64,000 nt of DNA from Futiania mangrovi (GTDB lineage: Bacteria > Pseudomonadota > Alphaproteobacteria > Futianiales > Futianiaceae): the NCBI RefSeq assembly GCF_024158125.1, contig NZ_JAMZFT010000003.1, positions 248,001-312,000 of the forward strand, read 5' to 3'. Under the pieces are notes generated by a model. It was not told where the DNA came from, did no database searches, and was given only the letters and a program-made list of their open reading frames with translations. The stretch's first letter is position 1; the number at the start of each line of letters is the position of its first letter. Positions 1-64,000 of the stretch are shown here, piece by piece. The position numbers were made by a program, and so were the translations under genes.

Positions 1-458
1 GTGCGGCGCCTGTCCTGCGCGAACAGGCTGACCTCGCCGATCAGCGTGCCCGGCCCCACGGTCTGGCCGACCTCCACGACCTCCGCCTCGCCGTCCAGGA
101 TGAAGTACATCCGGTCGGCGATCTCGCCCTTGCGCATCAGCACCTCGCCCGCCGCGCGCCGTTCCTCCTTGGCGAAGGGCAGCAGCCACTCGAAGGAAAT
201 CTCCTCCGTCGCCGCCCGCTTCACCGCGCGCGTCATGCGGTAGATCTGCGCCAGCCGCATCGCGTTGAGCGGCAGCAGCACACCATGCAGCACCAGGATC
301 GGCATGAGACCGGCTGCGAAGCCATAGACGATGAACGCCACATTGCTCCCGATGGCGATCAGGCGCAGCGGGATCATGGTCTTCATGCAGAAGGTCAGAA
401 ACACCAGACCGGACGCAACATAGCCCACGAACTCGGGCCAGGGCATCTGCTCCGTCAT
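1..458 (-). CDS. Membrane protein with C-terminal cyclic nucleotide-binding domain (3' end cut by window)
   Basis: The gene enters the window from its start codon (ATG, 456-458) and runs off the left edge after 152 codons. About residues 8-70 are hydrophobic and form two or three membrane segments. From about residue 85 the sequence reads as a cyclic nucleotide-binding fold: a conserved basic/acidic linker, then MYFILDGEAEVVEVG and GTLIGEVSLFAQDRR, the usual beta-roll and phosphate-binding cassette region. A purine-rich GGGACGAGG lies 9 bases before the ATG. Known for the family: cNMP-dependent control of a membrane-anchored protein. The actual ligand and output are not visible. Confidence is high for the domain, low for role. 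Confidence 0.8.
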   Translation of the reverse strand, partial: MTEQMPWPEFVGYVASGLVFLTFCMKTMIPLRLIAIGSNVAFIVYGFAAGLMPILVLHGVLLPLNAMRLAQIYRMTRAVKRAATEEISFEWLLPFAKEERRAAGEVLMRKGEIADRMYFILDGEAEVVEVGQTVGPGTLIGEVSLFAQDRRR

Positions 459-558
459 GCCGCGCGCCTCGTCCCGTTCACGCACCCGGGCGGGCACGTT
501 CGACTGTATGCTATCCGCTCCGCCGCCAGCGGCCAACCGCGGCGCGCACCCCATGCCT

Positions 559-589
559 GTCATCCCCGGGCTTGTCCCGGGGATCCATG
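559..589 (+). repeat. Intergenic palindromic repeat, family 1, copy A
   Basis: A 31-bp element starting GTCATCCCCGGGCTTG and ending GGGGATCCATG, with an internal CCCCGGG/CCCGGGG inverted repeat. Near-identical copies lie at 7426-7456 and, inverted, at 7525-7554; a diverged inverted partner is at 774-805. It sits in the 394-bp gene-free interval between the cNMP-binding gene and the GNAT gene. From general knowledge such elements are dispersed between genes in many alphaproteobacterial genomes. Confidence 0.85.
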
Positions 590-639
590 AGCATCGACGA
601 TTTCGAGACATCTCGAACCTCGCCACCGCCTCGCCACCT

Positions 640-735
640 CCCCCTCACCCGGTCCGGGCTCGCGCCCTTGCCATCCTCTCCCCCTCGCGGAGGGGGAGAG
701 GGAAGAGCGAACGTCAGTGAGCGAGGGTGAGGGGG
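640..735. repeat. Intergenic palindromic repeat, family 2 (nested inverted repeat)
   Basis: Outer arms CCCCCTCACCC (640-650) and GGGTGAGGGGG (725-735) are exact inverted repeats, and an inner palindrome CTCTCCCCCTC-GCG-GAGGGGGAGAG occupies 676-700. The element would fold as a long cruciform or RNA hairpin. It lies between family-1 elements (559-589 and 774-805), so the interval 459-852 is built almost entirely of repeats and has no gene I can support. Confidence 0.8.
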
Positions 736-773
736 TGTTGCACGGCCTTTCATCTGCTCATCGCCGCCCCGGG

Positions 774-805
774 CATGGGTCCCCGGCACGGAGGCCGGGG
801 ACAGC
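774..805 (-). repeat. Intergenic palindromic repeat, family 1, diverged inverted copy
   Basis: CATGGGTCCCCGGCACGG followed by AGGCCGGGGACAGC is the reverse-oriented, diverged partner of the element at 559-589. The same head-to-head arrangement of two copies recurs at 7426-7554, suggesting that the pair is the unit. A further partial copy (GTCATCCCCGGAGCCCG) follows at about 823. Confidence 0.65.
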
Positions 806-852
806 ACAATTGCAAGACCGTCATCCCCGGAGCCCGTTTCTCAAGCCCGGTC

Positions 853-1395
853 TCACGCCGCGTCGGACACACCCTTCGCGGACGCACCGGCGGGCTTCGA
901 GGTGGAAAGCGGCTTGCCGATCATGCCGGCGACGCCGTCCATCGCGCCCTCGGCCAGTGCCAGCGCAAGCAGCCGCGAATGATCCACGGGCCCCGGCATG
1001 TCGAGCCCCTTTCCCGCCGCCCGGCTGAAGCCGACGCGCGCATAATAGGGCTCGTCGCCGACCAGCATGACCCGCTCATGCCCCATCTCGCGCGCGAGGT
1101 CGAGCGTGTGACGCATCAGCGCCCGCCCGATGCCCGTGCCCTGAAGCCGCGGCAGCACGGCGAGCGGGCCGAGCATCAGCGCCGGCCATTTGCCACCGAT
1201 CAGCACCGGCCAGTAGCGAATCGTGCCCTGCACCTCGCCATTGTCGATCCATAGCCAGGACAGCCCCTCGACCGGCTCCACCCCCTCGCGCAGGCGGTAG
1301 GCGGTCTTGGCATAGCGGCCCGGCCCGAAGCACAGGTCGAGCAGATCTTCGACAGCGCCGGCGTGTTCCGGCAGTTCGGGACTCATGTGAGACAT
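853..1395 (-). CDS. GNAT family N-acetyltransferase (YhbS-like)
   Basis: The 180-residue product fits the single-domain GNAT fold. An acetyl-CoA binding loop is seen in LPRLQGTGIGRALMRH (the R/Q-x-x-G-x-G/A signature), preceded by the beta-strand ALMLGPLAVLP and followed by the YYARVGFS motif typical of YhbS-like enzymes. It presumably transfers acetyl from acetyl-CoA to an amine, but the substrate is unknown. The chosen ATG (1393-1395) begins MSHMSPEL; a second ATG at 1384-1386 and an in-frame GTG upstream are alternatives, since no clear ribosome site decides. It is transcribed away from the flavin reductase gene. Confidence 0.8.
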   Translation of the reverse strand: MSHMSPELPEHAGAVEDLLDLCFGPGRYAKTAYRLREGVEPVEGLSWLWIDNGEVQGTIRYWPVLIGGKWPALMLGPLAVLPRLQGTGIGRALMRHTLDLAREMGHERVMLVGDEPYYARVGFSRAAGKGLDMPGPVDHSRLLALALAEGAMDGVAGMIGKPLSTSKPAGASAKGVSDAA

Positions 1396-1694
1396 GGGGT
1401 TCGTGTCCGTGTCGGCATCGGCGGTCACACTGCCGCAACAGGCGGCCGCATCAGGGGATCGTCGCGAAGGACCGGCACGGGCGCGGACGCGCGCAGGTGA
1501 CGGCGTCAGGCGGCGGAGCGTGCGCTCCGGCCTGTGGGTCGTCGTCGCGATGTCACCGGGCACACGGACATGACACTTCCTCGACAGGGCAACCCTGCCC
1601 CTTGGACTTTGCTGCATATCACGCTCTTGCCAGCGCGTCCATTCGCGCCATGGTACTCGTCGGACAAAAACCAACACCGGGGGAAGCAAGCTCC
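1396..1694. other. Divergent intergenic region between GNAT and flavin reductase genes
   Basis: No gene is supported in these 299 bp. A short perfect inverted repeat CGGAGCG-TG-CGCTCCG lies at 1514-1529 and could be an operator or a minor hairpin. No convincing -35/-10 pair was found by eye. Confidence 0.4.
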
Positions 1695-2327
1695 ATGTTC
1701 TACGAGACGTCTCAACCGCACGGCCTGGCGCGCAATCCGTTCAAGGCGTGCGTCGTGCCGCGCCCGATCGGCTGGATTTCGACGGTCGACGGCGCCGGCC
1801 GCGTCAACCTCGCGCCCTACAGCTTCTTCAACGCGGTCGCCGACCAGCCGCCGATGGTGATGTTCACCTCCAACAGCAAGAAGGAGGTCCACGGCCCGTC
1901 CAAGGACACCGCGCGCAACGCGGTCGAGACGGGAGAGTTCGTCTTCAACATCGCCACCTGGGATCTGCGGATGGAGATGAACCAGTCCTCCGCCCCCTAC
2001 GACTACGGCGTGAGCGAGCCGTCGGAAACCGGTCTTGCGCTCGCTCCATCCCGCCTGGTGAAGCCGCCGCGCATCGCCGCCTCGCCCGTGCATTTCGAAT
2101 GCCGGACCTGGAAGACGGTCGAACTGCCCTGTACCTCGGAAGGGCATGAGAACCTCATGGTCATCGGCGAGGTGATCGGCATCCACATCGACGACGCGGT
2201 CATCAAGGACGGGCTCGTCGACGTGCCCAGCATCCGTCCGATCGCGCGCCTCGGCTACATGGACTATGCCGTGATCGACGAGGTGTTCTCGATCCAGCGT
2301 CCGAAGGGCGGCGGCAACGGCGCCTGA
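1695..2327 (+). CDS. Flavin reductase-like FMN-binding protein (DIM6/NTAB family)
   Basis: The 210-residue protein begins MFYETSQPHGLARNPFKA and carries the family's FMN-binding barrel signatures: VVPRPIGWIST near residue 22, INLAPYSFFNAV-like VNLAPYSFFNAVAD near 40, and FTSNSKKEVHGPSKDTARN near 58-75, where the FMN phosphate is normally bound. Members reduce flavin with NAD(P)H or serve as the flavin-binding half of oxygenases; the partner here is unknown. The ATG at 1695 is preceded by GGGGGAAGCAAG, and the alignment-like conserved start supports it. It ends just before a bidirectional terminator. Confidence 0.85.
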   Translation: MFYETSQPHGLARNPFKACVVPRPIGWISTVDGAGRVNLAPYSFFNAVADQPPMVMFTSNSKKEVHGPSKDTARNAVETGEFVFNIATWDLRMEMNQSSAPYDYGVSEPSETGLALAPSRLVKPPRIAASPVHFECRTWKTVELPCTSEGHENLMVIGEVIGIHIDDAVIKDGLVDVPSIRPIARLGYMDYAVIDEVFSIQRPKGGGNGA

Positions 2328-2348
2328 TTCCCACCGCGAAAACGAAAC

Positions 2349-2383
2349 GCCCGCCGCGGAACGTATCCGTGGCGGGCGCTTTC
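2349..2383. terminator. Bidirectional intrinsic terminator
   Basis: Stem GCCCGCCGCGG (2349-2359) and CCGTGGCGGGC (2367-2377) with a 7-base loop; one G-T wobble. The plus strand continues CTTTCG and the minus strand continues GTTTCGTTTTC, so it can end both the flavin reductase and the convergent response regulator gene at 2427. Confidence 0.75.
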
Positions 2384-2426
2384 GGTCTGCCGGCCGTGCG
2401 CGCCGGCAGAGAAGCCCGGGCTCGGG

Positions 2427-2843
2427 TCAGCTCGTCCAGCGCGTCAGCATCTGCTTCAGCTCGTCGCGGGTGAACGGCTTGGTCATGAAGTCGTCCATGC
2501 CCGCCTCGAAGCACTCGTCGCGGTTCTCTTTCTGGAAATGGGCGGTCAGCGCCACGATCGTCGTGTGCCGCTCCGGGCCCTGCTCGCGCTCGCGCCTGCG
2601 GATTTCGCGCGTCGCCTGCAGCCCGTCCATGTTGGGCATCGCGCAATCCATGTAGATGATGTCGTAGGTGTTCGACTGCCAGCGGTCGAGTGCCATCAGG
2701 CCGTCGTCGGCCAGGTCGACGTTGCAGCCGAGCGCCAGGAGATTTTCCTGCGCCACGATCTGGTTGACCGGATTGTCCTCTACCAGAAGGACACGCACGC
2801 CAGAGAGTTCGCCGTTTTGCTGACTTTCCATTGCGATCGCCAC
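2427..2843 (-). CDS. Single-domain response regulator (CheY-like receiver)
   Basis: About 138 residues and nothing beyond a receiver domain. Visible are VLLVEDNPVNQ (acidic pocket), the phospho-acceptor Asp in IIYMDCAMPNMDG (about residue 66), the switch Thr in IVALTAHF and the invariant Lys in MTKPFTRDEL. The 'EDNPVNQ' form is that of receivers split from hybrid kinases. A hybrid kinase with the same receiver type lies at 12219-14579 and could belong to the same phosphorelay, though this is inference. The GTG at 2841-2843 is favoured because GGGGA precedes it at good spacing; an ATG at 2829-2831 and a TTG at 2844-2846 are alternatives. Confidence 0.85.
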   Translation of the reverse strand: MAIAMESQQNGELSGVRVLLVEDNPVNQIVAQENLLALGCNVDLADDGLMALDRWQSNTYDIIYMDCAMPNMDGLQATREIRRREREQGPERHTTIVALTAHFQKENRDECFEAGMDDFMTKPFTRDELKQMLTRWTS

Positions 2844-3047
2844 CAAGAGTTCCCCGCCAGTTCAGGCCGCCCGCTGGCGCGCCCCGTTTCGCCAACCTCG
2901 GCAATGAAATTAGAATTGGACGTTTAACGCCGGGTTAAACGGCCCCGGCGCGCGCGAGATTGCTGGACGGGGCACCTCGGGCGGGCTTATCTCGAAGGCA
3001 CCGGACAAGGGCCGAAGCGCCCGGCAAGCAAAGGGAGACGGAACGGG

Positions 3048-3503
3048 ATGCGCGTGATCGAGAGCATGGAGGAGCTGGACAGCCTCGTGGGCAGGGAACT
3101 GGGCGTGTCCGACTGGGTGACCATCGACCAGGACAGGATCAACGCCTTCGCCGACGCGACGGGCGACCACCAGTGGATCCACGTGGATCCGGTGCGTGCG
3201 CGCGAGGAGTTGCCGACCGGGGCGACCATCGCGCACGGCTATCTCACGCTCTCGCTGTTGCCGCTGCTGATGGGTCAGGTAGTCAAGCACGGCTATGCGC
3301 GCATGGGCATCAACTACGGCTCCAACAAGGTGCGCTTCACCTCCATGGTGCCGGTCGACAGCCGCGTGCGCGCCCGCGTCACGCTGAAGGGGATCGAGGC
3401 GCGCGGTCCCGCCCGCCAGCTTACCCAGGAGGTGACGGTCGAGATCGAGGGCGGCGACCGCCCCGCGCTGGTGGCGGAGGTTCTGACGCTCGTCTATCCC
3501 TGA
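3048..3503 (+). CDS. MaoC family dehydratase (NodN-like hot-dog protein)
   Basis: The 151-residue protein is a single hot-dog domain. The hydratase signature is seen in INAFADATGDHQWIHVDP (Asp/His of the R-hydratase motif) and ATIAHGYLTLSLLPLL, with a late GSNKVRFTSMVPVDSRVRA strand as in NodN-type MaoC proteins. The family hydrates or dehydrates enoyl-CoA/3-hydroxyacyl-CoA thioesters; substrate here unknown. AAGGGAGA 12 bases before the ATG supports the start. It is followed 73 bp later by msrB on the same strand. Confidence 0.85.
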   Translation: MRVIESMEELDSLVGRELGVSDWVTIDQDRINAFADATGDHQWIHVDPVRAREELPTGATIAHGYLTLSLLPLLMGQVVKHGYARMGINYGSNKVRFTSMVPVDSRVRARVTLKGIEARGPARQLTQEVTVEIEGGDRPALVAEVLTLVYP

Positions 3504-3576
3504 CCCCTGACAGGACGGGACCGGCACCCTATGTCCCCTGGTATCGGAACGCACGCGCTTCGAGGAGCATGACCAC

Positions 3577-3990
3577 ATGACCGACACGACCGACGCCAAG
3601 GTCTCCCGCACGGATGCGGAGTGGCGCCAGCTGCTGACGCCCGATCAGTACCGCATCACCCGCGAGGCGGGCACCGAGCGCGCCTTTACCGGTCCCTACT
3701 GGGACAGCAAGGAGAAGGGCACCTACGCCTGCGTCTGCTGCGGCGCGCCGCTCTTCTCGTCCGAGACGAAGTTCGACTCCGGCACCGGCTGGCCGAGCTT
3801 CTATGACAAGGTTTCCCCCGGCGCGATCGCCGAAAAGGAAGACCGCAAGCTCTTCATGCGCCGGACGGAGGTGCTGTGCGCGCGCTGCGACGCGCACCTG
3901 GGCCATGTCTTTCCCGACGGACCCGCGCCGACGGGCCTGCGCTATTGCATCAACGGGCACGCGCTCAAGCTGGAGCCCGCGGGGGAGTGA
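3577..3990 (+). CDS. msrB: Peptide-methionine (R)-S-oxide reductase
   Basis: Reduces methionine-R-sulfoxide in proteins, repairing oxidative damage. The 137 residues cover the whole family domain: two zinc-binding CxxC pairs (C52/C55 and C101/C104), the SGTGWPSF substrate-pocket motif, GHVFPDGP, and the catalytic cysteine C124 in RYCINGHAL. Only one redox-active Cys is evident at the C-terminal motif, so recycling may use another Cys or external reductant. Its stop codon overlaps the GTG start of the downstream mnmH by 4 bp, implying co-translation. Confidence 0.95.
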
Positions 3991-5045
3991 CACGCACGCC
4001 GACGCTCACGGACGATCTCGACACCTCGCCCCATGACGAGGTGATCGACGTCCGCAGCCCCTCCGAATACGCCGAGGACCATATTCCCGGCGCGATTTCC
4101 CTGCCCGTGCTCGACGATGCGGAGCGGGCGCGCGTCGGCACGATCTACAAGCAGGAAAGCCCCTTTGCCGCGCGCAAGCTGGGTGCCGCCCTCATCTCCC
4201 GCAACATCGCGGCGCATATCGACGCCCATTTCGCGGAGAAGGACGGCGGCTACCGCCCCCTCGTCTATTGCTGGCGCGGCGGGCAGCGGTCGGGTTCCAT
4301 GGCCACGATCCTCGCCGCCATCGGCTGGCGCGTGTGCGTGCTCGACGGCGGCTACCGCCGCTACCGCCGCCATGTGACCGAACGGCTCTACGAGGACCGC
4401 CCCGGCTGGCGCTTCCGGGTGATCGGCGGGCTGACCGGCACCGCCAAGACGCGCCTGCTGCACGCGCTTGCCGAGGCGGGAGAGCCCGTGCTCGATCTCG
4501 AAGGCCTGGCCAACCACAAGGGTTCGCTGCTCGGCCGTCACCCGACCGCACCGCAGCCCGCGCAGAAGATGTTCGAGAGCGGCATCCTCGCCGCCCTCGA
4601 CGCGGTCGAACCCGGCCGCACGATCTGGGTGGAATCGGAATCGAGCAAGGTCGGCAACCTGACCGTGCCGCCTGCCGTCTGGGCCGCTATGCAGGCCGCC
4701 CCGGTAGTGGAGATCGCCGCCCCCCTCCCCGCCCGCGTCGCCCATATCCTCGACGACTATGCCTATTTCCTGGAGATGCCCGAGCGCGTGGCGGAGACGC
4801 TGGCGCCCCTCGCCGCGATGCACGGTCACGAGACGCTCGACCGCTGGCGCGCGCTCATTGCCACGCGGCAATGGCCCACCCTGGTCGAGGCGCTGCTGGT
4901 CGAGCACTACGACCCCGCCTACCGCCGCTCGCTGCGGCGCGAGGGGCGGACCTTCGCGGGCCGCATCGACGTTCCCGACCTTTCTCCCGCGACCCTTGCG
5001 GCGCTTGCCGCCCGGCTGAGGGACAGCGTGCGGGAGCCCGCCTGA
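3987..5045 (+). CDS. mnmH: tRNA 2-selenouridine(34) synthase
   Basis: Exchanges sulfur for selenium in the 2-thiouridine at the wobble position of Lys, Glu and Gln tRNAs, using selenophosphate. The 352-residue protein has an N-terminal rhodanese domain with catalytic C95 in [11 protein letters not shown] and a C-terminal P-loop domain with GLTGTAKT at 148-155 (the usual SGK reads TAK). The GTG start at 3987 overlaps the msrB stop and preserves the conserved [21 protein letters not shown] region. It ends 6 bp from the convergent selD fusion, which supplies its selenium donor. No selA, selB or selC is in the window, so selenium may be used here only for tRNA. Confidence 0.93.
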
Positions 5046-5051
5046 CCGCCC

Positions 5052-7295
5052 TCAGCCCAGCACGATGCGCGGGCTGCCGACGCGCGCTGCCACGACCCGC
5101 CCGATGATCGCCGCACCGGCGGCGCCCGCCGCCTCCAGCGCCGCCATCGCCTCGCCCGCCCGGTCCTCGGGCACCGCCGCCAGCAAGCCGCCCGCGGTCT
5201 GCGGATCGAACAGCAGGTCGTAGCGTGCGGATGCCTGCAGCGCCTCGTCCGCGCCGATGCCGCGCGCGATCCGCTTGTTCTCCGGCAACAGGGTGCTGCG
5301 CACGCCCGCCCCGGCCAGCGTTTCGGCACCGGGCAGCAGGGGCACCGCCTCCACCTCCACGTCGGCCGCCACGCCGCCCGCGTGCAGCATCTCGCTCAAA
5401 TGCCCGGCCAACCCGAAGCCCGTCACGTCGGTCAGCGCGTGCACCCCGTTCTTCAGAAGCGCGCGCGCGGCCTCTGCATTGCTCTGCCGCATCGCCGCGA
5501 TGGCGGCCGACAGCCAGCGCCCCTTCGCCTTTCCGGCCATGTTGGCGGCCAGGATCACGCCCGTCCCGATAGGCTTCGTCACGATCAGCGCGTCGCCGGG
5601 CCGTGCCCCTGCCTTGCCCATCACCCGGTCGCGCGGGGCAAGGCCCGTGACCGCGAAGCCGATGGCCATTTCGGCCCCTTCCGCCGTGTGCCCGCCCGCG
5701 ATGGCCGCGCCCGCGCGCTTCGCCGCCGCCGCCACTCCCGCCATGATCTCGGCCAGCGTCGTCTCCTGCTTCTCCGGCGTCATCGGCGGCAGCGTGACCA
5801 TGGGAAAGATTGCCTGCGGCGCGGCGCCCATCGCCCAAACGTCGCTCATGGCGTGCAGCGCGCCGATCTCGCCCAACAAATAGGGATCGTCGAGGAAGGC
5901 GCGGAAATGGTCGACCGTCTGCACCTGGACGCAGCCCTCGGGCACGGTCAGCACCGCGGCGTCGTCCCCGATGCCGGCCAGCACGTCGGTGCGCGGCACG
6001 GGCCTCAAGGCCCCCAGCGTCCGGCTCAGCACCCGCGCGCCGACCTTCGCCCCGCAGCCGCCGCAGCGCATCCCCTCGCCCAGCGCCTCCGCAACGCCGG
6101 CAGCCGCGCCTTTCAGGTCCGGCGCTTCCGCCTCCATCTCCGGCAACTCGTTGAAGCGGCGCATGAATTTCCGGTCGATGTAATCCTTGAGCGTCCACGC
6201 CCAGCTTCCTGCGAAGACCAGCGGCCCCTTGGCGCCCACCGCGTATGTGTCGCCGGTGGAGATCAGCGTCAGGAAGGACGTCTGCGGCTTGAAGGGCTTC
6301 GGCGTCTCTCCGCGCAGCACGCGTGCCAGGTTGTCGGCGAGCGGCGGTCCCTGCCGCACGGCGAAGACGCCTGCCTTCTCGCGCGGATGTTCCAGCACGT
6401 GCGCCACGTCGCCCGCCGCGAACACATTGGGATAGTTTGTGGACTGCAAGGTTGCCTGCACGGTCACGAAGCCGCGCTTGTCGACGTCGAGGCCCGTATC
6501 CTCCAGCCAGGGCGCGGGGCCGGCCTGCGTCGTCCACAGCACCTCGTCGAGGTCGAACTGCGCGCCGTTCTCGGCGATCAGCGCGCCGTCCTCGGCCCGC
6601 ACGACGCGGCAGCCGCGAAAGACCTCGATGCGGCGTTCCTTCAGCTTCGCCTTCAGCCTCTCGCGCACGCCGTCCGGGTGTGTCGGCAGCAGCGTCTTGG
6701 CCCCCTGGATCAGCTGAAAGCTCAACGCATCGGCGTCGAGCCCGCGCTTTGCCCGCTCCCTCCGCAGCCGGTAGGCCATGGCGAGGATCAGCTCGACCCC
6801 GCCCGCGCCTCCGCCCACGACGCCGATCTTCAGCGGCTCCCCCGTGGTTCCCGCGCGCTTGAGGATGCGTTGCCAGCGCTGCACGAAGCCCGCGATGGGT
6901 TTGACCGGCGTCGTGTGTTCCGCCGCCCCCGGCACGCCCTGGAAGGAGGGTGCCGAGCCCAGGTTCAGCGACACGAGGTCGTAGGCGATGGAGGGCCGGT
7001 CCTTCAGGTGCACCAGCCGCCGTTCGGGGTCGAGGCCCGTCGCCTCCGCCTCCACGAAGCGCGCGCCCGCGAAGGCCGACAGCGGAACGAGGTCGATGTG
7101 GCACTCGTCGTGGGTGTAGTGCCCGGCGACATAGCCCGGCAGCATCCCCGAATAGGGCGTCATGGCGTCGCGGTTGATCAGCGTGATGCGCACGCCCGGC
7201 ATCGGCTTCATGGCGAGGCGGCGCAGCACACCGACATGCGCATGCCCCCCGCCCACGAGCACGAGGTCCCTCACGATCGGCGCTTGGCTTTGCAT
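5052..7295 (-). CDS. selD: Selenide, water dikinase fused to N-terminal FAD/NAD(P)-dependent oxidoreductase
   Basis: A 747-residue fusion. Residues 1-375 are a pyridine-nucleotide oxidoreductase of the NDH-2/sulfide-quinone-reductase type: FAD motif LVLVGGGHAH (11-20), a second dinucleotide motif VVGGGAGGVE (159-168), and FAAGDVAHV (292-300). Residues from about 405 form the selenophosphate synthetase: RCGGCGAK with C411, C414 and K417 as the likely catalytic Cys/Lys, then GIGDDAAVL, HAMSDVWAMGA, GGHTAEG and LTDVTGFGLAGH. It makes selenophosphate from ATP and selenide; the fused oxidoreductase may reduce the selenium source or a selenocysteine-like intermediate (inference). Such fusions are known in bacteria. 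ATG at 7293-7295 with GGAG upstream. Confidence 0.93.
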   Translation of the reverse strand: MQSQAPIVRDLVLVGGGHAHVGVLRRLAMKPMPGVRITLINRDAMTPYSGMLPGYVAGHYTHDECHIDLVPLSAFAGARFVEAEATGLDPERRLVHLKDRPSIAYDLVSLNLGSAPSFQGVPGAAEHTTPVKPIAGFVQRWQRILKRAGTTGEPLKIGVVGGGAGGVELILAMAYRLRRERAKRGLDADALSFQLIQGAKTLLPTHPDGVRERLKAKLKERRIEVFRGCRVVRAEDGALIAENGAQFDLDEVLWTTQAGPAPWLEDTGLDVDKRGFVTVQATLQSTNYPNVFAAGDVAHVLEHPREKAGVFAVRQGPPLADNLARVLRGETPKPFKPQTSFLTLISTGDTYAVGAKGPLVFAGSWAWTLKDYIDRKFMRRFNELPEMEAEAPDLKGAAAGVAEALGEGMRCGGCGAKVGARVLSRTLGALRPVPRTDVLAGIGDDAAVLTVPEGCVQVQTVDHFRAFLDDPYLLGEIGALHAMSDVWAMGAAPQAIFPMVTLPPMTPEKQETTLAEIMAGVAAAAKRAGAAIAGGHTAEGAEMAIGFAVTGLAPRDRVMGKAGARPGDALIVTKPIGTGVILAANMAGKAKGRWLSAAIAAMRQSNAEAARALLKNGVHALTDVTGFGLAGHLSEMLHAGGVAADVEVEAVPLLPGAETLAGAGVRSTLLPENKRIARGIGADEALQASARYDLLFDPQTAGGLLAAVPEDRAGEAMAALEAAGAAGAAIIGRVVAARVGSPRIVLG

Positions 7296-7425
7296 GGCGG
7301 CTCCGGCCAACAGGTCTGCAACGGGTTTCAACGAACGCCCCCCGGCGGCCCGCACTCTAGTCCCCGCGCGCCGATTTGCCAGCCCCCATGTCCCGCGCCT
7401 CTCTCCCGTCATCCCCCTTTCTCCC

Positions 7426-7456
7426 GTCATCCCCGGGCTTGTCCCGGGCATCCATG
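7426..7456 (+). repeat. Intergenic palindromic repeat, family 1, copy B
   Basis: GTCATCCCCGGGCTTG followed by TCCCGGGCATCCATG, one base different from the copy at 559-589. It lies in the 362-bp interval between the divergent selD fusion and the S9 peptidase gene. No other gene is supported in 7296-7657. Confidence 0.85.
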
Positions 7457-7524
7457 AACAACCACGCCCGCATCTGACGCGACACCGCAGGCAACCGTCT
7501 CTCTCGACCCGCCAACGCCCCGCG

Positions 7525-7554
7525 CATGGATCCCCGGCACAAGCCCGGGGACGA
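7525..7554 (-). repeat. Intergenic palindromic repeat, family 1, copy C (inverted)
   Basis: CATGGATCCCCGGCACAAG followed by CCCGGGGACGAC, the inverted partner of 7426-7456 with 68 bp between them. Together the pair could form a large cruciform or define the ends of a small mobile unit. The same head-to-head pairing occurs at 559-805. Confidence 0.85.
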
Positions 7555-7657
7555 CACATCGGAAGGATCGCCATCCCCCCGCGATTTGACGCGCGCCCCG
7601 CCCGGTCATATCTGGAGACCCGCACAACGAGCCGTCCCGGCAGCAGAGGTTTCCCCC

Positions 7658-9697
7658 ATGTCCACCGCCCCCCGTCCCGACGCGACCGCCGCCGACGCAT
7701 ACGCCTGGCTGCGCGACCCGAACTGGCAGGCGGTGATGCGCGACCCCGCCGTCCTGCAAGCCGACATCCGCGCCTTTCTCGACGCCGAGAACGCCCGCGT
7801 CGACGCCGCCCTGGCCGACACTGCGGACCTTCAGGAGGCGCTCTTCGAGGAACTGAAGGCCCGGATAAAGGAAGACGACAGCTCCGTCCCCGCCCGCGAC
7901 GGCGCCTTCTACTACTACCGGCGGTTCGAGGCGGGCCGCGACTACGCCCTCCACTGCCGCACACGCGGGCTCGACGGGCCGGAGGAGATCCTGCTCGACG
8001 AGAACGCGCTGGCCGAGGGGCGCGCCTTCTGCCGCGTCATCGCCGTGGAGCATTCGCCCGACCATCGCCTCTTCGCCTATGCGGTCGATTTCACGGGCGG
8101 GGAGTTCTACGAGCTTCACGTGATCGAGACGGCGACCGGCAAGCTGCTGACCGACGTGATCGAGCATGCGTCGGGCTCCTTCGCCTGGGACGCGGCGGGC
8201 GAGGTGCTGTTCTGGACCGAGCTTGACGACAACCATCGCCCTTGCCGCGTCTGGGCGCACCGGCTCGGCATGGAGGAGAACCGCCTCGTCTACGAGGAGA
8301 CCGATCCCGGCTTCTTCCTGGGCGTGGGCCGCACGGATTCGGGCCGCTTCGTCGTGATCGACGCCCACGACCACGAGACGAGCGAGGTCCGCCTCATCCC
8401 CGCCGACCGGCCGGACGCGAGCCCCGTCCTCGTCGCGCCGCGCGTCGCGGGCCACCGCTACGCGGTCGAGCATCACGGCGACCGCCTGCTGATCCTCACG
8501 AACGCGGACGGGGCTGAGGATTTCAAGATCGCCGAGGCGCCCGTCGACCGGCCGCAGCAGGCGCATTGGGGCGATCTCGTCCCGCACGAGGAAGGCCGCC
8601 TGATCCAGCGCCACATGGTCTTTGCGAACCACCTCGTCCGGCTGGAGATGGTGGACGCCCTGCCGCGCGCCGTGGTGCGCGACCTGCGCGACGGGCGCGA
8701 GCACGTTATCGCGTTCGACGAGGACGCCTACGACCTCATGCTCGTCCCCTCGCTCGAGTTCGGCACGGACGAGCTGCGCTTCGCCTATTCCTCCATGACG
8801 ACGCCCCTGTCGGTCTTCGACTACGACATGGACGCGCGCACCCGCGTGCGACGCAAGGTGCAGGAGATCCCGTCGGGCCACGACTCGGCGGCCTATGTCA
8901 CGCGGCGCATCCACGCCCGCGCACCCGACGGGGAGGAAGTGCCCGTCTCCCTTCTCTACCGCAAGGACACGCCGCTCGACGGCACCGCGCCCTGCCTGCT
9001 CTATGGCTACGGCTCCTACGGCAATTCGATGGAGGCGGCGTTCAACGCCAACCGCCTCTCCCTCGTCGACCGCGGTTTCGTCTACGCCATCGCGCACATC
9101 CGCGGCGGCAAGGAAAAGGGCTACCGCTGGTACCGCGAGGGGAAACTTCTCAACAAGAAGAACACCTTCACCGACTTCATCGCGGCGGGCGAGGCGCTGG
9201 CCGAACAGGGCATCACCGCGCGCGGGCGCATCGTGGCGCACGGCGGCTCGGCGGGCGGGATGCTGATGGGCGCGGTCGCCAACATGGCGCCGGACCTCTT
9301 CCTCGGCATCGTGGCGGACGTGCCCTTCGTCGACGTGCTCAACACCATGTCGGACCCGTCCCTGCCGCTCACCCCGCCGGAGTGGCCGGAGTGGGGCAAC
9401 CCCATCGAGGATGCGGCCGCGCGCGCCTACATCGCCTCCTACAGCCCCTATGAGAACGTGACCGCGCAGGACTATCCGCACATCCTCGCGACCGCCGGTC
9501 TCACCGACCCGCGCGTGACCTATTGGGAGCCCGCGAAATGGGTCGCCCGCCTGAGGGAGCGGAGGACCGGCGACCGTCTCCTTCTGCTCAGGACCAACAT
9601 GGAGGCGGGCCACGCCGGCAAGTCGGGCCGCTTCGAATATCTCCGCGAGGTCGCGCTGAAATACGCCTTCGTCCTGAAGGTTGCCGGCAAGGCGTAA
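7658..9697 (+). CDS. S9 family serine peptidase, oligopeptidase B type
   Basis: A 679-residue prolyl-oligopeptidase-fold enzyme. The N-terminal part (about 60-400) is the beta-propeller, e.g. YYYRRFEAGRDYALHCR. The C-terminal hydrolase has the nucleophile Ser531 in AHGGSAGGMLMG and the catalytic His652 in AGHAGKSGRF, the latter typical of oligopeptidase B, with LTDPRVTYWEP between. It would cleave short peptides after basic residues in the cytoplasm (no signal peptide). The ATG at 7658 starts MSTAPRPDATAADAYAWLRD, the usual family beginning after a short lead. It converges with hrpB, only 3 bp separating the stops. Confidence 0.9.
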   Translation: MSTAPRPDATAADAYAWLRDPNWQAVMRDPAVLQADIRAFLDAENARVDAALADTADLQEALFEELKARIKEDDSSVPARDGAFYYYRRFEAGRDYALHCRTRGLDGPEEILLDENALAEGRAFCRVIAVEHSPDHRLFAYAVDFTGGEFYELHVIETATGKLLTDVIEHASGSFAWDAAGEVLFWTELDDNHRPCRVWAHRLGMEENRLVYEETDPGFFLGVGRTDSGRFVVIDAHDHETSEVRLIPADRPDASPVLVAPRVAGHRYAVEHHGDRLLILTNADGAEDFKIAEAPVDRPQQAHWGDLVPHEEGRLIQRHMVFANHLVRLEMVDALPRAVVRDLRDGREHVIAFDEDAYDLMLVPSLEFGTDELRFAYSSMTTPLSVFDYDMDARTRVRRKVQEIPSGHDSAAYVTRRIHARAPDGEEVPVSLLYRKDTPLDGTAPCLLYGYGSYGNSMEAAFNANRLSLVDRGFVYAIAHIRGGKEKGYRWYREGKLLNKKNTFTDFIAAGEALAEQGITARGRIVAHGGSAGGMLMGAVANMAPDLFLGIVADVPFVDVLNTMSDPSLPLTPPEWPEWGNPIEDAAARAYIASYSPYENVTAQDYPHILATAGLTDPRVTYWEPAKWVARLRERRTGDRLLLLRTNMEAGHAGKSGRFEYLREVALKYAFVLKVAGKA

Positions 9698-9700
9698 GGC

Positions 9701-12166
9701 TCAGGGCTTGCGCCGCTTCGCGCCCCGGTGCGCGGCGGCGTTCGCCGGGTCTTCCGGCCAGTCGTGCTTGGGGTAGCGTCCGCGCATGTCCTTGCGCACA
9801 TCCGCCCATGAGCCTGCCCAGAACGCCGGCAGGTCGCGCGTGACCTGGATCGGCCGTCCGGCGGGCGAGGTCAGCGCCAGCACCAGCGGGATGCGCGCCC
9901 GCCCCACCGCCGGATGGCGGTCGAGGCCGTAAAGCTCCTGCACGCGCACCTCCGCCGTCGGTCCCGCCTCCGCCGCGTAGTCGATGCGCGCCCGCCCGCC
10001 CGCGGGCGTCTCCAGGAACGCCGGCGCTTCCGCCTCCAGCCGCTGCCCCTGCGTCCAGTCGAGGCAGGCCTTCAGCGCCTGCGCAAACGCGCCCGCCGTC
10101 AGATCTCCCGGCCGCCGCAGCCGCGCAAGCTCCGCCCCCAGCCAGTCCTCGAGCGTGGCGAGCAGCCCGTCGTCCGACAGATCCGGCCAGTCCCCGGCCG
10201 TGCCTGCGCGCAGGAACATCACCCGGTCGCGCCAGCTTCGCGTCTCCGCGGTCCAGGGCAGCGCATCGGCGCCCGCGTCCCTGATTGCCTCGGCCAGCGC
10301 ATGCGCCACCGCCTCCGGGGCTGGCTTGGCGAGCGGCGCCTCGCCCAGCCGCAGCGCACCGTAGCGCGTGACCCGCGCGGTTCTCAGCCGCCCCTCGCGC
10401 GCGCCCCACGCGACCTCGTCCACCGTCTCGATCCGGTCGGGGAAGAGCCGCGCGATGTCCTGGGCGCCAAGCGGGGCCGCGAGCCGGATCCGCGCCGCTT
10501 CCGCCCTCCCCGTCACGTCCGCGACCGCCAGCGCGCCCTCCCGCGCCAGCGCGTCCGTTTCCTCGACCCGCGCGCCCCGCCCGTTGGCGAGCAGGAATTC
10601 CCCCGCCCGCCCGGGTCGCGCTAGCGCCACCCGGTCGGAATAGGCGCGCGCCAGGTGCCAGCCCGCGCGGGTCACATCCATGCGCCCTTCGGAGCGTCCG
10701 CCCGCTGCCTTCGCCCAACGATCCGCTTGCGTTCTTGCGCCTTGCGCGTGGGTTCCGCGGTCCCGCAGCACCGCTTCTATCCGGTGCCGCAGGTCGGTGT
10801 CGCGCCCGCCGAGGCCCGGCTCGCTCAGGATCGCGGCGATCAGCGCGGCAAGCCCCGCCTCCCCCTCGCCCGCCGCCGCATGGACCATGTGCGCAAGCCT
10901 CGGATGCAGCGGCAGGCTGGCGAGCGCGCGCCCCTCCGCCGTCAGCCGCCCATCCGCGTTGACTGCGCCCAGGCGTTCCAGCAGCGCCCGCGCTTCCGCA
11001 ACCGCGGCCTCGGGCGGTGCGTCCCGCCAGCGCAAGGCCTCCGGATCGCTCACCCCCCAGCGCGCAAGGTCGAGCATCAGTGGAGCCAGATCCGCTTCGA
11101 GGATTTCCGGCCGTGTCTCCGCGACCAACGCGCGCGTCTGCGCAGCGTCCCACAGGCGGTAGCACACGCCCGGCTCCGTCCGGCCCGCCCGCCCCCGGCG
11201 CTGATCCGCCGACGCCCGGCTCACCCGCACGGTTTCGAGGCGCGTGAGGCCCGTCGCGGGCTCGTAGCGCGGCACGCGCGAAAGCCCGCTGTCCACGACC
11301 ACGCGCACCCCCTCTATGGTCAGGCTCGTCTCGGCGACCGCGGTCGCCAGCACCACCTTGCGCCGGCCCTCTGGCGCGGGCCGGATCGCGGCGTCCTGCG
11401 CGCGCGCATCCTGCGTGCCCATGAGCGTCGCAAGGTCCACGTCCCCGGGCAGGCCCCGCTCCGCCAGCGCCCGCGCGGTGCGCGCGATCTCCGCCTGTCC
11501 GGGCAGGAAGGCGAGCACGCTGCCCCGTTCCGTCGAGAGCGCCTTGCACACCGCGTCCGCGACCTGCATCTCGATACGCGCTGCGGGATCGCGCCCCAGA
11601 TAGCGCGTCTCGACCGGATAGGCCCGCCCCTCCGCCTCAATCAGGGCCGCGTCCTCCAGCAGATCCGCCACCGCTGCACCGTCGACCGTCGCCGACATGG
11701 CGATCACGCGCACCTCCGGGCAGAGTCCCGCGCGCGCGTCGAGCGTCAGCGCGAGCGCGAGGTCGCCGTCCAGCGTGCGCTCATGGATCTCGTCGAAGAT
11801 CACCGCCGCCACGCCGTCGAGCGCGGGGTCGTCCTGGACCATCCGGAGATAGACACCCTCCGTCACCACCTCGATGCGCGTGCGCGGACCGACCTTCGCG
11901 TCCATGCGCACGCGGTAGCCGACGGTCTGGCCCACCTCCTCGCCCCGCTCGGCGGCCATGCGCCGGGCGGCGGCGCGCGCGGCCACGCGCCGCGGTTCGA
12001 GCATCAGGATGCGGCTCTCCCCCGCCCACCTCGCGCCCAGCAGCGCCGGCGGTACCCGCGTCGTCTTGCCGGCCCCCGGAGGCGCGACCAGCACCGCCGC
12101 GGTGCGCGCGTCGAGCGCGGCCAGCAGTTCGGGAAGGACGTCGTCTACGGGAAGATGGCGGCTCAT
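9701..12166 (-). CDS. hrpB: ATP-dependent helicase HrpB
   Basis: An 821-residue DExH-box helicase of the HrpA/HrpB group. Helicase motifs in order: Walker A in APPGAGKTTR, Ia in LEPRRVAARAAA, DEIH box in IFDEIHERTLDGD, motif III in AMSATVDG, motif V in VLATAVAETSLTI, motif VI in QRRGRAGRTEPG. The C-terminal half carries the HrpB-specific domain ending KHDWPEDPANAAAHRGAKR. Its precise cellular substrate is not settled in the family. The ATG at 12164-12166 (MSRHLPVDDVLPELL) is the conserved start; longer forms read through the upstream gap without conservation. Confidence 0.93.
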   Translation of the reverse strand: MSRHLPVDDVLPELLAALDARTAAVLVAPPGAGKTTRVPPALLGARWAGESRILMLEPRRVAARAAARRMAAERGEEVGQTVGYRVRMDAKVGPRTRIEVVTEGVYLRMVQDDPALDGVAAVIFDEIHERTLDGDLALALTLDARAGLCPEVRVIAMSATVDGAAVADLLEDAALIEAEGRAYPVETRYLGRDPAARIEMQVADAVCKALSTERGSVLAFLPGQAEIARTARALAERGLPGDVDLATLMGTQDARAQDAAIRPAPEGRRKVVLATAVAETSLTIEGVRVVVDSGLSRVPRYEPATGLTRLETVRVSRASADQRRGRAGRTEPGVCYRLWDAAQTRALVAETRPEILEADLAPLMLDLARWGVSDPEALRWRDAPPEAAVAEARALLERLGAVNADGRLTAEGRALASLPLHPRLAHMVHAAAGEGEAGLAALIAAILSEPGLGGRDTDLRHRIEAVLRDRGTHAQGARTQADRWAKAAGGRSEGRMDVTRAGWHLARAYSDRVALARPGRAGEFLLANGRGARVEETDALAREGALAVADVTGRAEAARIRLAAPLGAQDIARLFPDRIETVDEVAWGAREGRLRTARVTRYGALRLGEAPLAKPAPEAVAHALAEAIRDAGADALPWTAETRSWRDRVMFLRAGTAGDWPDLSDDGLLATLEDWLGAELARLRRPGDLTAGAFAQALKACLDWTQGQRLEAEAPAFLETPAGGRARIDYAAEAGPTAEVRVQELYGLDRHPAVGRARIPLVLALTSPAGRPIQVTRDLPAFWAGSWADVRKDMRGRYPKHDWPEDPANAAAHRGAKRRKP

Positions 12167-12218
12167 GGGGCGCCGAATGTGGCGAAGCGCCGCGCCGGGC
12201 GCAAGCCATACCCCCGCG

Positions 12219-14579
12219 TCAGGCGGCCTTGTCCTGCGGGATCCAGCGCTCCAGCGTCTCGCGCAGGCGCGCCAGGCTGAAGGGCTTGGAGATATAGTCG
12301 TCCATGCCGGCATCGCGGCACTTCTGGCGCTCTTCCTCGCCGTCGTGCGCGGTCATGGCGATGATCTTCGCACCCTTCGCGCCGTTCAGCGCGGCGCGGA
12401 TCTCGCGGGCCGCCGTCAGCCCGTCCATTTCGGGCATCTCCATGTCCATCAGGATCACGTCATAGCGCTCGCGCGCCACCGCCTGAACCGCCTCGCGGCC
12501 GTTCTCGACGATGTCCGCGTCGATGCCCAGGATGGCAAGGCTTTCCAGCGCCACGACCTGGTTGACGGGGTTGTCCTCGGCCACCAGAACGCGCATCCCG
12601 CCGAGGCCAGCGGCGGCTCCCGCCGACGTGCCGTCGCGCCCGTCTGCAGTCTCCAGTGCCGCGGCCAGCGCCCCTGCCTCGGCAAATCGCGCGGTGAACC
12701 AGAAGCGCGACCCCTCACCCTCGCGGCTTTCCACCCCGATGTCGCCCCCCATCATCTCGACCAGCTGGCGCGAGATGGTGAGCCCGAGGCCCGTTCCCCC
12801 GAACTTCCGCGTCGTGGATTGCTCGGCCTGGGTGAAGGCCTCGAAGATACGGCCCAGCGCGTCCTCGCTCATGCCGATGCCGGTGTCACGCACGCTGAAG
12901 ACGACCCCGAACGGATCGTCGGCATCCTGCGAAACCGCCACGTGCACGCCCCCCTCGCCCGTGAACTTGAGGGCGTTGGAGATGAGGTTCGTCAGCACCT
13001 GGCGCAGGCGGACGGTGTCGCCGCTCACGTGCTGCGGCACCTCGTCGGTCATGTCGAGCGTGAGTTCCAGCCCCTTGCTGCGTGCGGTTTCCCCGAACAG
13101 GTCGATGACGTCGGTCACCGCCTCGTGCAGGTCGAAGTCGGTAGCCTCCAGCTCCATCTTGCCGGCCTCGATCTTCGACAGGTCGAGGATGTCGTTGATG
13201 ATCTCCAGCAGGCCGCGCCCGGACCGCAGGATGATGTCCACGAACCGCTTCTGGCGTGCGTTCAGCCGGGATTCGCGCAGCAGCTCCGCCATGCCCAGGA
13301 CACCGTTCATCGGCGTGCGGATCTCGTGGCTCATGGTGGCGAGGAACTGCGCCTTGACCTTCGCCGCCTCGAGCGCCGCGTCGCGCGCCTCCGTCAGCTC
13401 CAGATTGGCTGCCTCGAGTTCCGCCTCGCGCTGGGCCAGGGCGGCGGTGCGCTCTTCCACGCGCTGCTCCAGCTCCTCGTTGGCCTTGCGCAGTTCGGCC
13501 TCCGCCGCGTCGCGGGCTGCCTCCGCCTCCATGCGGGCGGAAACCTCGGTGCCCGTGCCCCGGTAGCCCTGGAACGTGCCTGCCTCGTCGTACACGGGCT
13601 TGCCCGAGACCGAGAACCAGAGCCGCTGCCCGTCCGGGCGCTTGTAGCAATAGACGAAGTTCTTGAACGGCCGCCGGTTGTCCAGGTCGTCGAGATGCGC
13701 CTTGAACTCCGGGCAGTCCGTGTCCTTCAGCAGGAAGTCGATGCGGGAACGTCCGATCAGCGAGCTGGGCTCGATCCCCGTCAGCTCCGTGATCTTGTGC
13801 GTCATGTAGGTCAGCCGGTGCTGGGGGTCGCTCGCCCAGATCCAGTCGGACGCGGTCGCCAGGTAGTCGGCGTGCAGATCCTCGATCTCGCGGTTCTTGC
13901 GCGCGACCATCTCGCGCCCCGCCGACGCGCTCACGAAGTTGGAGAAGATCCCGCGCATCGCGAAGACCAGCACGATCAGGAACATCGCGCCCATCAGGCT
14001 CGTGACCATGAGCAGCGGGGAACCGCTCGTCATCATCCGCAACAGCACCGGCGCGACCGCCGGCACCGTGAAACCGAGGGCAGCCAGCGGCAGGGTGAAC
14101 AGACCGTACATGCCGCCCGCAGCGATCCCGCACGCCACGACGCACAGGAACAGCAGCTCGATCTCGTTTCCGTAGCCGGCCAGCATGAACATCCAGACGC
14201 CCCAGAGGACGCCGGTCACCGTCATGTAGACCTGCGCCTTCAGGCGGGAGCGCGCGTTGCGCACGCGCGCCTCCGGCGTCGGACGTTGCGCAGGCTTCGG
14301 CCGCCGCTGGAACAGCGTCACCAGGCGGGAGAACGACAACCCCCCGATCAGGCCCGGCAGCACGAAGACCATCCAGGCGGGGGCCGCGCTCGAGAAGACG
14401 CCGATCACCGCGATCATGTTGATGATTCCGGCGAGCGTCAGATAGGGCGAATTCTCCCGGAATGCCCGAATCTGCGCGTGCTCGACCGCATCCCGCTCCG
14501 GCGAACCTGCCGGTGCAATATCCGCCAGCGCATTGCCGCAGAGCCTGGTCTCGATCCACTGGGACAGCTTGCGCGCCAC
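12219..14579 (-). CDS. Membrane-bound hybrid sensor histidine kinase (PAS, HisKA, HATPase, receiver)
   Basis: A 786-residue hybrid kinase. Residues 45-215 hold about six membrane helices, 235-345 a PAS domain (DWIWASDPQHRLTYM), 345-405 a coiled coil, and 405-470 the HisKA domain with phospho-His H418 in FLATMSHEIRTPMNG. The ATPase follows with NLISNALKFT, RDTGIGM and GGTGLGL, and the C-terminal receiver carries D712 in ILMDMEMPEMDG and the invariant Lys in SKPFSL. No output or Hpt domain is present, so a separate phosphotransfer protein is needed. The GTG start has GAGGGA at suitable spacing. The signal sensed is unknown. Confidence 0.93.
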   Translation of the reverse strand: MARKLSQWIETRLCGNALADIAPAGSPERDAVEHAQIRAFRENSPYLTLAGIINMIAVIGVFSSAAPAWMVFVLPGLIGGLSFSRLVTLFQRRPKPAQRPTPEARVRNARSRLKAQVYMTVTGVLWGVWMFMLAGYGNEIELLFLCVVACGIAAGGMYGLFTLPLAALGFTVPAVAPVLLRMMTSGSPLLMVTSLMGAMFLIVLVFAMRGIFSNFVSASAGREMVARKNREIEDLHADYLATASDWIWASDPQHRLTYMTHKITELTGIEPSSLIGRSRIDFLLKDTDCPEFKAHLDDLDNRRPFKNFVYCYKRPDGQRLWFSVSGKPVYDEAGTFQGYRGTGTEVSARMEAEAARDAAEAELRKANEELEQRVEERTAALAQREAELEAANLELTEARDAALEAAKVKAQFLATMSHEIRTPMNGVLGMAELLRESRLNARQKRFVDIILRSGRGLLEIINDILDLSKIEAGKMELEATDFDLHEAVTDVIDLFGETARSKGLELTLDMTDEVPQHVSGDTVRLRQVLTNLISNALKFTGEGGVHVAVSQDADDPFGVVFSVRDTGIGMSEDALGRIFEAFTQAEQSTTRKFGGTGLGLTISRQLVEMMGGDIGVESREGEGSRFWFTARFAEAGALAAALETADGRDGTSAGAAAGLGGMRVLVAEDNPVNQVVALESLAILGIDADIVENGREAVQAVARERYDVILMDMEMPEMDGLTAAREIRAALNGAKGAKIIAMTAHDGEEERQKCRDAGMDDYISKPFSLARLRETLERWIPQDKAA

Positions 14580-14698
14580 CTCATCCCTCGTTCAATCTGG
14601 GTCCGGGGTAACGACCCTAGGTTGCCAAGGTTAAGGTTCGATTGCGCTTTTGATGCGCGCACGACAACCACAAGATGAATTTTCGGAAGGGGCGAGGC

Positions 14699-15571
14699 AT
14701 GGGACAGGCGGTTTATCGCGGCTACGACCGGGAGGTGCTGGACAGGGAATACAATCTGCGCGCGAAGGCTGGCGACAGGCTGCCCGGATACTTCGGGGAC
14801 TACGCGACCCGCTCCATCCTCGTGCGCGCCGGCCGTCCGCACCGCCTCAATCTGTCCTACGGGCCGGGCGGGGCGAACACGCTCGACGTCTTTCCGCCTG
14901 ACGGAACGGGCCCCGCGCCCATCCACGTGTTCATCCACGGCGGCTACTGGAAATCGCTCGACGCCAAGGACTTCTCCTTTGTCGCGGGCGCGTTCGCGCC
15001 GAAGGGCGTCCTGACCGTCGTGGTCGACTACACGCTCGTGCCCCACGCAACGATCGCCGAGCAGGCGGAGGAGTGCCGCTGGGCGCTCGAGTGGGTCTGG
15101 CGGAACGCGCGGGAGATCGGCGGCGACCCCGGCCGCATCCATCTGAGCGGCCATTCGGCGGGCGCGCACCTCGTTTCCATGCTGCTCGCGACCGACTGGG
15201 CGGCGCGCGGCCTGCCGGCGGACCTCGTCCGCTCGGCCATGGGCATCAGCGGCGTCTATGACCTGGAGCCGATCCGCCACGCCTTCGTCAACGACGACCT
15301 GCGCCTGACGGCGGGCGATGCGGAGGCGTTGAGCGCGCCCGGTCTCGCGCCCTGTGTCGCCTGCCCCTTCCACATCTCCGTCGGCGCGGAGGAAGGGGCC
15401 GAGATGCTGCGCCAGTCCGCCGACCTTGCGAAGGCGTGGCAGGGACGCGGCCCAGACATCCGCAGCGAAGTGCTGGACGGCCACGACCATTTCTCCATCG
15501 TGCTGGAGCTTTCGACGCCCGAGGGCAGGCTCGCCCGCACGGCCCATGCGCTGATGGGCCTCGGCGGCTGA
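14699..15571 (+). CDS. Alpha/beta hydrolase (kynurenine formamidase-like)
   Basis: A 290-residue alpha/beta hydrolase with the oxyanion motif HVFIHGGYWKSLDAKD near residue 80, nucleophile elbow HLSGHSAGAHLVS, and the late His in GHDHFSIV. HGGYW with GHSAGA is the combination seen in arylformamidase/BD-FAE-like hydrolases, so hydrolysis of a small amide or ester is likely, but the substrate cannot be read from sequence. The ATG at 14699 follows GGGGCGAGGC; an ATG at 14675 would add eight residues. It is 5 bp upstream of the antiporter gene, so the two are probably one transcript. Confidence 0.83.
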   Translation: MGQAVYRGYDREVLDREYNLRAKAGDRLPGYFGDYATRSILVRAGRPHRLNLSYGPGGANTLDVFPPDGTGPAPIHVFIHGGYWKSLDAKDFSFVAGAFAPKGVLTVVVDYTLVPHATIAEQAEECRWALEWVWRNAREIGGDPGRIHLSGHSAGAHLVSMLLATDWAARGLPADLVRSAMGISGVYDLEPIRHAFVNDDLRLTAGDAEALSAPGLAPCVACPFHISVGAEEGAEMLRQSADLAKAWQGRGPDIRSEVLDGHDHFSIVLELSTPEGRLARTAHALMGLGG

Positions 15572-15576
15572 CCGGA

Positions 15577-17385
15577 ATGGACGCCATCGCGCTTCAGATC
15601 GGCCTTATCGGCATCCTGGGCATCGGGGCGCAGTGGATCGCCTGGCGCTGGCAGATACCCGCCATCGTCCTGCTGATGGCGGCAGGCCTGGTGGCTGGCC
15701 CGGTCACCGGCCTCGTGAGCCCGGAGGCCGTGTTCGGCGATCTGCTGCGTCCGCTGATCGGTCTCGCGGTCGCGATCATCCTGTTCGAGGGCGGCCTCAC
15801 GCTCAATTTCGCCGAGATCCGCGAGACCACGCGGGCGGTGCGCCGCATCGTCATCCTCGGTGCGCCGCTGAGCTGGGGCCTGCTGTTCCTCGCCGCCCAT
15901 TACGTCGCGGGTCTGTCCGCGCCGGCAGCGGCGGTCTTCTCCGGCATCATGGTGGTGACTGGCCCGACCGTCATCATGCCGCTTCTACGGCAGGCGAAGT
16001 TGCCTGCGCGCCCGGCGTCCTTCCTAAGGTGGGAGGCGATTCTCGTCGATCCCGTGGGCGCGCTGTTCGCCGTCTTCGCCTACGAGACCGTGCTGCTGCT
16101 CAACGCCGGGCATGGCAGCGCGGAGGCGCTGCTCGCCCGCGGCGCGCTGGCGCTGGCGGTGGCGTTCGCGGTCGGCATCGGGCTCGGCCGCCTGCTGATC
16201 TGGGCGTTCATCCGCGGCCACGTGCCGGAATATCTGAAGGCCGCCGTCCTCTTGATCGCCGTGCTCGTGGCGTTCGAGGCGACGAACCATGTGCTGGAGG
16301 AAGCGGGTCTGCTGACCGTCACCGTCATGGGCGTGGTGATCGGCAACAGCAACATCGCCTCCTTCAACGAGATCCGCCGCTTCAAGGAGATCATGACGGT
16401 CCTGCTCGTCTCGGGCATCTTCGTGATCCTGACCGCGACCGTGACGCTCGACGACATGGCGCGGATCGGCCTGCCCGACCTCGCCTTCCTCGCGCTGCTG
16501 CTGTTCGTCGTGCGCCCGCTGGCGGTGCTGCTCAGCACGGTCGGCACGACGCTGACCTTCCGCGAACGGCTTCTGTGCGGCTGGATCGCGCCGCGCGGCG
16601 TGGTCGCCGTCGCCGTCTCCGGCCTGTTCGCCGCGACGATGACGGACCTGGGGGTCGATGACGCGGCGCGGCTCGTCCCCCTCGCCTTCCTCGTCGTCTT
16701 TGCGACCGTGATCCTGCACGGCTTCACCATCCAGCCGCTTGCCCGCCTGCTCGGCCTCGCCAAGAAGGAGCCCGACGGCGTGATGATCGTCGGCAATTCG
16801 GCCTGGGCGACCGCGCTCGCCCGGCGCATCAAGGAGATGGAGATCCCCGTGATGATCGCGGACGCCAACTGGAACCGTCTGCGCGAGGCGCGCGAGGCTG
16901 GCATCCCCACCTATTACGGCGAGATCCTTGCGGAGGCGGCCGAGCACAAGATCGACTTCGGCCGCTATGGCGCGCTGATCGCGGCGACCGACAACGACGC
17001 CTACAACAGCCTCGTCTGCACCGACTTCGGACCGGAGATCGGGCGTGGCAACGTCTTCCAGATCGGCCGCGCCCGCCGCGGCGAGGACGATCGCAACGCC
17101 CTGCCTGCGACCATCGGCGGCCAGCCCCTGTTCGAGGGTGGCGCAGGCTTCAGCGACCTGCGCCTGCGCATGGGCGAGGGCTGGGACTTCTCGCGCACGA
17201 AGCTGACCGGGGAATATGGCATCGAGGATTTCCTCGCCGCCCGCGGCGAGGATGCGGCGATCCTCCTGCTGCTGAAGGTTTCGGGCAAGGTGGTGATCGG
17301 CGCGAAGGCCGCCACCGCTCAGGCCGAGGCCGGCGACATCCTCCTCAGCTTCGGCCCGAAGCCGGCGGAACAGCCGGAAAGCTGA
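15577..17385 (+). CDS. Cation:proton antiporter, CPA1 family with C-terminal TrkA-N/RCK domain
   Basis: A 602-residue inner-membrane transporter. Residues 1-390 contain about 12 membrane helices, including the ion-path segments GLAVAIILFEGGLTLNF and VVTGPTVIMPLLR, and RWEAILVDPVGALFA with the conserved Asp. From about 400 a Rossmann regulatory domain begins (DGVMIVGNSAWATALARR) with IAATDNDAYN, typical of TrkA-N, and the last 90 residues resemble a TrkA-C module. It exchanges Na+ or K+ for protons; which ion is not evident. The start lies 5 bp after the hydrolase stop. Confidence 0.9.
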   Translation: MDAIALQIGLIGILGIGAQWIAWRWQIPAIVLLMAAGLVAGPVTGLVSPEAVFGDLLRPLIGLAVAIILFEGGLTLNFAEIRETTRAVRRIVILGAPLSWGLLFLAAHYVAGLSAPAAAVFSGIMVVTGPTVIMPLLRQAKLPARPASFLRWEAILVDPVGALFAVFAYETVLLLNAGHGSAEALLARGALALAVAFAVGIGLGRLLIWAFIRGHVPEYLKAAVLLIAVLVAFEATNHVLEEAGLLTVTVMGVVIGNSNIASFNEIRRFKEIMTVLLVSGIFVILTATVTLDDMARIGLPDLAFLALLLFVVRPLAVLLSTVGTTLTFRERLLCGWIAPRGVVAVAVSGLFAATMTDLGVDDAARLVPLAFLVVFATVILHGFTIQPLARLLGLAKKEPDGVMIVGNSAWATALARRIKEMEIPVMIADANWNRLREAREAGIPTYYGEILAEAAEHKIDFGRYGALIAATDNDAYNSLVCTDFGPEIGRGNVFQIGRARRGEDDRNALPATIGGQPLFEGGAGFSDLRLRMGEGWDFSRTKLTGEYGIEDFLAARGEDAAILLLLKVSGKVVIGAKAATAQAEAGDILLSFGPKPAEQPES

Positions 17386-17634
17386 CCCCTTGATCCGCCC
17401 TTATGGCGCGGCGCTTGCATTGGTTAACGCCTGCCGGCGCGCGCCTGCCCGGGATTCCCGCCTCACGGCCCGGAAATCCTGAGAATGGGCGCACGCGGGC
17501 GAAGGGCGGACCCTGAAAAGAACACTGACGTCATCGTCAAGTTTTTTGCCGGGCAGAGCGGCAAGAGGGTCCGGGGGAACGGGCGTCAGGTGCGGCAAGG
17601 CCAGACCGGCGCCCTTGCGAGGGACAGGCAGGCG

Positions 17635-18402
17635 ATGACGACATTCGGCACTTTCCTGCGGCGCGGCACGATTGCGATTGCGGCCGCATCCGTGCTTCTG
17701 GCGGCAGGCGCGGCGCAGGCGGCGGTGATGCTCACCGATTCCACCGTATTCTCGTCCAACGAGACGGGCGAGAACTGGAACGGGATGATCTGGGACACGC
17801 AGAGCCCGCCGGCGGATTTCCGCAACATCTGGAACATGTACTACTCCAGCTCGTCCGACCCGCTGAACCCCGTGTTCCTAAACGGCGGCGGAACGGACCC
17901 GGGCATCTCCATCGACATGACGCCCGGCACCCATTCCTTCGTGATCTTCGGCGAGGGATTTACCGCGCCGGTGGATCCGCGCCAGCACTTCGTTCTCAAC
18001 CTTTATTTCCAGGGCAACCAGGGCGCGCCCGACATCTCCGGCCTCTACGGGCCGACCTGCCCCACGGTCTGCGCGGCATCGAGCTGGAACGGCCTCGACC
18101 TCTTCGGCACCTCGGGTCTCGGCGGGAACGCCAACGCGCAGGAGGCCGGCACGCTGATGGTCCTCGCGGGCGGTCTGGAGATCACCCTGGAACATTTCAC
18201 CTGGGCCATCGACACCCGGGTCGACCAGGTCTGGGAGCAGTATGCCGGCGACTACTTCGGCCAGTACAGCGGCAGGCCCGACTTCGTGGGCGAGGTCCGG
18301 ATCAGGGTGCGCAGCACCGTGCCGGAGCCGCAGACGCTCGCCCTCCTCGGCCTCGGCCTGCTCGGCGCGGGCCTGATCGCCATGCGGCGGCGCAGCGCCT
18401 AG
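17635..18402 (+). CDS. PEP-CTERM sorting domain protein (exported)
   Basis: A 255-residue protein with a Sec signal peptide (about 1-28, cleavage near AQA-A) and a C-terminal PEP-CTERM signal: VPEP at about 229, a hydrophobic helix LALLGLGLLGAGLIAM, then RRRSA. The middle is beta-rich and has no recognised domain. Proteins of this kind are cleaved by an exosortase and usually go to the cell surface or an exopolysaccharide matrix; no exosortase is in the window. The upstream 249 bp is gene-free and holds a TGACGTCA palindrome near 17526. The stop TAG overlaps the stop of the convergent dehydrogenase gene. Confidence 0.88.
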   Translation: MTTFGTFLRRGTIAIAAASVLLAAGAAQAAVMLTDSTVFSSNETGENWNGMIWDTQSPPADFRNIWNMYYSSSSDPLNPVFLNGGGTDPGISIDMTPGTHSFVIFGEGFTAPVDPRQHFVLNLYFQGNQGAPDISGLYGPTCPTVCAASSWNGLDLFGTSGLGGNANAQEAGTLMVLAGGLEITLEHFTWAIDTRVDQVWEQYAGDYFGQYSGRPDFVGEVRIRVRSTVPEPQTLALLGLGLLGAGLIAMRRRSA

Positions 18403-19586
18403 CCGTAGGCCGCCTCCAGCAGCGCCAGGATCTCGCCCGCGTCCCCGAAGGGGCGCGGGTTCGTCCGCACCCAGAGGTTCGAGAGCGCGATCTCCGCGAC
18501 CTTCGGAAGCTGTGCACGCTCAACGCCCGCGGCCCTCAGAGTCGTCGGCAGGCCGAGGTCCGCGATCAGCGCGCCGACCGTGTCCGCCGCCGCCCCGCCG
18601 CCTCCGGGCGCGCCCATCGCCTCGGCGATCAGCGCCTGCTGCGGCCCGGTCACCGGCAGATTGTGCCGCATTACATGGGGCAGCATCACGCAGCTCGTGA
18701 TGCCATGCGCCATGCCCGTGACCCCGCCCAGCGCGTGACCGATGCCGTGGCTCGCGCCGTATTGCACCCGCATGATCGAGGACGCGGCCATCCACGCCGC
18801 CTGCTGGCAGGCGAGCCGGGCCTCCATGTCCTCCGGCGCCTCCTTCGTCCGCCTCAGCCCCGCCGCCAGAAGCCGCAGCGCGTGCAGGGACAGCCCGTCG
18901 CAATAGGCATTGGCGTCGATGCCGCAGATCGTCTCGACCGCGTGGTCGACCGCCCGGATGCCGGTTGAGAGCCACAGCCACTCCGGCGTCGCCAGCGTCG
19001 CCTCCGGGTCGAGGATCACCGTGCGCGGGTTCACGTCGCGCCCCATGAAGGGCTCCTTCGCGCCGCGGGCCGTGTCCGTCGCCGCGCCGAGGTTGGAGAA
19101 CTCCGCCCCCGACAGCGTCGTCGGCACGGCGATCTGCCGCACCGGACTTGCGAGGTCCGGCAGCACCGCCTTCCCGTCCTTGACCGCGAGGCGCACGGCA
19201 TCCATGCCGCCTGCATCCCGGATGTCGGCGGCGAGCACCAATTGCAGCACCTTCACCGTGTCGATCACCGTGCCCCCGCCCATGGAGACGATCAGGTCCG
19301 CGCCCGCCTCCCGCACCGCGTTGGCGGCGTCGATCACCGTCTCGCGCGGCGTATGCTCCCGGCAGCCTGTGAAGGTGCCCGCGTGGCGCGCGCCCAGCGC
19401 CGCCGCCGTCTCCCGCACCACGGCGGCGTTTTCCGCAAGCGAGCGGGACGCGGCTATCATTACGCGCCGCGCACCCAGCCTCTCCGCCTCCTCCGCCACG
19501 GCCTCGGCGGCGGGCCTGCCGAAGATCACCCGGTCCTGCGGCAAATAGGTGTAGTGCCCGGCCCGCACCTCGCCGTTCCCCGCCAT
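18399..19586 (-). CDS. Iron-containing alcohol dehydrogenase / maleylacetate reductase-like
   Basis: A 395-residue group III dehydrogenase. The N-terminal NAD(P)-binding half has DLIVSMGGGTVIDTVK and PTTLSGAEFSN; the C-terminal helical half has the metal ligands in STGIRAVDHAVE (Asp/His) and GASHGIGHALGG (two His), so the metal site looks intact. The family oxidises alcohols or reduces maleylacetate-type substrates; this member's substrate is unknown and no catabolic genes flank it. GGAGGG 10 bases before the ATG at 19584-19586 decides the start. The last 4 bp overlap the PEP-CTERM gene tail-to-tail. Confidence 0.85.
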   Translation of the reverse strand: MAGNGEVRAGHYTYLPQDRVIFGRPAAEAVAEEAERLGARRVMIAASRSLAENAAVVRETAAALGARHAGTFTGCREHTPRETVIDAANAVREAGADLIVSMGGGTVIDTVKVLQLVLAADIRDAGGMDAVRLAVKDGKAVLPDLASPVRQIAVPTTLSGAEFSNLGAATDTARGAKEPFMGRDVNPRTVILDPEATLATPEWLWLSTGIRAVDHAVETICGIDANAYCDGLSLHALRLLAAGLRRTKEAPEDMEARLACQQAAWMAASSIMRVQYGASHGIGHALGGVTGMAHGITSCVMLPHVMRHNLPVTGPQQALIAEAMGAPGGGGAAADTVGALIADLGLPTTLRAAGVERAQLPKVAEIALSNLWVRTNPRPFGDAGEILALLEAAYG

Positions 19587-19893
19587 CGCCTGCACCCTCC
19601 CCATCCGGTTTGCGTCCGTTTGCGGGAAAGCGTCCGGCGGCCGTCCCGGCCTGTCAAGCGCACCCCGCTCTGCCGGGCTGCAGGGTGGACAAACCCGTGC
19701 CGCGTGGCTAGGTCGGGTGGGCAAGCTTCTTGCGCCCGCGCAAGCCGCGTCCCAGCCAAAGGCGGGCACCGACCGCGCCCTCTCATCCATTGCGTGCGTG
19801 CCTGCCTCGCCGGTTTCGGATCGCTCCGGACACCCGGACCGCTTCCCGCGGGCCAGGAAGAGCCATTCATGCGAGAGACTGGGAGGAAGACCC
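19587..19893. other. Divergent intergenic region upstream of ectD
   Basis: These 307 bp separate the divergent dehydrogenase and ectD genes. A perfect inverted repeat CTTGCG-CCCG-CGCAAG at 19729-19744 is the only structured site seen and could bind a regulator of either gene. No gene or clear promoter was recognised. Confidence 0.4.
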
Positions 19894-20820
19894 ATGCAAC
19901 ATGTCGAGGATCTGTACCCGACCCGCAAGGACGGCCGGGAACACATCATCGACCGCCGCGACCCCGTCATCTGGGGCGAACCCGAAGCGGACCTGCCCAG
20001 TGGGCTGCCGGAGGACCGGCTGAAGCAATTCGCGCGCGACGGCTACCTCGTGGTGCCGGACGTCTTTTCACAAGACGAGGTGGCGCTGATGCAGGCCGAG
20101 CTTGACCGCCTCGCCGCCGACCGGGACGTACGCGCCCGCGAGGAAGCGGTGCTCGAGCCCGACAGCGAGATCGTGCGCTCGCTCTTCGCCCCGCACCGGT
20201 TCAGCCCACTCTTCGACCGCGTGGCGCGGGACCGGCGGCTCACCGACCCGATCCGGCAGATGCTGGCGGACGATCTGTACCTCCACCACGCGCGGGTGAA
20301 CGTGAAGCCCGCCTTCGACGGGCGCAGCTTCGCCTGGCATTCGGATTTCGAGACCTGGCACGCCGAGGACGGCTTGCCCCGGATGCGCGCGGTCACCGGC
20401 TGGATCATGCTGACGGAGAACACGCCGTCGAACGGTCCGCTGATGCTCATTCCCGGCAGTCACAAGATCTTCGTCGGCTGCCCGGGCGAGACGCCGGACG
20501 ACCACTACAAGACCTCGCTGCGCCGCCAGAAGCTGGGCGTGCCGCATGCCGACACGCTCAGGGAAATGGCTCGCAAGGGAGGCATCGCGGGCGCTTACGG
20601 CAAGCCCGGCACCGTGGTCTTTCACGAATGCAACACGTTGCACGGCTCACCCGACAACATGTCGCCCTGGGACCGGCGCAACCTGATGTTCGTCTACAAT
20701 GCCTGGTCCAACCGGCCCGTGGGCAAGCCCTTCTCGGCGCGCAAGCCGCGGCCCGCGTTCCTCAGCGAACGTCCGGACGCGCCGCTCGTGCCCGCAGAGG
20801 GACCGCTGGCGCAGGCCTGA
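19894..20820 (+). CDS. ectD: Ectoine hydroxylase (Fe(II)/2-oxoglutarate dioxygenase)
   Basis: Converts the compatible solute ectoine to 5-hydroxyectoine with O2 and 2-oxoglutarate. The 308 residues match the enzyme's usual length. The diagnostic stretch FAWHSDFETWHAEDG (147-160) supplies iron ligands H149 and D151, and NTLHGSPDN supplies H250; VNVKPAFDG, LTENTPSNGPLMLIPGSH and HYKTSLRRQ match the EctD signature closely. A GGGAGGAAG site precedes the ATG. The biosynthetic genes ectABC are not adjacent, so ectoine must be made from elsewhere in the genome or be taken up. Confidence 0.92.
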   Translation: MQHVEDLYPTRKDGREHIIDRRDPVIWGEPEADLPSGLPEDRLKQFARDGYLVVPDVFSQDEVALMQAELDRLAADRDVRAREEAVLEPDSEIVRSLFAPHRFSPLFDRVARDRRLTDPIRQMLADDLYLHHARVNVKPAFDGRSFAWHSDFETWHAEDGLPRMRAVTGWIMLTENTPSNGPLMLIPGSHKIFVGCPGETPDDHYKTSLRRQKLGVPHADTLREMARKGGIAGAYGKPGTVVFHECNTLHGSPDNMSPWDRRNLMFVYNAWSNRPVGKPFSARKPRPAFLSERPDAPLVPAEGPLAQA

Positions 20821-20832
20821 CCCGCACGCCAC

Positions 20833-20857
20833 GCCCCCGCCGCCTGCGGGCGGGGGC
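20833..20857. terminator. GC-rich hairpin between convergent ectD and cytochrome c genes
   Basis: GCCCCCGCC (20833-20841) pairs perfectly with GGCGGGGGC (20849-20857) over a 7-base loop. It sits midway between two converging stops, the expected place for a terminator, but neither strand has a T-run after it, so its efficiency is doubtful. Confidence 0.45.
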
Positions 20858-20867
20858 GCGGGCGATC

Positions 20868-21251
20868 TCACTGGAACTGCTTCAGATAGGCGATGACGTC
20901 CTCGCGGTCGTCTTCCTTCTTGAGGCCTGCAAAGCCCATCTTGTTCTTCGGAATGAACCCCCGCGGATCGGCGAGGTAGGCGTCGAGGTTATCTTCCGTC
21001 CACACGAGGCCTTCCGCCTTCTTCGACTGGAAGGCATCCGAATACTTGAAGCCGTCGACCGACGCGATCTCGGCCCCGACGATTCCGTTAAGCTCCGGCC
21101 CCACCCGGTTCTTCGCATTTTCGCCGACCATGTGGCAGGCCTTGCACTTGTTGAACACCTTCTCGCCCTTGGCGGCATCGCCGTCGGCAAGCGCCGGCCC
21201 GGCAACGAGCGCGGCGAGCGCGGCGGCAAGTATCGTCCTGCTGACGGTCAT
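20868..21251 (-). CDS. Class I cytochrome c (c2-like), periplasmic
   Basis: A 127-residue exported electron carrier. Signal peptide at 1-22 (MTVSRTILAAALAALVAG, cleavage after ALA). Heme attachment motif CKACH at 36-40 and the axial Met105 in FIPKNKMGFAGL; the overall length and the final EDVIAYLKQF helix match small class I cytochromes c. It would shuttle electrons between bc1 complex and terminal oxidases in the periplasm. The start ATG is at 21249-21251. Confidence 0.92.
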   Translation of the reverse strand: MTVSRTILAAALAALVAGPALADGDAAKGEKVFNKCKACHMVGENAKNRVGPELNGIVGAEIASVDGFKYSDAFQSKKAEGLVWTEDNLDAYLADPRGFIPKNKMGFAGLKKEDDREDVIAYLKQFQ

Positions 21252-21404
21252 GGGTGTACTCCTTTCCTCACGTGCGCGGCCCGACGCCGGCCAGGCCGGC
21301 TTGCCGCGCTTGGGGTAACACACTCCTCCAGGCCCCGGTTCGCAAGGCCTAGCAATCAACACTGGCTGGGACATCTTGCCACCCCGCCCCGGGGCCGAGG
21401 CATC

Positions 21405-21974
21405 CTAGCGGTCGACGATGTGATGCTTCCCGACGGGCGTGATCGCGCTCGCCTGGGGCCCGGCGACGCCCTCCTTCTCGGCGACGACGATGCGCACCTC
21501 GTCGCCGACCGACAGCTTGTCGAAGCTGCCGTCCGTGACCGCGTTGCGATGGAAATAGACCTCCGGCCCGCCGGCCATCGCGACGAATCCGTGATCGTCG
21601 AACAGGCTTGCGACGCGGCCATGATCGGGGACGTCGTGCGCCTTCACGTCGCCGCGCATCTTGCGGGCGTGGGCCTTCAACGCGCGCTCGGCCGCCTCGA
21701 AACTGTCGCGGAGGGCGACATAGACGTCCTCGTGCGCGTGGTTCTGCGGCCCCGTTCCCCCGACGACGATCTCGTTGCCGGGCACGCCCAGGTCGACCAT
21801 GACGCGGAACAGGCCACCCTTTCGGTGATGCTTGTCGGGCGCTTCCACGGTCACGCGGCAACTCGTGATGCGGTCGTAGAAACGCTCCAGCCGCGCGGCC
21901 TTCTCCCGGATGCGAGCCTCGACCGCCGGTGAGGGATCGGTGTTCTTGAAGGTGATCTGAAGCGGCGTTTCCAT
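21405..21974 (-). CDS. HPF/RaiA family ribosome-associated protein with cold-shock-like C-terminus
   Basis: A 189-residue two-domain protein. Residues 1-110 resemble the ribosome hibernation factor fold ([19 protein letters not shown]... [14 protein letters not shown]... [12 protein letters not shown]). After a linker, residues 122-189 form a cold-shock/S1-like barrel with [14 protein letters not shown] and VYFHRNAV, the RNP-like face that binds RNA. It probably binds ribosomes or RNA under stress or in stationary phase; this hybrid form is common in alphaproteobacteria. AAGGGAGCGAGAAGC precedes the ATG at 21972-21974. Confidence 0.85.
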
Positions 21975-22175
21975 GCTTCTCGCTCCCTTTGCCTGCTCGG
22001 TTTTGCCGCACCAGAGCACGAAGCCGCCGCCGCCTTCGTTGCGGCAGATCAAGAACGCATCGCGCGATTGACATGCGTCAACGCCCGCGCTGGCCGGCCG
22101 CGCCAGCATGATGTGCCTGCCCGCACGAACGGCACACGAAACGGACAACAGCCGCGTGCGGAAGCGGAGGGAGGG

Positions 22176-23945
22176 ATGCCGCCGATGCCGTGGGAGCCGA
22201 TTGACAAGCGGCCGGATGCCGATGCCGTCGCGCCCAATCTGGACGACTACGACCGCGTGCGCGCGTCGTTCGAGTGGGAGGATGCGCGCGCCGCGCTGGG
22301 TCTCGCCCCTGGCGGGCCGGTCAACATCGCACATGCTGCCGTCGACCGGCATGTGAACGCGGGACGGGGCGACCGTCTCGCGCTCCGCTGGCTCGGCCGC
22401 GCCGGCGAGGTCCGCGACTTCACCTATGCCGATCTTGCCCGCGAATCCGCCCGCTTCGCGCGGCTCCTGACGGACCTGGGCGTACGCCGCGGCGACGTCG
22501 TCTTTTCACTGCTGGGCCGGGTGCCGGAGCTTTATCTCGCGGTGCTCGGCACGCTGAAGATGGGCGCGGTCTACTCCCCCCTCTTCTCCGCCTTCGGGCC
22601 GGAGCCCGTCCGCTCCCGCATGGAGATCGGGGGCGCGCGCGTCCTCGTCACCACCCGCACCTTCTACGAGCGCAAGGTGGCCCCCTGGCGCGATGCGCTG
22701 CCGGGCCTGGAACACGTCCTGCTGACCGACGCGGAGGGCGACCCGCCGCCCGGCACGCGCGACCTGCACGCCCTGCTCGCCGACACGCCTGCCGACGTCG
22801 AGACCGCGGAGACGGGGGCGGAAGATCTTGCACTGCTGCACTTCACCAGCGGCACGACCGGCAAGCCCAAGGGCGCCATGCACGTGCACGAGGCGGTCGT
22901 CGCGCACCATGCGACGGGGCGGTTCGCGCTCGACCTGCACGAGGGCGACATCTTCTGGTGCACCGCCGATCCCGGATGGGTCACCGGCACCTCCTACGGC
23001 ATCGTCTCGCCGCTGACCGTGGGCTGCACCATGATCGTCGACCAGGCGGAGTTCGATGCCGAACGCTGGTACGCCACGCTGCAGGACCAGAAGGTCACCG
23101 TCTGGTACACCGCACCGACCGCGATCCGCATGCTGATGAAGATCGGTGGCGAGTTGCCTGCGCGCTTCGACCTTTCCCGCCTGCGGTTCCTTGCCAGCGT
23201 GGGAGAACCCTTGAACCCGGAAGCCGTGGTCTGGAGCAATCGTGTCTTCGGCCGGCCCTTCCACGACAATTGGTGGCAGACGGAGACGGGCGGCATCATG
23301 ATCGCCAACTACGCCTCCGCGACCGTGAAGCCGGGCTCGATGGGCCGTCCGCTTCCGGGCATCGAGGCCGCCGTCGTGGAGCGCCGCGACGACGGGACGG
23401 TTGCCCTGCTCGACACGCCGATGGCGGTCGGCGAACTGGCCCTGAAGCGCGGCTGGCCCTCCATGTTCCGCGGCTATCTGAACCAGCAGGCGCGCTACGA
23501 GAAGGCCTTCGCGGGCATTTGGTACCTGACCGAGGATCTCGTCCAGCGCGACGGGGACGGCTATTTCTGGTTCGTCGGACGCGCCGACGACATGATCAAG
23601 TCCGCCGGCCACCTGATCGGGCCGTTCGAGGTCGAAAGCGCCCTCATGGAGCACGAGGCGGTCGCGGAAGCAGGCGTCATCGGCGTGCCCGACGAACGCA
23701 TGGGCGAGGCGGTGAAGGCGTTCGTGGCGCTGAAGCCCGGGTTCGAGGACACCGAAACGCTGCGCCGCGACCTGCTGGCACATGCGCGCAAGCGTCTCGG
23801 CCCCGCGGTCGCCCCGCGCGAGATCGCGGTGCGCCCCGGCCTGCCCAAGACCCGCAGCGGCAAGATCATGCGCCGCCTTCTCAAGGCCCGCGAACTGGGC
23901 CTGCCCGAGGGCGACACGTCCACGCTTGAGGAGAACGGCCGATGA
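22176..23945 (+). CDS. AMP-forming acetyl-CoA synthetase-like acyl-CoA ligase
   Basis: A 589-residue member of the acyl-adenylate family. The P-loop [13 protein letters not shown], the adenylate-binding [40 protein letters not shown] and the C-terminal catalytic lysine in [11 protein letters not shown] are all present. Similarity to acetyl-CoA synthetase ([16 protein letters not shown]) suggests a short-chain acid. It heads a five-gene operon, overlapping the next start by 4 bp (ATGA). GGAGG five bases upstream supports the ATG at 22176; ATG 22185 is also possible. Slightly shorter than the classic 650-residue enzyme, so the substrate may differ from acetate. Confidence 0.85.
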
Positions 23946-24934
23946 CCGGCGCAGGCACGAAGGTCCATCTCACGCGCGAGCACGGGCTCGCCCTCCTCGC
24001 ACAAATGCTGCGCATCCGCCGGTTCGAGGAACGCTGCGCGGAGCTTTACACGCAGGAGAAGATCCGCGGCTTCCTGCACCTCTACATCGGTGAGGAAGCG
24101 GTCGCGACCGGCGTGATGGAGACGCTCACGCCCGAGGACCGCATCGTCGCCACCTATCGGGAGCACGGGCACGCGCTGGCGCGCGGCATCTCCATGAACG
24201 CCGTCATGGCGGAGATGTACGGCAAGGCCGCGGGCTGCAGCCGGGGGCGCGGCGGCTCCATGCACCTGTTCGACCGGGAGACGAACTTCTACGGCGGCAA
24301 CGCCATCGTCGGCGGCGGTCTGCCGATGGCCGTGGGCCTCGCGCTCGCCGACCGGATGCAGGACCGCGCGGCGCTCACCTGCTGCTTCTTCGGGGAGGGC
24401 GCGGCGGCGGAAGGCGAGTTCCACGAGAGCATGAACCTCGCCGCGCTCTGGAAATTGCCGGTCCTCTTCGTCTGCGAGAACAATCTCTACGCCATGGGCA
24501 CGCGCCTCGACCTCAGCGAGGCGGAGACCGACATCGCCGCCAAGGCGCGCGGCTACGCCATGCCGGCGGAGGCCGTCGACGGCATGGACGTGGTCGCGGT
24601 GGAAGCGGCCGCGCGCCGTCTCGGCACGGAAATACGCGAGGGCGGCGGCCCGCGCTTCCTCGAATGCCGCACCTACCGGTTCCGCGCGCACTCCATGTTC
24701 GACCCGCAGCTTTACCGCACGAAGGAGGAGGTCGAGGCCTGGACCGAACGCGATCCCATCGCGCGCCTGCGCGCCTGGCTGGAGGAGGTCCGCTACCTGC
24801 ACGCGGGCGACCTCGACCGGATCGAGGCGGAGACCGCGGACGAGGTGGAGGCCGCCGTCGCTTTTGCCGAGGCCGCCGAGTGGGAACCCGTCGAGGACCT
24901 GATGACCGACGTCGGCGCGGAGGCACGCACATGA
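23942..24934 (+). CDS. Thiamine-dependent 2-oxo-acid dehydrogenase E1 component, alpha subunit
   Basis: A 330-residue pyruvate/acetoin-type E1 alpha. [26 protein letters not shown] is the family's entry region; the thiamine diphosphate/Mg motif runs from [15 protein letters not shown] to [13 protein letters not shown] (the usual GDG reads GEG), and [11 protein letters not shown] is the late phospho-loop region. It decarboxylates a 2-oxo acid, pyruvate or acetoin being likeliest, with the beta subunit encoded immediately downstream. Translation is coupled on both sides by ATGA overlaps. Confidence 0.9.
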
Positions 24935-25908
24935 GCGTCACCACCTACCGCGAGGCCGTGCGCGCCGCCATCCGGGAGGCCATGCAGAAGGACGAGCGCG
25001 TCTTCCTCATGGGCGAGGACGTGGGCCACTATGGCGGCTGCTACGCCGTCAGCAAGGGCCTGCTGGAGGAGTTCGGGCCCGAGCGCATCCGCGACACGCC
25101 GCTGTCGGAATCGGCCTTTACCGGTGCCGGCATCGCCGCCGCGATGGCGGGGATGCGGCCCATCGTCGAGGTGATGACGGTCAACTTCTCGCTGCTCGCA
25201 CTCGACCAGATCATGAATACGGCCGCCACGATCCGCCACATGTCAGGCGGGCAGTTCCGTTGCCCCGTGGTGATCCGCATGGCGACGGGCGCGGGCCGCC
25301 AACTCGCCGCCCAGCACTCCCACAGTCTCGAAGGCTGGTATGCCCACATCCCCGGCATCCGGGTGCTCGCGCCCGCGACACTGGAAGATGCACGCGGGAT
25401 GCTGTGGACCGCTCTCGATGACCCCGACCCGGTGCTGATCTTCGAGAACGCGCTCCTTTACAACATGGAGGGCGAACTGGCCGACGACGCGGGCGCGGTG
25501 GACATCGACCGGGCCGCGATCCGGAGGGAGGGACACGATATCACGCTCCTCACCTATGGCGGGTCCCTGGGCAAGACGCTCGCCGCCGCGGAACAGCTTG
25601 AGGGCGACGGCATCTCGGCGGAGGTGATCGACCTGCGCACGCTCCGCCCCCTGGACGAGGGCACGATCCTCGCGTCGGTCGCCCGCACGCGCCGCGCGAT
25701 CGTCGTCGACGAGGGCTGGCGGACGGGAAGCCTCGCCGCCGAGGTCTCGGCCCGCATCATGGAAGGCGCGTTCTGGGAGCTGGATGCGCCCGTCGGCCGG
25801 GTCTGCAGCGCCGAGGTTCCCATCCCCTACGCCCAGCACCTGGAGGCTGCGGCGATCCCGCAGGTCCCCGGCATCGTGGCCGCCGCGCGCGCGGCGATGG
25901 GGCGGTGA
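24931..25908 (+). CDS. 2-oxo-acid dehydrogenase E1 component, beta subunit
   Basis: A 325-residue transketolase-like subunit: MTYREA-like start, [65 protein letters not shown] (His-containing active-site loop), and the C-terminal domain with [15 protein letters not shown] and [10 protein letters not shown]. There is no N-terminal lipoyl domain, unlike the fused PdhB of many alphaproteobacteria, so lipoyl groups come only from the next gene. It completes the E1 heterotetramer. ATG overlaps the previous stop (24931-24934) and its stop overlaps the E2 start by one base. Confidence 0.92.
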
Positions 25909-27101
25909 TGGCCGAGTTCCGGATGCCCTCGCTCGGCGCCGACATGGAGGCCGGCACGCTTGTCGAATGGCTGAAGAAGCCCGGCGAGAAGGTCGCGCGC
26001 GGCGACGTGATCGCGGTCGTCGAGACGCAGAAGGGCGCGATCGAGGTCGAGTGCTTCGAGACCGGCACGCTGGCCGAATACCTCGTCGAGCCCGGCGCCA
26101 AGGTGCCCGTCGGCACGCCGCTCGCCCGCATCGAGACGGAGAGCGAAAGGCACGAAGAACCCCGCCCCGCGACCCCGAAGCCCGAGGCAGCCGAACCGGC
26201 GCAAGCGCCCAAGCCTGCGGCCCCGAAGCCAGAACCCGAACCCCAAGTCCCACCGCCATCGCCCACCCCCGAGAGAGCCCGCCGCCGCGTCTCGCCCGCC
26301 GCACGCAAGATCGCGCGCGAGCGCGGCATCGACCTCTCAGGCATCGAGGGCAGCGGACCGGGCGGCGCCGTCGTCTCCGCCGACCTTCCCGAGGCCGCCG
26401 CGAGGCCCGCAGCATCCGCGCCCCGCGGACGCCTCGACCTCGGCGAGATGCGCAAGGCCATTGCCGCAGCCATGGCGCGCTCGAAACGGGAAATACCGCA
26501 CTATTACCTCGCCCACGACATCGACCTGACCGCCGCGGAGACCTGGCTTGCCCGGACGAACGGCGCCCGCACGCCGGAAGACCGCCTGCTGATGGGCGTG
26601 CTGCTCGTCAAGGCCGTGGCCCGCGCGCTCGCCCGCTTTCCGGAGTTCAACGGGACGTGGGAGGACGCCGCGTTCCGCCCCGGCGAGGGCATCCACGTCG
26701 GCGTGGCCATCGCCATTCGCGGCGGCGGCCTGATCGCGCCCGCGATCCGGGACGCCGACGGCCTCTCCCTCGACGATCTCATGGCGCATCTGCGCGACCT
26801 CGTGGCGCGCGTCCGCTCGGGCGCCCTGCGCAGTTCCGAGCTTGGCGGCGCGACCGCGACGGTTTCCAGCCTCGGCGACCGGGGCGTTGGCACGCTCTAC
26901 GGCGTCATCTACCCGCCGCAGGTCGCGCTGATCGGCTTCGGCCGGCCGTCCCCGCGGCCCTGGGCGGTCGGGGAGGCGCTCGCCGTGCGCACCGTGCTCA
27001 CCGCCACGCTCGCCGCCGACCACCGGGCGAGCGACGGCCACCGCGGCGCGCTGCTGCTGCGCGAGATCGACACGCTGCTGCAAGACCCGGAGGCCCTGTG
27101 A
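25908..27101 (+). CDS. Dihydrolipoyl acyltransferase (E2) of a 2-oxo-acid dehydrogenase
   Basis: A 397-residue E2 with one N-terminal lipoyl domain (1-80; lipoyl Lys42 in VVETQKGAIEVE), a Pro/Ala/Glu-rich hinge (81-122), a peripheral subunit-binding domain (about 125-160, SPAARKIARERGIDLSG) and the catalytic domain (175-397) with H372 and D376 in ADHRASDGHRGA. It transfers the acyl group from E1 to CoA. TGATG overlap with the E1 beta stop marks the ATG. No E3 (lipoamide dehydrogenase) gene follows, so E3 must come from elsewhere. Confidence 0.92.
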   Translation: MAEFRMPSLGADMEAGTLVEWLKKPGEKVARGDVIAVVETQKGAIEVECFETGTLAEYLVEPGAKVPVGTPLARIETESERHEEPRPATPKPEAAEPAQAPKPAAPKPEPEPQVPPPSPTPERARRRVSPAARKIARERGIDLSGIEGSGPGGAVVSADLPEAAARPAASAPRGRLDLGEMRKAIAAAMARSKREIPHYYLAHDIDLTAAETWLARTNGARTPEDRLLMGVLLVKAVARALARFPEFNGTWEDAAFRPGEGIHVGVAIAIRGGGLIAPAIRDADGLSLDDLMAHLRDLVARVRSGALRSSELGGATATVSSLGDRGVGTLYGVIYPPQVALIGFGRPSPRPWAVGEALAVRTVLTATLAADHRASDGHRGALLLREIDTLLQDPEAL

Positions 27102-27102
27102 C

Positions 27103-27348
27103 ATGACCCGCGACGAGATCCGCACCGCCGTCGTGGAGGAGGTCTCTGCCATCGCGCCCGATGCAGACCTCGCGGCGCTCGACCCCTCCGCCGACATGCG
27201 CGAGGCGATCGACCTCGACTCCATGGACGTGCTGAACCTGCTGATCGCGCTGCACAAGCGCCTCGGCATCGACATCCCGGAAGAGGACGCGGGCCAGCTC
27301 GTCACGCTCGGCGGTGCCGTCGACTATCTCGCGGCGCGCGCCGGCTGA
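27103..27348 (+). CDS. Acyl carrier protein
   Basis: An 81-residue carrier domain, one base after the E2 stop. The phosphopantetheine site is S40 in AIDLDSMDVLNLL, preceded by a normal helix 1 (RTAVVEEVSAIAPD) and followed by the acidic helix 2 and IDIPEEDAGQLVTL. Its location as the last gene of an acyl-CoA ligase/E1/E2 operon suggests that it accepts or presents an acyl group made by this complex rather than serving general fatty-acid synthesis. That role is inference. Confidence 0.85.
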   Translation: MTRDEIRTAVVEEVSAIAPDADLAALDPSADMREAIDLDSMDVLNLLIALHKRLGIDIPEEDAGQLVTLGGAVDYLAARAG

Positions 27349-27465
27349 CGGCAGCGGGCTGGCGCCGGGGGGCCGCGATGGGATAAAGCGGGTCCGTCAC
27401 CCGAACCCTGTAAGGCGGCACATGCGACGATCTCTCCCGCCTCCCCCGCCCTTGCAGGCAGTGCC

Positions 27466-27897
27466 ATGACCGCAAGCCTGCTCGGCGGCCTGTTCCTCGC
27501 GGCCTTTGCCGCCGCGACCGTTCTGCCGGCACAGTCCGAAGGGCTGCTGGTCGCGCTACTGCTCGCGGGGCACGAGCCGTGGGTTCTGGTGGCGGTGGCG
27601 AGCGTCGGGAACACGCTCGGCTCCAGCGTGAACTGGCTCCTGGGGCGCGGGATCGAGCGGTTCCGCGACCGCCCCTGGTTCCCGGCGAGCGAGGCGGGCC
27701 TCGCGCGCGCCCAGCGCTGGTATCATCGCTATGGGAAATGGTCGCTGCTGCTGAGCTGGATGCCCATTGTCGGCGACCCGCTGACCGTGATCGCGGGCTT
27801 GATGCGGGAGCGTTTCTCCGTCTTCCTGCTGCTCGTCGCCGTCGCCAAGACCGGCCGCTACCTCGCCCTCGCCGCCGTTACGCTCAGCGTGGTGTGA
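27466..27897 (+). CDS. YqaA/DedA-like inner membrane protein
   Basis: A 143-residue membrane protein with helices at about 5-25, 28-52, 95-112 and 118-140. GNTLGSSVNWLLGRGI and the YGKWSLLLSWMPIVGDPLTVIAG segment are the DedA/VTT-superfamily signature in the short YqaA form. Relatives move phospholipids or support membrane potential; its own role is not established. AGGCAG precedes the ATG. A 109-bp AT-richer gap then leads into the low-GC gene at 28006. Confidence 0.8.
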   Translation: MTASLLGGLFLAAFAAATVLPAQSEGLLVALLLAGHEPWVLVAVASVGNTLGSSVNWLLGRGIERFRDRPWFPASEAGLARAQRWYHRYGKWSLLLSWMPIVGDPLTVIAGLMRERFSVFLLLVAVAKTGRYLALAAVTLSVV

Positions 27898-27947
27898 CAA
27901 GGAGGTAGAGCAAACCAGAAAGATCGCTCAACACAATTGACTTACAC

Positions 27948-27977
27948 TTGAAGGCAGATAGCATACCATTTTATTAT
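27948..27977 (+). promoter_or_regulatory. Candidate promoter of the low-GC gene at 28006
   Basis: TTGAAG (27948-27953), an 18-base spacer and TATTAT (27972-27977) form a sigma-70-like pair in an AT-rich stretch. An overlapping alternative is TTGACT (27937-27942), 16 bases, TAGCAT (27959-27964). Seen by eye only. Confidence 0.4.
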
Positions 27978-28005
27978 ACGACTCATAATTTGAGAGGACA
28001 TGGAC

Positions 28006-29370
28006 ATGGCCGAAAAGAGATACAATATACACTACAAGACAATCAAGCCAGTTGAGTTCTCCAGCAAATCGGCGGCGAAATCCTACCTGGAGTCTGAGCG
28101 AGAACTGTGGCGACCACTGCAGGAAGCCGTAGCAGAGAAAAATGAGCTCCGCTCGATTCAAACTCGAAACCACACATCCGCGCTTGAGGGATTTGATCAG
28201 GTTTTTGATAGGCTTCTGAAAGCTTGTGAGAACGTGGATGACTTTAACAGAAAAACAGCCACCCTCTACCAAGGAGAAATACTCCCACCCCCATCCTCAT
28301 CAACAGAAGGAATTTTGATACTAGGCCTCTTAAAAGCCGGAAGGAAAGATGATGCAATTCATGCATTTATATACTTTGTCGCTAGAAATTATACAATAAA
28401 TTACCAGAACCAAACATTTATCAAAGACGCCTTCGAGAACGGCAAGATACTGCACACTGCTGCCCACGCAGCAGCGGCCCTGGCCCCTGCAACGCCAATG
28501 TCGAAGCGGCTGAACGAGGCATTGCGCTCAGCCAAGGCGAATGCCGAGGCGCTCGACGAAGAGGTCGCAACAGCACAGACAATCAACAAGGAACATGCTC
28601 AGGCCCTGGAGCGTTTGCGCGACCACTGGAAGCGCCGCGCCAAAAGGATCGAAGCCATTATCGTTCGTCGCGAGCGACAGAGAAGGTCACGGTACGACTC
28701 TTGGCTTGCGAACATCGATGACGAGGTTGCCAAACGCTTTGAGCGTGCAGAGAAGCGCCTGGCTGCCCTCGACCGCGCCAACAAAACCAAACAGGAAGAG
28801 CGGCAAGCCGAATTTGATCGCCTGCTCGACCTCTTTCACACCCAACTTCGCTCGCGCGCTCCGGCAAAACTCTGGAGCGATCGAGCGGCTGCCCATATCA
28901 AGAAAGCAAATCATTCTCGTTGGGTTTTCTTGGGTGGAACGGCGGCTGCAGTCTTAATTGGGATCATGATCCCATACTGCTTCGGCGACTATATAGCACA
29001 GAGCTTCTTCACACTTAGCTGCGATCAGGCGACGCCTCCTGTCTGCACGCGGGTCTTTTCAGCAAAAGGACCGCTGACCGTTGCGGGACTTCTGCTTGTC
29101 ATGTCGCTGGTCATGTGGGCCTTGCGCTTGACCTACAAGATCTATCTGAGCGAACGGCACCTCGCCTTGGATGCGAGCGAGAAGGAGGCGTTCGCGCAAA
29201 CTTTTCTCGCCATAAAGGAGGGAGCGAACGTCGATGCTCAGAACGAGGCAATCGTTCTGGCGTCACTCTTCCGTCCCACGCAGGATGGAATCATAAAGGA
29301 TGATGAAGGGGCAATCGACTTCTCGGCGGCTGCGATAATCGCGAGGCAGCTTGGGAAGGGCACTCCTTAA
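28006..29370 (+). CDS. DUF6161-like coiled-coil protein with two C-terminal membrane helices
   Basis: A 454-residue protein with base composition clearly lower in GC than its neighbours, especially in the first 500 bp (AAA, AAT, ATA codons frequent). Residues 165-300 are a charged helical/coiled-coil region; two membrane helices follow (about SRWVFLGGTAAAVLIGIM and GPLTVAGLLLVMSLVMWAL), then a cytoplasmic tail with LSERHLALDASEKEAFAQT and VLASLFRPTQDGIIKDDEG. That tail resembles, from memory, the DUF6161 family of unknown function, often on genomic islands. GAGAGG eight bases upstream favours ATG 28006 over 28000. Likely horizontally acquired; no integrase or partner gene is adjacent. Confidence 0.75.
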   Translation: MAEKRYNIHYKTIKPVEFSSKSAAKSYLESERELWRPLQEAVAEKNELRSIQTRNHTSALEGFDQVFDRLLKACENVDDFNRKTATLYQGEILPPPSSSTEGILILGLLKAGRKDDAIHAFIYFVARNYTINYQNQTFIKDAFENGKILHTAAHAAAALAPATPMSKRLNEALRSAKANAEALDEEVATAQTINKEHAQALERLRDHWKRRAKRIEAIIVRRERQRRSRYDSWLANIDDEVAKRFERAEKRLAALDRANKTKQEERQAEFDRLLDLFHTQLRSRAPAKLWSDRAAAHIKKANHSRWVFLGGTAAAVLIGIMIPYCFGDYIAQSFFTLSCDQATPPVCTRVFSAKGPLTVAGLLLVMSLVMWALRLTYKIYLSERHLALDASEKEAFAQTFLAIKEGANVDAQNEAIVLASLFRPTQDGIIKDDEGAIDFSAAAIIARQLGKGTP

Positions 29371-29380
29371 CACCGCCCCT

Positions 29381-29845
29381 CTAGCACACCTTGCAGATCT
29401 CGCCGCCGGAGACGCGCACGAGGTCGTCGAAGGTGACGGGGAAGACCGCGTTCGGCGCGCCGGCTGCGGCCCACAGCGGGCCGATCCCCTGCAACGTCCC
29501 GTCGATGAAGGTGCGCAAGGGCGCGTCGTGACCGAAGGGCGGCACGCCGCCGATGGCGAAGCCCGCCTCCGCGCGCACGCGCTTGACGTCCGCGCGGGAA
29601 AGATCGTGGCCCGTGCGCGCCCGGAACGCCGCCGCGTCCACCTGGTTCGCGCCGGAGACGAGCAGCAGCACCAGCGCGCCCTCCCCCGTCTCGAACACCA
29701 GCGACTTGACGATCTGGGAGACCGCGCAGCCGCAGGCCTCCGCCGCTTCCGCCGCCGTGCGGGTGGAGGCGTCGAGGACATGCACCTCCGCCTCGAAGCC
29801 CAGCGCGCGGGCGCGTTCGGCGAAGCGTTCGGGTCCTGAACTCAT
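29381..29845 (-). CDS. YbaK/EbsC family aminoacyl-tRNA deacylase-like protein
   Basis: A 154-residue single-domain protein of the YbaK/ProX editing fold. CAVSQIVKSLVFETGEGALVLLLVSGANQVD carries the conserved Lys of the active site, followed by IGGVPPFGHD and GGEICKVC at the C-terminus. Relatives hydrolyse mischarged Cys-, Ala- or Pro-tRNA; specificity here is unknown. The ATG at 29843-29845 starts MSSGPERFAERARALG, the normal family beginning. It converges with the low-GC gene (10 bp apart). Confidence 0.85.
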   Translation of the reverse strand: MSSGPERFAERARALGFEAEVHVLDASTRTAAEAAEACGCAVSQIVKSLVFETGEGALVLLLVSGANQVDAAAFRARTGHDLSRADVKRVRAEAGFAIGGVPPFGHDAPLRTFIDGTLQGIGPLWAAAGAPNAVFPVTFDDLVRVSGGEICKVC

Positions 29846-29967
29846 CGGGCGGCTCCTCGCATGGCGCGGTCGGTGCGTCATCCTCGGCGAGCGTGCGCCC
29901 ATGCGCAACGCGCGCGCGCCGCAAGGCACGCCTGCGCGGGAGAACGGTCATGTCGAACGGGAGGAGA

Positions 29968-30041
29968 TGGCTGGGGCGCCAGGATTCGAACCTGGGATCA
30001 CGGGACCAAAACCCGATGCCTTACCGCTTGGCTACGCCCCA
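29968..30041 (-). tRNA. tRNA-Gln (anticodon TTG)
   Basis: On the minus strand the 74 bases fold as a cloverleaf: acceptor TGGGGCG/CGCCCCA, anticodon arm CGGGTTTTGGTCCCG with anticodon TTG, T arm CCAGGTTCGAATCCTGG, discriminator G and an encoded CCA end. Reads CAA, and CAG by wobble. Its U34 is one of the positions that the MnmH enzyme of this window would modify. Confidence 0.95.
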
Positions 30042-30178
30042 TCTGAAGCGGGCGGGAACATAGCCACCTCCGCGCGCGCGTGCAACGGTCTTGCTGCAAA
30101 AATTTATCGCCGCGCGCACCCCATCTCGCCCCTTGGCAAGCCGCACCATGATCGATATAACGCGCGCACCTCGGGCGG

Positions 30179-30255
30179 CGGAGTGTAGCTCAGCCTGGTA
30201 GAGCACTGTCTTCGGGAGGCAGGGGCCGCAGGTTCAAATCCTGCCACTCCGACCA
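30179..30255 (+). tRNA. tRNA-Pro (anticodon CGG)
   Basis: A 77-base cloverleaf: acceptor CGGAGTG/CACTCCG, D arm with AGCCTGGTAGAGC, anticodon arm CTGTC-TTCGGGA-GGCAG with anticodon CGG, T arm GCAGGTTCAAATCCTGC, discriminator A and encoded CCA. Reads CCG, a frequent proline codon in this GC-rich genome. Confidence 0.95.
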
Positions 30256-30306
30256 TCAACCGCTCGCCCGGGGTTCTTCCCGACACCGGATCGCATGCCG
30301 CGCCGC

Positions 30307-31569
30307 TCAAACCGGCGGCTGCTCCCGCTTGCCCGCCCGAATCGCGAACGCCGCCGCCGCCCAGAAGGCCGTGAGCAGGATCAGCGCCCCGGCGACCAGC
30401 GCCGCCAGGACCGCACCATAGGTGCCCGACGCCTGCCACAGATAGGCGACCGCCAGCGGGGCCGCCGCCTTCGCCACCAGCGAGGGGGCGAGCAGCGCGC
30501 CGTTGATCGCGCCATAGGCGTCGCGCGTCAGCATCTCCGGCACGGCGAGACCGCGGACGATCGTGAAGACCCCGTTCGCCGCTCCGTAGAGCGCCGCGAT
30601 CGCCGCCGCCGAGACCAGTCCCGGCTCCAGCACCGCCAGCGCGATCATCGCGCCCGCGAAGACGACGACGGCGACGCAGCCGATCGACCGCACTGTCGCG
30701 CGCGGACCGAAGATCCAGATGCCGAAGCGTCCGGCCACCTGCGCCGGACCGATCACCGCCATGACCGTGACCGCGCCCGCTGCGTCCAGCCCGCGCTCCA
30801 GCAGCAGCGGATAGAGGTGGAAGGTGAAGGCGGAAAAGGTCGCCGTGTAGGCCACGAAGACCACCGCCAGCGCCCAGAACACGGGCGTGCGCATCGCCCG
30901 CGCGACTGCGCGGCGTCCCGCCAGCGGTGCTGCGGCCCCCGCGGCGGGCGGCGGCGCGGGCGCGTCCCTGCCTGCATCGATCATGGACGCATAGAGCCCC
31001 GCGCAGATCGCGATATTGACCCCGCCCAGCGCCACCAGCGCGCCGCGCCAGCCCCACCAGCCCATGAGCACCTCGATGAGCGGGATGAAGACCGTGCTCG
31101 CGAACCCGCCCCACAGCGTCAGCGCGGTGATTCCCGCCCGCGCGCGCCCCGCCCCCATGCGCCGCGAGATGACCGCGAACGCCGGCTCGTAGAGCACCGC
31201 CGCCTGCAGGCAGCCGATCCCTGCGAACACCGCGTAGAAGAGCCAGAGCGTTTCAACCTGCGACCACGCGATCAGCAGCAGCCCCGCCAGCAGCGATCCG
31301 CCCGTCATCACCGCGCGCCCATGTCCCCGGTCGATGGCCGCGCCCACCGGATAGGCTGCAAGCCCCGACAGCGCGAGGCCGAGCGTGATCGCGCCATAGA
31401 GATCCGGCCGCGACCAGCCCAGCTCGCGCCCCATGCCCTCCGCGATCTGCGGGAAGCTGTAATAGAGACTGCCCCAGGAGCAGATCTGCCCGATCCCCAG
31501 CGCGGCGACGAAGCCGCGGGTGCCGGGCGCAAGGCGGGTCACATCTTCCGGAACGCCGATGCCGCGCAT
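30307..31569 (-). CDS. MFS transporter
   Basis: A 420-residue integral membrane protein with 12 predicted helices in two six-helix bundles joined by a Pro/Ala-rich cytoplasmic loop (about 205-230). DRGHGRAVMTGG after helix 2 is the MFS loop 2-3 motif, and SRRMGAGRARAGIT lies in the 4-5 loop region. It resembles oxalate/monocarboxylate-type MFS carriers, but the cargo cannot be assigned. CAGGAG ten bases before the ATG at 31567-31569 supports the start. It is divergent from the LOG gene. Confidence 0.87.
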   Translation of the reverse strand: MRGIGVPEDVTRLAPGTRGFVAALGIGQICSWGSLYYSFPQIAEGMGRELGWSRPDLYGAITLGLALSGLAAYPVGAAIDRGHGRAVMTGGSLLAGLLLIAWSQVETLWLFYAVFAGIGCLQAAVLYEPAFAVISRRMGAGRARAGITALTLWGGFASTVFIPLIEVLMGWWGWRGALVALGGVNIAICAGLYASMIDAGRDAPAPPPAAGAAAPLAGRRAVARAMRTPVFWALAVVFVAYTATFSAFTFHLYPLLLERGLDAAGAVTVMAVIGPAQVAGRFGIWIFGPRATVRSIGCVAVVVFAGAMIALAVLEPGLVSAAAIAALYGAANGVFTIVRGLAVPEMLTRDAYGAINGALLAPSLVAKAAAPLAVAYLWQASGTYGAVLAALVAGALILLTAFWAAAAFAIRAGKREQPPV

Positions 31570-31759
31570 GGCCTGTCACTCCTGCTCACGCCAGAGAAGC
31601 CGAAGCGTGCGCCGCTTGCAATCCGCGCCGCACGCAAGTCAGGCCGCCGTTCTCGGGCCTTCATCGACTTTTCAGCACGCCCCCTGTATCCCGGTTCCTG
31701 CGCGCCGCGATTCCCGACCCGCGTGCGCGCGTGTCCTCACTGTTCCCGGATCCACGACG

Positions 31760-32620
31760 ATGCCGAACGACGCCACCATCCCGCCGCATCAGACGCCCAC
31801 CAAGGCCTATCGCAACGAGTCCTTCCTGCTCGGCCGCGAGGGGCGGCCGCTGCGCATCCTGTCGGAGTATCTGGAGCCCCTGAAGCGGCTGCGCGACGCC
31901 GGCATCGAGGACACCATCGTCTTCTTCGGCTCCGCCCGCATCCCGCCGCGCGACGTGGCGCAGGAAGCGCTGGACGCGCTGGCAGCCGACGCCAGCGCCG
32001 AGGACCGTGCCGCGGCCGAGCGCACGCTCGCCATGTCGGAATACTACGAGGCCGCGCGCGAGCTTGCCCGCCGCCTCGCCTTCTGGGCCGAGCACCTGGG
32101 CGGCGGGAACCACCGCTTCGCCATCCTGACGGGCGGCGGCCCCGGCATCATGGAGGCGGCCAACCGCGGCGCGCACGAGGCGGGCGCCCCGTCGATCGGC
32201 ATGAACATCTCCCTGCCGTTCGAGCAGTATCCGAACCCCTACATCAGCAAGGGGCTGGCGTTCGAGTTCCATTACTTCTTCATGCGCAAGTTCTGGCTCG
32301 TCTACATGTCCAAGGCGGCTGTCATCATGCCGGGCGGCATGGGCACGCTGGACGAGTTCTTCGAGCTTCTGACCCTCGTGCAGACCGAAAAGATCCGCCG
32401 CAAGCTGCCGATCGTCCTGTTCGGCCGGTCGTATTGGGAGCCCATTCTGAACTTCCAGCCCATGGCATCCTCTGGCACGATCTCTCCAGAAGATCTCGCG
32501 CTCTTCCACGTCACCGATTCCGTGGACGATGCGTGTTCCTGGCTGCAGGCGCAGTTGAAGTCCTGGGCCGTGGACAATCCGGGCGGCGGCCTCGACCAGT
32601 GGCTCGACCCCATCGCCTGA
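31760..32620 (+). CDS. LOG family protein (nucleotide 5'-monophosphate phosphoribohydrolase-like)
   Basis: A 286-residue Rossmann-fold protein of the long LOG type. The family motifs GGGPGIMEAANRGA and PGGMGTLDEFFELLTLVQTEK, which together form the phosphoribohydrolase active site, are both intact; FFGSARIPP is the usual first strand. Members release adenine or other bases from nucleoside monophosphates. The ATG at 31760 (MPNDATIPPHQTPTKAYRNESF) matches the conserved family N-terminus. It is followed by a methyltransferase gene 31 bp downstream on the same strand. Confidence 0.87.
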   Translation: MPNDATIPPHQTPTKAYRNESFLLGREGRPLRILSEYLEPLKRLRDAGIEDTIVFFGSARIPPRDVAQEALDALAADASAEDRAAAERTLAMSEYYEAARELARRLAFWAEHLGGGNHRFAILTGGGPGIMEAANRGAHEAGAPSIGMNISLPFEQYPNPYISKGLAFEFHYFFMRKFWLVYMSKAAVIMPGGMGTLDEFFELLTLVQTEKIRRKLPIVLFGRSYWEPILNFQPMASSGTISPEDLALFHVTDSVDDACSWLQAQLKSWAVDNPGGGLDQWLDPIA

Positions 32621-32651
32621 CGAAGGCAAGACAAGAAGGAAACCGCCCCGC

Positions 32652-33155
32652 ATGAGCCGCCTCGACAGCGTCATCCGCCGGTTGTCCGCACAGCGCGACA
32701 TCCTGAACACGATGCCGGAGCGGCTGAAGGCGCTGCCAGGCCCGGTCCTCGAGGTCGGTCTCGGCAACGGACGCACCTACGACCATCTGCGCGGGCTGTT
32801 TCCGGGGCGGGAGATCTTCGCCTTCGACCGCACGCTGAACGCCCACCCGGCCTGCGTGCCCGACGAGGATCACCTGGTCCTCGGCGAGATCGAGGAGACG
32901 CTGGGCAAGGCGAAGGACTGGCTGCCCGCGCCCGCCGCGCTGGCCCATCTGGACATCGGCACGCCGGACGACGAGGTGAACCGCCGCATCCGCGCCTTCC
33001 TCGAGAAGACGCTGCCGCAGATCATGGCGCGCGGCGGCCTTGTCGTCTCCGACCAGTGGCTGCGGTCGACGCGCCTCACGGTACTGCCCATGCCGGACGC
33101 GGTTCCGGCCGGCCGCTACTACCTCTACATGGCCTCGGGGCCCGACCGCGGCTGA
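32652..33155 (+). CDS. S-adenosylmethionine-dependent methyltransferase (Methyltransf_17-like)
   Basis: A compact 167-residue class I methyltransferase. SAM-binding motif I is VLEVGLGNGRTYDHLR (about 32-47), followed by the acidic strand EIFAFDR; LAHLDIGTPD and GGLVVSDQWL are later strands. The sequence resembles the small family Methyltransf_17, whose substrates are unknown. GAAGGAAA precedes the ATG. It probably forms a transcript with the LOG gene and converges with the dihydroorotase-like gene (3 bp between stops). Confidence 0.8.
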   Translation: MSRLDSVIRRLSAQRDILNTMPERLKALPGPVLEVGLGNGRTYDHLRGLFPGREIFAFDRTLNAHPACVPDEDHLVLGEIEETLGKAKDWLPAPAALAHLDIGTPDDEVNRRIRAFLEKTLPQIMARGGLVVSDQWLRSTRLTVLPMPDAVPAGRYYLYMASGPDRG

Positions 33156-33158
33156 ACG

Positions 33159-34487
33159 TCAGAGCGTCTCGAGGAAGCGGACCGGCGCACCGTTCGCCTT
33201 TGCCGCGATCTCGCCCTCCCACATCGCCTTGCGACCGCGGATGATCGTGCCGACGGGCCAGCCCTTGACCGTCTGCCCGGCGAAGGGCGTCCAGCCGCAG
33301 CGGCTTTCGTTCCAGTCCTCGGTGATCTCGCGGGCGGCCTTCAGGTCGACGAGGGTGAAATCCGCGTCCCAGCCGACCGCGAGCCGGCCCTTGCCACAGA
33401 TGTTGAAGACCCGCTGCGCGCTGTGCGACGTAAGGTCCACGAGGCGCTGCAGCGTCAGCCGCCCGTTCGCGCAATGGTCGAGCAGCAGCGGCAGCAGCGT
33501 CTGCACGCCCGGCATGCCCGACGGGCTCGCGGGATAGGTCTGGGCCTTCTCCTCCTTCGTGTGCGGCGCGTGGTCGGAGCCGATCACGTCCACGATCCCG
33601 GCCCGCACGGCCTGCCACAGCGCGTCGCGGTGGTGCGCTTCGCGGATCGGCGGGTTCATCTGGGCGTAGGTGCCGAGCCGGTCGTAGCAATCCGGCGCGG
33701 CGAGCGTCAGGTGCTGCGGCGTCGTCTCGACCGTCGCGATGTCCTTGTGATCGGCGAGATAGGCCATTTCCTCCGCCGTCGTGACATGCAGCACGTGCAC
33801 GCGCCGGTGGGCCTCCCGCGCCAGCGCGATCAGGCGGCGCGTCGCCTTGAACGCGCTCTCCACGTCGCGCCAGACCGGATGCGTGCCGGGCTTGCCCTCG
33901 CGCGCCTCCGCCTTGCGCTCGATTAGTCGCGGCTCGTCCTCGCAATGCACAGCGACGCGGCGATGGCCGGATTTCAGCGTCTCCAGCAGCGGCGCATCCT
34001 CCGACACGAGCAGGCTGCCCGTGGACGATCCCATGAAGATCTTCACCCCGCAGCAGCCCGGCTGGCGCTCGAGATCCGGCAGTTCCGGCGCATTCTCCCC
34101 GTTCGCCCCGACATAGAAGGCGAAGTCGCAGAACATGCGGTCGCGCGCGCGGGTCACCTTGTCGGCCAGCGCCTCCGCCGTCGTCGTGGAGGGCTTGGTG
34201 TTCGGCATCTCGAACACCGCCGTGACCCCGCCCGCCACCGCGCAGCGCGACCCCGTCTCCAGGTCTTCCTTATGCTCGTTTCCGGGCTCGCGGAAGTGCA
34301 CCTGCGTGTCGATCACGCCCGGCAGGACGTGCAGTCCCACGGCGTCGACCGTCTCACCCGCGCTTGCCTGTGAAAGGTTGCCGATCGCCGCGATCCGCCC
34401 GTCGCGGACGCCGACGTCGGCCTGTCCGATACCGTCGTGGTTGACCACGGTGCCGCCGCGGATCAAAAGATCGAAACTCTGTGCCAT
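33159..34487 (-). CDS. Dihydroorotase-like amidohydrolase (PyrC family, QxH variant)
   Basis: A 442-residue amidohydrolase closely resembling type I dihydroorotase, which closes carbamoyl-aspartate to dihydroorotate in pyrimidine synthesis. The first metal motif reads DTQVHFREPG, so Q62 replaces the first His of HxH while H64 remains. The lysine region KIFMGSSTGS, the ligands in AVHCEDE and VLHVTTAEE, and GSDHAPHTKEE are present. Many alphaproteobacterial proteins annotated as dihydroorotase show the same substitution, but activity may be altered. GGAG nine bases before the ATG at 34485-34487 supports the start; no other pyr gene is nearby. Confidence 0.8.
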   Translation of the reverse strand: MAQSFDLLIRGGTVVNHDGIGQADVGVRDGRIAAIGNLSQASAGETVDAVGLHVLPGVIDTQVHFREPGNEHKEDLETGSRCAVAGGVTAVFEMPNTKPSTTTAEALADKVTRARDRMFCDFAFYVGANGENAPELPDLERQPGCCGVKIFMGSSTGSLLVSEDAPLLETLKSGHRRVAVHCEDEPRLIERKAEAREGKPGTHPVWRDVESAFKATRRLIALAREAHRRVHVLHVTTAEEMAYLADHKDIATVETTPQHLTLAAPDCYDRLGTYAQMNPPIREAHHRDALWQAVRAGIVDVIGSDHAPHTKEEKAQTYPASPSGMPGVQTLLPLLLDHCANGRLTLQRLVDLTSHSAQRVFNICGKGRLAVGWDADFTLVDLKAAREITEDWNESRCGWTPFAGQTVKGWPVGTIIRGRKAMWEGEIAAKANGAPVRFLETL

Positions 34488-34598
34488 GGTGCAATCTCCG
34501 CTTAGCAAGGCCGCGGGGACCTTTCCCCATCCCGAGGCGTTTCATACGTGACGTGCAACGATTTGGCGACTGAAAGCGCAAGAGGGAAGAGGCATTCC

Positions 34599-35480
34599 AT
34601 GACTGCATCCGGACTGATCGACACCCGCAGGGCCATGCTGGCCGTCCGCGGACCGGACGCGCGGACTTTCCTGCAAGGCATCCTGACTAATGACGTCGGG
34701 CGGCTGGGGCCCGAGACGCCGGTCTATGCCGCCCTGCTCTCCCCGCAAGGCAAGGTTCTGTTCGACATGATCCTCGCCTGGTGGAACGACGCGGTCCTGC
34801 TCGACGCCGAGGCGGACAGGCTCCCCGACCTTGCCCGCCGTCTCGCTCTCTACCGCCTGCGCGCGAAGGCGGAGATCGGCGAGATGCCGGAGATCGCGGT
34901 GGGCCTGCTCTGGGGCGCGGACGCCGGCGCAATCGCCGAGGCTGCCGGGCGCGAGAACCCCGACCTGCGCGTGCTGCCCGACCCGCGCCTGCCCGATCTC
35001 GGCTACCGGCTCTACGGCGCGCGCGCCGATGTCGAGGCCGCACTCGCGGCGGCGGAACCCGCGACGGCCGAGGACTGGACGCGCCACCGCCTCGCCCTTG
35101 GCGTGCCGGAGGCGCCCGACGACATCCGCGCCGACGAGACCTTCTGGCTGGAGGCCAACGCCGCGCTGCTGAACGGCGTCGATTTCCGCAAGGGCTGCTA
35201 TGTCGGGCAGGAGGTGACGGCGCGCATGCACCACAAGACCGTGCTGCGCAAGCGCCTCGTGCCCCTCTCCTTCGACGGCGGGACGCCGGAACCCGGCACC
35301 GCCCTCATGGCAGGGGAGAAGGAAGCGGGCACCGTGACCTCCGCGCTCGACGGGCGGGGCATCGGCCTCGTCCGCCTCGACCGCTGGGAGGATGCGGAGA
35401 CCGTGACCGCAGATGGCCTGACCGCGCACATGGTGGCGCCGGGCTGGCTCGCACCCGCGCTGACGGGATCGGCCGCATGA
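34599..35480 (+). CDS. ygfZ: Folate-binding protein YgfZ (iron-sulfur cluster maintenance)
   Basis: A 293-residue GcvT-like protein. The diagnostic motif KGCYVGQEVTARMHHK (with the conserved Cys) and the N-terminal LAVRGPDARTFLQGILTNDV region are intact. YgfZ uses tetrahydrofolate and helps maintain Fe-S enzymes, especially radical-SAM ones. The ATG at 34599 follows GGGAAGAGG; a further upstream ATG at 34548 would add 17 unconserved residues. The 3' end overlaps tag by 4 bp, starting a four-gene chain ygfZ-tag-HD-nrtR. Confidence 0.88.
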   Translation: MTASGLIDTRRAMLAVRGPDARTFLQGILTNDVGRLGPETPVYAALLSPQGKVLFDMILAWWNDAVLLDAEADRLPDLARRLALYRLRAKAEIGEMPEIAVGLLWGADAGAIAEAAGRENPDLRVLPDPRLPDLGYRLYGARADVEAALAAAEPATAEDWTRHRLALGVPEAPDDIRADETFWLEANAALLNGVDFRKGCYVGQEVTARMHHKTVLRKRLVPLSFDGGTPEPGTALMAGEKEAGTVTSALDGRGIGLVRLDRWEDAETVTADGLTAHMVAPGWLAPALTGSAA

Positions 35481-36073
35481 CCGGCGCCGAGGCCCCAGGC
35501 CGCTGCCCCTGGTGCGGCGACGACCCGCTTTACGTCGCCTATCACGACACCGAATGGGGCGTGCCGGAGCGTGACGGCCGCGCGCTGTTCGAGAAGCTGG
35601 TCCTCGACGGCTTCCAGGCGGGCCTCGCCTGGATCACCATCCTGCGCAAGCGGGAGAACTTCCGCCGCGCCTTCCAGGGCTTCGACCCGGAGGTCGTCGC
35701 CCGCTGGGGGGAGAACGACATCGCCCGCCTGCTCGCCGATCCGGGCATCGTGCGCCACCGCGGCAAGATCGAGGCGACCGTAGGCAATGCCCGCGCCTGG
35801 CTCGACCTGGGCGGGGCTGAGCCGTTCGCCCGCATGATGTGGGAGACGGTCGATCACGCCCCGCGCCAGAACCTGCCGGAGACGATCGCCCATGTCCCCG
35901 CGGAGACGCCCGAAAGCCGTGACCTGTCGAAGCGCCTGAAGGCCGCCGGCTTCCGCTTCTGCGGTCCGACCATCGTCTATGCGGTCATGCAGGCGACGGG
36001 CCTCGTCAACGACCATCTCGCAACCTGCCCGCGCGCCGAAGAGGTGCGCCGCCTCGGGAGCGTGCGGCCGTGA
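35477..36073 (+). CDS. tag: DNA-3-methyladenine glycosylase I
   Basis: A 198-residue glycosylase that removes 3-methyladenine from alkylated DNA. RCPWCGDDPLYVAYHDTEWGVP at the N-terminus contains the Cys and the catalytic-pocket Glu; LDGFQAGLAWITILRKR and GFRFCGPTIVYAVMQATGLVNDH complete the Tag signature, and the zinc ligands C10, H23, and the late His/Cys pair (NDHLATC) are present. ATG overlaps the ygfZ stop, and the gene's stop overlaps the HD gene's GTG. Confidence 0.93.
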   Translation: MTGAEAPGRCPWCGDDPLYVAYHDTEWGVPERDGRALFEKLVLDGFQAGLAWITILRKRENFRRAFQGFDPEVVARWGENDIARLLADPGIVRHRGKIEATVGNARAWLDLGGAEPFARMMWETVDHAPRQNLPETIAHVPAETPESRDLSKRLKAAGFRFCGPTIVYAVMQATGLVNDHLATCPRAEEVRRLGSVRP

Positions 36074-36675
36074 CCCGGTCCGCCAATGCGAAGCGCGCCT
36101 GGCAACGGATGCTGTCGGGCCGCCGTCTCGACCTGCTCGACCCCTCCCCCCTCGACGTGGAGATCGAGGATATCGCCCACGGCCTTTCCCGCGTTGCGCG
36201 CTGGAACGGCCAGACGCGGGGCGCGTTCTCCTTCTCCGTCGCGCAGCATTGCGTGATCGTGGAGGAAATCGCGGGCCGCCTGTCGCCCGCGCTCGACCGG
36301 CGCTGGCGGCTGGCGGCGCTTTTGCACGACGCCGCCGAATACGTCATCGGCGACCTCATCAGCCCGTTCAAGGCCGCCGTCGGCATCGACTACAAGGCGT
36401 TCGAGCGGCGGCTGGAGGCGGCCATCCACATCCGCTTCGGCCTGCCCCCGCACCCCCCCGCGCACGTCGCGAAGCTGCTCAAGCAGGCCGACCTGCAGGC
36501 CGCCTATTTCGAGGCGACGCACCTTGCGGGTTTCTCGGAGGACGAGGCGAAGGGCTTCTTCGGCAAGCCGCTGGTGCCCGCCCCCGACATGACGCCCCGC
36601 CCGCCGGGTGAGGCGCACGCGCTCTTCCTCGCGCGCTTCACCGCACTCGGCGGCGCGCAAGGCACGGGCGGCTGA
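36070..36675 (+). CDS. HD-domain phosphohydrolase (YfbR-like)
   Basis: A 201-residue HD-domain protein. Metal-binding residues appear in VAQHCVIVEEIA (first His), the HD pair of LAALLHDAAEYVIGDL and the distal Asp in KLLKQADLQAAYFEA. YfbR-type enzymes are 5'-deoxynucleotidases; a nucleotidase beside an NAD regulator might act in nucleotide salvage, which is inference. It starts with GTG inside the tag stop (GTGA), typical of translational coupling. Confidence 0.83.
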   Translation: MTRSANAKRAWQRMLSGRRLDLLDPSPLDVEIEDIAHGLSRVARWNGQTRGAFSFSVAQHCVIVEEIAGRLSPALDRRWRLAALLHDAAEYVIGDLISPFKAAVGIDYKAFERRLEAAIHIRFGLPPHPPAHVAKLLKQADLQAAYFEATHLAGFSEDEAKGFFGKPLVPAPDMTPRPPGEAHALFLARFTALGGAQGTGG

Positions 36676-36676
36676 G

Positions 36677-37633
36677 ATGGACGTCCTGATCGACCTCAAC
36701 GCGGTGATCGTGTCGGTCGACGGTGACCGGCCGCAGGTGCTGACCGTGCCCCATGCCGAAGCGGGCGGCGAGGCCGGCCTGCCGTTCGGACCCTTCGACC
36801 CGCAGGCGCACCGCACGCTGGAGCTTGGCCTGCGCACCTGGGTGGAGGAGCAGACGCGGCTTCCCCTCGGCTATGTTGAGCAGCTCTACACCTTCGGCGA
36901 CCGCGGGCGGCATGGTCCGGGCGAGGACGTGCGCGTCGTCTCGGTCGGCTATCTCGCGCTCACCCGTGCTGCGCCGCGGCCCGCAGAGACCGGCGCGCGC
37001 TGGGCCGACTGGTACGCCTTCCTGCCGTGGGAGGACTGGCGCAAGGGCCCGCCCGCGCTGATCGCCGAACGCATCGTGCCCGCGCTCGACGCCTGGGCCG
37101 GAGACGGCCCCACGCCCGCCCGGCGGGAGCGGCGGCGCGCCCGCATCAACGCCTGTTTCGGCGGCGGTGGCTTCGACTGGGACGAGGAGCGCGTGCTCGA
37201 CCGCTACGAACTGCTCTACGAGGCGGGTCTCGTGCGCGAACGCGCGCGCGACGACGCAGGGACCGTGACCCTGTCCGGCCCCTCTCCCCTCGGCGCCGAC
37301 CGGCCCATGCCCTTCGACCACCGCCGCATCCTCGCGACCGCGATAGGGCGGCTGCGCGCGAAGCTCAAGTACCGCCCCGTCGTGTTCGAGCTGATGCCCG
37401 CGACCTTCACGCTGCTGGAGCTTCAGCGCTGTGTCGAGGCGGTCACGGGTGCGGGCTTCCACAAGCAGAACTTCCGCCGCTATGTCGAACGCTCCGGCCT
37501 CGTCGAGCCCACGGGCGCCATCGTCGCGCGCGGTCCCGGCCGCCCCGCCGCCGAGCACCGTTTCAAGCGTGAGGCGCTGCTGGAGCGTCCGGCAACCGGT
37601 GTGCGCGTCTCCCCGACGCTCGGCCCCCGCTAG
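36677..37633 (+). CDS. nrtR: NrtR-type transcriptional regulator of NAD synthesis (Nudix domain plus winged helix)
   Basis: A 318-residue protein with a Nudix-fold domain (1-150) and a C-terminal winged helix (about 220-300: RPVVFELMPATFTLLELQRCVEAV and KQNFRRYVERSGLVEPTG). The Nudix box region (38-61) has lost the catalytic glutamates: where RE-x-x-EE is expected it reads RTWVEEQTRL. That fits a sensor of ADP-ribose or a related NAD metabolite rather than a hydrolase. NrtR proteins repress NAD genes, and nadABC follow directly. The start lies one base after the HD gene stop. A palindrome at 37758-37780 is its likely operator. Confidence 0.88.
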   Translation: MDVLIDLNAVIVSVDGDRPQVLTVPHAEAGGEAGLPFGPFDPQAHRTLELGLRTWVEEQTRLPLGYVEQLYTFGDRGRHGPGEDVRVVSVGYLALTRAAPRPAETGARWADWYAFLPWEDWRKGPPALIAERIVPALDAWAGDGPTPARRERRRARINACFGGGGFDWDEERVLDRYELLYEAGLVRERARDDAGTVTLSGPSPLGADRPMPFDHRRILATAIGRLRAKLKYRPVVFELMPATFTLLELQRCVEAVTGAGFHKQNFRRYVERSGLVEPTGAIVARGPGRPAAEHRFKREALLERPATGVRVSPTLGPR

Positions 37634-37688
37634 GCGCAACCCTGCCCCGCCGCTGCCCCCATCCGCCCCGTCCGGGCGCATTTTCGCT

Positions 37689-37716
37689 TTGACAGCGTTG
37701 TCTTGCGGCCTATTCT
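37689..37716 (+). promoter_or_regulatory. Candidate sigma-70 promoter upstream of nadA
   Basis: Perfect -35 TTGACA (37689-37694), 16-base spacer, -10 TATTCT (37711-37716). It lies 130 bp before the nadA start, and the RNA would pass through the hairpin at 37724-37747 and the palindrome at 37758-37780. Confidence 0.5.
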
Positions 37717-37723
37717 GACCCTT

Positions 37724-37747
37724 ACCGGCCTTCAAGAGCCGGTTTTT
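37724..37747 (+). terminator. Hairpin with T-run between nrtR and nadA
   Basis: ACCGGC (37724-37729) pairs with GCCGGT (37738-37743) over an 8-base loop, and the run TTTTT (37743-37747) overlaps the last paired base. It could end the ygfZ-nrtR transcript or attenuate transcription from the promoter at 37689. Confidence 0.55.
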
Positions 37748-37757
37748 CGCGGTCTTG

Positions 37758-37780
37758 AATATACTCAACATGAGCATAAT
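37758..37780. promoter_or_regulatory. Palindromic NrtR operator candidate in front of nadABC
   Basis: The core TATACTCAACATGAGCATA (37760-37778) is an imperfect palindrome centred on C37769: 8 of 11 positions match per half when extended to AATATACTCAA/ATGAGCATAAT. The half-site CATAAT (37775-37780) also looks like a -10 box, so binding would block transcription. It is the only AT-rich palindrome in the 213-bp nrtR-nadA gap. Confidence 0.7.
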
Positions 37781-37846
37781 TAGGATCGTGACGGCGCGAC
37801 CGATCCCCATGCGGGGGTGAGGGGGCCGAGGCACGGAGGAACGACC

Positions 37847-38869
37847 ATGACCGCGATGCCCGATCCGCAGACGCTGGAATTCACCCCCGAGGTCGAGGCG
37901 GCCACCGCCGAGATCTACGAGCGGATGCGCACCGTCGTGCCGGAGGCCGAATGGCCCTTCCTCGCGCCCTATATCGCGCGCATCAACGCGCTGAAGAAGG
38001 AGCGCAACGCGGTCATCCTCGCTCACAACTACATGACGCCGGACATCTTCCACGGCATCGCGGACGTGGTGGGCGACAGCCTGCAACTCGCCATCGAGGC
38101 GACCAAGACCGACGCCCAGGTGATCGTGCAGTGCGGCGTGCACTTCATGGCCGAAACCTCGAAGATCCTGAACCCCGACAAGACGGTCCTGATCCCGGAC
38201 ATGCGGGCGGGCTGCTCGCTGGCGTCCTCGATTACCGGGGCGGACGTACGCCTGCTGCGCCAGAAGTATCCGGGCGTGCCGGTCGTCACCTATGTGAATA
38301 CGAGTGCGGAGGTGAAGGCCGAGACCGACATCTGCTGCACCTCGTCGAACGCGCGCGACATCGTGGCCTCGCTCGACAGCGACACGGTCATCATGATCCC
38401 CGACCAGTACCTTGCGAAGAACGTCGCGCGGGAGACCGGCAAGCGCATCATCACCTGGGCCGGTTCGTGCGAGGTGCACGACCGCTTCTCGGCGGACGAG
38501 ATCCGGGAGTTCCGCAAGCACCACCCCGGCGTCATGGTGCTCGCCCACCCCGAGTGCCCGCCTGAGGTCGTGCTGGAGGCGGATTTCGCGGGCTCCACCT
38601 CGGGCATGATCAACTACGTCAAGGACCACCGCCCGGCGCAGGTCGTGATGGTGACCGAATGCTCGATGGGCGACAATGTTGCGGCCGAACTGCCCGGGAC
38701 AGAGTTCATGCGCCCCTGCAACCTTTGCCCGCACATGAAGCGGATCACGCTGCCGAAGGTGCTGGAGGCGCTGGAGCAGATGAAGGAGGAGGTCGTCGTC
38801 GACCCCGAGATCGCCGAACGCGCGCGCGGCGCTGTCCAGCGCATGATCGACTTCAACAAGACGCACTGA
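37847..38869 (+). CDS. nadA: Quinolinate synthase
   Basis: Condenses iminoaspartate with dihydroxyacetone phosphate to quinolinate, using a [4Fe-4S] cluster. The 340 residues include [48 protein letters not shown], the Cys in [12 protein letters not shown]-like [34 protein letters not shown], and the late [15 protein letters not shown]; these hold the cluster cysteines. GGAGGA eight bases before the ATG at 37847 decides the start. First gene of the nadA-nadB-nadC operon. Confidence 0.96.
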
Positions 38870-38939
38870 GGGCAGCCGCGCCGGCGCCAAGCCGGGCGGG
38901 CAGTTCCCTTTCCCCCTCACAGCGACGGAGCGCGCGCCC

Positions 38940-40499
38940 GTGGCCTATCCCGACCAGATCGATGGTGGCGAGGCGCTGATCGTCGGCGCAGGGCTCGCCG
39001 GTCTCTTCACCGCCCTGAAGCTCGCCACCGACCGCCGCGTCACGGTGATCGCCGCCGCCCCCCTCTCGGAAGGCGCGTCCAGTGCGTGGGCGCAGGGCGG
39101 CGTCGCGGCTGCCATGGGCGAAGGCGACAGCGCCGACCTGCACACCGCCGACACCGAGAAGGTCGCAGGCGGCATCGCGGCCCACAAGATCGTCGAGATC
39201 CTGACCCGCACGGCGCCCGACCGCATCGCCGACCTGATCGAGCTTGGCGTGCCCTTCGACCGCGATCCCTCGGGTCATCTCGTCTTCGGGCGGGAGGCCG
39301 CGCACAGCCGCAACCGGATCGTGCGCGTGCAGGGCGACCGCGCGGGCAAGGCGATCATGGGCGCGCTCGTCGCCGCCGTCGCCAAGCGTCCCTCGATCCG
39401 CGTCATCGAGAACATGGTGGCGATGGAGCTTGCCGTCGCCGACGGGCGCGTCGCGGGCATCCACGCGGTCGAGGCGGGCGGAACGAAGCCCGTCCTGATC
39501 CGCGCCCATGCAACGGTGCTTGCGACCGGCGGAATCGGCGGGCTCTTCCGCGTCACGACCAACCCGGCCGTCGTGCGCGGCGAGGGACTGGGCATGGCCG
39601 CGCGCGCCGGTGCCGTCGTCGCCGACCCGGAGTTCGTGCAGTTCCACCCCACCGCCATCGACGTGGGCCGCGATCCCGCCCCGCTCGCGACCGAGGCGCT
39701 GCGCGGCGAGGGCGCGATCCTCGTCAACGAGCGTGGCGAGCGGTTCATGACCGCGATCCACCCCGATGCCGAACTTGGGCCCCGCGACGTGGTCGCGCGC
39801 GGCATCTTCGCGGAACTGAAGCGCGGCGGCCGCGTCTATCTCGACACCCGCCAGGTGCTGGGCGCGCGCATCGAGACGCAGTTTCCGACCGTCGCCGGCT
39901 ATTGCCACGCGGCGGGCGTCGACCCCGTCAAGGAGCCGATCCCGGTCGCCCCGGCGGAGCACTACCACATGGGCGGCATCCTGACGGACGAGTACGGGCG
40001 GACAAGCCTCGCGGGTCTCTGGGCGGTGGGCGAGGTGTCCTCGACCGGCGCGCACGGGGCGAACCGGCTCGCCTCCAACTCGCTGCTCGAATCCATCGTG
40101 TTCGGCGGCCACGTGGCCGAGGACATCGCCCGCGACGCGGGCGAGACCGCGGGCAGGCCGAACGCCGGTATCGCGGCCATCAGCAGCCCGGTGGACTGGG
40201 ACGCGGTCGCTGCCCACCTGCCCCGCCTGCGAGAGACGATGACCCACGACGTCGGCGTGGTGCGCGACGCCGCGGGCCTTGCCCATGCGCTGCACGTCAT
40301 CGGCGAGATCGAGGCCGCGACGGACAGCCTGCCGATGCTCAACGTGCTGGCGACCGCACGGCTGATCGCGGCGGGCGCGCTCGCCCGTACCGAAAGCCGC
40401 GGCGGCCACTACCGCAGCGACTTCCCCGAGACCGATACCGCCTTCGCACACCGCACCGCCATGACGCTCGCCGAGGCGCGGGCGCTGGGCCAGCGCTGA
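38940..40499 (+). CDS. nadB: L-aspartate oxidase
   Basis: FAD enzyme that oxidises aspartate to iminoaspartate for NadA. The 519 residues show the dinucleotide-binding ALIVGAGLAGLFTALKLA, SSAWAQGGVAAAMG, HSRNRIVRVQGDRAGKAIM, the active-site PAEHYHMGGILTD and HGANRLASNSLLE. It starts with GTG (38940-38942) preceded by GGAG at ten bases. It lies 70 bp after nadA and 13 bp before nadC. Confidence 0.95.
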   Translation: MAYPDQIDGGEALIVGAGLAGLFTALKLATDRRVTVIAAAPLSEGASSAWAQGGVAAAMGEGDSADLHTADTEKVAGGIAAHKIVEILTRTAPDRIADLIELGVPFDRDPSGHLVFGREAAHSRNRIVRVQGDRAGKAIMGALVAAVAKRPSIRVIENMVAMELAVADGRVAGIHAVEAGGTKPVLIRAHATVLATGGIGGLFRVTTNPAVVRGEGLGMAARAGAVVADPEFVQFHPTAIDVGRDPAPLATEALRGEGAILVNERGERFMTAIHPDAELGPRDVVARGIFAELKRGGRVYLDTRQVLGARIETQFPTVAGYCHAAGVDPVKEPIPVAPAEHYHMGGILTDEYGRTSLAGLWAVGEVSSTGAHGANRLASNSLLESIVFGGHVAEDIARDAGETAGRPNAGIAAISSPVDWDAVAAHLPRLRETMTHDVGVVRDAAGLAHALHVIGEIEAATDSLPMLNVLATARLIAAGALARTESRGGHYRSDFPETDTAFAHRTAMTLAEARALGQR

Positions 40500-40512
40500 A
40501 AAGGATCCGTCG

Positions 40513-41382
40513 ATGACCGCACCCGCCGGAACCGCAGTTCCGAACCTGCCCGCCATCATGATCGAGCCGCTGGTGCGCGCCGCCCTGCTCGAGGACCTGG
40601 GACACACCGGCGACATCACGACCGACCTCACCGTGCCCGCGGACGCCCGCGGGGCCGCCGTCATGGCGACGCGGGCCGACGGCGTGCTGGCAGGCCTCGA
40701 CCTTGCCGAGACGGCCTTTCGCCTGATCGACCCCACGCTCGTCCTGACCCGCCTCGCGGCGGATGGGGAACGCATCGCCAAGGGCCGTGAGGTGCTGCGC
40801 GTCGAGGGCCCTGCACGCGGCCTGCTCACGGCGGAGCGTGTGGCGCTCAACTTCGTCTGCCATCTCTCAGGCGTCGCCACGGCGACGCGCGCGATGGTCG
40901 ATGCGGTCGAGGGGACGGGCGCGCGGATCACCTGCACCCGCAAGACCACGCCGGGCCTGCGCTCGGTCGAAAAGCACGCGGTGCGCCTCGGCGGCGGCGC
41001 GAACCACCGTCACGGCCTCGACGACGCCGTCCTCATCAAGGACAACCACATCGCACTCGCAGGCGGCATCGGCCCGGCGGTCGCGCGCGCGCGGGCGGGT
41101 CTCGGCCATCTCGTGAAGGTGGAGGTGGAGTGCGACACGCCCGCCCAGGTCGAGGAGGCGCTGGCCGCGGGCGCGGACGTCATCATGCTCGACAACATGG
41201 ACCTCGACACGATGCGCGCCTGCGTCCGGACGATCGGCGGCCGCGCCGTCGTGGAGGCGTCGGGCAATGTCAGGCTGGAGACCGTGCGCGCGATCGCGAA
41301 GACTGGCGTCGACTACATCTCGTCGGGTGCACTCACCCACTCGGTCCGCGCGCTCGACCTCGGCCTCGACATCGCCGTCTGA
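40513..41382 (+). CDS. nadC: Nicotinate-nucleotide pyrophosphorylase (carboxylating)
   Basis: Converts quinolinate and PRPP to nicotinate mononucleotide. In 289 residues: LLEDLGHTGDITTDLTVP, ERVALNFVCHLSGVAT, the quinolinate-binding CTRKTTPGLRSVEKHAVRLGGG, HRHGLDDAVLIKDNHIA, EVECDTPAQVEEALAAGADVIMLDN and VEASGNVRLETV, all conserved. It completes the three-step aspartate-to-NaMN route encoded in this operon. Confidence 0.96.
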   Translation: MTAPAGTAVPNLPAIMIEPLVRAALLEDLGHTGDITTDLTVPADARGAAVMATRADGVLAGLDLAETAFRLIDPTLVLTRLAADGERIAKGREVLRVEGPARGLLTAERVALNFVCHLSGVATATRAMVDAVEGTGARITCTRKTTPGLRSVEKHAVRLGGGANHRHGLDDAVLIKDNHIALAGGIGPAVARARAGLGHLVKVEVECDTPAQVEEALAAGADVIMLDNMDLDTMRACVRTIGGRAVVEASGNVRLETVRAIAKTGVDYISSGALTHSVRALDLGLDIAV

Positions 41383-41394
41383 AGGCCACCCGCC

Positions 41395-41973
41395 TCAGCG
41401 AAGGGCGGTACGGTCCGGTTCCCGGTAAAAGATGTGGCGCCCGATCTGCGTCGTCCGCACCATGCGGCGCGCCCAGGACGGCGCCACATAATCCGCGTGG
41501 AAATAGAGCGCCTGGTCCGTCACGTGCCGCGTGCGGCCTTCCATGATCGCGCGGGCAAGCGCACGCGCGCGCTGCCATGCCGGCTTGTTGGTGACCGTCT
41601 CCGGCTTGCCGTCGCAGGCGAAGGAGAACTGGCAGGCCCGCGTGCCCGCCCGCGCCCCCTGGTAGACCACGTCGCAGACCGTGTCCGGAAAGCGCTTGCT
41701 GGAAACCCGGTTCAGGATCACTTCCGCCACCCCGGCCTGACCGTCCACGGGTTCGCCGCGCGCCTCGAAATAGATCGCGGTGGCGAGACAATGCAGGTCG
41801 TTGGCGGAGTTGGTCTCCACCTCGGCGATCCAGGTCGCGGGATCGTGCCCCGTCACCGGCTTGATGTCGGCCAAGGCAGGCCCCTGCGCCGCGCCCAGAA
41901 CGAGCACGCCGGCGGCAAACGCACAAGCCATCAGAGCGCGCCGTACAGCGCGATGCATGTCCATGTCAGGCAT
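41395..41973 (-). CDS. Exported cell wall hydrolase (SleB-like)
   Basis: A 192-residue protein with an N-terminal signal peptide (about 1-36, ending GPALA) and a SleB-type hydrolase domain. The catalytic Glu lies in LATAIYFEARGEPVDGQAGV, followed by VILNRVSSKRFPDTVCDVVYQG, CQFSFACDG and HVTDQALYFHADYVAPSW. It should cleave peptidoglycan glycan strands in the periplasm, as alphaproteobacterial SleB homologues do. The ATG at 41971-41973 is chosen for the signal peptide, although the ribosome site is weak. It converges with nadC, 12 bp apart. Confidence 0.85.
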   Translation of the reverse strand: MPDMDMHRAVRRALMACAFAAGVLVLGAAQGPALADIKPVTGHDPATWIAEVETNSANDLHCLATAIYFEARGEPVDGQAGVAEVILNRVSSKRFPDTVCDVVYQGARAGTRACQFSFACDGKPETVTNKPAWQRARALARAIMEGRTRHVTDQALYFHADYVAPSWARRMVRTTQIGRHIFYREPDRTALR

Positions 41974-42511
41974 CGGGCACTCAGTCGTTTTGTTCACCAC
42001 AAAGCGACAGGGGCGAGACGGATGCCTCTCTGCCGGCGGCTGCACGCGGGGAGCCAGGTCCTTCCGCTTCTGCTGGCCGCACGCCACCCTGCCCAGCGGT
42101 CCTCGTGACCACTTCCGGGAGAATAGGGAACGGACGCTCCCTTTCAAGCAAATTCCGTCAACATTATGGCAAGCTTGATTAACGTCTTGATTTGGCATGA
42201 CTCCCAACCTCCCACGGTTGCTTTGAGCCAGTCCAGCAAGTGGCGGGCCAAAGTGGCGGGATACTCGCCGGGATACTGCCATGCAGCCCGATTCTTCGTT
42301 TTATCTTGGGATGATGGCCTGGAAGACACGGGTGCGTGGGCGCCCCCGTCGGATCCCCTGCCACCATGCAAACCGGTCTGCGTTAACCATCCCGAACGTT
42401 GCAAAGCTGGTCTGCAGCGATACCGGACGGTGCGCCGGACGGTTGTTCAGGCGTTAACCCTGCCGACATTGACCCTGAAGGAGAAAGCGGGCATTCCGCC
42501 CCGGCTTCCGC
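41974..42511. other. Gene-free interval with AT-richer core
   Basis: 538 bp between the cell wall hydrolase start and the meaB stop. About 42120-42440 is visibly less GC-rich than the flanks and includes ATTATGGCAAGCTTGATTAA near 42162. Open frames through it show no recognisable protein. It probably includes the hydrolase promoter; the rest may be a decayed insertion. Confidence 0.45.
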
Positions 42512-43450
42512 TCAACCGGCCGCAAGGGTGCGGGCCAAAGCCGCCGCGCGCGCGAAGGGACCGCCTGCACCGGGGTCGCGCACGCCCATGCGGCGTACGC
42601 CCTCGCGCCCGAAGCGTTCGCGCACGGAGGCTTCGAGCCACGTCGCCGCCTGCCTGAGGCGGCGGGACCGCAGCCCGCCCGGATCGTGGGTGCGGTGCGC
42701 CTCGACCGCATCGAGTATCTCTCCAATTCCATGCCCTGTCGCGGCCGATGCGAGCAGGACGGGCACGCGCCAGCCCGCGCCCTGCGCACCGGGCGCAGCA
42801 AGGCTCAGCGCGCCCTCGACATCGGCGCGGGCGCGCGTGGCGGCGGCCCCCATGTCGGCCTTGGTCACGACGACGATGTCCGGCACCTCCATGATTCCCG
42901 CCTTCATGAACTGCAGGGAATCGCCGGAGCCCGGCTGGATGCACATGGCGACCGTGTCCGCGAGGTCAGCGATCTCGGTCTCCGACTGGCCCACGCCCAC
43001 GGTTTCCACGATCACCCGGTCGAAGACGGCGCGCATCAGCACAGCCGCCGGGAACGAGAGGGCCGCAAGCCCGCCCAGCCGGTCGCGCGCCGCCATGGAG
43101 CGGACGAAGACGCCCTGGTCCTCCGGGTCGGTCTGAATGCGCGTGCGGTCGCCGAGCAGCGCTCCGCCGGAGGTCCGCGACGAAGGATCGACCGCGATCA
43201 CGCCGACCGTCAGCCTCTTTTCGCGCCAGCCACGCACCAGCGCGTTGGTCAGCGTCGACTTGCCCACGCCGGGCGGCCCGGTGAGGCCGAGAACATGCCC
43301 CTCTCCGCCCGCGAAGGCCGCATCGAGCAGCGCCGCCAGCTCCGCGTCCTCCGCGTCCTGCCCGTGCACACGCTCGATCCGCGCGAGCGCCTCTGCCAGC
43401 GCGCGCTTTCCGCCCGCCTTCAGGTCCGCGAGCAGATCGGCGCCCGCCAT
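42512..43450 (-). CDS. meaB: Methylmalonyl-CoA mutase-associated GTPase MeaB
   Basis: G3E-family GTPase chaperone that loads and protects the B12 cofactor of methylmalonyl-CoA mutase. The 312 residues include Walker A LTGPPGVGKSTLTNALV, VIAVDPSSRTSGGALLGDRTR, the VETVGVGQSETEIADLAD switch region, and VVVTKADMG for guanine specificity. Some homologues serve other B12 mutases; the mutase itself is not in the window. It is the last gene after ppdK and a small membrane protein, four bases from the latter. Confidence 0.92.
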   Translation of the reverse strand: MAGADLLADLKAGGKRALAEALARIERVHGQDAEDAELAALLDAAFAGGEGHVLGLTGPPGVGKSTLTNALVRGWREKRLTVGVIAVDPSSRTSGGALLGDRTRIQTDPEDQGVFVRSMAARDRLGGLAALSFPAAVLMRAVFDRVIVETVGVGQSETEIADLADTVAMCIQPGSGDSLQFMKAGIMEVPDIVVVTKADMGAAATRARADVEGALSLAAPGAQGAGWRVPVLLASAATGHGIGEILDAVEAHRTHDPGGLRSRRLRQAATWLEASVRERFGREGVRRMGVRDPGAGGPFARAAALARTLAAG

Positions 43451-43454
43451 CGCC

Positions 43455-43697
43455 TCACGCCCCGCCCGAAAGCTGCACCGCGATCAGCACGATCGGCGCG
43501 ACGAAGGAGACGACCGCCCCCAGAACCCCGTCGAGCGCCCCGACATTGGCCAGCACGGCGGGCGTGCCCTTGTCGCGCGCGACATAGACCGCAACCCAGC
43601 CGAAGGCGACCAGCACGAGGTTTCCCATCACGCCGAAGGACGTGCCCGCAAGCCCGCCCGCGATGGCGCAGAGAAGATACCAGGCCGGCCGCCACAT
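43455..43697 (-). CDS. Small hydrophobic membrane protein between ppdK and meaB
   Basis: An 80-residue protein, almost entirely membrane-embedded: helices at about 5-24, 25-42 and 55-77, with LLCAIAGGLAGTSFGVMG and GVLGAVVSFVAPIVLIAVQL. It has no known domain that I recognise. GAGGCGGG lies just before the ATG at 43695-43697, eight bases after the ppdK stop, and its own stop is four bases from the meaB start, so it is expressed with both. Confidence 0.7.
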   Translation of the reverse strand: MWRPAWYLLCAIAGGLAGTSFGVMGNLVLVAFGWVAVYVARDKGTPAVLANVGALDGVLGAVVSFVAPIVLIAVQLSGGA

Positions 43698-43705
43698 GGC
43701 CCGCC

Positions 43706-46381
<2,676 letters not shown>

Positions 46382-46432
46382 GGTGTTGTCTTCCCTAGCT
46401 GCTGGGCATCTGCGGGCGGGCGCGCGGCCCCC

Positions 46433-48544
46433 CTACCCCTCGATCCGCGACAGGTCGGCGATGGCGTCGAGCCGGGCGCGGATCATGTTCAGGAGATGGA
46501 GCCGGTTGACGCGCACGCCCGCGTCGTCGGCATTGACGGTGACCTTGTCGAAGAAGGCGTCGACCGGCGCGCGCACGGCGGCGAGCGCGCGCATCGCGCC
46601 CTCGAAATCCTCCCGCGCGGCGGCCGCGTCGGCGCTGGCCGCGGCTTCGGCCACGCGGTCGAACAGCGCGCGTTCCTCGTCCTGCGTGAAGCGTGCGGGA
46701 TCCGGCGCGCCGTCGTAGGCGGCCTTGTCCTTCTTCTCCTCGATCCGCAGGATGTTCGCCGCCCGGCGGTAGCCCGCGAGCAGGTTCGCCCCGTCGTCGG
46801 TGTCGAGGAAGGCCTGCAGCGCCTTCGCCCGCGCGACCAGGCTGACGAGATCGTCCTGCCCGCCCAGCGCGAAGACCGCCGCGATCACGTCGTGGCGCAC
46901 GCCCTCGCCGCGCAGATGCACCTTGAGGCGGTCGGCGAAGAAGTCGAGGAGGTCGTCAAGCGTGGCGGTGTCCGCCGCTGACACGTGCCGGTCGCGCGCG
47001 AACTCCGTCTCCTCGAAGATGCCGCGAAGCCTCAGCCGCAACTCGTTCTCCAGCACGATCCGGATGACGCCCAGCGCGGCGCGGCGCAGCGCGTAAGGGT
47101 CCTTGGACCCTGTCGGCTTCTCGTCGATCGCCCAGAAGCCGACCAGCGTGTCGATCTTGTCGGCGAGCGCGACGGCGACAGACACGGGCGCGGTCGGCAC
47201 CGCGTCGTTGGGGCCCTGCGGGCGGTAATGTTCCTCTATGGCGGCGGCCACTTCCGCCGCCTCGCCCTGGAGTCCGGCGTAATAGCGGCCCATCAGGCCC
47301 TGAAGCTCCGGAAACTCGCCCACCATCTCGGTCAGCAGGTCGGCCTTGGCGAGCGTGGCGGCGCGCCTCACGGCCATGTGCGAATGGTCGATGCCCTGCT
47401 CCCGCATCAGGCCGGAGATGGCGTCGGCGAGCGCGCGCACCCGCTCCATCCGCTCATGCTGCGTGCCGAGTTTGGCGTGGAAGGTCACGGACTTCAGCTT
47501 CTCCACCCGCGTCTCGAGCGGGGTCTTGACGTCCTCGTCCCAGAAGAAGCGCGCATCCGACAGGCGCGCGGCCAGCACCCGCTCGTTGCCCGCGACGATG
47601 GCCTTGCCGCCATCCGCCGCGTCGAGGTTCGCGACCGTCACGAAGTTCGTGATCCGGCCCGTTTTCGGGTCGCGGACGGAGAAGAACTTCTGGTGCGTGC
47701 GCATGGAGGTGGCGAGCACCTCCGGCGGCAGGTCGCGGAACGCCTCCGCCACCTCGCCCATCAGCACGACCGGCCATTCGACGAGGCCCGCGACCTCGTC
47801 TAGCAGGCCCTGGTCCTCGACCAGTTCCAGCCCGCGCGCGAAGGCGAGGTTCTTCGCCTCCCCCGCGATGTGCTCGCGCCGCTCGGCCGCATCGACGATC
47901 ACGTGCGCGGCCTTCAGCTTCGCCACATAGTCCTCGAACCGCTTGACCCGGATCGGGCCGTCCGAATGGATGCGGTGGCCGCGCGTCGTGTCGCCGCCGA
48001 CGATCCCGTCGATCTCCACCGGCACGACCGTCGCCTCGTCGCCGTCGACAGCCAGCAGGCACAGCACCGATTGCAGCGGCCGCACCCAGCGCAGCGAGCC
48101 CGGATCCGCAGACGCTGCCCCCCAACGCATCGACTTCGGCCAGGGGAAGTTGCGCACCGCCTGCGGCACCACCTCGGCGATCACGTCGGTTGCGGCCCGG
48201 CCCGTCTTCTCGATCCGCGCAAACAGGAACGTGCCCTTGTCGGTTTCGCGCCGCTCGAGCCGGTCGAGCGTCAGGCCCGTCGCGCCGAGAAAGCCCTGGA
48301 TCGCCTTTTCCGGTGCGTCGGCGCGCGGTCCCCGGCGCTCCTCCACCGTGTCCTTCGCGCGTGCGGGCAGCCCCGCGACCACCAGCGTCAGCCGGCGCGG
48401 TCCCGCGAAGCTTTCCGCCGCCTCGTAGAAGAGCCCGGCTTCCGCCAGCCCTTCGGTCACGAGTTTCTTCAGGTCTTCGGCCGCGCGCGCCTGCATGCGG
48501 GCGGGGATTTCCTCGGAAAAGAGTTCGAGCAGCAGTTCAGGCAT
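46433..48544 (-). CDS. glyS: Glycyl-tRNA synthetase beta subunit
   Basis: The 703-residue beta chain of the bacterial heterotetrameric GlyRS. It starts [18 protein letters not shown], the highly conserved family start, continues with [43 protein letters not shown]-like [39 protein letters not shown] and the C-terminal DALR-like anticodon-binding domain. It works only with GlyQ, whose gene overlaps it by eight bases. The ATG is at 48542-48544. Confidence 0.97.
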
Positions 48545-49463
48545 CGGCGAAGCCCCCCTGCTCGGTCCGCAGATAGGCAAGGCCGCAGGCGCGCGCCAGT
48601 TCGCGCACCCGCAGGATGTAGGACTGCCGCTCCGTCACCGAGATGACGCCGCGCGCGTCCAGCAGGTTGAAGACGTGGCTCGCCTTGATGCACTGGTCGT
48701 AGGCCGGGTGCACCATCAGGTGCCGCTTGCCCTCGCCCCGGTCGCCCGCGTCGAGATAGCGCGCGCACATCCGCTCCGCGTCCTCGAAATGGCGCAGCAG
48801 GGTCTCGGTGTCCGCCGCCTCGAAATTGTGGCGCGAATACTCCTGCTCGGTCTGCTTGAAGACGTCGCCGTAAGTCACGCCCTTGCCGTTGAAATCCAGG
48901 TCGTAGACATTGTCGACGCCCTGCACGTACATCGCCAGGCGCTCAAGCCCGTAGGTCAGCTCGCCCGAGCACGGCGCGCAGTCGATCCCGCACACCTGCT
49001 GGAAATAGGTGAACTGGCTCACCTCCATCCCGTCGCACCACACCTCCCAGCCGAGGCCCCAGGCGCCCAGCGTCGGGCTCTCCCAGTCGTCCTCCACGAA
49101 GCGGATGTCGTGGTTGCGCCGGTCGATCCCCAGCACCTCGAGGCTTTTCAGGTAAAGTTCCTGGATGTCGGGCGGCGACGGCTTCAGGATCACCTGGAAC
49201 TGGTAATAGTGCTGCAGCCGGTTCGGGTTCTCGCCATAGCGGCCGTCCTTGGGCCGGCGCGACGGCTGGACATAGGCCGCCGACCACGGGCGCGGGCCCA
49301 GCGCGCGCAGCGTCGTGGCCGGGTGGAAGGTGCCGGCGCCCACCTCCATGTCATAGGGCTGCAGGATCACGCAGCCCTGCTGCGCCCAATAAGACTGCAG
49401 CCCGAGGATCAGCCCCTGGAAGGAGCGGTCCGCCCCCCGGCCCGTAGAGGTCCCGTCGCCCAT
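48537..49463 (-). CDS. glyQ: Glycyl-tRNA synthetase alpha subunit
   Basis: The catalytic class II core of GlyRS, 308 residues. Characteristic are [81 protein letters not shown] and [16 protein letters not shown] 49461-49463 (MGDGTS) is used; a GTG six bases upstream is an alternative with no stronger ribosome site. Its end overlaps glyS. Confidence 0.97.
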
Positions 49464-49608
49464 GCTCACCGCGCGTCCGTTCTTTCGTGAGGGTCCGCCC
49501 CCCGCGAAGGCGCGGGCGGGCGGGCCGGATTTGTGCGGCGCACATTAGCGACCGCGCCGGAGTGCGGTCAAGCAAACGCGCCTTGCACGCCGGGCGTGTA
49601 TCGCGCGC

Positions 49609-49851
49609 TCAGGCTGCAGCCCGCGGGTTGCGCGGGCAGTCCGGCCGCTCGCACGCGCCGGAGGCGTAGACGCCGCAGACCGGGCATTCCGTCAGGTCCT
49701 CCACGCCGGGCGGGGCCTTCTCCGCCTCCCGCTTGCGCGCCTTCCCGACCGGCCTGGGGCTCTTTCTCCGGCCGCGGCCCGCAAGCGCCAAGATCCCGAA
49801 GACGAGCCCGCCGACGGCGAGCAGGACCAGAAGTTTCGGCAAGCTCAGCAT
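49609..49851 (-). CDS. Small membrane-anchored four-cysteine protein (PP0621-like)
   Basis: An 80-residue protein with one N-terminal membrane helix (4-24), a basic linker, and a zinc-finger-like C-terminus: C56-x2-C59 and C67-x4-C72 in TECPVCGVYASGACERPDC. This layout resembles the small PP0621-type proteins of unknown function. GGGGGA ten bases before the ATG at 49849-49851 and a 16-bp distance from the sppA-like gene indicate that the two form one transcript. Confidence 0.7.
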   Translation of the reverse strand: MLSLPKLLVLLAVGGLVFGILALAGRGRRKSPRPVGKARKREAEKAPPGVEDLTECPVCGVYASGACERPDCPRNPRAAA

Positions 49852-49867
49852 CTCCCGGCGTCCCCCG

Positions 49868-50689
49868 TCACAGCCCGAACCGCGCCCAGTGCGCGCGGGC
49901 CTCCAGCGCGGAGAGGGCCTCCCCCGCCAGCCCCTCGCGCCCGGCCATGCCGAGGCGGCGGGCGAGCCACCCGGTAGGCCGCGTCGGGATCACCTTGAGC
50001 TTGAGCTTGTCCCCGTAACGCCCTCTCAGGACGCTGCGAATGTCCCCCACCCCGTCTGCGAGGCCGACGTCCACCGCCCGCTGCCCGGCCCAGATCGCGC
50101 CGGTGAAGAGATCCGGGTCTTCGTCCTTCAGCCGGTTGCCGCGCGCGGCCCTGACCACGCGCTTGAAGGTCTCGTGCACCTCCGCCTGGATCGCGAGCAG
50201 GCGGTTGACGTCCTCCTCCCGCTCGGCCTGGAAGGGGTCGAGCATCATCTTGTTCTCGCCAGCCGTATGCACGCGCCGCTCGACGCCCAGCTTCGCGATC
50301 GCGTCCTGGAAGCCGAAGCCCGCCGAGATCACGCCGATGGAGCCGACGATGGAACTTTCGTCGACGAAGATCTCGTCGCCCGCGCAGGCGATATAGTAAC
50401 CGCCCGAGGCCGCCACGTCCTCCACGAAGACGAAGACGCGCTTGCCCTTCTCGGTCTTCAGCGCCTTGATCCGCTTGTAGATCAGCGAGGATTGCACGGG
50501 CGAGCCGCCCGGCGAATTGACGATGAAGGCCACCGCGCGCGCCTGCTTCATGGCGAACGCCTTTTCGATGGCGCCCACGACCGCCTCGAAATCGAAGCCC
50601 TGCCGGAAGCGTCCGCCGGCCCCGATGGCGCCGGTCAGCCGGACCACGGGCACGAAGGGTGCGCGCGGCAGGGAAAGTCCGAAAGGCAT
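49868..50689 (-). CDS. S49 family signal peptide peptidase-like protease (SppA/SohB type)
   Basis: A 273-residue S49 protease. The Ser/Lys dyad is visible: S95 in EDVAASGGYYIACAGDEI and K147 in HTAGENKMMLDPFQ, 52 residues apart as in characterised SppA. VVRLTGAIG, FIVNSPGGSPVQSS and GSIGVISAGFGFQDAI are the family strands. It degrades cleaved signal peptides or membrane fragments. No clear N-terminal membrane helix is present from this start; GGAG nine bases before the ATG at 50687-50689 supports it. It is divergent from the six-gene paralogue array. Confidence 0.88.
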   Translation of the reverse strand: MPFGLSLPRAPFVPVVRLTGAIGAGGRFRQGFDFEAVVGAIEKAFAMKQARAVAFIVNSPGGSPVQSSLIYKRIKALKTEKGKRVFVFVEDVAASGGYYIACAGDEIFVDESSIVGSIGVISAGFGFQDAIAKLGVERRVHTAGENKMMLDPFQAEREEDVNRLLAIQAEVHETFKRVVRAARGNRLKDEDPDLFTGAIWAGQRAVDVGLADGVGDIRSVLRGRYGDKLKLKVIPTRPTGWLARRLGMAGREGLAGEALSALEARAHWARFGL

Positions 50690-50970
50690 GCGGGCACTCC
50701 ATCCATGGGACACTTGCCTGCCGGAAGGTATGGGGTGAGGTGCCCCACGGCAAGGATCGGGCTTGCCCCGCCGGTGAACTCTTGCTAGATGCCGCCCCGC
50801 ACGCCGGAGCGCCCTCGCGGCCCTCATGAACGGCCCCTTGCCCAGAGGCACTGCCCTGCCGGCCGGTTCGCGTGCGTTTCCTTGGACTTCCCGCACACAA
50901 GGACCGCTCCGGAAACGGGCCCTGCCTCTGCTGACACACGCCACTTCCAGACCAGCCGAGGAAGACATCC

Positions 50971-51498
50971 ATGACCGGCATCGCGAACGCACCTGTCTTC
51001 ACCGGCTTCGGCGATCAGGGCGGCGACGACTTCAGCCTCGACCTCGCCGGCCCCGATGCGGGCGGCGATGCGGTCGCAAGCATCGGCACAACCGATGAGG
51101 TCTGCCGCGACTTCGCTCAGGACATGTTGAAAAAATCCACGATGCTGCAGCGTCATCTGGATGCTGCTGAGCTCTATGAAAGCCAGGGGCACCCCCAGGC
51201 CGCGCGCATCGCGCTCGTCGAGGCGCGGGACCTGGCGCAAAATCTCCAGGACGACTGCAATCTCTACTTCCAGGCCTGCCGGGACAATCCCAGCGTGACG
51301 AAGGACGACCAGCTCCGCATCGCCATGATGTGCAACGCCTATTCGTCCATAGAGGCGCAGATAGACAGCAAGCTCGCAGAGCTGAACACGGGCACGCCGA
51401 TCGACCTGCGCCCGATCGGCGAGGCGCTCTGGGGGATCCTCCGGTTTGTGGGCGGCATCGGCCGCGCGCTGGGCGGCGGCGCTGCCTGGCAGAACTGA
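50971..51498 (+). CDS. Array protein 1: four-Cys helical protein, unknown function
   Basis: 175 residues, not matched to any family I know. Residues 1-40 are acidic and Gly-rich with GGDDFSLDLAGPDA at 17-30, which recurs almost exactly in array protein 2. The helical core 42-135 holds C45, C96, C103 and C121. A conserved-position segment PIDLRPIGEALW follows, then a glycine-spaced hydrophobic helix (RFVGGIGRALGGG) and the tail AAWQN. No Sec signal peptide. GAGGAAG nine bases upstream supports the ATG. The first gene of the array, divergent from the sppA-like gene 281 bp away. Export by a non-Sec route or a disulfide-linked assembly is conjecture. Confidence 0.78.
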   Translation: MTGIANAPVFTGFGDQGGDDFSLDLAGPDAGGDAVASIGTTDEVCRDFAQDMLKKSTMLQRHLDAAELYESQGHPQAARIALVEARDLAQNLQDDCNLYFQACRDNPSVTKDDQLRIAMMCNAYSSIEAQIDSKLAELNTGTPIDLRPIGEALWGILRFVGGIGRALGGGAAWQN

Positions 51499-51519
51499 CA
51501 CCGAAAGGGAACTCACTCC

Positions 51520-52164
51520 ATGACCGGCATTGCGAACGCATCCGCATTCTCAGGTTTCGACGCACCCGGCGGCGACGATTTCAGCCTCGATCTCGCCGGC
51601 CCCGATGCTGCCGGCGCCCCGGCGCCCTCTGAGCCCGAGGGCGGCACGGAGGTCGCCATCTTCCCGTGGTTCGGCAGGCGCGGTCCCGACTACCAGCGGA
51701 ACAACGGCGGCGGAAACGGCAACGACGGCGTCGGTGGACCGGGCAATCCCGGCGACGCCTGCGCCGATCTCGCCCGGCAGATGTCCATCAAGTCGAACAA
51801 CATCCTCACCTTCATCAGGCTTGCCGACCAGTATGCGAGCAATGGCCATCCGGGCCTCGCACGCGATGCGCTGATCAAGGCCAAGAACATGATCGTCGAC
51901 ATGCAGGCAGCCTGCAGCGAGTTCGCGCAGCGATGCCAGGGCTCGCCCGCCGTGCCGGAGAGCGATCAGGTCCGCCTCGGCCTCGCCTGCCGCGACCTCG
52001 CGGACGTCGAAAAGGAAATCGACAAGCGGCTCGTCTCTCTGAGCCAGGGAAATGCATTCGACCTCGGCGGCCTGGCCCAGACTGCGGGCGCCGTGTTCGG
52101 CCAGGTCCTTCAGATTCTGGGCGGGATAGGCCGCGCCCTGAGCGGCCCTCAGTGGCAGAACTAG
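51520..52164 (+). CDS. Array protein 2: four-Cys helical protein with Gly/Asn-rich insert
   Basis: 214 residues, closest to array protein 1: the first 30 residues differ at few positions (MTGIANA, GGDDFSLDLAGPDA). A 36-residue insert follows, containing IFPWFGRRGPDYQRNNGGGN and GNDGVGGPGNPG. The core has C81, C132, C139 and C157 with exactly the same spacing (50, 6, 17) as protein 1. The C-terminal region has VLQILGGIGRALSG and ends PQWQN. AAGGGAAC lies before the ATG, 21 bp after the previous stop, so genes 1 and 2 are probably co-transcribed. Function unknown. Confidence 0.78.
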   Translation: MTGIANASAFSGFDAPGGDDFSLDLAGPDAAGAPAPSEPEGGTEVAIFPWFGRRGPDYQRNNGGGNGNDGVGGPGNPGDACADLARQMSIKSNNILTFIRLADQYASNGHPGLARDALIKAKNMIVDMQAACSEFAQRCQGSPAVPESDQVRLGLACRDLADVEKEIDKRLVSLSQGNAFDLGGLAQTAGAVFGQVLQILGGIGRALSGPQWQN

Positions 52165-52192
52165 GAAGAATCCGTACCGCAATCTCAGGCTC

Positions 52193-52221
52193 TTGAAATC
52201 GCCAGTAGGTTGCGATACCAA
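52193..52221 (+). promoter_or_regulatory. Possible promoter for the second half of the array
   Basis: TTGAAA (52193-52198), 17-base spacer, TACCAA (52216-52221), in the longest gap of the array (236 bp). The -10 match is poor. It would explain separate expression of genes 3-6. Confidence 0.25.
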
Positions 52222-52400
52222 CCCGGCACGCACCGGGAGGCTGCGCTCCGCACCCTCCATGAACGGTCCTTGCCGCCGCCGTCGATGACGGCCGAAGGTT
52301 CCCCGGTGCGCCCTCCCCCGATGCGATGGATGGCACCGCGCTGCCTGACGGCCGGATTGGCATGGAAAACCATCCGCAGACCTGGGGCACCAGCACAGTC

Positions 52401-52958
52401 ATGTTTCTCGACCCGCTTTCCCGACAGGGCGCAGGCGTCCCGTTCGACGACGCTTTTCCGGTGATCGCGCCCCCCGCCGCCGGCCAGGAAACGCCTCCCT
52501 CCGCCTCCCTCGTCGCGAATGTCGCACCCTCATCCGTGACCAGCGCCTGCAACGACCTGATGTCCTCGATCCTGCAGTATGCGGGTCTGATGGGCTCGGC
52601 CCAGGAGCGCCTGAACGACGCCCGCCAGGGCGGCCGCACCGCCGACATGCGGGAGATCCTGCGCCAGATCGTCCAGCTTGCCGCCGCAGCAAGCGAGCTG
52701 TGCGACCGCTTCCGGAACGACTGCGCATTCGAGAGCGAGGTTCCGATGTACCTCCAGATCAAGGTCACCGCCCTTTGCCGGAAGCTCGAACAGATCGGCG
52801 ACGCCGCCGAGGAAGGCCTCGCCGCGCTGGGCCGTCCCGGGCTTCAGATCGACCTCGGCGAAATCGGCGACCTGCTCGGCGGTGGCGTGGACCTGCTCAT
52901 GGCCCTCTTCAGCGGACTTGCCGCCTTCCTCGGCGGCCAGCGCCAGGGCGCATTCTGA
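52401..52958 (+). CDS. Array protein 3: four-Cys helical protein, QRQGAF tail
   Basis: 185 residues from the ATG at 52401, a start chosen because it puts the Asp-Phe motif (FDDAF, 15-19) and the first Cys (C50) where the paralogues have them; ATGs at 52362 and 52326 would give longer, unmatched N-termini, and none has a good ribosome site. SLVANVAPSSVTSAC matches the ANVAPED motif before C51 in protein 6. Cysteines at 50, 101, 108 and 126 (spacing 50, 6, 17). C-terminal GGGVDLLMALFSGLAAFLGG looks membrane-active and ends QRQGAF, identical to protein 6. Function unknown. Confidence 0.72.
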   Translation: MFLDPLSRQGAGVPFDDAFPVIAPPAAGQETPPSASLVANVAPSSVTSACNDLMSSILQYAGLMGSAQERLNDARQGGRTADMREILRQIVQLAAAASELCDRFRNDCAFESEVPMYLQIKVTALCRKLEQIGDAAEEGLAALGRPGLQIDLGEIGDLLGGGVDLLMALFSGLAAFLGGQRQGAF

Positions 52959-52982
52959 CCATCCAACACTGCGAGAAGAAAG

Positions 52983-53558
52983 ATGACGACCACCGACCTC
53001 TCCACGGCTTCGCTCCCTTACCTGCCGGAAGACGTGAACGGCGACGATTTCGCCGCCGCCTTCGCGGCCGCGCCCGCGGGCGGGCCGGACCTGATCGCCA
53101 ACGCGGACGAAGAAGACGTCTTCTGCCGCAGCCAGCTCGACTACATCAAGGACCTCTCGTTCCGCATGAACCTCTCCATGGGCCTTGCGGAGAGCGCCAA
53201 GGCGGACGGCGACAAGACCGCGCTACGCAACGCGCTGCTCAGCGTCCGCACCCTCGCCGCTCTGGCCTCCGACGCGTGCCAGGCCTTCGAGGCGATTTGT
53301 AGCGGCCCGTACTCCGACCTGACGGACGAAGAACGCCGGGAGGCCATCCGGCTTTGTAACGACGTCTACCAGACGGAGCGCATGGCGGACCGGATGCTGT
53401 TCCAGCTGGAACAGGAGGGGCCCCGCGGCGTCAATCTGGAGCCCATGGTAGGGCTTCTCTCAAACATCGGGGACGGGCTGAAGCAGGTTGGAACCGCGCT
53501 CGGCATGGGCGCGCTCTGGTTCCTTCAGCAGGTCTTCCGCCGCCCGGGTGCCGTCTGA
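52983..53558 (+). CDS. Array protein 4: four-Cys helical protein, RRPGAV tail
   Basis: 191 residues. NGDDFAAAFAAAPAGG (19-34) is the Asp-Phe region and DLIANADEEDVFC leads to C48; C99, C106 and C125 follow (spacing 50, 6, 18). The core helices are charged and amphipathic (ERREAIRLCNDVYQTERMAD). The segment GVNLEPMVGLLSNIGDGLKQ precedes a short hydrophobic stretch (GTALGMGALWFLQQVF) and the tail RRPGAV, both nearly the same as in protein 5. GAGAAGAAAG lies directly before the ATG. No export signal recognised; function unknown. Confidence 0.77.
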   Translation: MTTTDLSTASLPYLPEDVNGDDFAAAFAAAPAGGPDLIANADEEDVFCRSQLDYIKDLSFRMNLSMGLAESAKADGDKTALRNALLSVRTLAALASDACQAFEAICSGPYSDLTDEERREAIRLCNDVYQTERMADRMLFQLEQEGPRGVNLEPMVGLLSNIGDGLKQVGTALGMGALWFLQQVFRRPGAV

Positions 53559-53639
53559 CCTGCCCCATGGGCAACCCGGCTGCGGCTGCGACCCCTTCTT
53601 CCCCAACCCTCTCATCGCATCGCAGAAGGTTCTTCGACC

Positions 53640-54209
53640 ATGACCGTTACGGATTTCGCTTCCTCCGCTTCCTGGGGCTACACCCAGAACGTCGACCCGT
53701 TGCCCGGCGACTTCTCTGCCGCCTATCCCGCCCCGGCATCCGCCACCGTGATCGCCGCAGAGGATCCCAGTCTCTGCCAGATGCAGCTCGAAATGCTCGA
53801 GCGGCAGATGGGCCATATCGCCTCCGAGATGGCGTCGGTACGCGCCGCCCAAAGGAATGGGGACGATGATGCGCTCCGCATGCACCTGAACAACGTGCGC
53901 GGACTCGCCAGTGCGGCGTCCAATACCTGCTACGCGTTCGAGGCAATGTGCTCCGACCCATCGTCAGGCTTGTCCGAGCAGGAGATCCAAAAGGCGAAGC
54001 TCCTCTGCGACCAGATCGAGCGACTCGGGCAACGGGCCGACCGGTTGCTCATGGAGCTCGACCAGAAGGGCGCGAACGGCATCGACCTGCAACCAATGAT
54101 GAACCTGCTTTCGAACATTGCCGACGGGATCGGCGGGCTCCTTGCAGCCTTTGGCGGTGCGCTCGGCTGGTTCCTTCAGCAGCTCTTCCGCCGCCCGGGC
54201 GCGGTCTGA
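53640..54209 (+). CDS. Array protein 5: four-Cys helical protein, RRPGAV tail
   Basis: 189 residues, sister of protein 4. N-terminus MTVTDFASSASWGY, the PGDFSAAYPAPAS motif at 22-34, and TVIAAEDPSLC before C46; then C97, C104 and C123 (50, 6, 18). CYAFEAMCSD parallels CQAFEAICSG of protein 4. After GIDLQPMMNLLSNIADGIGG comes the hydrophobic GGLLAAFGGALGWFLQQLF and RRPGAV. AGAAGG lies about ten bases before the ATG; an 81-bp gap with no obvious promoter precedes it. Function unknown. Confidence 0.77.
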   Translation: MTVTDFASSASWGYTQNVDPLPGDFSAAYPAPASATVIAAEDPSLCQMQLEMLERQMGHIASEMASVRAAQRNGDDDALRMHLNNVRGLASAASNTCYAFEAMCSDPSSGLSEQEIQKAKLLCDQIERLGQRADRLLMELDQKGANGIDLQPMMNLLSNIADGIGGLLAAFGGALGWFLQQLFRRPGAV

Positions 54210-54279
54210 CCTCTTTACCCCAAGGGACGGCGGGGCAGCCTGCCGTCCATCCACTCGAGAAACCGGAGGAAACGAAACG

Positions 54280-54834
54280 ATGCTCGAAGGTGCCTACAGC
54301 TCCGTTCCCGCAGATGCCGGCAATACTTATCCGCAGGACTTCGCTCTTCCCACGGACGCCCCCGCGACCGCCGGGGCCGAACCGGCCGTGATCGCGAACG
54401 TCGCGCCCGAGGATCCCGCGGTGAAGGCCTGCCTCGACGACATCACCGCCCTGCGCAACATCAAGGTGCGCATGGACCGCCTGGCCGAGGAAATCGCGAT
54501 CGCAGATCCCAACGAAACGCGCTACGTCAACAACCTGCTGAACGGCATCCAGCGGGAGGCTGCGGAAGCCGAGAAGATCTGCGCCCGTATCGAGCGGAAT
54601 TGCGCCAACCTCGGCATCGCCCCTTCGCAGCTGGGTAACGTGCACCATCTCTGCGACCAGATCCGCACCGTCGCCCGCGCTGCGCAGGAGCAGCAGGATG
54701 CCATGAACAAGGGGCTGAACTTCGACCTCGGCGCCGTCACGGACGCCATCGGGCAGTTCGGCGGCGCGGTCTGGGGGGTGGTCCTGATGATCCTGGGCTT
54801 CCTGTTTGGCGGCCAGCGCCAGGGCGCGTTCTAG
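54280..54834 (+). CDS. Array protein 6: four-Cys helical protein, QRQGAF tail
   Basis: 184 residues. YPQDFALPTDAPATAG (17-32) carries the Asp-Phe motif and AVIANVAPEDPAVKAC precedes C51; C101, C108 and C125 follow (spacing 49, 6, 16, the most diverged member). The C-terminal FGGAVWGVVLMILGFLFGG is the most convincing membrane helix of the set and ends QRQGAF like protein 3. A strong GGAGGAAACGAAACG ribosome site decides the ATG. Its stop overlaps the convergent methyltransferase gene by four bases. Function unknown. Confidence 0.77.
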   Translation: MLEGAYSSVPADAGNTYPQDFALPTDAPATAGAEPAVIANVAPEDPAVKACLDDITALRNIKVRMDRLAEEIAIADPNETRYVNNLLNGIQREAAEAEKICARIERNCANLGIAPSQLGNVHHLCDQIRTVARAAQEQQDAMNKGLNFDLGAVTDAIGQFGGAVWGVVLMILGFLFGGQRQGAF

Positions 54835-55601
54835 AGCGCCAGCGCACGCCCCTCGCGCAGCACCTCCTCCGCGGCCGCCGTGTAGCGTTCCGGGCGGTCG
54901 TGGAGGACGAGGCCCGGCAACAGCCGCAAGGGCGTGCGCACGCCCTTGCGTGCCCGCACGATGACGCGCTTGGCGGGCTGGTCCGCGGCGGGCCACAGCG
55001 GAAAGACGGCTATGCCGCCGAAGCCGGGGGTAATCGCCGCCAGCGCCTCGTCCAGCCGCTCCGCCCTCAGAATCACGGTCAGGCGCCCGCGCGGGCGGAC
55101 GAAACGGGCGGCACGCGCGATCCATCCGCCCATGCCGAGCGGCCCGTCGCTGCGGGCACGCGCACGGACAGGGTCGGGCGCTGAGGGCCCCTTCGCCGGG
55201 TCGAAGAAGGGCGGGTTCGTCATCACCTCGTCGAAGGCGTTGGGCGCGATGCCGCCCGCATCCTCGCCGAGGTCGCCGCACAGCGCGGTCATGCGTGCGG
55301 CCCATCCGTTCGCCGCCGCGTTCTCATCGGCGAGGGCTGCCAGCGCCGGCTCGATCTCCAGCCCCGTGACGGACAGGCCTTCCGCGCCGGCATCCCGGGC
55401 GCGCGCCAGCAGCGCAAGCCCCGCCGTGCCCACGCCGCAGCCGGCGTCGAGAACCCGCATGGCTCTGCCAGCCTCCGGCAGAGGCACGGCGGCCGCAAGC
55501 AGCAGCGCGTCGCTGCCCGCCCGCAAGCCCCCGCGCGGCTGGCGCAGGCGCACGCGCCCGCCCATCAGCAGATCCTCGGTCAGGTCAGGCGCCGCTGTCA
55601 C
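54831..55601 (-). CDS. tRNA1(Val) adenine-N6 methyltransferase-like protein (TrmN6 type)
   Basis: A 256-residue class I methyltransferase. SAM motif I is VLDAGCGVGTAGLALLAR, and the catalytic NPPF motif lies in VMTNPPFFDPA; GSDALLLAAAVP near the N-terminus is the typical 'xGxDALLL' entry of TrmN6/YfiC enzymes, which methylate A37 of tRNA1(Val). Starts with GTG at 55599-55601, overlapping the 3' end of the DUF2007 gene by 17 bp, so translation is likely coupled. Confidence 0.82.
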   Translation of the reverse strand: MTAAPDLTEDLLMGGRVRLRQPRGGLRAGSDALLLAAAVPLPEAGRAMRVLDAGCGVGTAGLALLARARDAGAEGLSVTGLEIEPALAALADENAAANGWAARMTALCGDLGEDAGGIAPNAFDEVMTNPPFFDPAKGPSAPDPVRARARSDGPLGMGGWIARAARFVRPRGRLTVILRAERLDEALAAITPGFGGIAVFPLWPAADQPAKRVIVRARKGVRTPLRLLPGLVLHDRPERYTAAAEEVLREGRALAL

Positions 55602-55818
55602 CGGCCATCTCCCCGGCGAGGCCTGCCTCCTCCAGCACGCGGCGGGCCGCTGCGGCGTCCTCGTCGACAACCGCGATCCGGCGCGGAATGACGCCGATCG
55701 AGCCTTCGACCACGCTCATGTGCGTATCGAGGACAAGCGGCTCGATCCCCGCCTGGCGCAACGTGTCGGCCGCGAAGGACAGCGTGACGGGATCGTTGGT
55801 CCGTATCAGCACGATCAT
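55585..55818 (-). CDS. DUF2007 domain protein
   Basis: A 77-residue ferredoxin-like small protein: MIVLIRTNDPVTLSFAADTLRQAGIEPLVLDTHMSVVEGS followed by RRIAVVDEDAAAARRVLEEAGL, the whole DUF2007 domain. The family is thought to be a signal- or nucleotide-responsive module with unknown ligand. The ATG is at 55816-55818; the gene is divergent from the polyprenyl synthase and overlaps the downstream methyltransferase. Confidence 0.82.
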   Translation of the reverse strand: MIVLIRTNDPVTLSFAADTLRQAGIEPLVLDTHMSVVEGSIGVIPRRIAVVDEDAAAARRVLEEAGLAGEMAGDSGA

Positions 55819-55936
55819 CTGGCCCGCCCTCCCGCTCCTGCTGCGTCATCGTGGCGCCATCGTGGCCCACTTGATTCCGCGCGCATCTCATCCCTATGGT
55901 GCAGCCATATCAAACGGGGCAACGAAGGAACATCCC

Positions 55937-56962
55937 TTGGGTCTGGCAGATGCAGCGCAGACGACGCGCGGGCGGGGGCGGTCGGCATCGCCGATAGACC
56001 GGCTCATGGCGCTCGTCGCCGGCGACATGGAGGCGGTGAACGCGCTGATCGCGGAGCGCATGCGCTCCGGCGTGCCCATGATTCCCGACCTTGCGGGCCA
56101 TCTTATCAATTCCGGCGGCAAGCGGCTGCGCCCCATGCTGACGCTGGCGGCGGCGCGGCTCTCGGGCTATTCGGGTCAGGACCATGTGAAGCTCGCCGCG
56201 ACCGTGGAATTCATCCACACTGCCACCCTTCTGCACGACGACGTCGTCGACGGCAGCGACATGCGCCGGGGCAAGGCCGCGGCCAACATCCTTTGGGGCA
56301 ACAAGCCGAGCGTCCTCGTCGGCGACTTCCTGTTCTCGCGCGCCTTCCAGCTGATGGTCGAGACGGGCTCGCTGCGCGTCCTCGACATCCTGTCAAACGC
56401 CTCCGCCGTGATCGCGGAGGGCGAGGTGATGCAGCTCACCACCACCAACAACATCGCCACGACCGAAGACACCTACATGCAGGTGATCGCGGCCAAGACG
56501 GCGGCCCTCTTCTCCGCCGCGACCGAGGTCGGTGCCGTGGTTGCCGGCCTGCCGGAGGAGAAGGCGGGCGCGCTCGCCACGTACGGCCGCAGCTTCGGCA
56601 TCGCCTTCCAGCTGATCGACGACGTGCTGGACTACGGCGGTACGTCGGAGACCCTCGGCAAGTCCGTGGGCGACGATTTCCGCGAGGGCAAGGTCACGCT
56701 GCCCATGCTGCTTGCCCACGCGCGCGGCACTGCCGAGGAAAAGGCGTTCTGGACCCGCGTGGTGATCCCGACGCAACAGCGCGAAGGCGATCTGGAACGG
56801 GCGATCGAACTGATGTCCGCGCGCGGCGCGCTGGCCGACACGGTGGAGGCGGCCCGCCGGCATGGCGAGGCGGCCAAGCAGGCGCTCGGCGGCTTCCCCG
56901 CGATGCCGGAGCGCGAGGTGCTGACCGACATCGTCGATTTCTGCGTCGAGCGCGCTTACTAG
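55937..56962 (+). CDS. Trans-polyprenyl diphosphate synthase (octaprenyl/decaprenyl type)
   Basis: A 341-residue prenyl chain elongase that makes the side chain of ubiquinone. Both Asp-rich motifs are present: LLHDDVVDGSDMRRG (first) and LIDDVLDYGG (second), with GGKRLRPMLTLAAARL, GDFLFSRAFQLMV and GEVMQL. The start is best taken as TTG at 55937, because AAGGA precedes it at the right distance and the product then matches the family length; otherwise an internal ATG would cut conserved sequence. Chain length cannot be read reliably. Confidence 0.88.
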   Translation: MGLADAAQTTRGRGRSASPIDRLMALVAGDMEAVNALIAERMRSGVPMIPDLAGHLINSGGKRLRPMLTLAAARLSGYSGQDHVKLAATVEFIHTATLLHDDVVDGSDMRRGKAAANILWGNKPSVLVGDFLFSRAFQLMVETGSLRVLDILSNASAVIAEGEVMQLTTTNNIATTEDTYMQVIAAKTAALFSAATEVGAVVAGLPEEKAGALATYGRSFGIAFQLIDDVLDYGGTSETLGKSVGDDFREGKVTLPMLLAHARGTAEEKAFWTRVVIPTQQREGDLERAIELMSARGALADTVEAARRHGEAAKQALGGFPAMPEREVLTDIVDFCVERAY

Positions 56963-56972
56963 ACCTTCTGCA

Positions 56973-57866
56973 TCACGCCCCGACGGCACCCGCCGCCGTC
57001 CAGCCGCGCACGCCGAGGTTCGCCTGAAGCGCGTCAGCCGCAGCCCGCGCCGCGCTCTCGTCGTGGAACAGGCCGAACACCGTTGCCCCGCTTCCCGACA
57101 TGCGGGCGCACCTGCAGCCGGGCTGCGCGGCCATCGCGGCGTGCGTCCGGCCGATCTCCGGCGCCAGCGCGCGAGCCGCCCCCTCGAGGTCGTTCCGGGT
57201 CTGCGCGAGCCAGGCGAGAAAGGCCTCCACACCGTCCCACCCGCCCCCGGGGATCGCCGGAAGCGGCGGATTGTCCGCCGACGCGAGCGCCTTGAACACC
57301 GGCCCGGTCGGCACTGCCACGCCCGGATTGGCGAGCGCGAGCCACAGGCCCCCGGGCAGTGCGACCGGATCCAGAACCTCCCCCACCCCGCGCATGCGGG
57401 CGGCATGGCCTGCGAAGCACACCGGCACGTCGGCGCCGAGGGCTGGCGCGATCCCGCTGCCGGCGAGTGCGGCGCGGTCGAGGCCCCACACCTCCGCCAG
57501 CGCATCCATGGCTGCGGCGGCATCCGCCGAGCCGCCGCCGATACCCGCTTCCGCCGGCAGATGCTTGTCAAGCGCGATTGTCACGGGGCCCGCCGCATGC
57601 CCCTCGCCCCGCGCCCAGGCGCGAACCGCATCGCGCGCCCGCACGACGAGGTTGCCCGCGCCCGTCGGGACAGGCCCCGCGCGCGGTCCCGTCACCGCGA
57701 ACCCGTCCGCGCCGGAGGGCGCAACCGTCAGCCGGTCCGCCACGCCGTCCGCGAAGACCACGAGGCTGTCGAGCAGGTGATAGCCGTCGGCCCGCCGGCC
57801 CGTGACGTGCAGCGCCAGGTTGACCTTGGCCCGCGCGGCCCGCGCGGCCCCGGCTTGTGCCTTCAA
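56973..57866 (-). CDS. ispE: 4-diphosphocytidyl-2-C-methyl-D-erythritol kinase
   Basis: GHMP kinase of the MEP isoprenoid pathway, 297 residues. The N-terminal [26 protein letters not shown], the ATP-binding [17 protein letters not shown] and the late [13 protein letters not shown] are the IspE signatures. Start is likely TTG (57864-57866) behind a GGGGGCGG tract, just after the TPR gene's stop (16 bp). Sits head-to-head in function with the polyprenyl synthase, which consumes its pathway products, though transcribed convergently. Confidence 0.9.
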
Positions 57867-57882
57867 GGCCGCCCCCTTCGCG

Positions 57883-59658
57883 TCAGTCGGAGCCGGAAGC
57901 GGCGGTTTCGGTCTCGCGGCGCCCCTCGGTCTCCGATTTCTCGACGGCGTCGAGGCCGCGGGCGATCTTGTCCTCGATCCGGACGCGGGCGCCTTCCTCG
58001 GGCTCCAGGTCGAGCGCATGGCTCCACTGGAAGCGCGCCTCCAGCTTGCGCCCAACCTTCCAGTAGGCATCGCCCAGGTGATCGTTGATGACCGGATCGT
58101 GCGGGGCGAGCGAGATCGCGCGTTCGAGGTGCAGCACCGCGGCCTCGTAATTGCCCAGCCGGTACTCGGCCCAGCCGAGGCTGTCGATGATGTAGCCGTC
58201 GTCGGGCCGCTGCTCGACCGCGCGCTCGACCATGCCGATGGCCTTCTCAAGGTGCAGGCCCTTGTCGATCCAGCTGTAGCCCAGGTAGTTCAGCACCAGC
58301 GGCTGGTCCGGATTGAGGTCGAGCGCGGCGAGGAAATCCTGCTCCGCACGATCCCATTGGCCAGCCCGCTCCAGCGCCACCCCGCGCGAATAATAGACCG
58401 ACCAGTCGCGCGGCCCGGGCGCGTCGATCATGGCAATCGCCGCATCGTAGTGCACGATCGACTCTGCGAACCGCTCACGCGCGCGCAGGATGTTGGCGAG
58501 TGCCAGATGCGGCTCCCGCCGGTCCGGACGCGATTCCGCGAGACCGCGCAGCAGCGCTTCCGCCTCGTCGAGCCTGTCGAGTTCGTCGAGCGCGTAGGCC
58601 TTGCGCAGGATGGCGTGCCAGCGCAGCCGCGAGTCGGCGGGCACGGCCTCGTAGAGGGCGACCGCACGCTCCCAGCGGCCGTTGTTCTCGAGCACTTCGG
58701 CAAGCAGCACCTGTGCGAGCGGGAAACCCGGACGGATGAAACGCGCGAGGTTCAGATAGACCGGGGCCGTCTCGGCACCGCGGTCCTGGGCCAGCGCCGC
58801 GCCGACCGAAAACATCACCTCGGCCGCACCCGCAGCCGCATCCGGGACGGCGCGCGGAAGCGTTCCCCCGCCCTCGATCACATCGCGCGCCGTCGAAACG
58901 ATGAAGTCCGCCACGTGCCGCTCGGCCAGGTCGCGCAGCAGCGCCAGTGCCTTTGCCTGCTGCCCCATCGCCTGAAGCTCCGCCGCGAAGGCGACCGCGG
59001 CACGCCCGCTCAGCGCCGTGTTGAGTGCGATCGCATCGGAAAAGGCCGCTTCCGCCGCGGCTGCATCGCCAAGCGCCGAGGCAATGAGGGCGCGGTGGTA
59101 ATCGCGGAAGAACTCGAACGCCGGGCGGCCGGACAGGGCATCGACCGCCGCGAAGGCGCCCTCGGCATCCCCCTCGCCCACCGCGATCCAGGCCTTGAGC
59201 AGCCCCGCGACCAGGGCGTTGAATGCCCCCGGAGCAGCCGTGTCCAGCACCTCACGCGCCTGCGCAAGCCGGCCCGAACGGACATGGTCCGCGACGAGCG
59301 CCAGCGAGGCGAAGGCGTGTTGCGGCTCCTCGCCCACGACCGCGGGCGCAAGGGCCACGGCCTCCGTCACGCGCCCGTCGGAGAGCAGCATGGTGAAGGC
59401 GCGCTCCCGCAGGACGGGATCGTCGGGCGCGAGCGCCATGGCTGCCCGGAAATGATCGGCAGCCGCGCCCGTGTCGCGCGTCATGTGGGCGTGGCGGGCC
59501 GCCAGATAGCTGCCAAGCAGCGTTGCCGGCGCCTCGGCAGCGGCGTTTCCGGCCTTTGCAGTGCTGCGCACCTCCGTCTCCGCCAGGGCGCCTGAACCTG
59601 CAAGCGTACCCGAAAGCGACAGGCAGAGGGCGAGTGCAAAGGCGTGCGTGCGTGGCAT
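57883..59658 (-). CDS. Exported TPR-repeat protein
   Basis: A 591-residue protein with a signal peptide (about 1-26, [21 protein letters not shown] to ALA-E) followed by some ten tetratricopeptide repeats, clearest at [33 protein letters not shown]-like segments in the C-terminal third ([38 protein letters not shown]). Probably a periplasmic or outer-membrane scaffold. A Cys at residue 12 is not in a good lipobox. GGGAG ten bases before the ATG at 59656-59658 favours it over the ATG three codons earlier. Confidence 0.82.
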
Positions 59659-59751
59659 TGTGCGCATCTCCCGGTCCGAGGGGTCAGCGTAAGGTCCCCT
59701 CCCTTCCTAAGGAATGAACAAATCCGGGCAAAGGCAAGGCATGGCGCCGAG

Positions 59752-59785
59752 AAAAACCCCCGCGAAGCGGTCTTCGCGGGGTTTT
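59752..59785 (-). terminator. Intrinsic terminator of the ETF-QO gene
   Basis: CCCCGCGAAG (59758-59767) and CTTCGCGGGG (59772-59781) pair perfectly over a 4-base loop. Read on the minus strand the stem is followed by GTTTTTCTC; on the plus strand by TTTT. It separates the ETF-QO gene (stop 59814) from the TPR gene downstream. Confidence 0.85.
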
Positions 59786-59813
59786 CTGCAGGCACGGGGA
59801 GGCGCCGGGCGCC

Positions 59814-61484
59814 TCACATGTTCGGATAGGTCGGGCCACCGCCGCCCTCGGGCGTGGCCCAGTTGATGTTCTGTGCCGGGTCCTTGATGTCGCACGTCTT
59901 GCAGTGGACGCAGTTCTGCGCGTTGATCACGAAGCGGTCCTCGCCGCTCGCCTCGTCCTTCACGAACTCGTAGACGCCCGCCGGGCAATAGCGCTGGCTG
60001 GGGCCAGCGTAGACCGGCAGGTTCTTCTGCACCGGGATCGCGGGATCCTTGAGCTGCAGGTGGATCGGCTGGTCCTCCTCGTGGTTCGTCCCAGAGAAGG
60101 AGACGTTGGTCAGCCGGTCGAAGGAGATCACGCCGTCGGGCTTGGGATAGTCGATCGGCTTGAACTCCGAGGCAGGCTTGAGACAGGCATGATCCGGCTT
60201 GCCGTGCTTCATCGTCCCGAAGAAGGAGAAGCCGAAGAGGTCGTTCGTCCACATGTCGAGGCCGCCCAACGCAAGACCGCCAACGAGGCCGAACTTCGAC
60301 CACATCGGCTTCACATTGCGCACCTTCTTCAGGTCCTTGTAGACGGACGAGCCGCGATAGGCCTCCTCGTACGCATCCAGCGTGTCGCCCTCACGTCCCT
60401 CCGCGATGGCAGCGAACGCGCTCTCGGCAGCGAGCATGCCCGTCTTCATCGCGTTGTGGCTGCCCTTGATGCGCGGCACGTTCACGAAGCCTGCCGAGCA
60501 GCCGATCAGAACACCGCCGGGGAACGCCAGCTTCGGCACCGACTGGAAACCGCCCTCGGTGATCGCGCGCGCGCCGTAGGCGATGCGCCGCCCGCCCTCC
60601 AGCACCGGCTCGATCAGCGGGTGATGCTTGAAGCGCTGGAACTCCTGGTATGGCGACAGATACGGGTTCTCGTAGTTCAGATGCACCACGAAGCCGATGG
60701 ACACGAGATTGTCCTCGAGGTGGTACATGAACGAGCCGCCGCCGGTCTTCGTGCCGAGCGGCCAGCCCATGGTGTGCGTGACCTGGCCCTGGCGGTGGTT
60801 CTCCGGCTTGACCTCCCAAAGCTCCTTCAGGCCGATGCCGAACTTCTGCGGGTCGCGCCCGTCCGACAGCTTGAATTCGGAGATCAGCCGCTTGGCGAGC
60901 GAGCCGCGCACGCCCTCGGCGACCATCACGTACTTGCCGTTCAGCTCCATCCCCGGCTGGTAGTCGCCCTTGTGGCTGCCGTCACGCCCGATCCCCATGA
61001 CGCCCGCGACCACGCCCTTGACCGATCCGTCCTCGCGGTAGACGAGGTCGGAGGCCGCGAAGCCCGGATAGATCTCGACGCCCAGCGCCTCGGCCTGTTC
61101 GGCGAGCCAGCGGCAGACATTGCCGAGCGAGACGGCGTAATTGCCATGGTTCGACATGAGCGGGGGCATGACGAAATTGGGGATGCGAACCGCGCCCTCG
61201 ACGCCGAGCATATAGAAGCGGTCGTCCGTGACGGGCGTGTTGAGCGGCGCGCCCTTCTCCTTCCAGTCGGGAATGAGCTCGTTGAGCGCGACAGGATCGA
61301 CGACGGCGCCGGAGAGAATGTGTGCGCCGACCTCGGCCCCTTTCTCCAGCACGCAGACCGCAAGCTCGGTCTCCGCCTCCGCGGCGAGCTGTTTCAGACG
61401 GATCGCCGCAGAGAGACCCGCAGGCCCCGCGCCGACGATCACCACGTCATAGTCCATCGCATCGCGCTCGACCGCTTCGGTCAT
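59814..61484 (-). CDS. Electron-transfer flavoprotein-ubiquinone oxidoreductase
   Basis: Inner-membrane enzyme passing electrons from ETF, hence from fatty- and amino-acid dehydrogenases, to ubiquinone. The 556 residues show FAD binding (DVVIVGAGPAGLSAAIRLKQL), EVGAHILSGAVVDP, the membrane-facing GCSAGFVNVPRIKGSHNAMKTGM-like region, and the C-terminal [4Fe-4S] set: YCPAGVYEF and NCVHCKTCDIKDP. It ends PEGGGGPTYPNM as the family does. The ATG at 61482-61484 (MTEAVERDAMDYD) is used; ATG 61506-61508 is possible. Confidence 0.95.
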   Translation of the reverse strand: MTEAVERDAMDYDVVIVGAGPAGLSAAIRLKQLAAEAETELAVCVLEKGAEVGAHILSGAVVDPVALNELIPDWKEKGAPLNTPVTDDRFYMLGVEGAVRIPNFVMPPLMSNHGNYAVSLGNVCRWLAEQAEALGVEIYPGFAASDLVYREDGSVKGVVAGVMGIGRDGSHKGDYQPGMELNGKYVMVAEGVRGSLAKRLISEFKLSDGRDPQKFGIGLKELWEVKPENHRQGQVTHTMGWPLGTKTGGGSFMYHLEDNLVSIGFVVHLNYENPYLSPYQEFQRFKHHPLIEPVLEGGRRIAYGARAITEGGFQSVPKLAFPGGVLIGCSAGFVNVPRIKGSHNAMKTGMLAAESAFAAIAEGREGDTLDAYEEAYRGSSVYKDLKKVRNVKPMWSKFGLVGGLALGGLDMWTNDLFGFSFFGTMKHGKPDHACLKPASEFKPIDYPKPDGVISFDRLTNVSFSGTNHEEDQPIHLQLKDPAIPVQKNLPVYAGPSQRYCPAGVYEFVKDEASGEDRFVINAQNCVHCKTCDIKDPAQNINWATPEGGGGPTYPNM

Positions 61485-61735
61485 GGTGCTACACCCCCTC
61501 TCGTTCATGTTGCCGCCGCCGAAGTCCGTCCGTATCGCGCGGCGGACAGGGCGGCTCAGCCCGCCCGGCACTTCCTGTTGTCTATTTGGCTAAAGCGGCT
61601 TGGACGTTTGGTCAATGCGCAGGCACGTGCGCGGGTTCCCTGCAGGCATGCGTCCGCCCGGGGATGGCAGCGCCACCCGGGCTGCGCTAAGGTCTGAGGG
61701 ATTGAAGACCATCTCTGCCGGAAAGGAGACCACCC

Positions 61736-62029
61736 ATGACCGGATCGAGCGCCGGCCTCCACGCCCCGCGCGAGCGCCTGACCAAGGAGACGCTTGCCAT
61801 GCACCAGGCGATCGTCTCGATCATGGAGGAACTGGAAGCCGTCGATTGGTACCGCCAGCGCGCCGACGACTGCGACGACCCGGAACTGAAGGCGATCCTG
61901 CTGCACAACATGCGCGAGGAGATGGAGCACGCCGTCATGGTGATGGAGTGGATGCGCCGCAACAACGCGGACTTTGCCAAGTATCTGAAGGAATTTCTCT
62001 ACAGCGACGGCGACATCGTCGATCACTGA
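61736..62029 (+). CDS. Encapsulated-ferritin-type (EncFtn) protein without cargo tail
   Basis: A 97-residue two-helix ferritin-like protein. Residues 22-90 closely follow the Rhodospirillum rubrum encapsulated ferritin as I recall it: [29 protein letters not shown] and [17 protein letters not shown]. Iron-site residues E32, E62 and H65 fall at the same positions. EncFtn forms decamers and oxidises Fe(II) inside encapsulin shells. Here the protein ends DGDIVDH, with no encapsulin-targeting peptide, and no encapsulin gene follows. AAGGAGA before the ATG supports the start. Confidence 0.88.
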
Positions 62030-62052
62030 GCGGAGGAACGGGCACGGCGGAC

Positions 62053-62919
62053 GTGGACCCCGGACACTCACGAACGAGCGGTGAGGACCTCGCCGATCTG
62101 ATCTGGCAGATCGAGATGGGGGCGGACGAGTGCGTCCGGGCCGCACCCTGCGACTGGTTCGCGCTACGGCAGGAGGAACAGGCGCCCGCGCACGGCCGCT
62201 CCGCGGCTGCCGGACAGCGCACGGCCCCGCCCCGGTCTACGCGCGCTCCCGCACCCGCCCCTGCGCCGGCCCCACGGCCGCAAGCCCCGATTCTCGGCAC
62301 GGAGACCGCGGCCGCGAGCGCGAGCGAAGCCGCGGCGGCCTGCACCACGCTCGACGCATTGCGCAACGCGCTTGCGGCCTTCGAGGGATGCCCGCTCAAG
62401 GCGACCGCGCGCAATCTCGTCTTTTCCGATGGGACCCCGGAGGCCCGCGTCATGGTCGTGGGCGAGGCGCCGGGGCTTGAGGAAGACCGCGAGGGCCGAC
62501 CCTTCGTCGGACGGTCGGGGCAGCTGCTCGACCGCATCCTCGCGTCCATCGGGCTTTCCCGAGGTGCGGAGGACCCCGCGCACGGCGTCTTCATCTCGAA
62601 CGTGATCTTCTGGCGCCCGCCCGGCAACCGCAAGCCGACGGAGGCAGAGACCGCAGCCTGCCTGCCCTTTATCCGGCGCGCCATCGCGCTGGCCGAGCCG
62701 GACATCCTCGTGCTTGCGGGCGCGACGCCCGCGCAACAGCTGCTCGGCACAACCGAAGGCATCACGCGGCTGCGCGGCCGGTGGAAAACCTATGACACGG
62801 GCACCCGCCATATCCCGTGCCTGCCGACGCTTCACCCGGCGTATCTGCTCCGGACGCCCTCGGCAAAGCGCCTCGTCTGGTCCGACATGCTGTCCCTGAA
62901 AGCCAGACTGTCCGCCTGA
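62053..62919 (+). CDS. Uracil-DNA glycosylase superfamily protein (family 4-like)
   Basis: A 288-residue protein: N-terminal [14 protein letters not shown], a Pro/Ala-rich linker (about 50-85), and the UDG domain with [19 protein letters not shown] (motif A), [33 protein letters not shown] and the catalytic-loop [10 protein letters not shown]. It removes uracil from DNA. The third cluster Cys usual in family 4 (KCRPP) is Trp here (FWRPP), and only one Cys is seen in GCPLKATA, so a four-Cys [4Fe-4S] site is doubtful. GTG 62053 is chosen to keep the conserved WQIEMGADE region. Confidence 0.82.
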
Positions 62920-62975
62920 CCCCCGTCCCATTTACAGACAACCAGGGTCAAACTTCGTTAACCATAAATAACCGA

Positions 62976-63005
62976 TTGCGCTATATCGTTCCATTCTGCT
63001 ACATT
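62976..63005 (+). promoter_or_regulatory. Candidate promoter of the EF-hand gene
   Basis: TTGCGC (62976-62981), 18-base spacer, TACATT (63000-63005), within an AT-rich 131-bp gap. Matches are partial. Confidence 0.35.
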
Positions 63006-63050
63006 TCCCTGACATCCGTGGCTGGATCATTGTCAGAGGAGTGCTGGGGT

Positions 63051-63920
63051 ATGGAAAGCCAGATCCTATCGTCCGGAATCGACACAAAGTACCAGGAGAT
63101 TGCCGGGGACGACGGCAAGATGACCTTCTGGGAGTTTGCAGACGCAGTCCGCAACGACGACAAGCTTCTGAAGCAGTTCGACAAGAACGGCGACGGGCGC
63201 CTCGGTTGCTGCGAGACGGTGAAGCTCTATTGGGACGTCATGAAGGGCTGCAAGATCGACGAGGACCGCGTGCGCGAGGTCCTCGGCGAGGCCGGCTACG
63301 GCGAAATGGACGAGGTTGGCGAGCAGTGCTGCCCCCCGTCTCCCTGCTCCTGCAACTGCGCCGGCGAAACGGACGGCGCCGAAGGGGCTGACGGCGCCGA
63401 CGACAGCGACATGACCCTCGGCGGCAATGCCCCGGCGACGGGGACCGGCGCAACCGGTGCAACCGGCGCAACTGGTGCCGACGACGGATGCTGCGCATGC
63501 GATGACGGCACCGAGGGCGCATCTCCCGACCGCGCCGCCGTCCTGGACGACGTGCTCGACCACCTGTCCGACGACGACCAGGTCTCCTTCGCCGAATTCC
63601 AGGGCCTCTACGGCAAGCATGGCGATGGCTCCATGTCCGCCGAAGACCTGCGGGACGCCTACAACGGTCTCGACAGCTTCGATGCGGAAAGCGTGACAGA
63701 TGGCCTGATGCATGCGTTCGGCGCAGGCACGTCCCTGTTGGACGACCTGCTCGATATGCTGGCCTACGACGGGCAGATCACGTTCGCGGAGTTCAAGGCG
63801 CTGATCGCCAAGCATGGCGGGTCGGACATGAGCGATGCGGAGCTGCGCGACCTCTACCGCAACGCCAACAGCTTCGACGCCGCAAGCATGCAGACGGCGG
63901 CCGACAGCGCGCTTGCCTGA
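63051..63920 (+). CDS. Cys-rich EF-hand-like protein with collagen-like stretch
   Basis: A 289-residue acidic protein. One canonical calcium loop, DKNGDGRLGCCE (44-55), has all six ligand positions. Degenerate EF motifs flank it (GDDGKMTFWEF near 19, SDDDQVSFAEF, LAYDGQITFAEF), giving two lobes. Between them lie Cys clusters (CCPPSPCSCNC and CCACDD) and a Gly-x-Thr tract GTGATGATGATGA. There is no signal peptide. Calcium or other metal binding and disulfide or metal clustering are plausible; I know no characterised homologue. It stands alone with its own promoter candidate and a strong terminator. Confidence 0.8.
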   Translation: MESQILSSGIDTKYQEIAGDDGKMTFWEFADAVRNDDKLLKQFDKNGDGRLGCCETVKLYWDVMKGCKIDEDRVREVLGEAGYGEMDEVGEQCCPPSPCSCNCAGETDGAEGADGADDSDMTLGGNAPATGTGATGATGATGADDGCCACDDGTEGASPDRAAVLDDVLDHLSDDDQVSFAEFQGLYGKHGDGSMSAEDLRDAYNGLDSFDAESVTDGLMHAFGAGTSLLDDLLDMLAYDGQITFAEFKALIAKHGGSDMSDAELRDLYRNANSFDAASMQTAADSALA

Positions 63921-63961
63921 TACCGGCGCCCCGGAGAGGGGCGCATCGCAACCCCGACACC

Positions 63962-63988
63962 AAGGCCGGCGGGCATCCCGCCGGCCTT
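63962..63988 (+). terminator. Intrinsic terminator of the EF-hand gene
   Basis: AAGGCCGGCGGG (63962-63973) and CCCGCCGGCCTT (63977-63988) form a perfect 12-bp stem with a 3-base loop, followed by TCCT. The T-tail is short beyond the stem, but the stem itself ends in TT. Confidence 0.8.
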
Positions 63989-64000
63989 TCCTGCGCCCAT

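What the first reader, a model, noticed from the sequence alone, without database searches (positions are those of the whole stretch)
50971..54834. Six-gene tandem array of an unrecognised four-cysteine protein family
Seen directly: six consecutive genes encode 175-214 residue proteins with C-x(49-50)-C-x6-C-x(16-18)-C; the x6 is invariant in all six and the first three proteins have identical 50/6/17 spacing although the intervening residues differ widely. Each has an Asp-Phe motif near residue 20, no Sec signal, and a Gly-rich hydrophobic C-terminus. Tails come in three matched pairs (WQN, QRQGAF, RRPGAV). Cys1 at the start of one helix and Cys2/3 at the end of the next would meet in an antiparallel hairpin, so disulfides or a metal site are likely. 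The paired tails and N-terminal motifs suggest a family of exported or self-assembling subunits under diversifying duplication: surface layer, toxin or pore-forming set, or a compartment. I know no described system with this layout.
Basis: partly seen in the sequence, partly recalled or inferred. Interest (0 to 1): 0.88.

Follow-up and report, generated by a model that had tools for sequence, protein, structure and literature searches.

The report
Orphan four-cysteine tandem gene family
The marine bacterium Futiania mangrovi carries eight copies (six side by side) of a gene family so far found nowhere else, whose small proteins have a loose front end, a three-helix middle probably held by disulfide bonds and a membrane-seeking tail; what they do is unknown, but they look like parts exported without the usual signal.

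Summary
Six real genes (window 50971-54834) encode 175-214 aa proteins whose only cysteines sit at C-x49-50-C-x6-C-x16-18-C. The genome is Futiania mangrovi FT118. A profile finds two more paralogs on another contig. They share the fold and the RQGAF tail but keep only Cys1 and Cys3, so the four-cysteine pattern marks the array, not the family. Nothing related was found in Pfam, NCBIfam, PHROGs, PADLOC, PDB sequences, 384 other alphaproteobacterial genomes, GTDB contig scans, viral contigs, or (tblastn, some members) plasmids and phages. The array is a 4.1-kb insertion between two genes that are near neighbours in other Alphaproteobacteria.

AlphaFold2 gives a confident but generic antiparallel three-helix bundle after a disordered acidic leader and before a low-confidence Gly-rich helix. 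Helix register and the joint loss of Cys2 and Cys4 both suggest two disulfides (C1-C3, C2-C4) rather than a four-ligand metal site. The ends are conserved; the core has diverged to 25-38% identity.

My leading but weakly supported reading is leaderless exported, membrane-associating subunits. The genome lacks T6SS and C39 transporters but has an undescribed rhizobial-type (Rhc) type III secretion cluster, the best candidate route. Linkage is absent and function is untested.

The parts
50971..51498 (+). Gene 1, 175 aa, Cys 45/96/103/121, tail ...AAWQN
51520..52164 (+). Gene 2, 214 aa, Cys 81/132/139/157, tail ...PQWQN; first 100 nt (from -3) 83% identical to gene 1
52362..52958 (+). Gene 3, about 198 aa (start uncertain: 52326, 52362 or 52401), Cys 63/114/121/139 counted from 52362, tail ...QRQGAF
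52983..53558 (+). Gene 4, 191 aa, Cys 48/99/106/125, tail ...RRPGAV
53640..54209 (+). Gene 5, 189 aa, Cys 46/97/104/123, tail ...RRPGAV; AlphaFold2 model: helices 43-73, 76-104, 113-146 (core, pLDDT over 90 for most of it) and 151-183 (low confidence)
54280..54834 (+). Gene 6, 184 aa, Cys 51/101/108/125, tail ...QRQGAF, most membrane-like tail
50690..54830 (.). Extent of the lineage-specific insertion: from just upstream of the S49 peptidase start (50689, - strand) to the 3' end of the methyltransferase gene (54831, - strand); in other Alphaproteobacteria where both were seen, the S49 match begins within about 60-600 bp of the methyltransferase
49868..50689 (-). Flanking S49-family peptidase gene of the conserved block (not part of the array)
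54831..55601 (-). Flanking methyltransferase gene of the conserved block (not part of the array)

Best explanation
A lineage-restricted paralogous family, eight genes in Futiania mangrovi, of leaderless, membrane-associating structural or secreted subunits. Each protein has three modules. First, a disordered acidic leader of 40-80 residues with almost no Lys or Arg. Second, an antiparallel three-helix bundle stapled by two disulfides (C1-C3 and C2-C4; only C1-C3 in the C2-locus pair). Third, a Gly-rich hydrophobic helix with a short conserved end (RQGAF, RRPGAV or WQN) that binds or inserts into a membrane or packs against other subunits. The proteins leave the cytoplasm without a Sec or Tat signal, fold and oxidise outside, and act at a membrane or as a surface assembly. 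The conserved ends serve export and assembly, while the middle diversifies by tandem duplication. The most economical route in this genome is its Rhc-type (rhizobial-like) type III secretion apparatus. Shown: the genes, their homology, the modular conservation, the predicted fold, the absence of a Sec-like N-terminus, and the presence of the T3SS cluster. Inferred: disulfides, export, membrane insertion, and the link to the T3SS.
For: Homology of all eight. AlphaFold2 core pLDDT over 90 for most of residues 43-140 of gene 5, and the same three helices in the C2-locus paralog. Hairpin register: in an antiparallel hairpin with a turn at 74-75, residue 46 faces about 103-104 (C1-C3). With a turn near 105-112, residue 97 faces about 120-123 (C2-C4). 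Independently, the C2-locus pair lost exactly C2 and C4 and kept C1-x57-C3. N-terminal residues 2-31: 0% Lys, 0.4% Arg, 14% Asp+Glu, no hydrophobic core of Sec type. Tails are hydrophobic (Eisenberg mean 0.67-0.88 in five of eight; amphipathic in gene 1) and 17-31% Gly. The ends are mostly more conserved than the structured core in four paralog pairs (core 25-38% aa identity; N-terminal 39-64%; last 15 residues 64-87%). Identical residues also share codons more often in the ends (63% vs 49%, Fisher p = 0.019). Export candidates in the genome: an Rhc-type T3SS at C2:711-725 kb (SctV and SctJ over NCBIfam cut-offs; gene order as in rhizobia). No C39 peptidase transporter and no T6SS sheath.
Against: No gene of the family lies near the T3SS cluster, which is on another contig or about 185 kb away. 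No chaperone gene adjoins the array. No upstream element shared with T3SS genes was convincing. N-termini mostly break the Pseudomonas-type T3 signal rules (acidic residues within the first 12 in six of eight; low Ser). Of the 15 genomes with a SctJ match in the class sample, only this one has the family. The T3SS may be incomplete: only the short secretin part SctC1 is present, and the two full secretins found belong to T2SS and Tad. Disulfides are inferred from geometry and one loss event; the chance of agreement with the geometric pairing is about one in three. T1SS and T4SS were not examined.
Confidence: 0.3

Rival explanations
1. Cytoplasmic proteins that attach to the inner face of a membrane, or to a lipid-like granule, through the C-terminal helix (tail anchor or phasin-like), with reduced cysteines. 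The three-helix core is a partner-binding or scaffold domain and the acidic leader is a flexible linker.
For: No signal peptide; hydrophobic or amphipathic C-terminal helix; generic helical bundle; net negative charge. This needs no export machinery and no linkage to one.
Against: Cysteines are the only invariant features of the core and are lost as a pair, which fits disulfides better than free thiols. No phasin or other granule family matches. Strict conservation of the last residues is not expected of a simple tail anchor.
Confidence: 0.3
2. Contact-dependent or bacteriocin-like toxins resembling Cdz proteins (Caulobacter): leaderless, Gly-rich hydrophobic, membrane-disrupting, diversified in tandem.
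For: Gly-rich hydrophobic tails, leader-like N-termini, tandem paralogs with diversified middles; Cdz occurs in Alphaproteobacteria (PMC5380434).
Against: The genome has no C39-peptidase transporter although Caulobacter does. GxxxG patterns are not above composition-matched shuffles. No small immunity-like gene or T1SS was called beside either locus. Cdz proteins are small and 75% Gly plus small hydrophobic residues, unlike these.
Confidence: 0.1
3. Metal- or cluster-binding proteins: the four cysteines gather at one end of the bundle and bind Zn or an Fe-S cluster.
For: The four cysteines are predicted to lie towards one end of the three-helix bundle.
Against: Two paralogs with the same fold and tail keep only C1 and C3 at unchanged spacing. 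No known metal-binding family matches.
Confidence: 0.1

Closest known systems
Antiparallel three-helix bundles (MIT, BAG, PTS IIA-lactose type, de novo designs)
   Same: Same overall arrangement of three long helices (best VIA Z 13.9, rmsd 2.0 A over 98 residues, to a de novo design; MIT of spartin Z 12.4)
   Different: Sequence identity 6-18% among the best rows, Foldseek E above 0.04. This is a common arrangement; none listed is known to me to combine a disordered leader and a Gly-rich tail with these cysteines
Cdz contact-dependent glycine-zipper proteins (Caulobacter; PMC5380434)
   Same: Leader plus Gly-rich hydrophobic segment; small secreted proteins of an alphaproteobacterium
   Different: No C39 transporter in this genome, no excess of GxxxG, a large helical cysteine domain, no immunity gene seen
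Substrates of Rhc-type type III secretion systems (Nops of rhizobia)
   Same: Leaderless, with a disordered N-terminus, in a genome with an Rhc-type T3SS
   Different: No sequence relation seen in six T3SS neighbourhoods of other genomes, no linkage, atypical N-terminal composition
Lineage-restricted (ORFan) tandem paralog families
   Same: Present in one genome only among those searched; inserted into a conserved gene block; diversified by duplication
   Different: Unusual in that the ends rather than the folded core are the conserved parts, with a fixed cysteine frame

Membership tests
Sec- or Tat-exported proteins | N-terminal basic residues followed by a hydrophobic stretch (plus twin-Arg for Tat) | tested here: not met
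   Residues 2-31 of the eight hold no Lys and one Arg in all; best 15-residue mean Kyte-Doolittle value near the N-terminus is 0.5-1.4
Type III secretion substrates | Genome encodes a non-flagellar T3SS | tested here: met
   C2:711-725 kb; SctV 795 bits (cut-off 692), SctJ 230 bits (cut-off 162), SctU/SctN best to T3SS models, SctC N-terminal part
Type III secretion substrates | N-terminal signal by the Pseudomonas rules (aliphatic at 3 or 4, no acidic residue in the first 12, Ser-rich); rules recalled from general knowledge | tested here: not met
   By reading the sequences: aliphatic at 3/4 in five of eight, no acidic residue in the first 12 in only two of eight; Ser 6% over residues 2-31
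Type III secretion substrates | Gene linked to T3SS, to its chaperones or to a shared promoter element | tested here: not met
   Array on C3, paralogs 185 kb from the cluster; no convincing shared upstream motif
Type III secretion substrates | T3SS-dependent secretion | not testable with these tools
   Needs a secretome of wild type against a mutant lacking sctN or sctV
Cdz bacteriocins | C39-peptidase ABC transporter (PCAT) and T1SS partner | tested here: not met
   PF03412 has no match in the genome; positive in 8 of 14 control genomes including Caulobacter
Cdz bacteriocins | Extended glycine zipper GxxxGxxxG | tested here: not met
   GxxxG counts equal to composition-preserving shuffles in seven of eight tails; gene 6 is borderline (39 of 500 shuffles reach it)
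Phasins and other Pfam/NCBIfam/PHROGs/PADLOC families | Match to a family model | tested here: not met
   No match under about E 0.02 for any array protein (best NCBIfam 0.02 and Pfam 0.09, far below curated cut-offs), none in PADLOC, none over cut-off for the C2-locus pair
Four-Cys metal site | All four cysteines retained in homologs | tested here: not met
   C2-locus paralogs keep C1 and C3 only
MIT/BAG-like three-helix domains | Fold plus family sequence motifs | tested here: inconclusive
   Fold resemblance at the level of common bundles (Z up to 12-13, low identity); no sequence match

The most novel reading that the evidence does not exclude
The family is a set of disulfide-stapled, tail-inserting subunits exported by the leaderless Rhc-type T3SS (which here lacks a canonical full secretin and any recognised translocator), forming a lineage-specific translocon, surface appendage or effector set with interchangeable, diversified cores and conserved export and assembly ends.
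Probability: 0.12. Interest if true: 0.75.

Novelty: new variant of a known kind. Interest (0 to 1): 0.42.

Why it matters
If the proteins are exported, they would be a protein class with an unusual conservation pattern (fixed ends and cysteine frame, free middle) in the only cultured member of an alphaproteobacterial order. They would also give a substrate handle on a type III secretion cluster that is not mentioned in the strain's description. If they are cytoplasmic, they are an example of how a lineage-specific family arises, inserts into a conserved housekeeping block and diversifies.

Tried and rejected
Pfam, NCBIfam, PHROGs and PADLOC scans gave nothing. PDB profile search hit only designed or generic helical bundles (the best, 8fbj E 3e-7, is a designed repeat protein, taken as helix composition bias). 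Relatives search: one hit at E 8e-4 in a 1-Mb genome (G055) is a low-complexity Gly/Thr/Ser-rich protein and is rejected. Scans of 385 class genomes including this one, of GTDB contigs (A3, A4), viral contigs, and tblastn of plasmids (genes 2, 5 and C2b) and phages (gene 4 and C2a) found nothing. An alignment of all six was too divergent for a pattern scan. Genome-wide search for the exact tail codons found only family members: RQGAF four, RRPGAV two, so the tails are not a shared sorting signal. Glycine zipper rejected by shuffles. Sigma-70 promoters and terminators not above chance. Rfam none. Shared promoter element with T3SS not convincing. Foldseek PDB and viral libraries: no E below 0.001. 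NolX/HrpF translocator search: no match, but the control was uninformative too. Profile search of six T3SS neighbourhoods from other Alphaproteobacteria: nothing above chance.
Full report
What is there. The six genes lie at window 50971-54834, all on the + strand. They show the codon-position GC pattern of real genes in this high-GC genome, while the three overlapping frames that I checked do not. All but gene 3 have Shine-Dalgarno-like sequences. Cysteines occur only at the four shared positions, with spacings 50/6/17 (three genes), 50/6/18 (two) and 49/6/16 (one). They remain aligned when hidden from the aligner, apart from a 3-column local shift at C1-C3 in genes 4 and 5. The match is not chance: with one protein as query, three of the other five array genes are found in the genome at E 3e-37 to 2e-6, and the paired genes are 41-45% identical.

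Organism. Contig C2 is 1,219,768 bp long, exactly the N50 published for Futiania mangrovi FT118, the only cultured member of Futianiales (PMC9927469; taxonomy). The tool found no genome of the same order, family or genus in its holdings.

More members. The profile finds two further genes at C2:525959-526513 and 526607-527206. They lie between a Sir2-like gene and a gene that looks like 2'-5' RNA ligase (named from sequence, not tested). They have the same leader, three-helix core and RQGAF tail but only C1 and C3, spaced by 57 residues as in five of the six array proteins and as C1-x50-C2-x6-C3 predicts. Exact tail codons occur nowhere else in the genome.

Distribution. No relative was found in 384 other alphaproteobacterial genomes, in two GTDB contig scans (these need a short conserved peptide and confirm by tblastn, so they reach only fairly close relatives), in viral contigs, or in plasmids and phages for the members tried. 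Using the flanking methyltransferase as anchor, other Alphaproteobacteria have the S49 peptidase gene right next to it, so the array is an insertion of about 4.1 kb into a conserved block.

Anatomy. AlphaFold2 on the eight-member alignment gives helices 43-73, 76-104 and 113-146 with pLDDT mostly above 90, an N-terminus of about 40 residues with pLDDT below 50, and a C-terminal helix 151-183 at about 50-60. The paralog from C2 gives the same layout. The fold is a common three-helix bundle; its best matches are designed proteins, MIT and BAG domains with low identity, which says nothing about function. Tails are Gly-rich and vary from amphipathic (gene 1) to transmembrane-like (gene 6).

Cysteines. 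Simple hairpin geometry puts C1 opposite C3, and C2 close to C4. The C2-locus pair has lost exactly C2 and C4. Both lines point to disulfides C1-C3 and C2-C4.

Modular conservation. In all four closest pairs the last 15 residues (64-87% identity) and the N-terminal parts (39-64%) are more conserved than the core (25-38%). Codon identity at identical residues is also higher in the ends (63% vs 49%, p = 0.019 on pooled counts that are not fully independent). Genes 1 and 2 share 83% of their first 100 nt, genes 4 and 5 93% of their last 46 nt, and genes 3 and 6 96% of the last 23 nt before the stop codon. Occasional exchange between copies, or selection on the ends, would explain this.

Function. 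No Sec or Tat signal is present. The genome has no T6SS sheath gene and no C39-peptidase transporter. It does have a non-flagellar T3SS at C2:711-725 kb: a 73-aa NopA-sized protein, SctD, a SctY-like TPR protein, SctV, then on the other strand SctU,T,S,R,Q,O,N,L,K,J, a NopB-sized protein and a short SctC. This is the gene order of rhizobial Rhc-I clusters with the split secretin. The second secretin half was not found; the two full secretins lie in T2SS-like and Tad-like clusters, as judged from neighbouring sequences, so the system may resemble the Rhizobium etli type that lacks rhcC2. A leaderless family with disordered ends fits such a route. However, there is no linkage, no shared promoter element, and the N-termini are not typical. 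I therefore commit to exported membrane-associating subunits at 0.3, with a cytoplasmic membrane-attached role as an equally likely rival.

Novelty. The family is not in any library searched, but lineage-restricted paralog families are a known phenomenon and the fold is generic. I call it a new variant of a known kind.

Noticed in passing
L048:1197-15049 (G000:C2:711196-725048): A non-flagellar type III secretion cluster of rhizobial Rhc-I-like order with only the short secretin part SctC1; a text search of the strain description found no mention of secretion.
   Followed up: partly
G000:C2:725.8-758 kb (L048-L050): A large flagellar gene cluster (FlhA-, FlhB-, FliR-, FliQ-, FliC-like, hooks and rods) although the species description lists the strain as motile but without flagella.
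   Followed up: no
window 50968-51067 and 51517-51616; 53516-53561 and 54167-54212: Ends of paired genes are far more alike at DNA level (83% and 93%) than their middles, suggesting local exchange between copies.
   Followed up: partly
L048:2644-2991 (C2:712643-712990): 115-aa protein without family match between SctD and the TPR protein of the T3SS cluster.
   Followed up: no
window 63051-63920: 289-aa predicted protein whose start resembles an EF-hand-like calcium-binding sequence; not examined.
   Followed up: no
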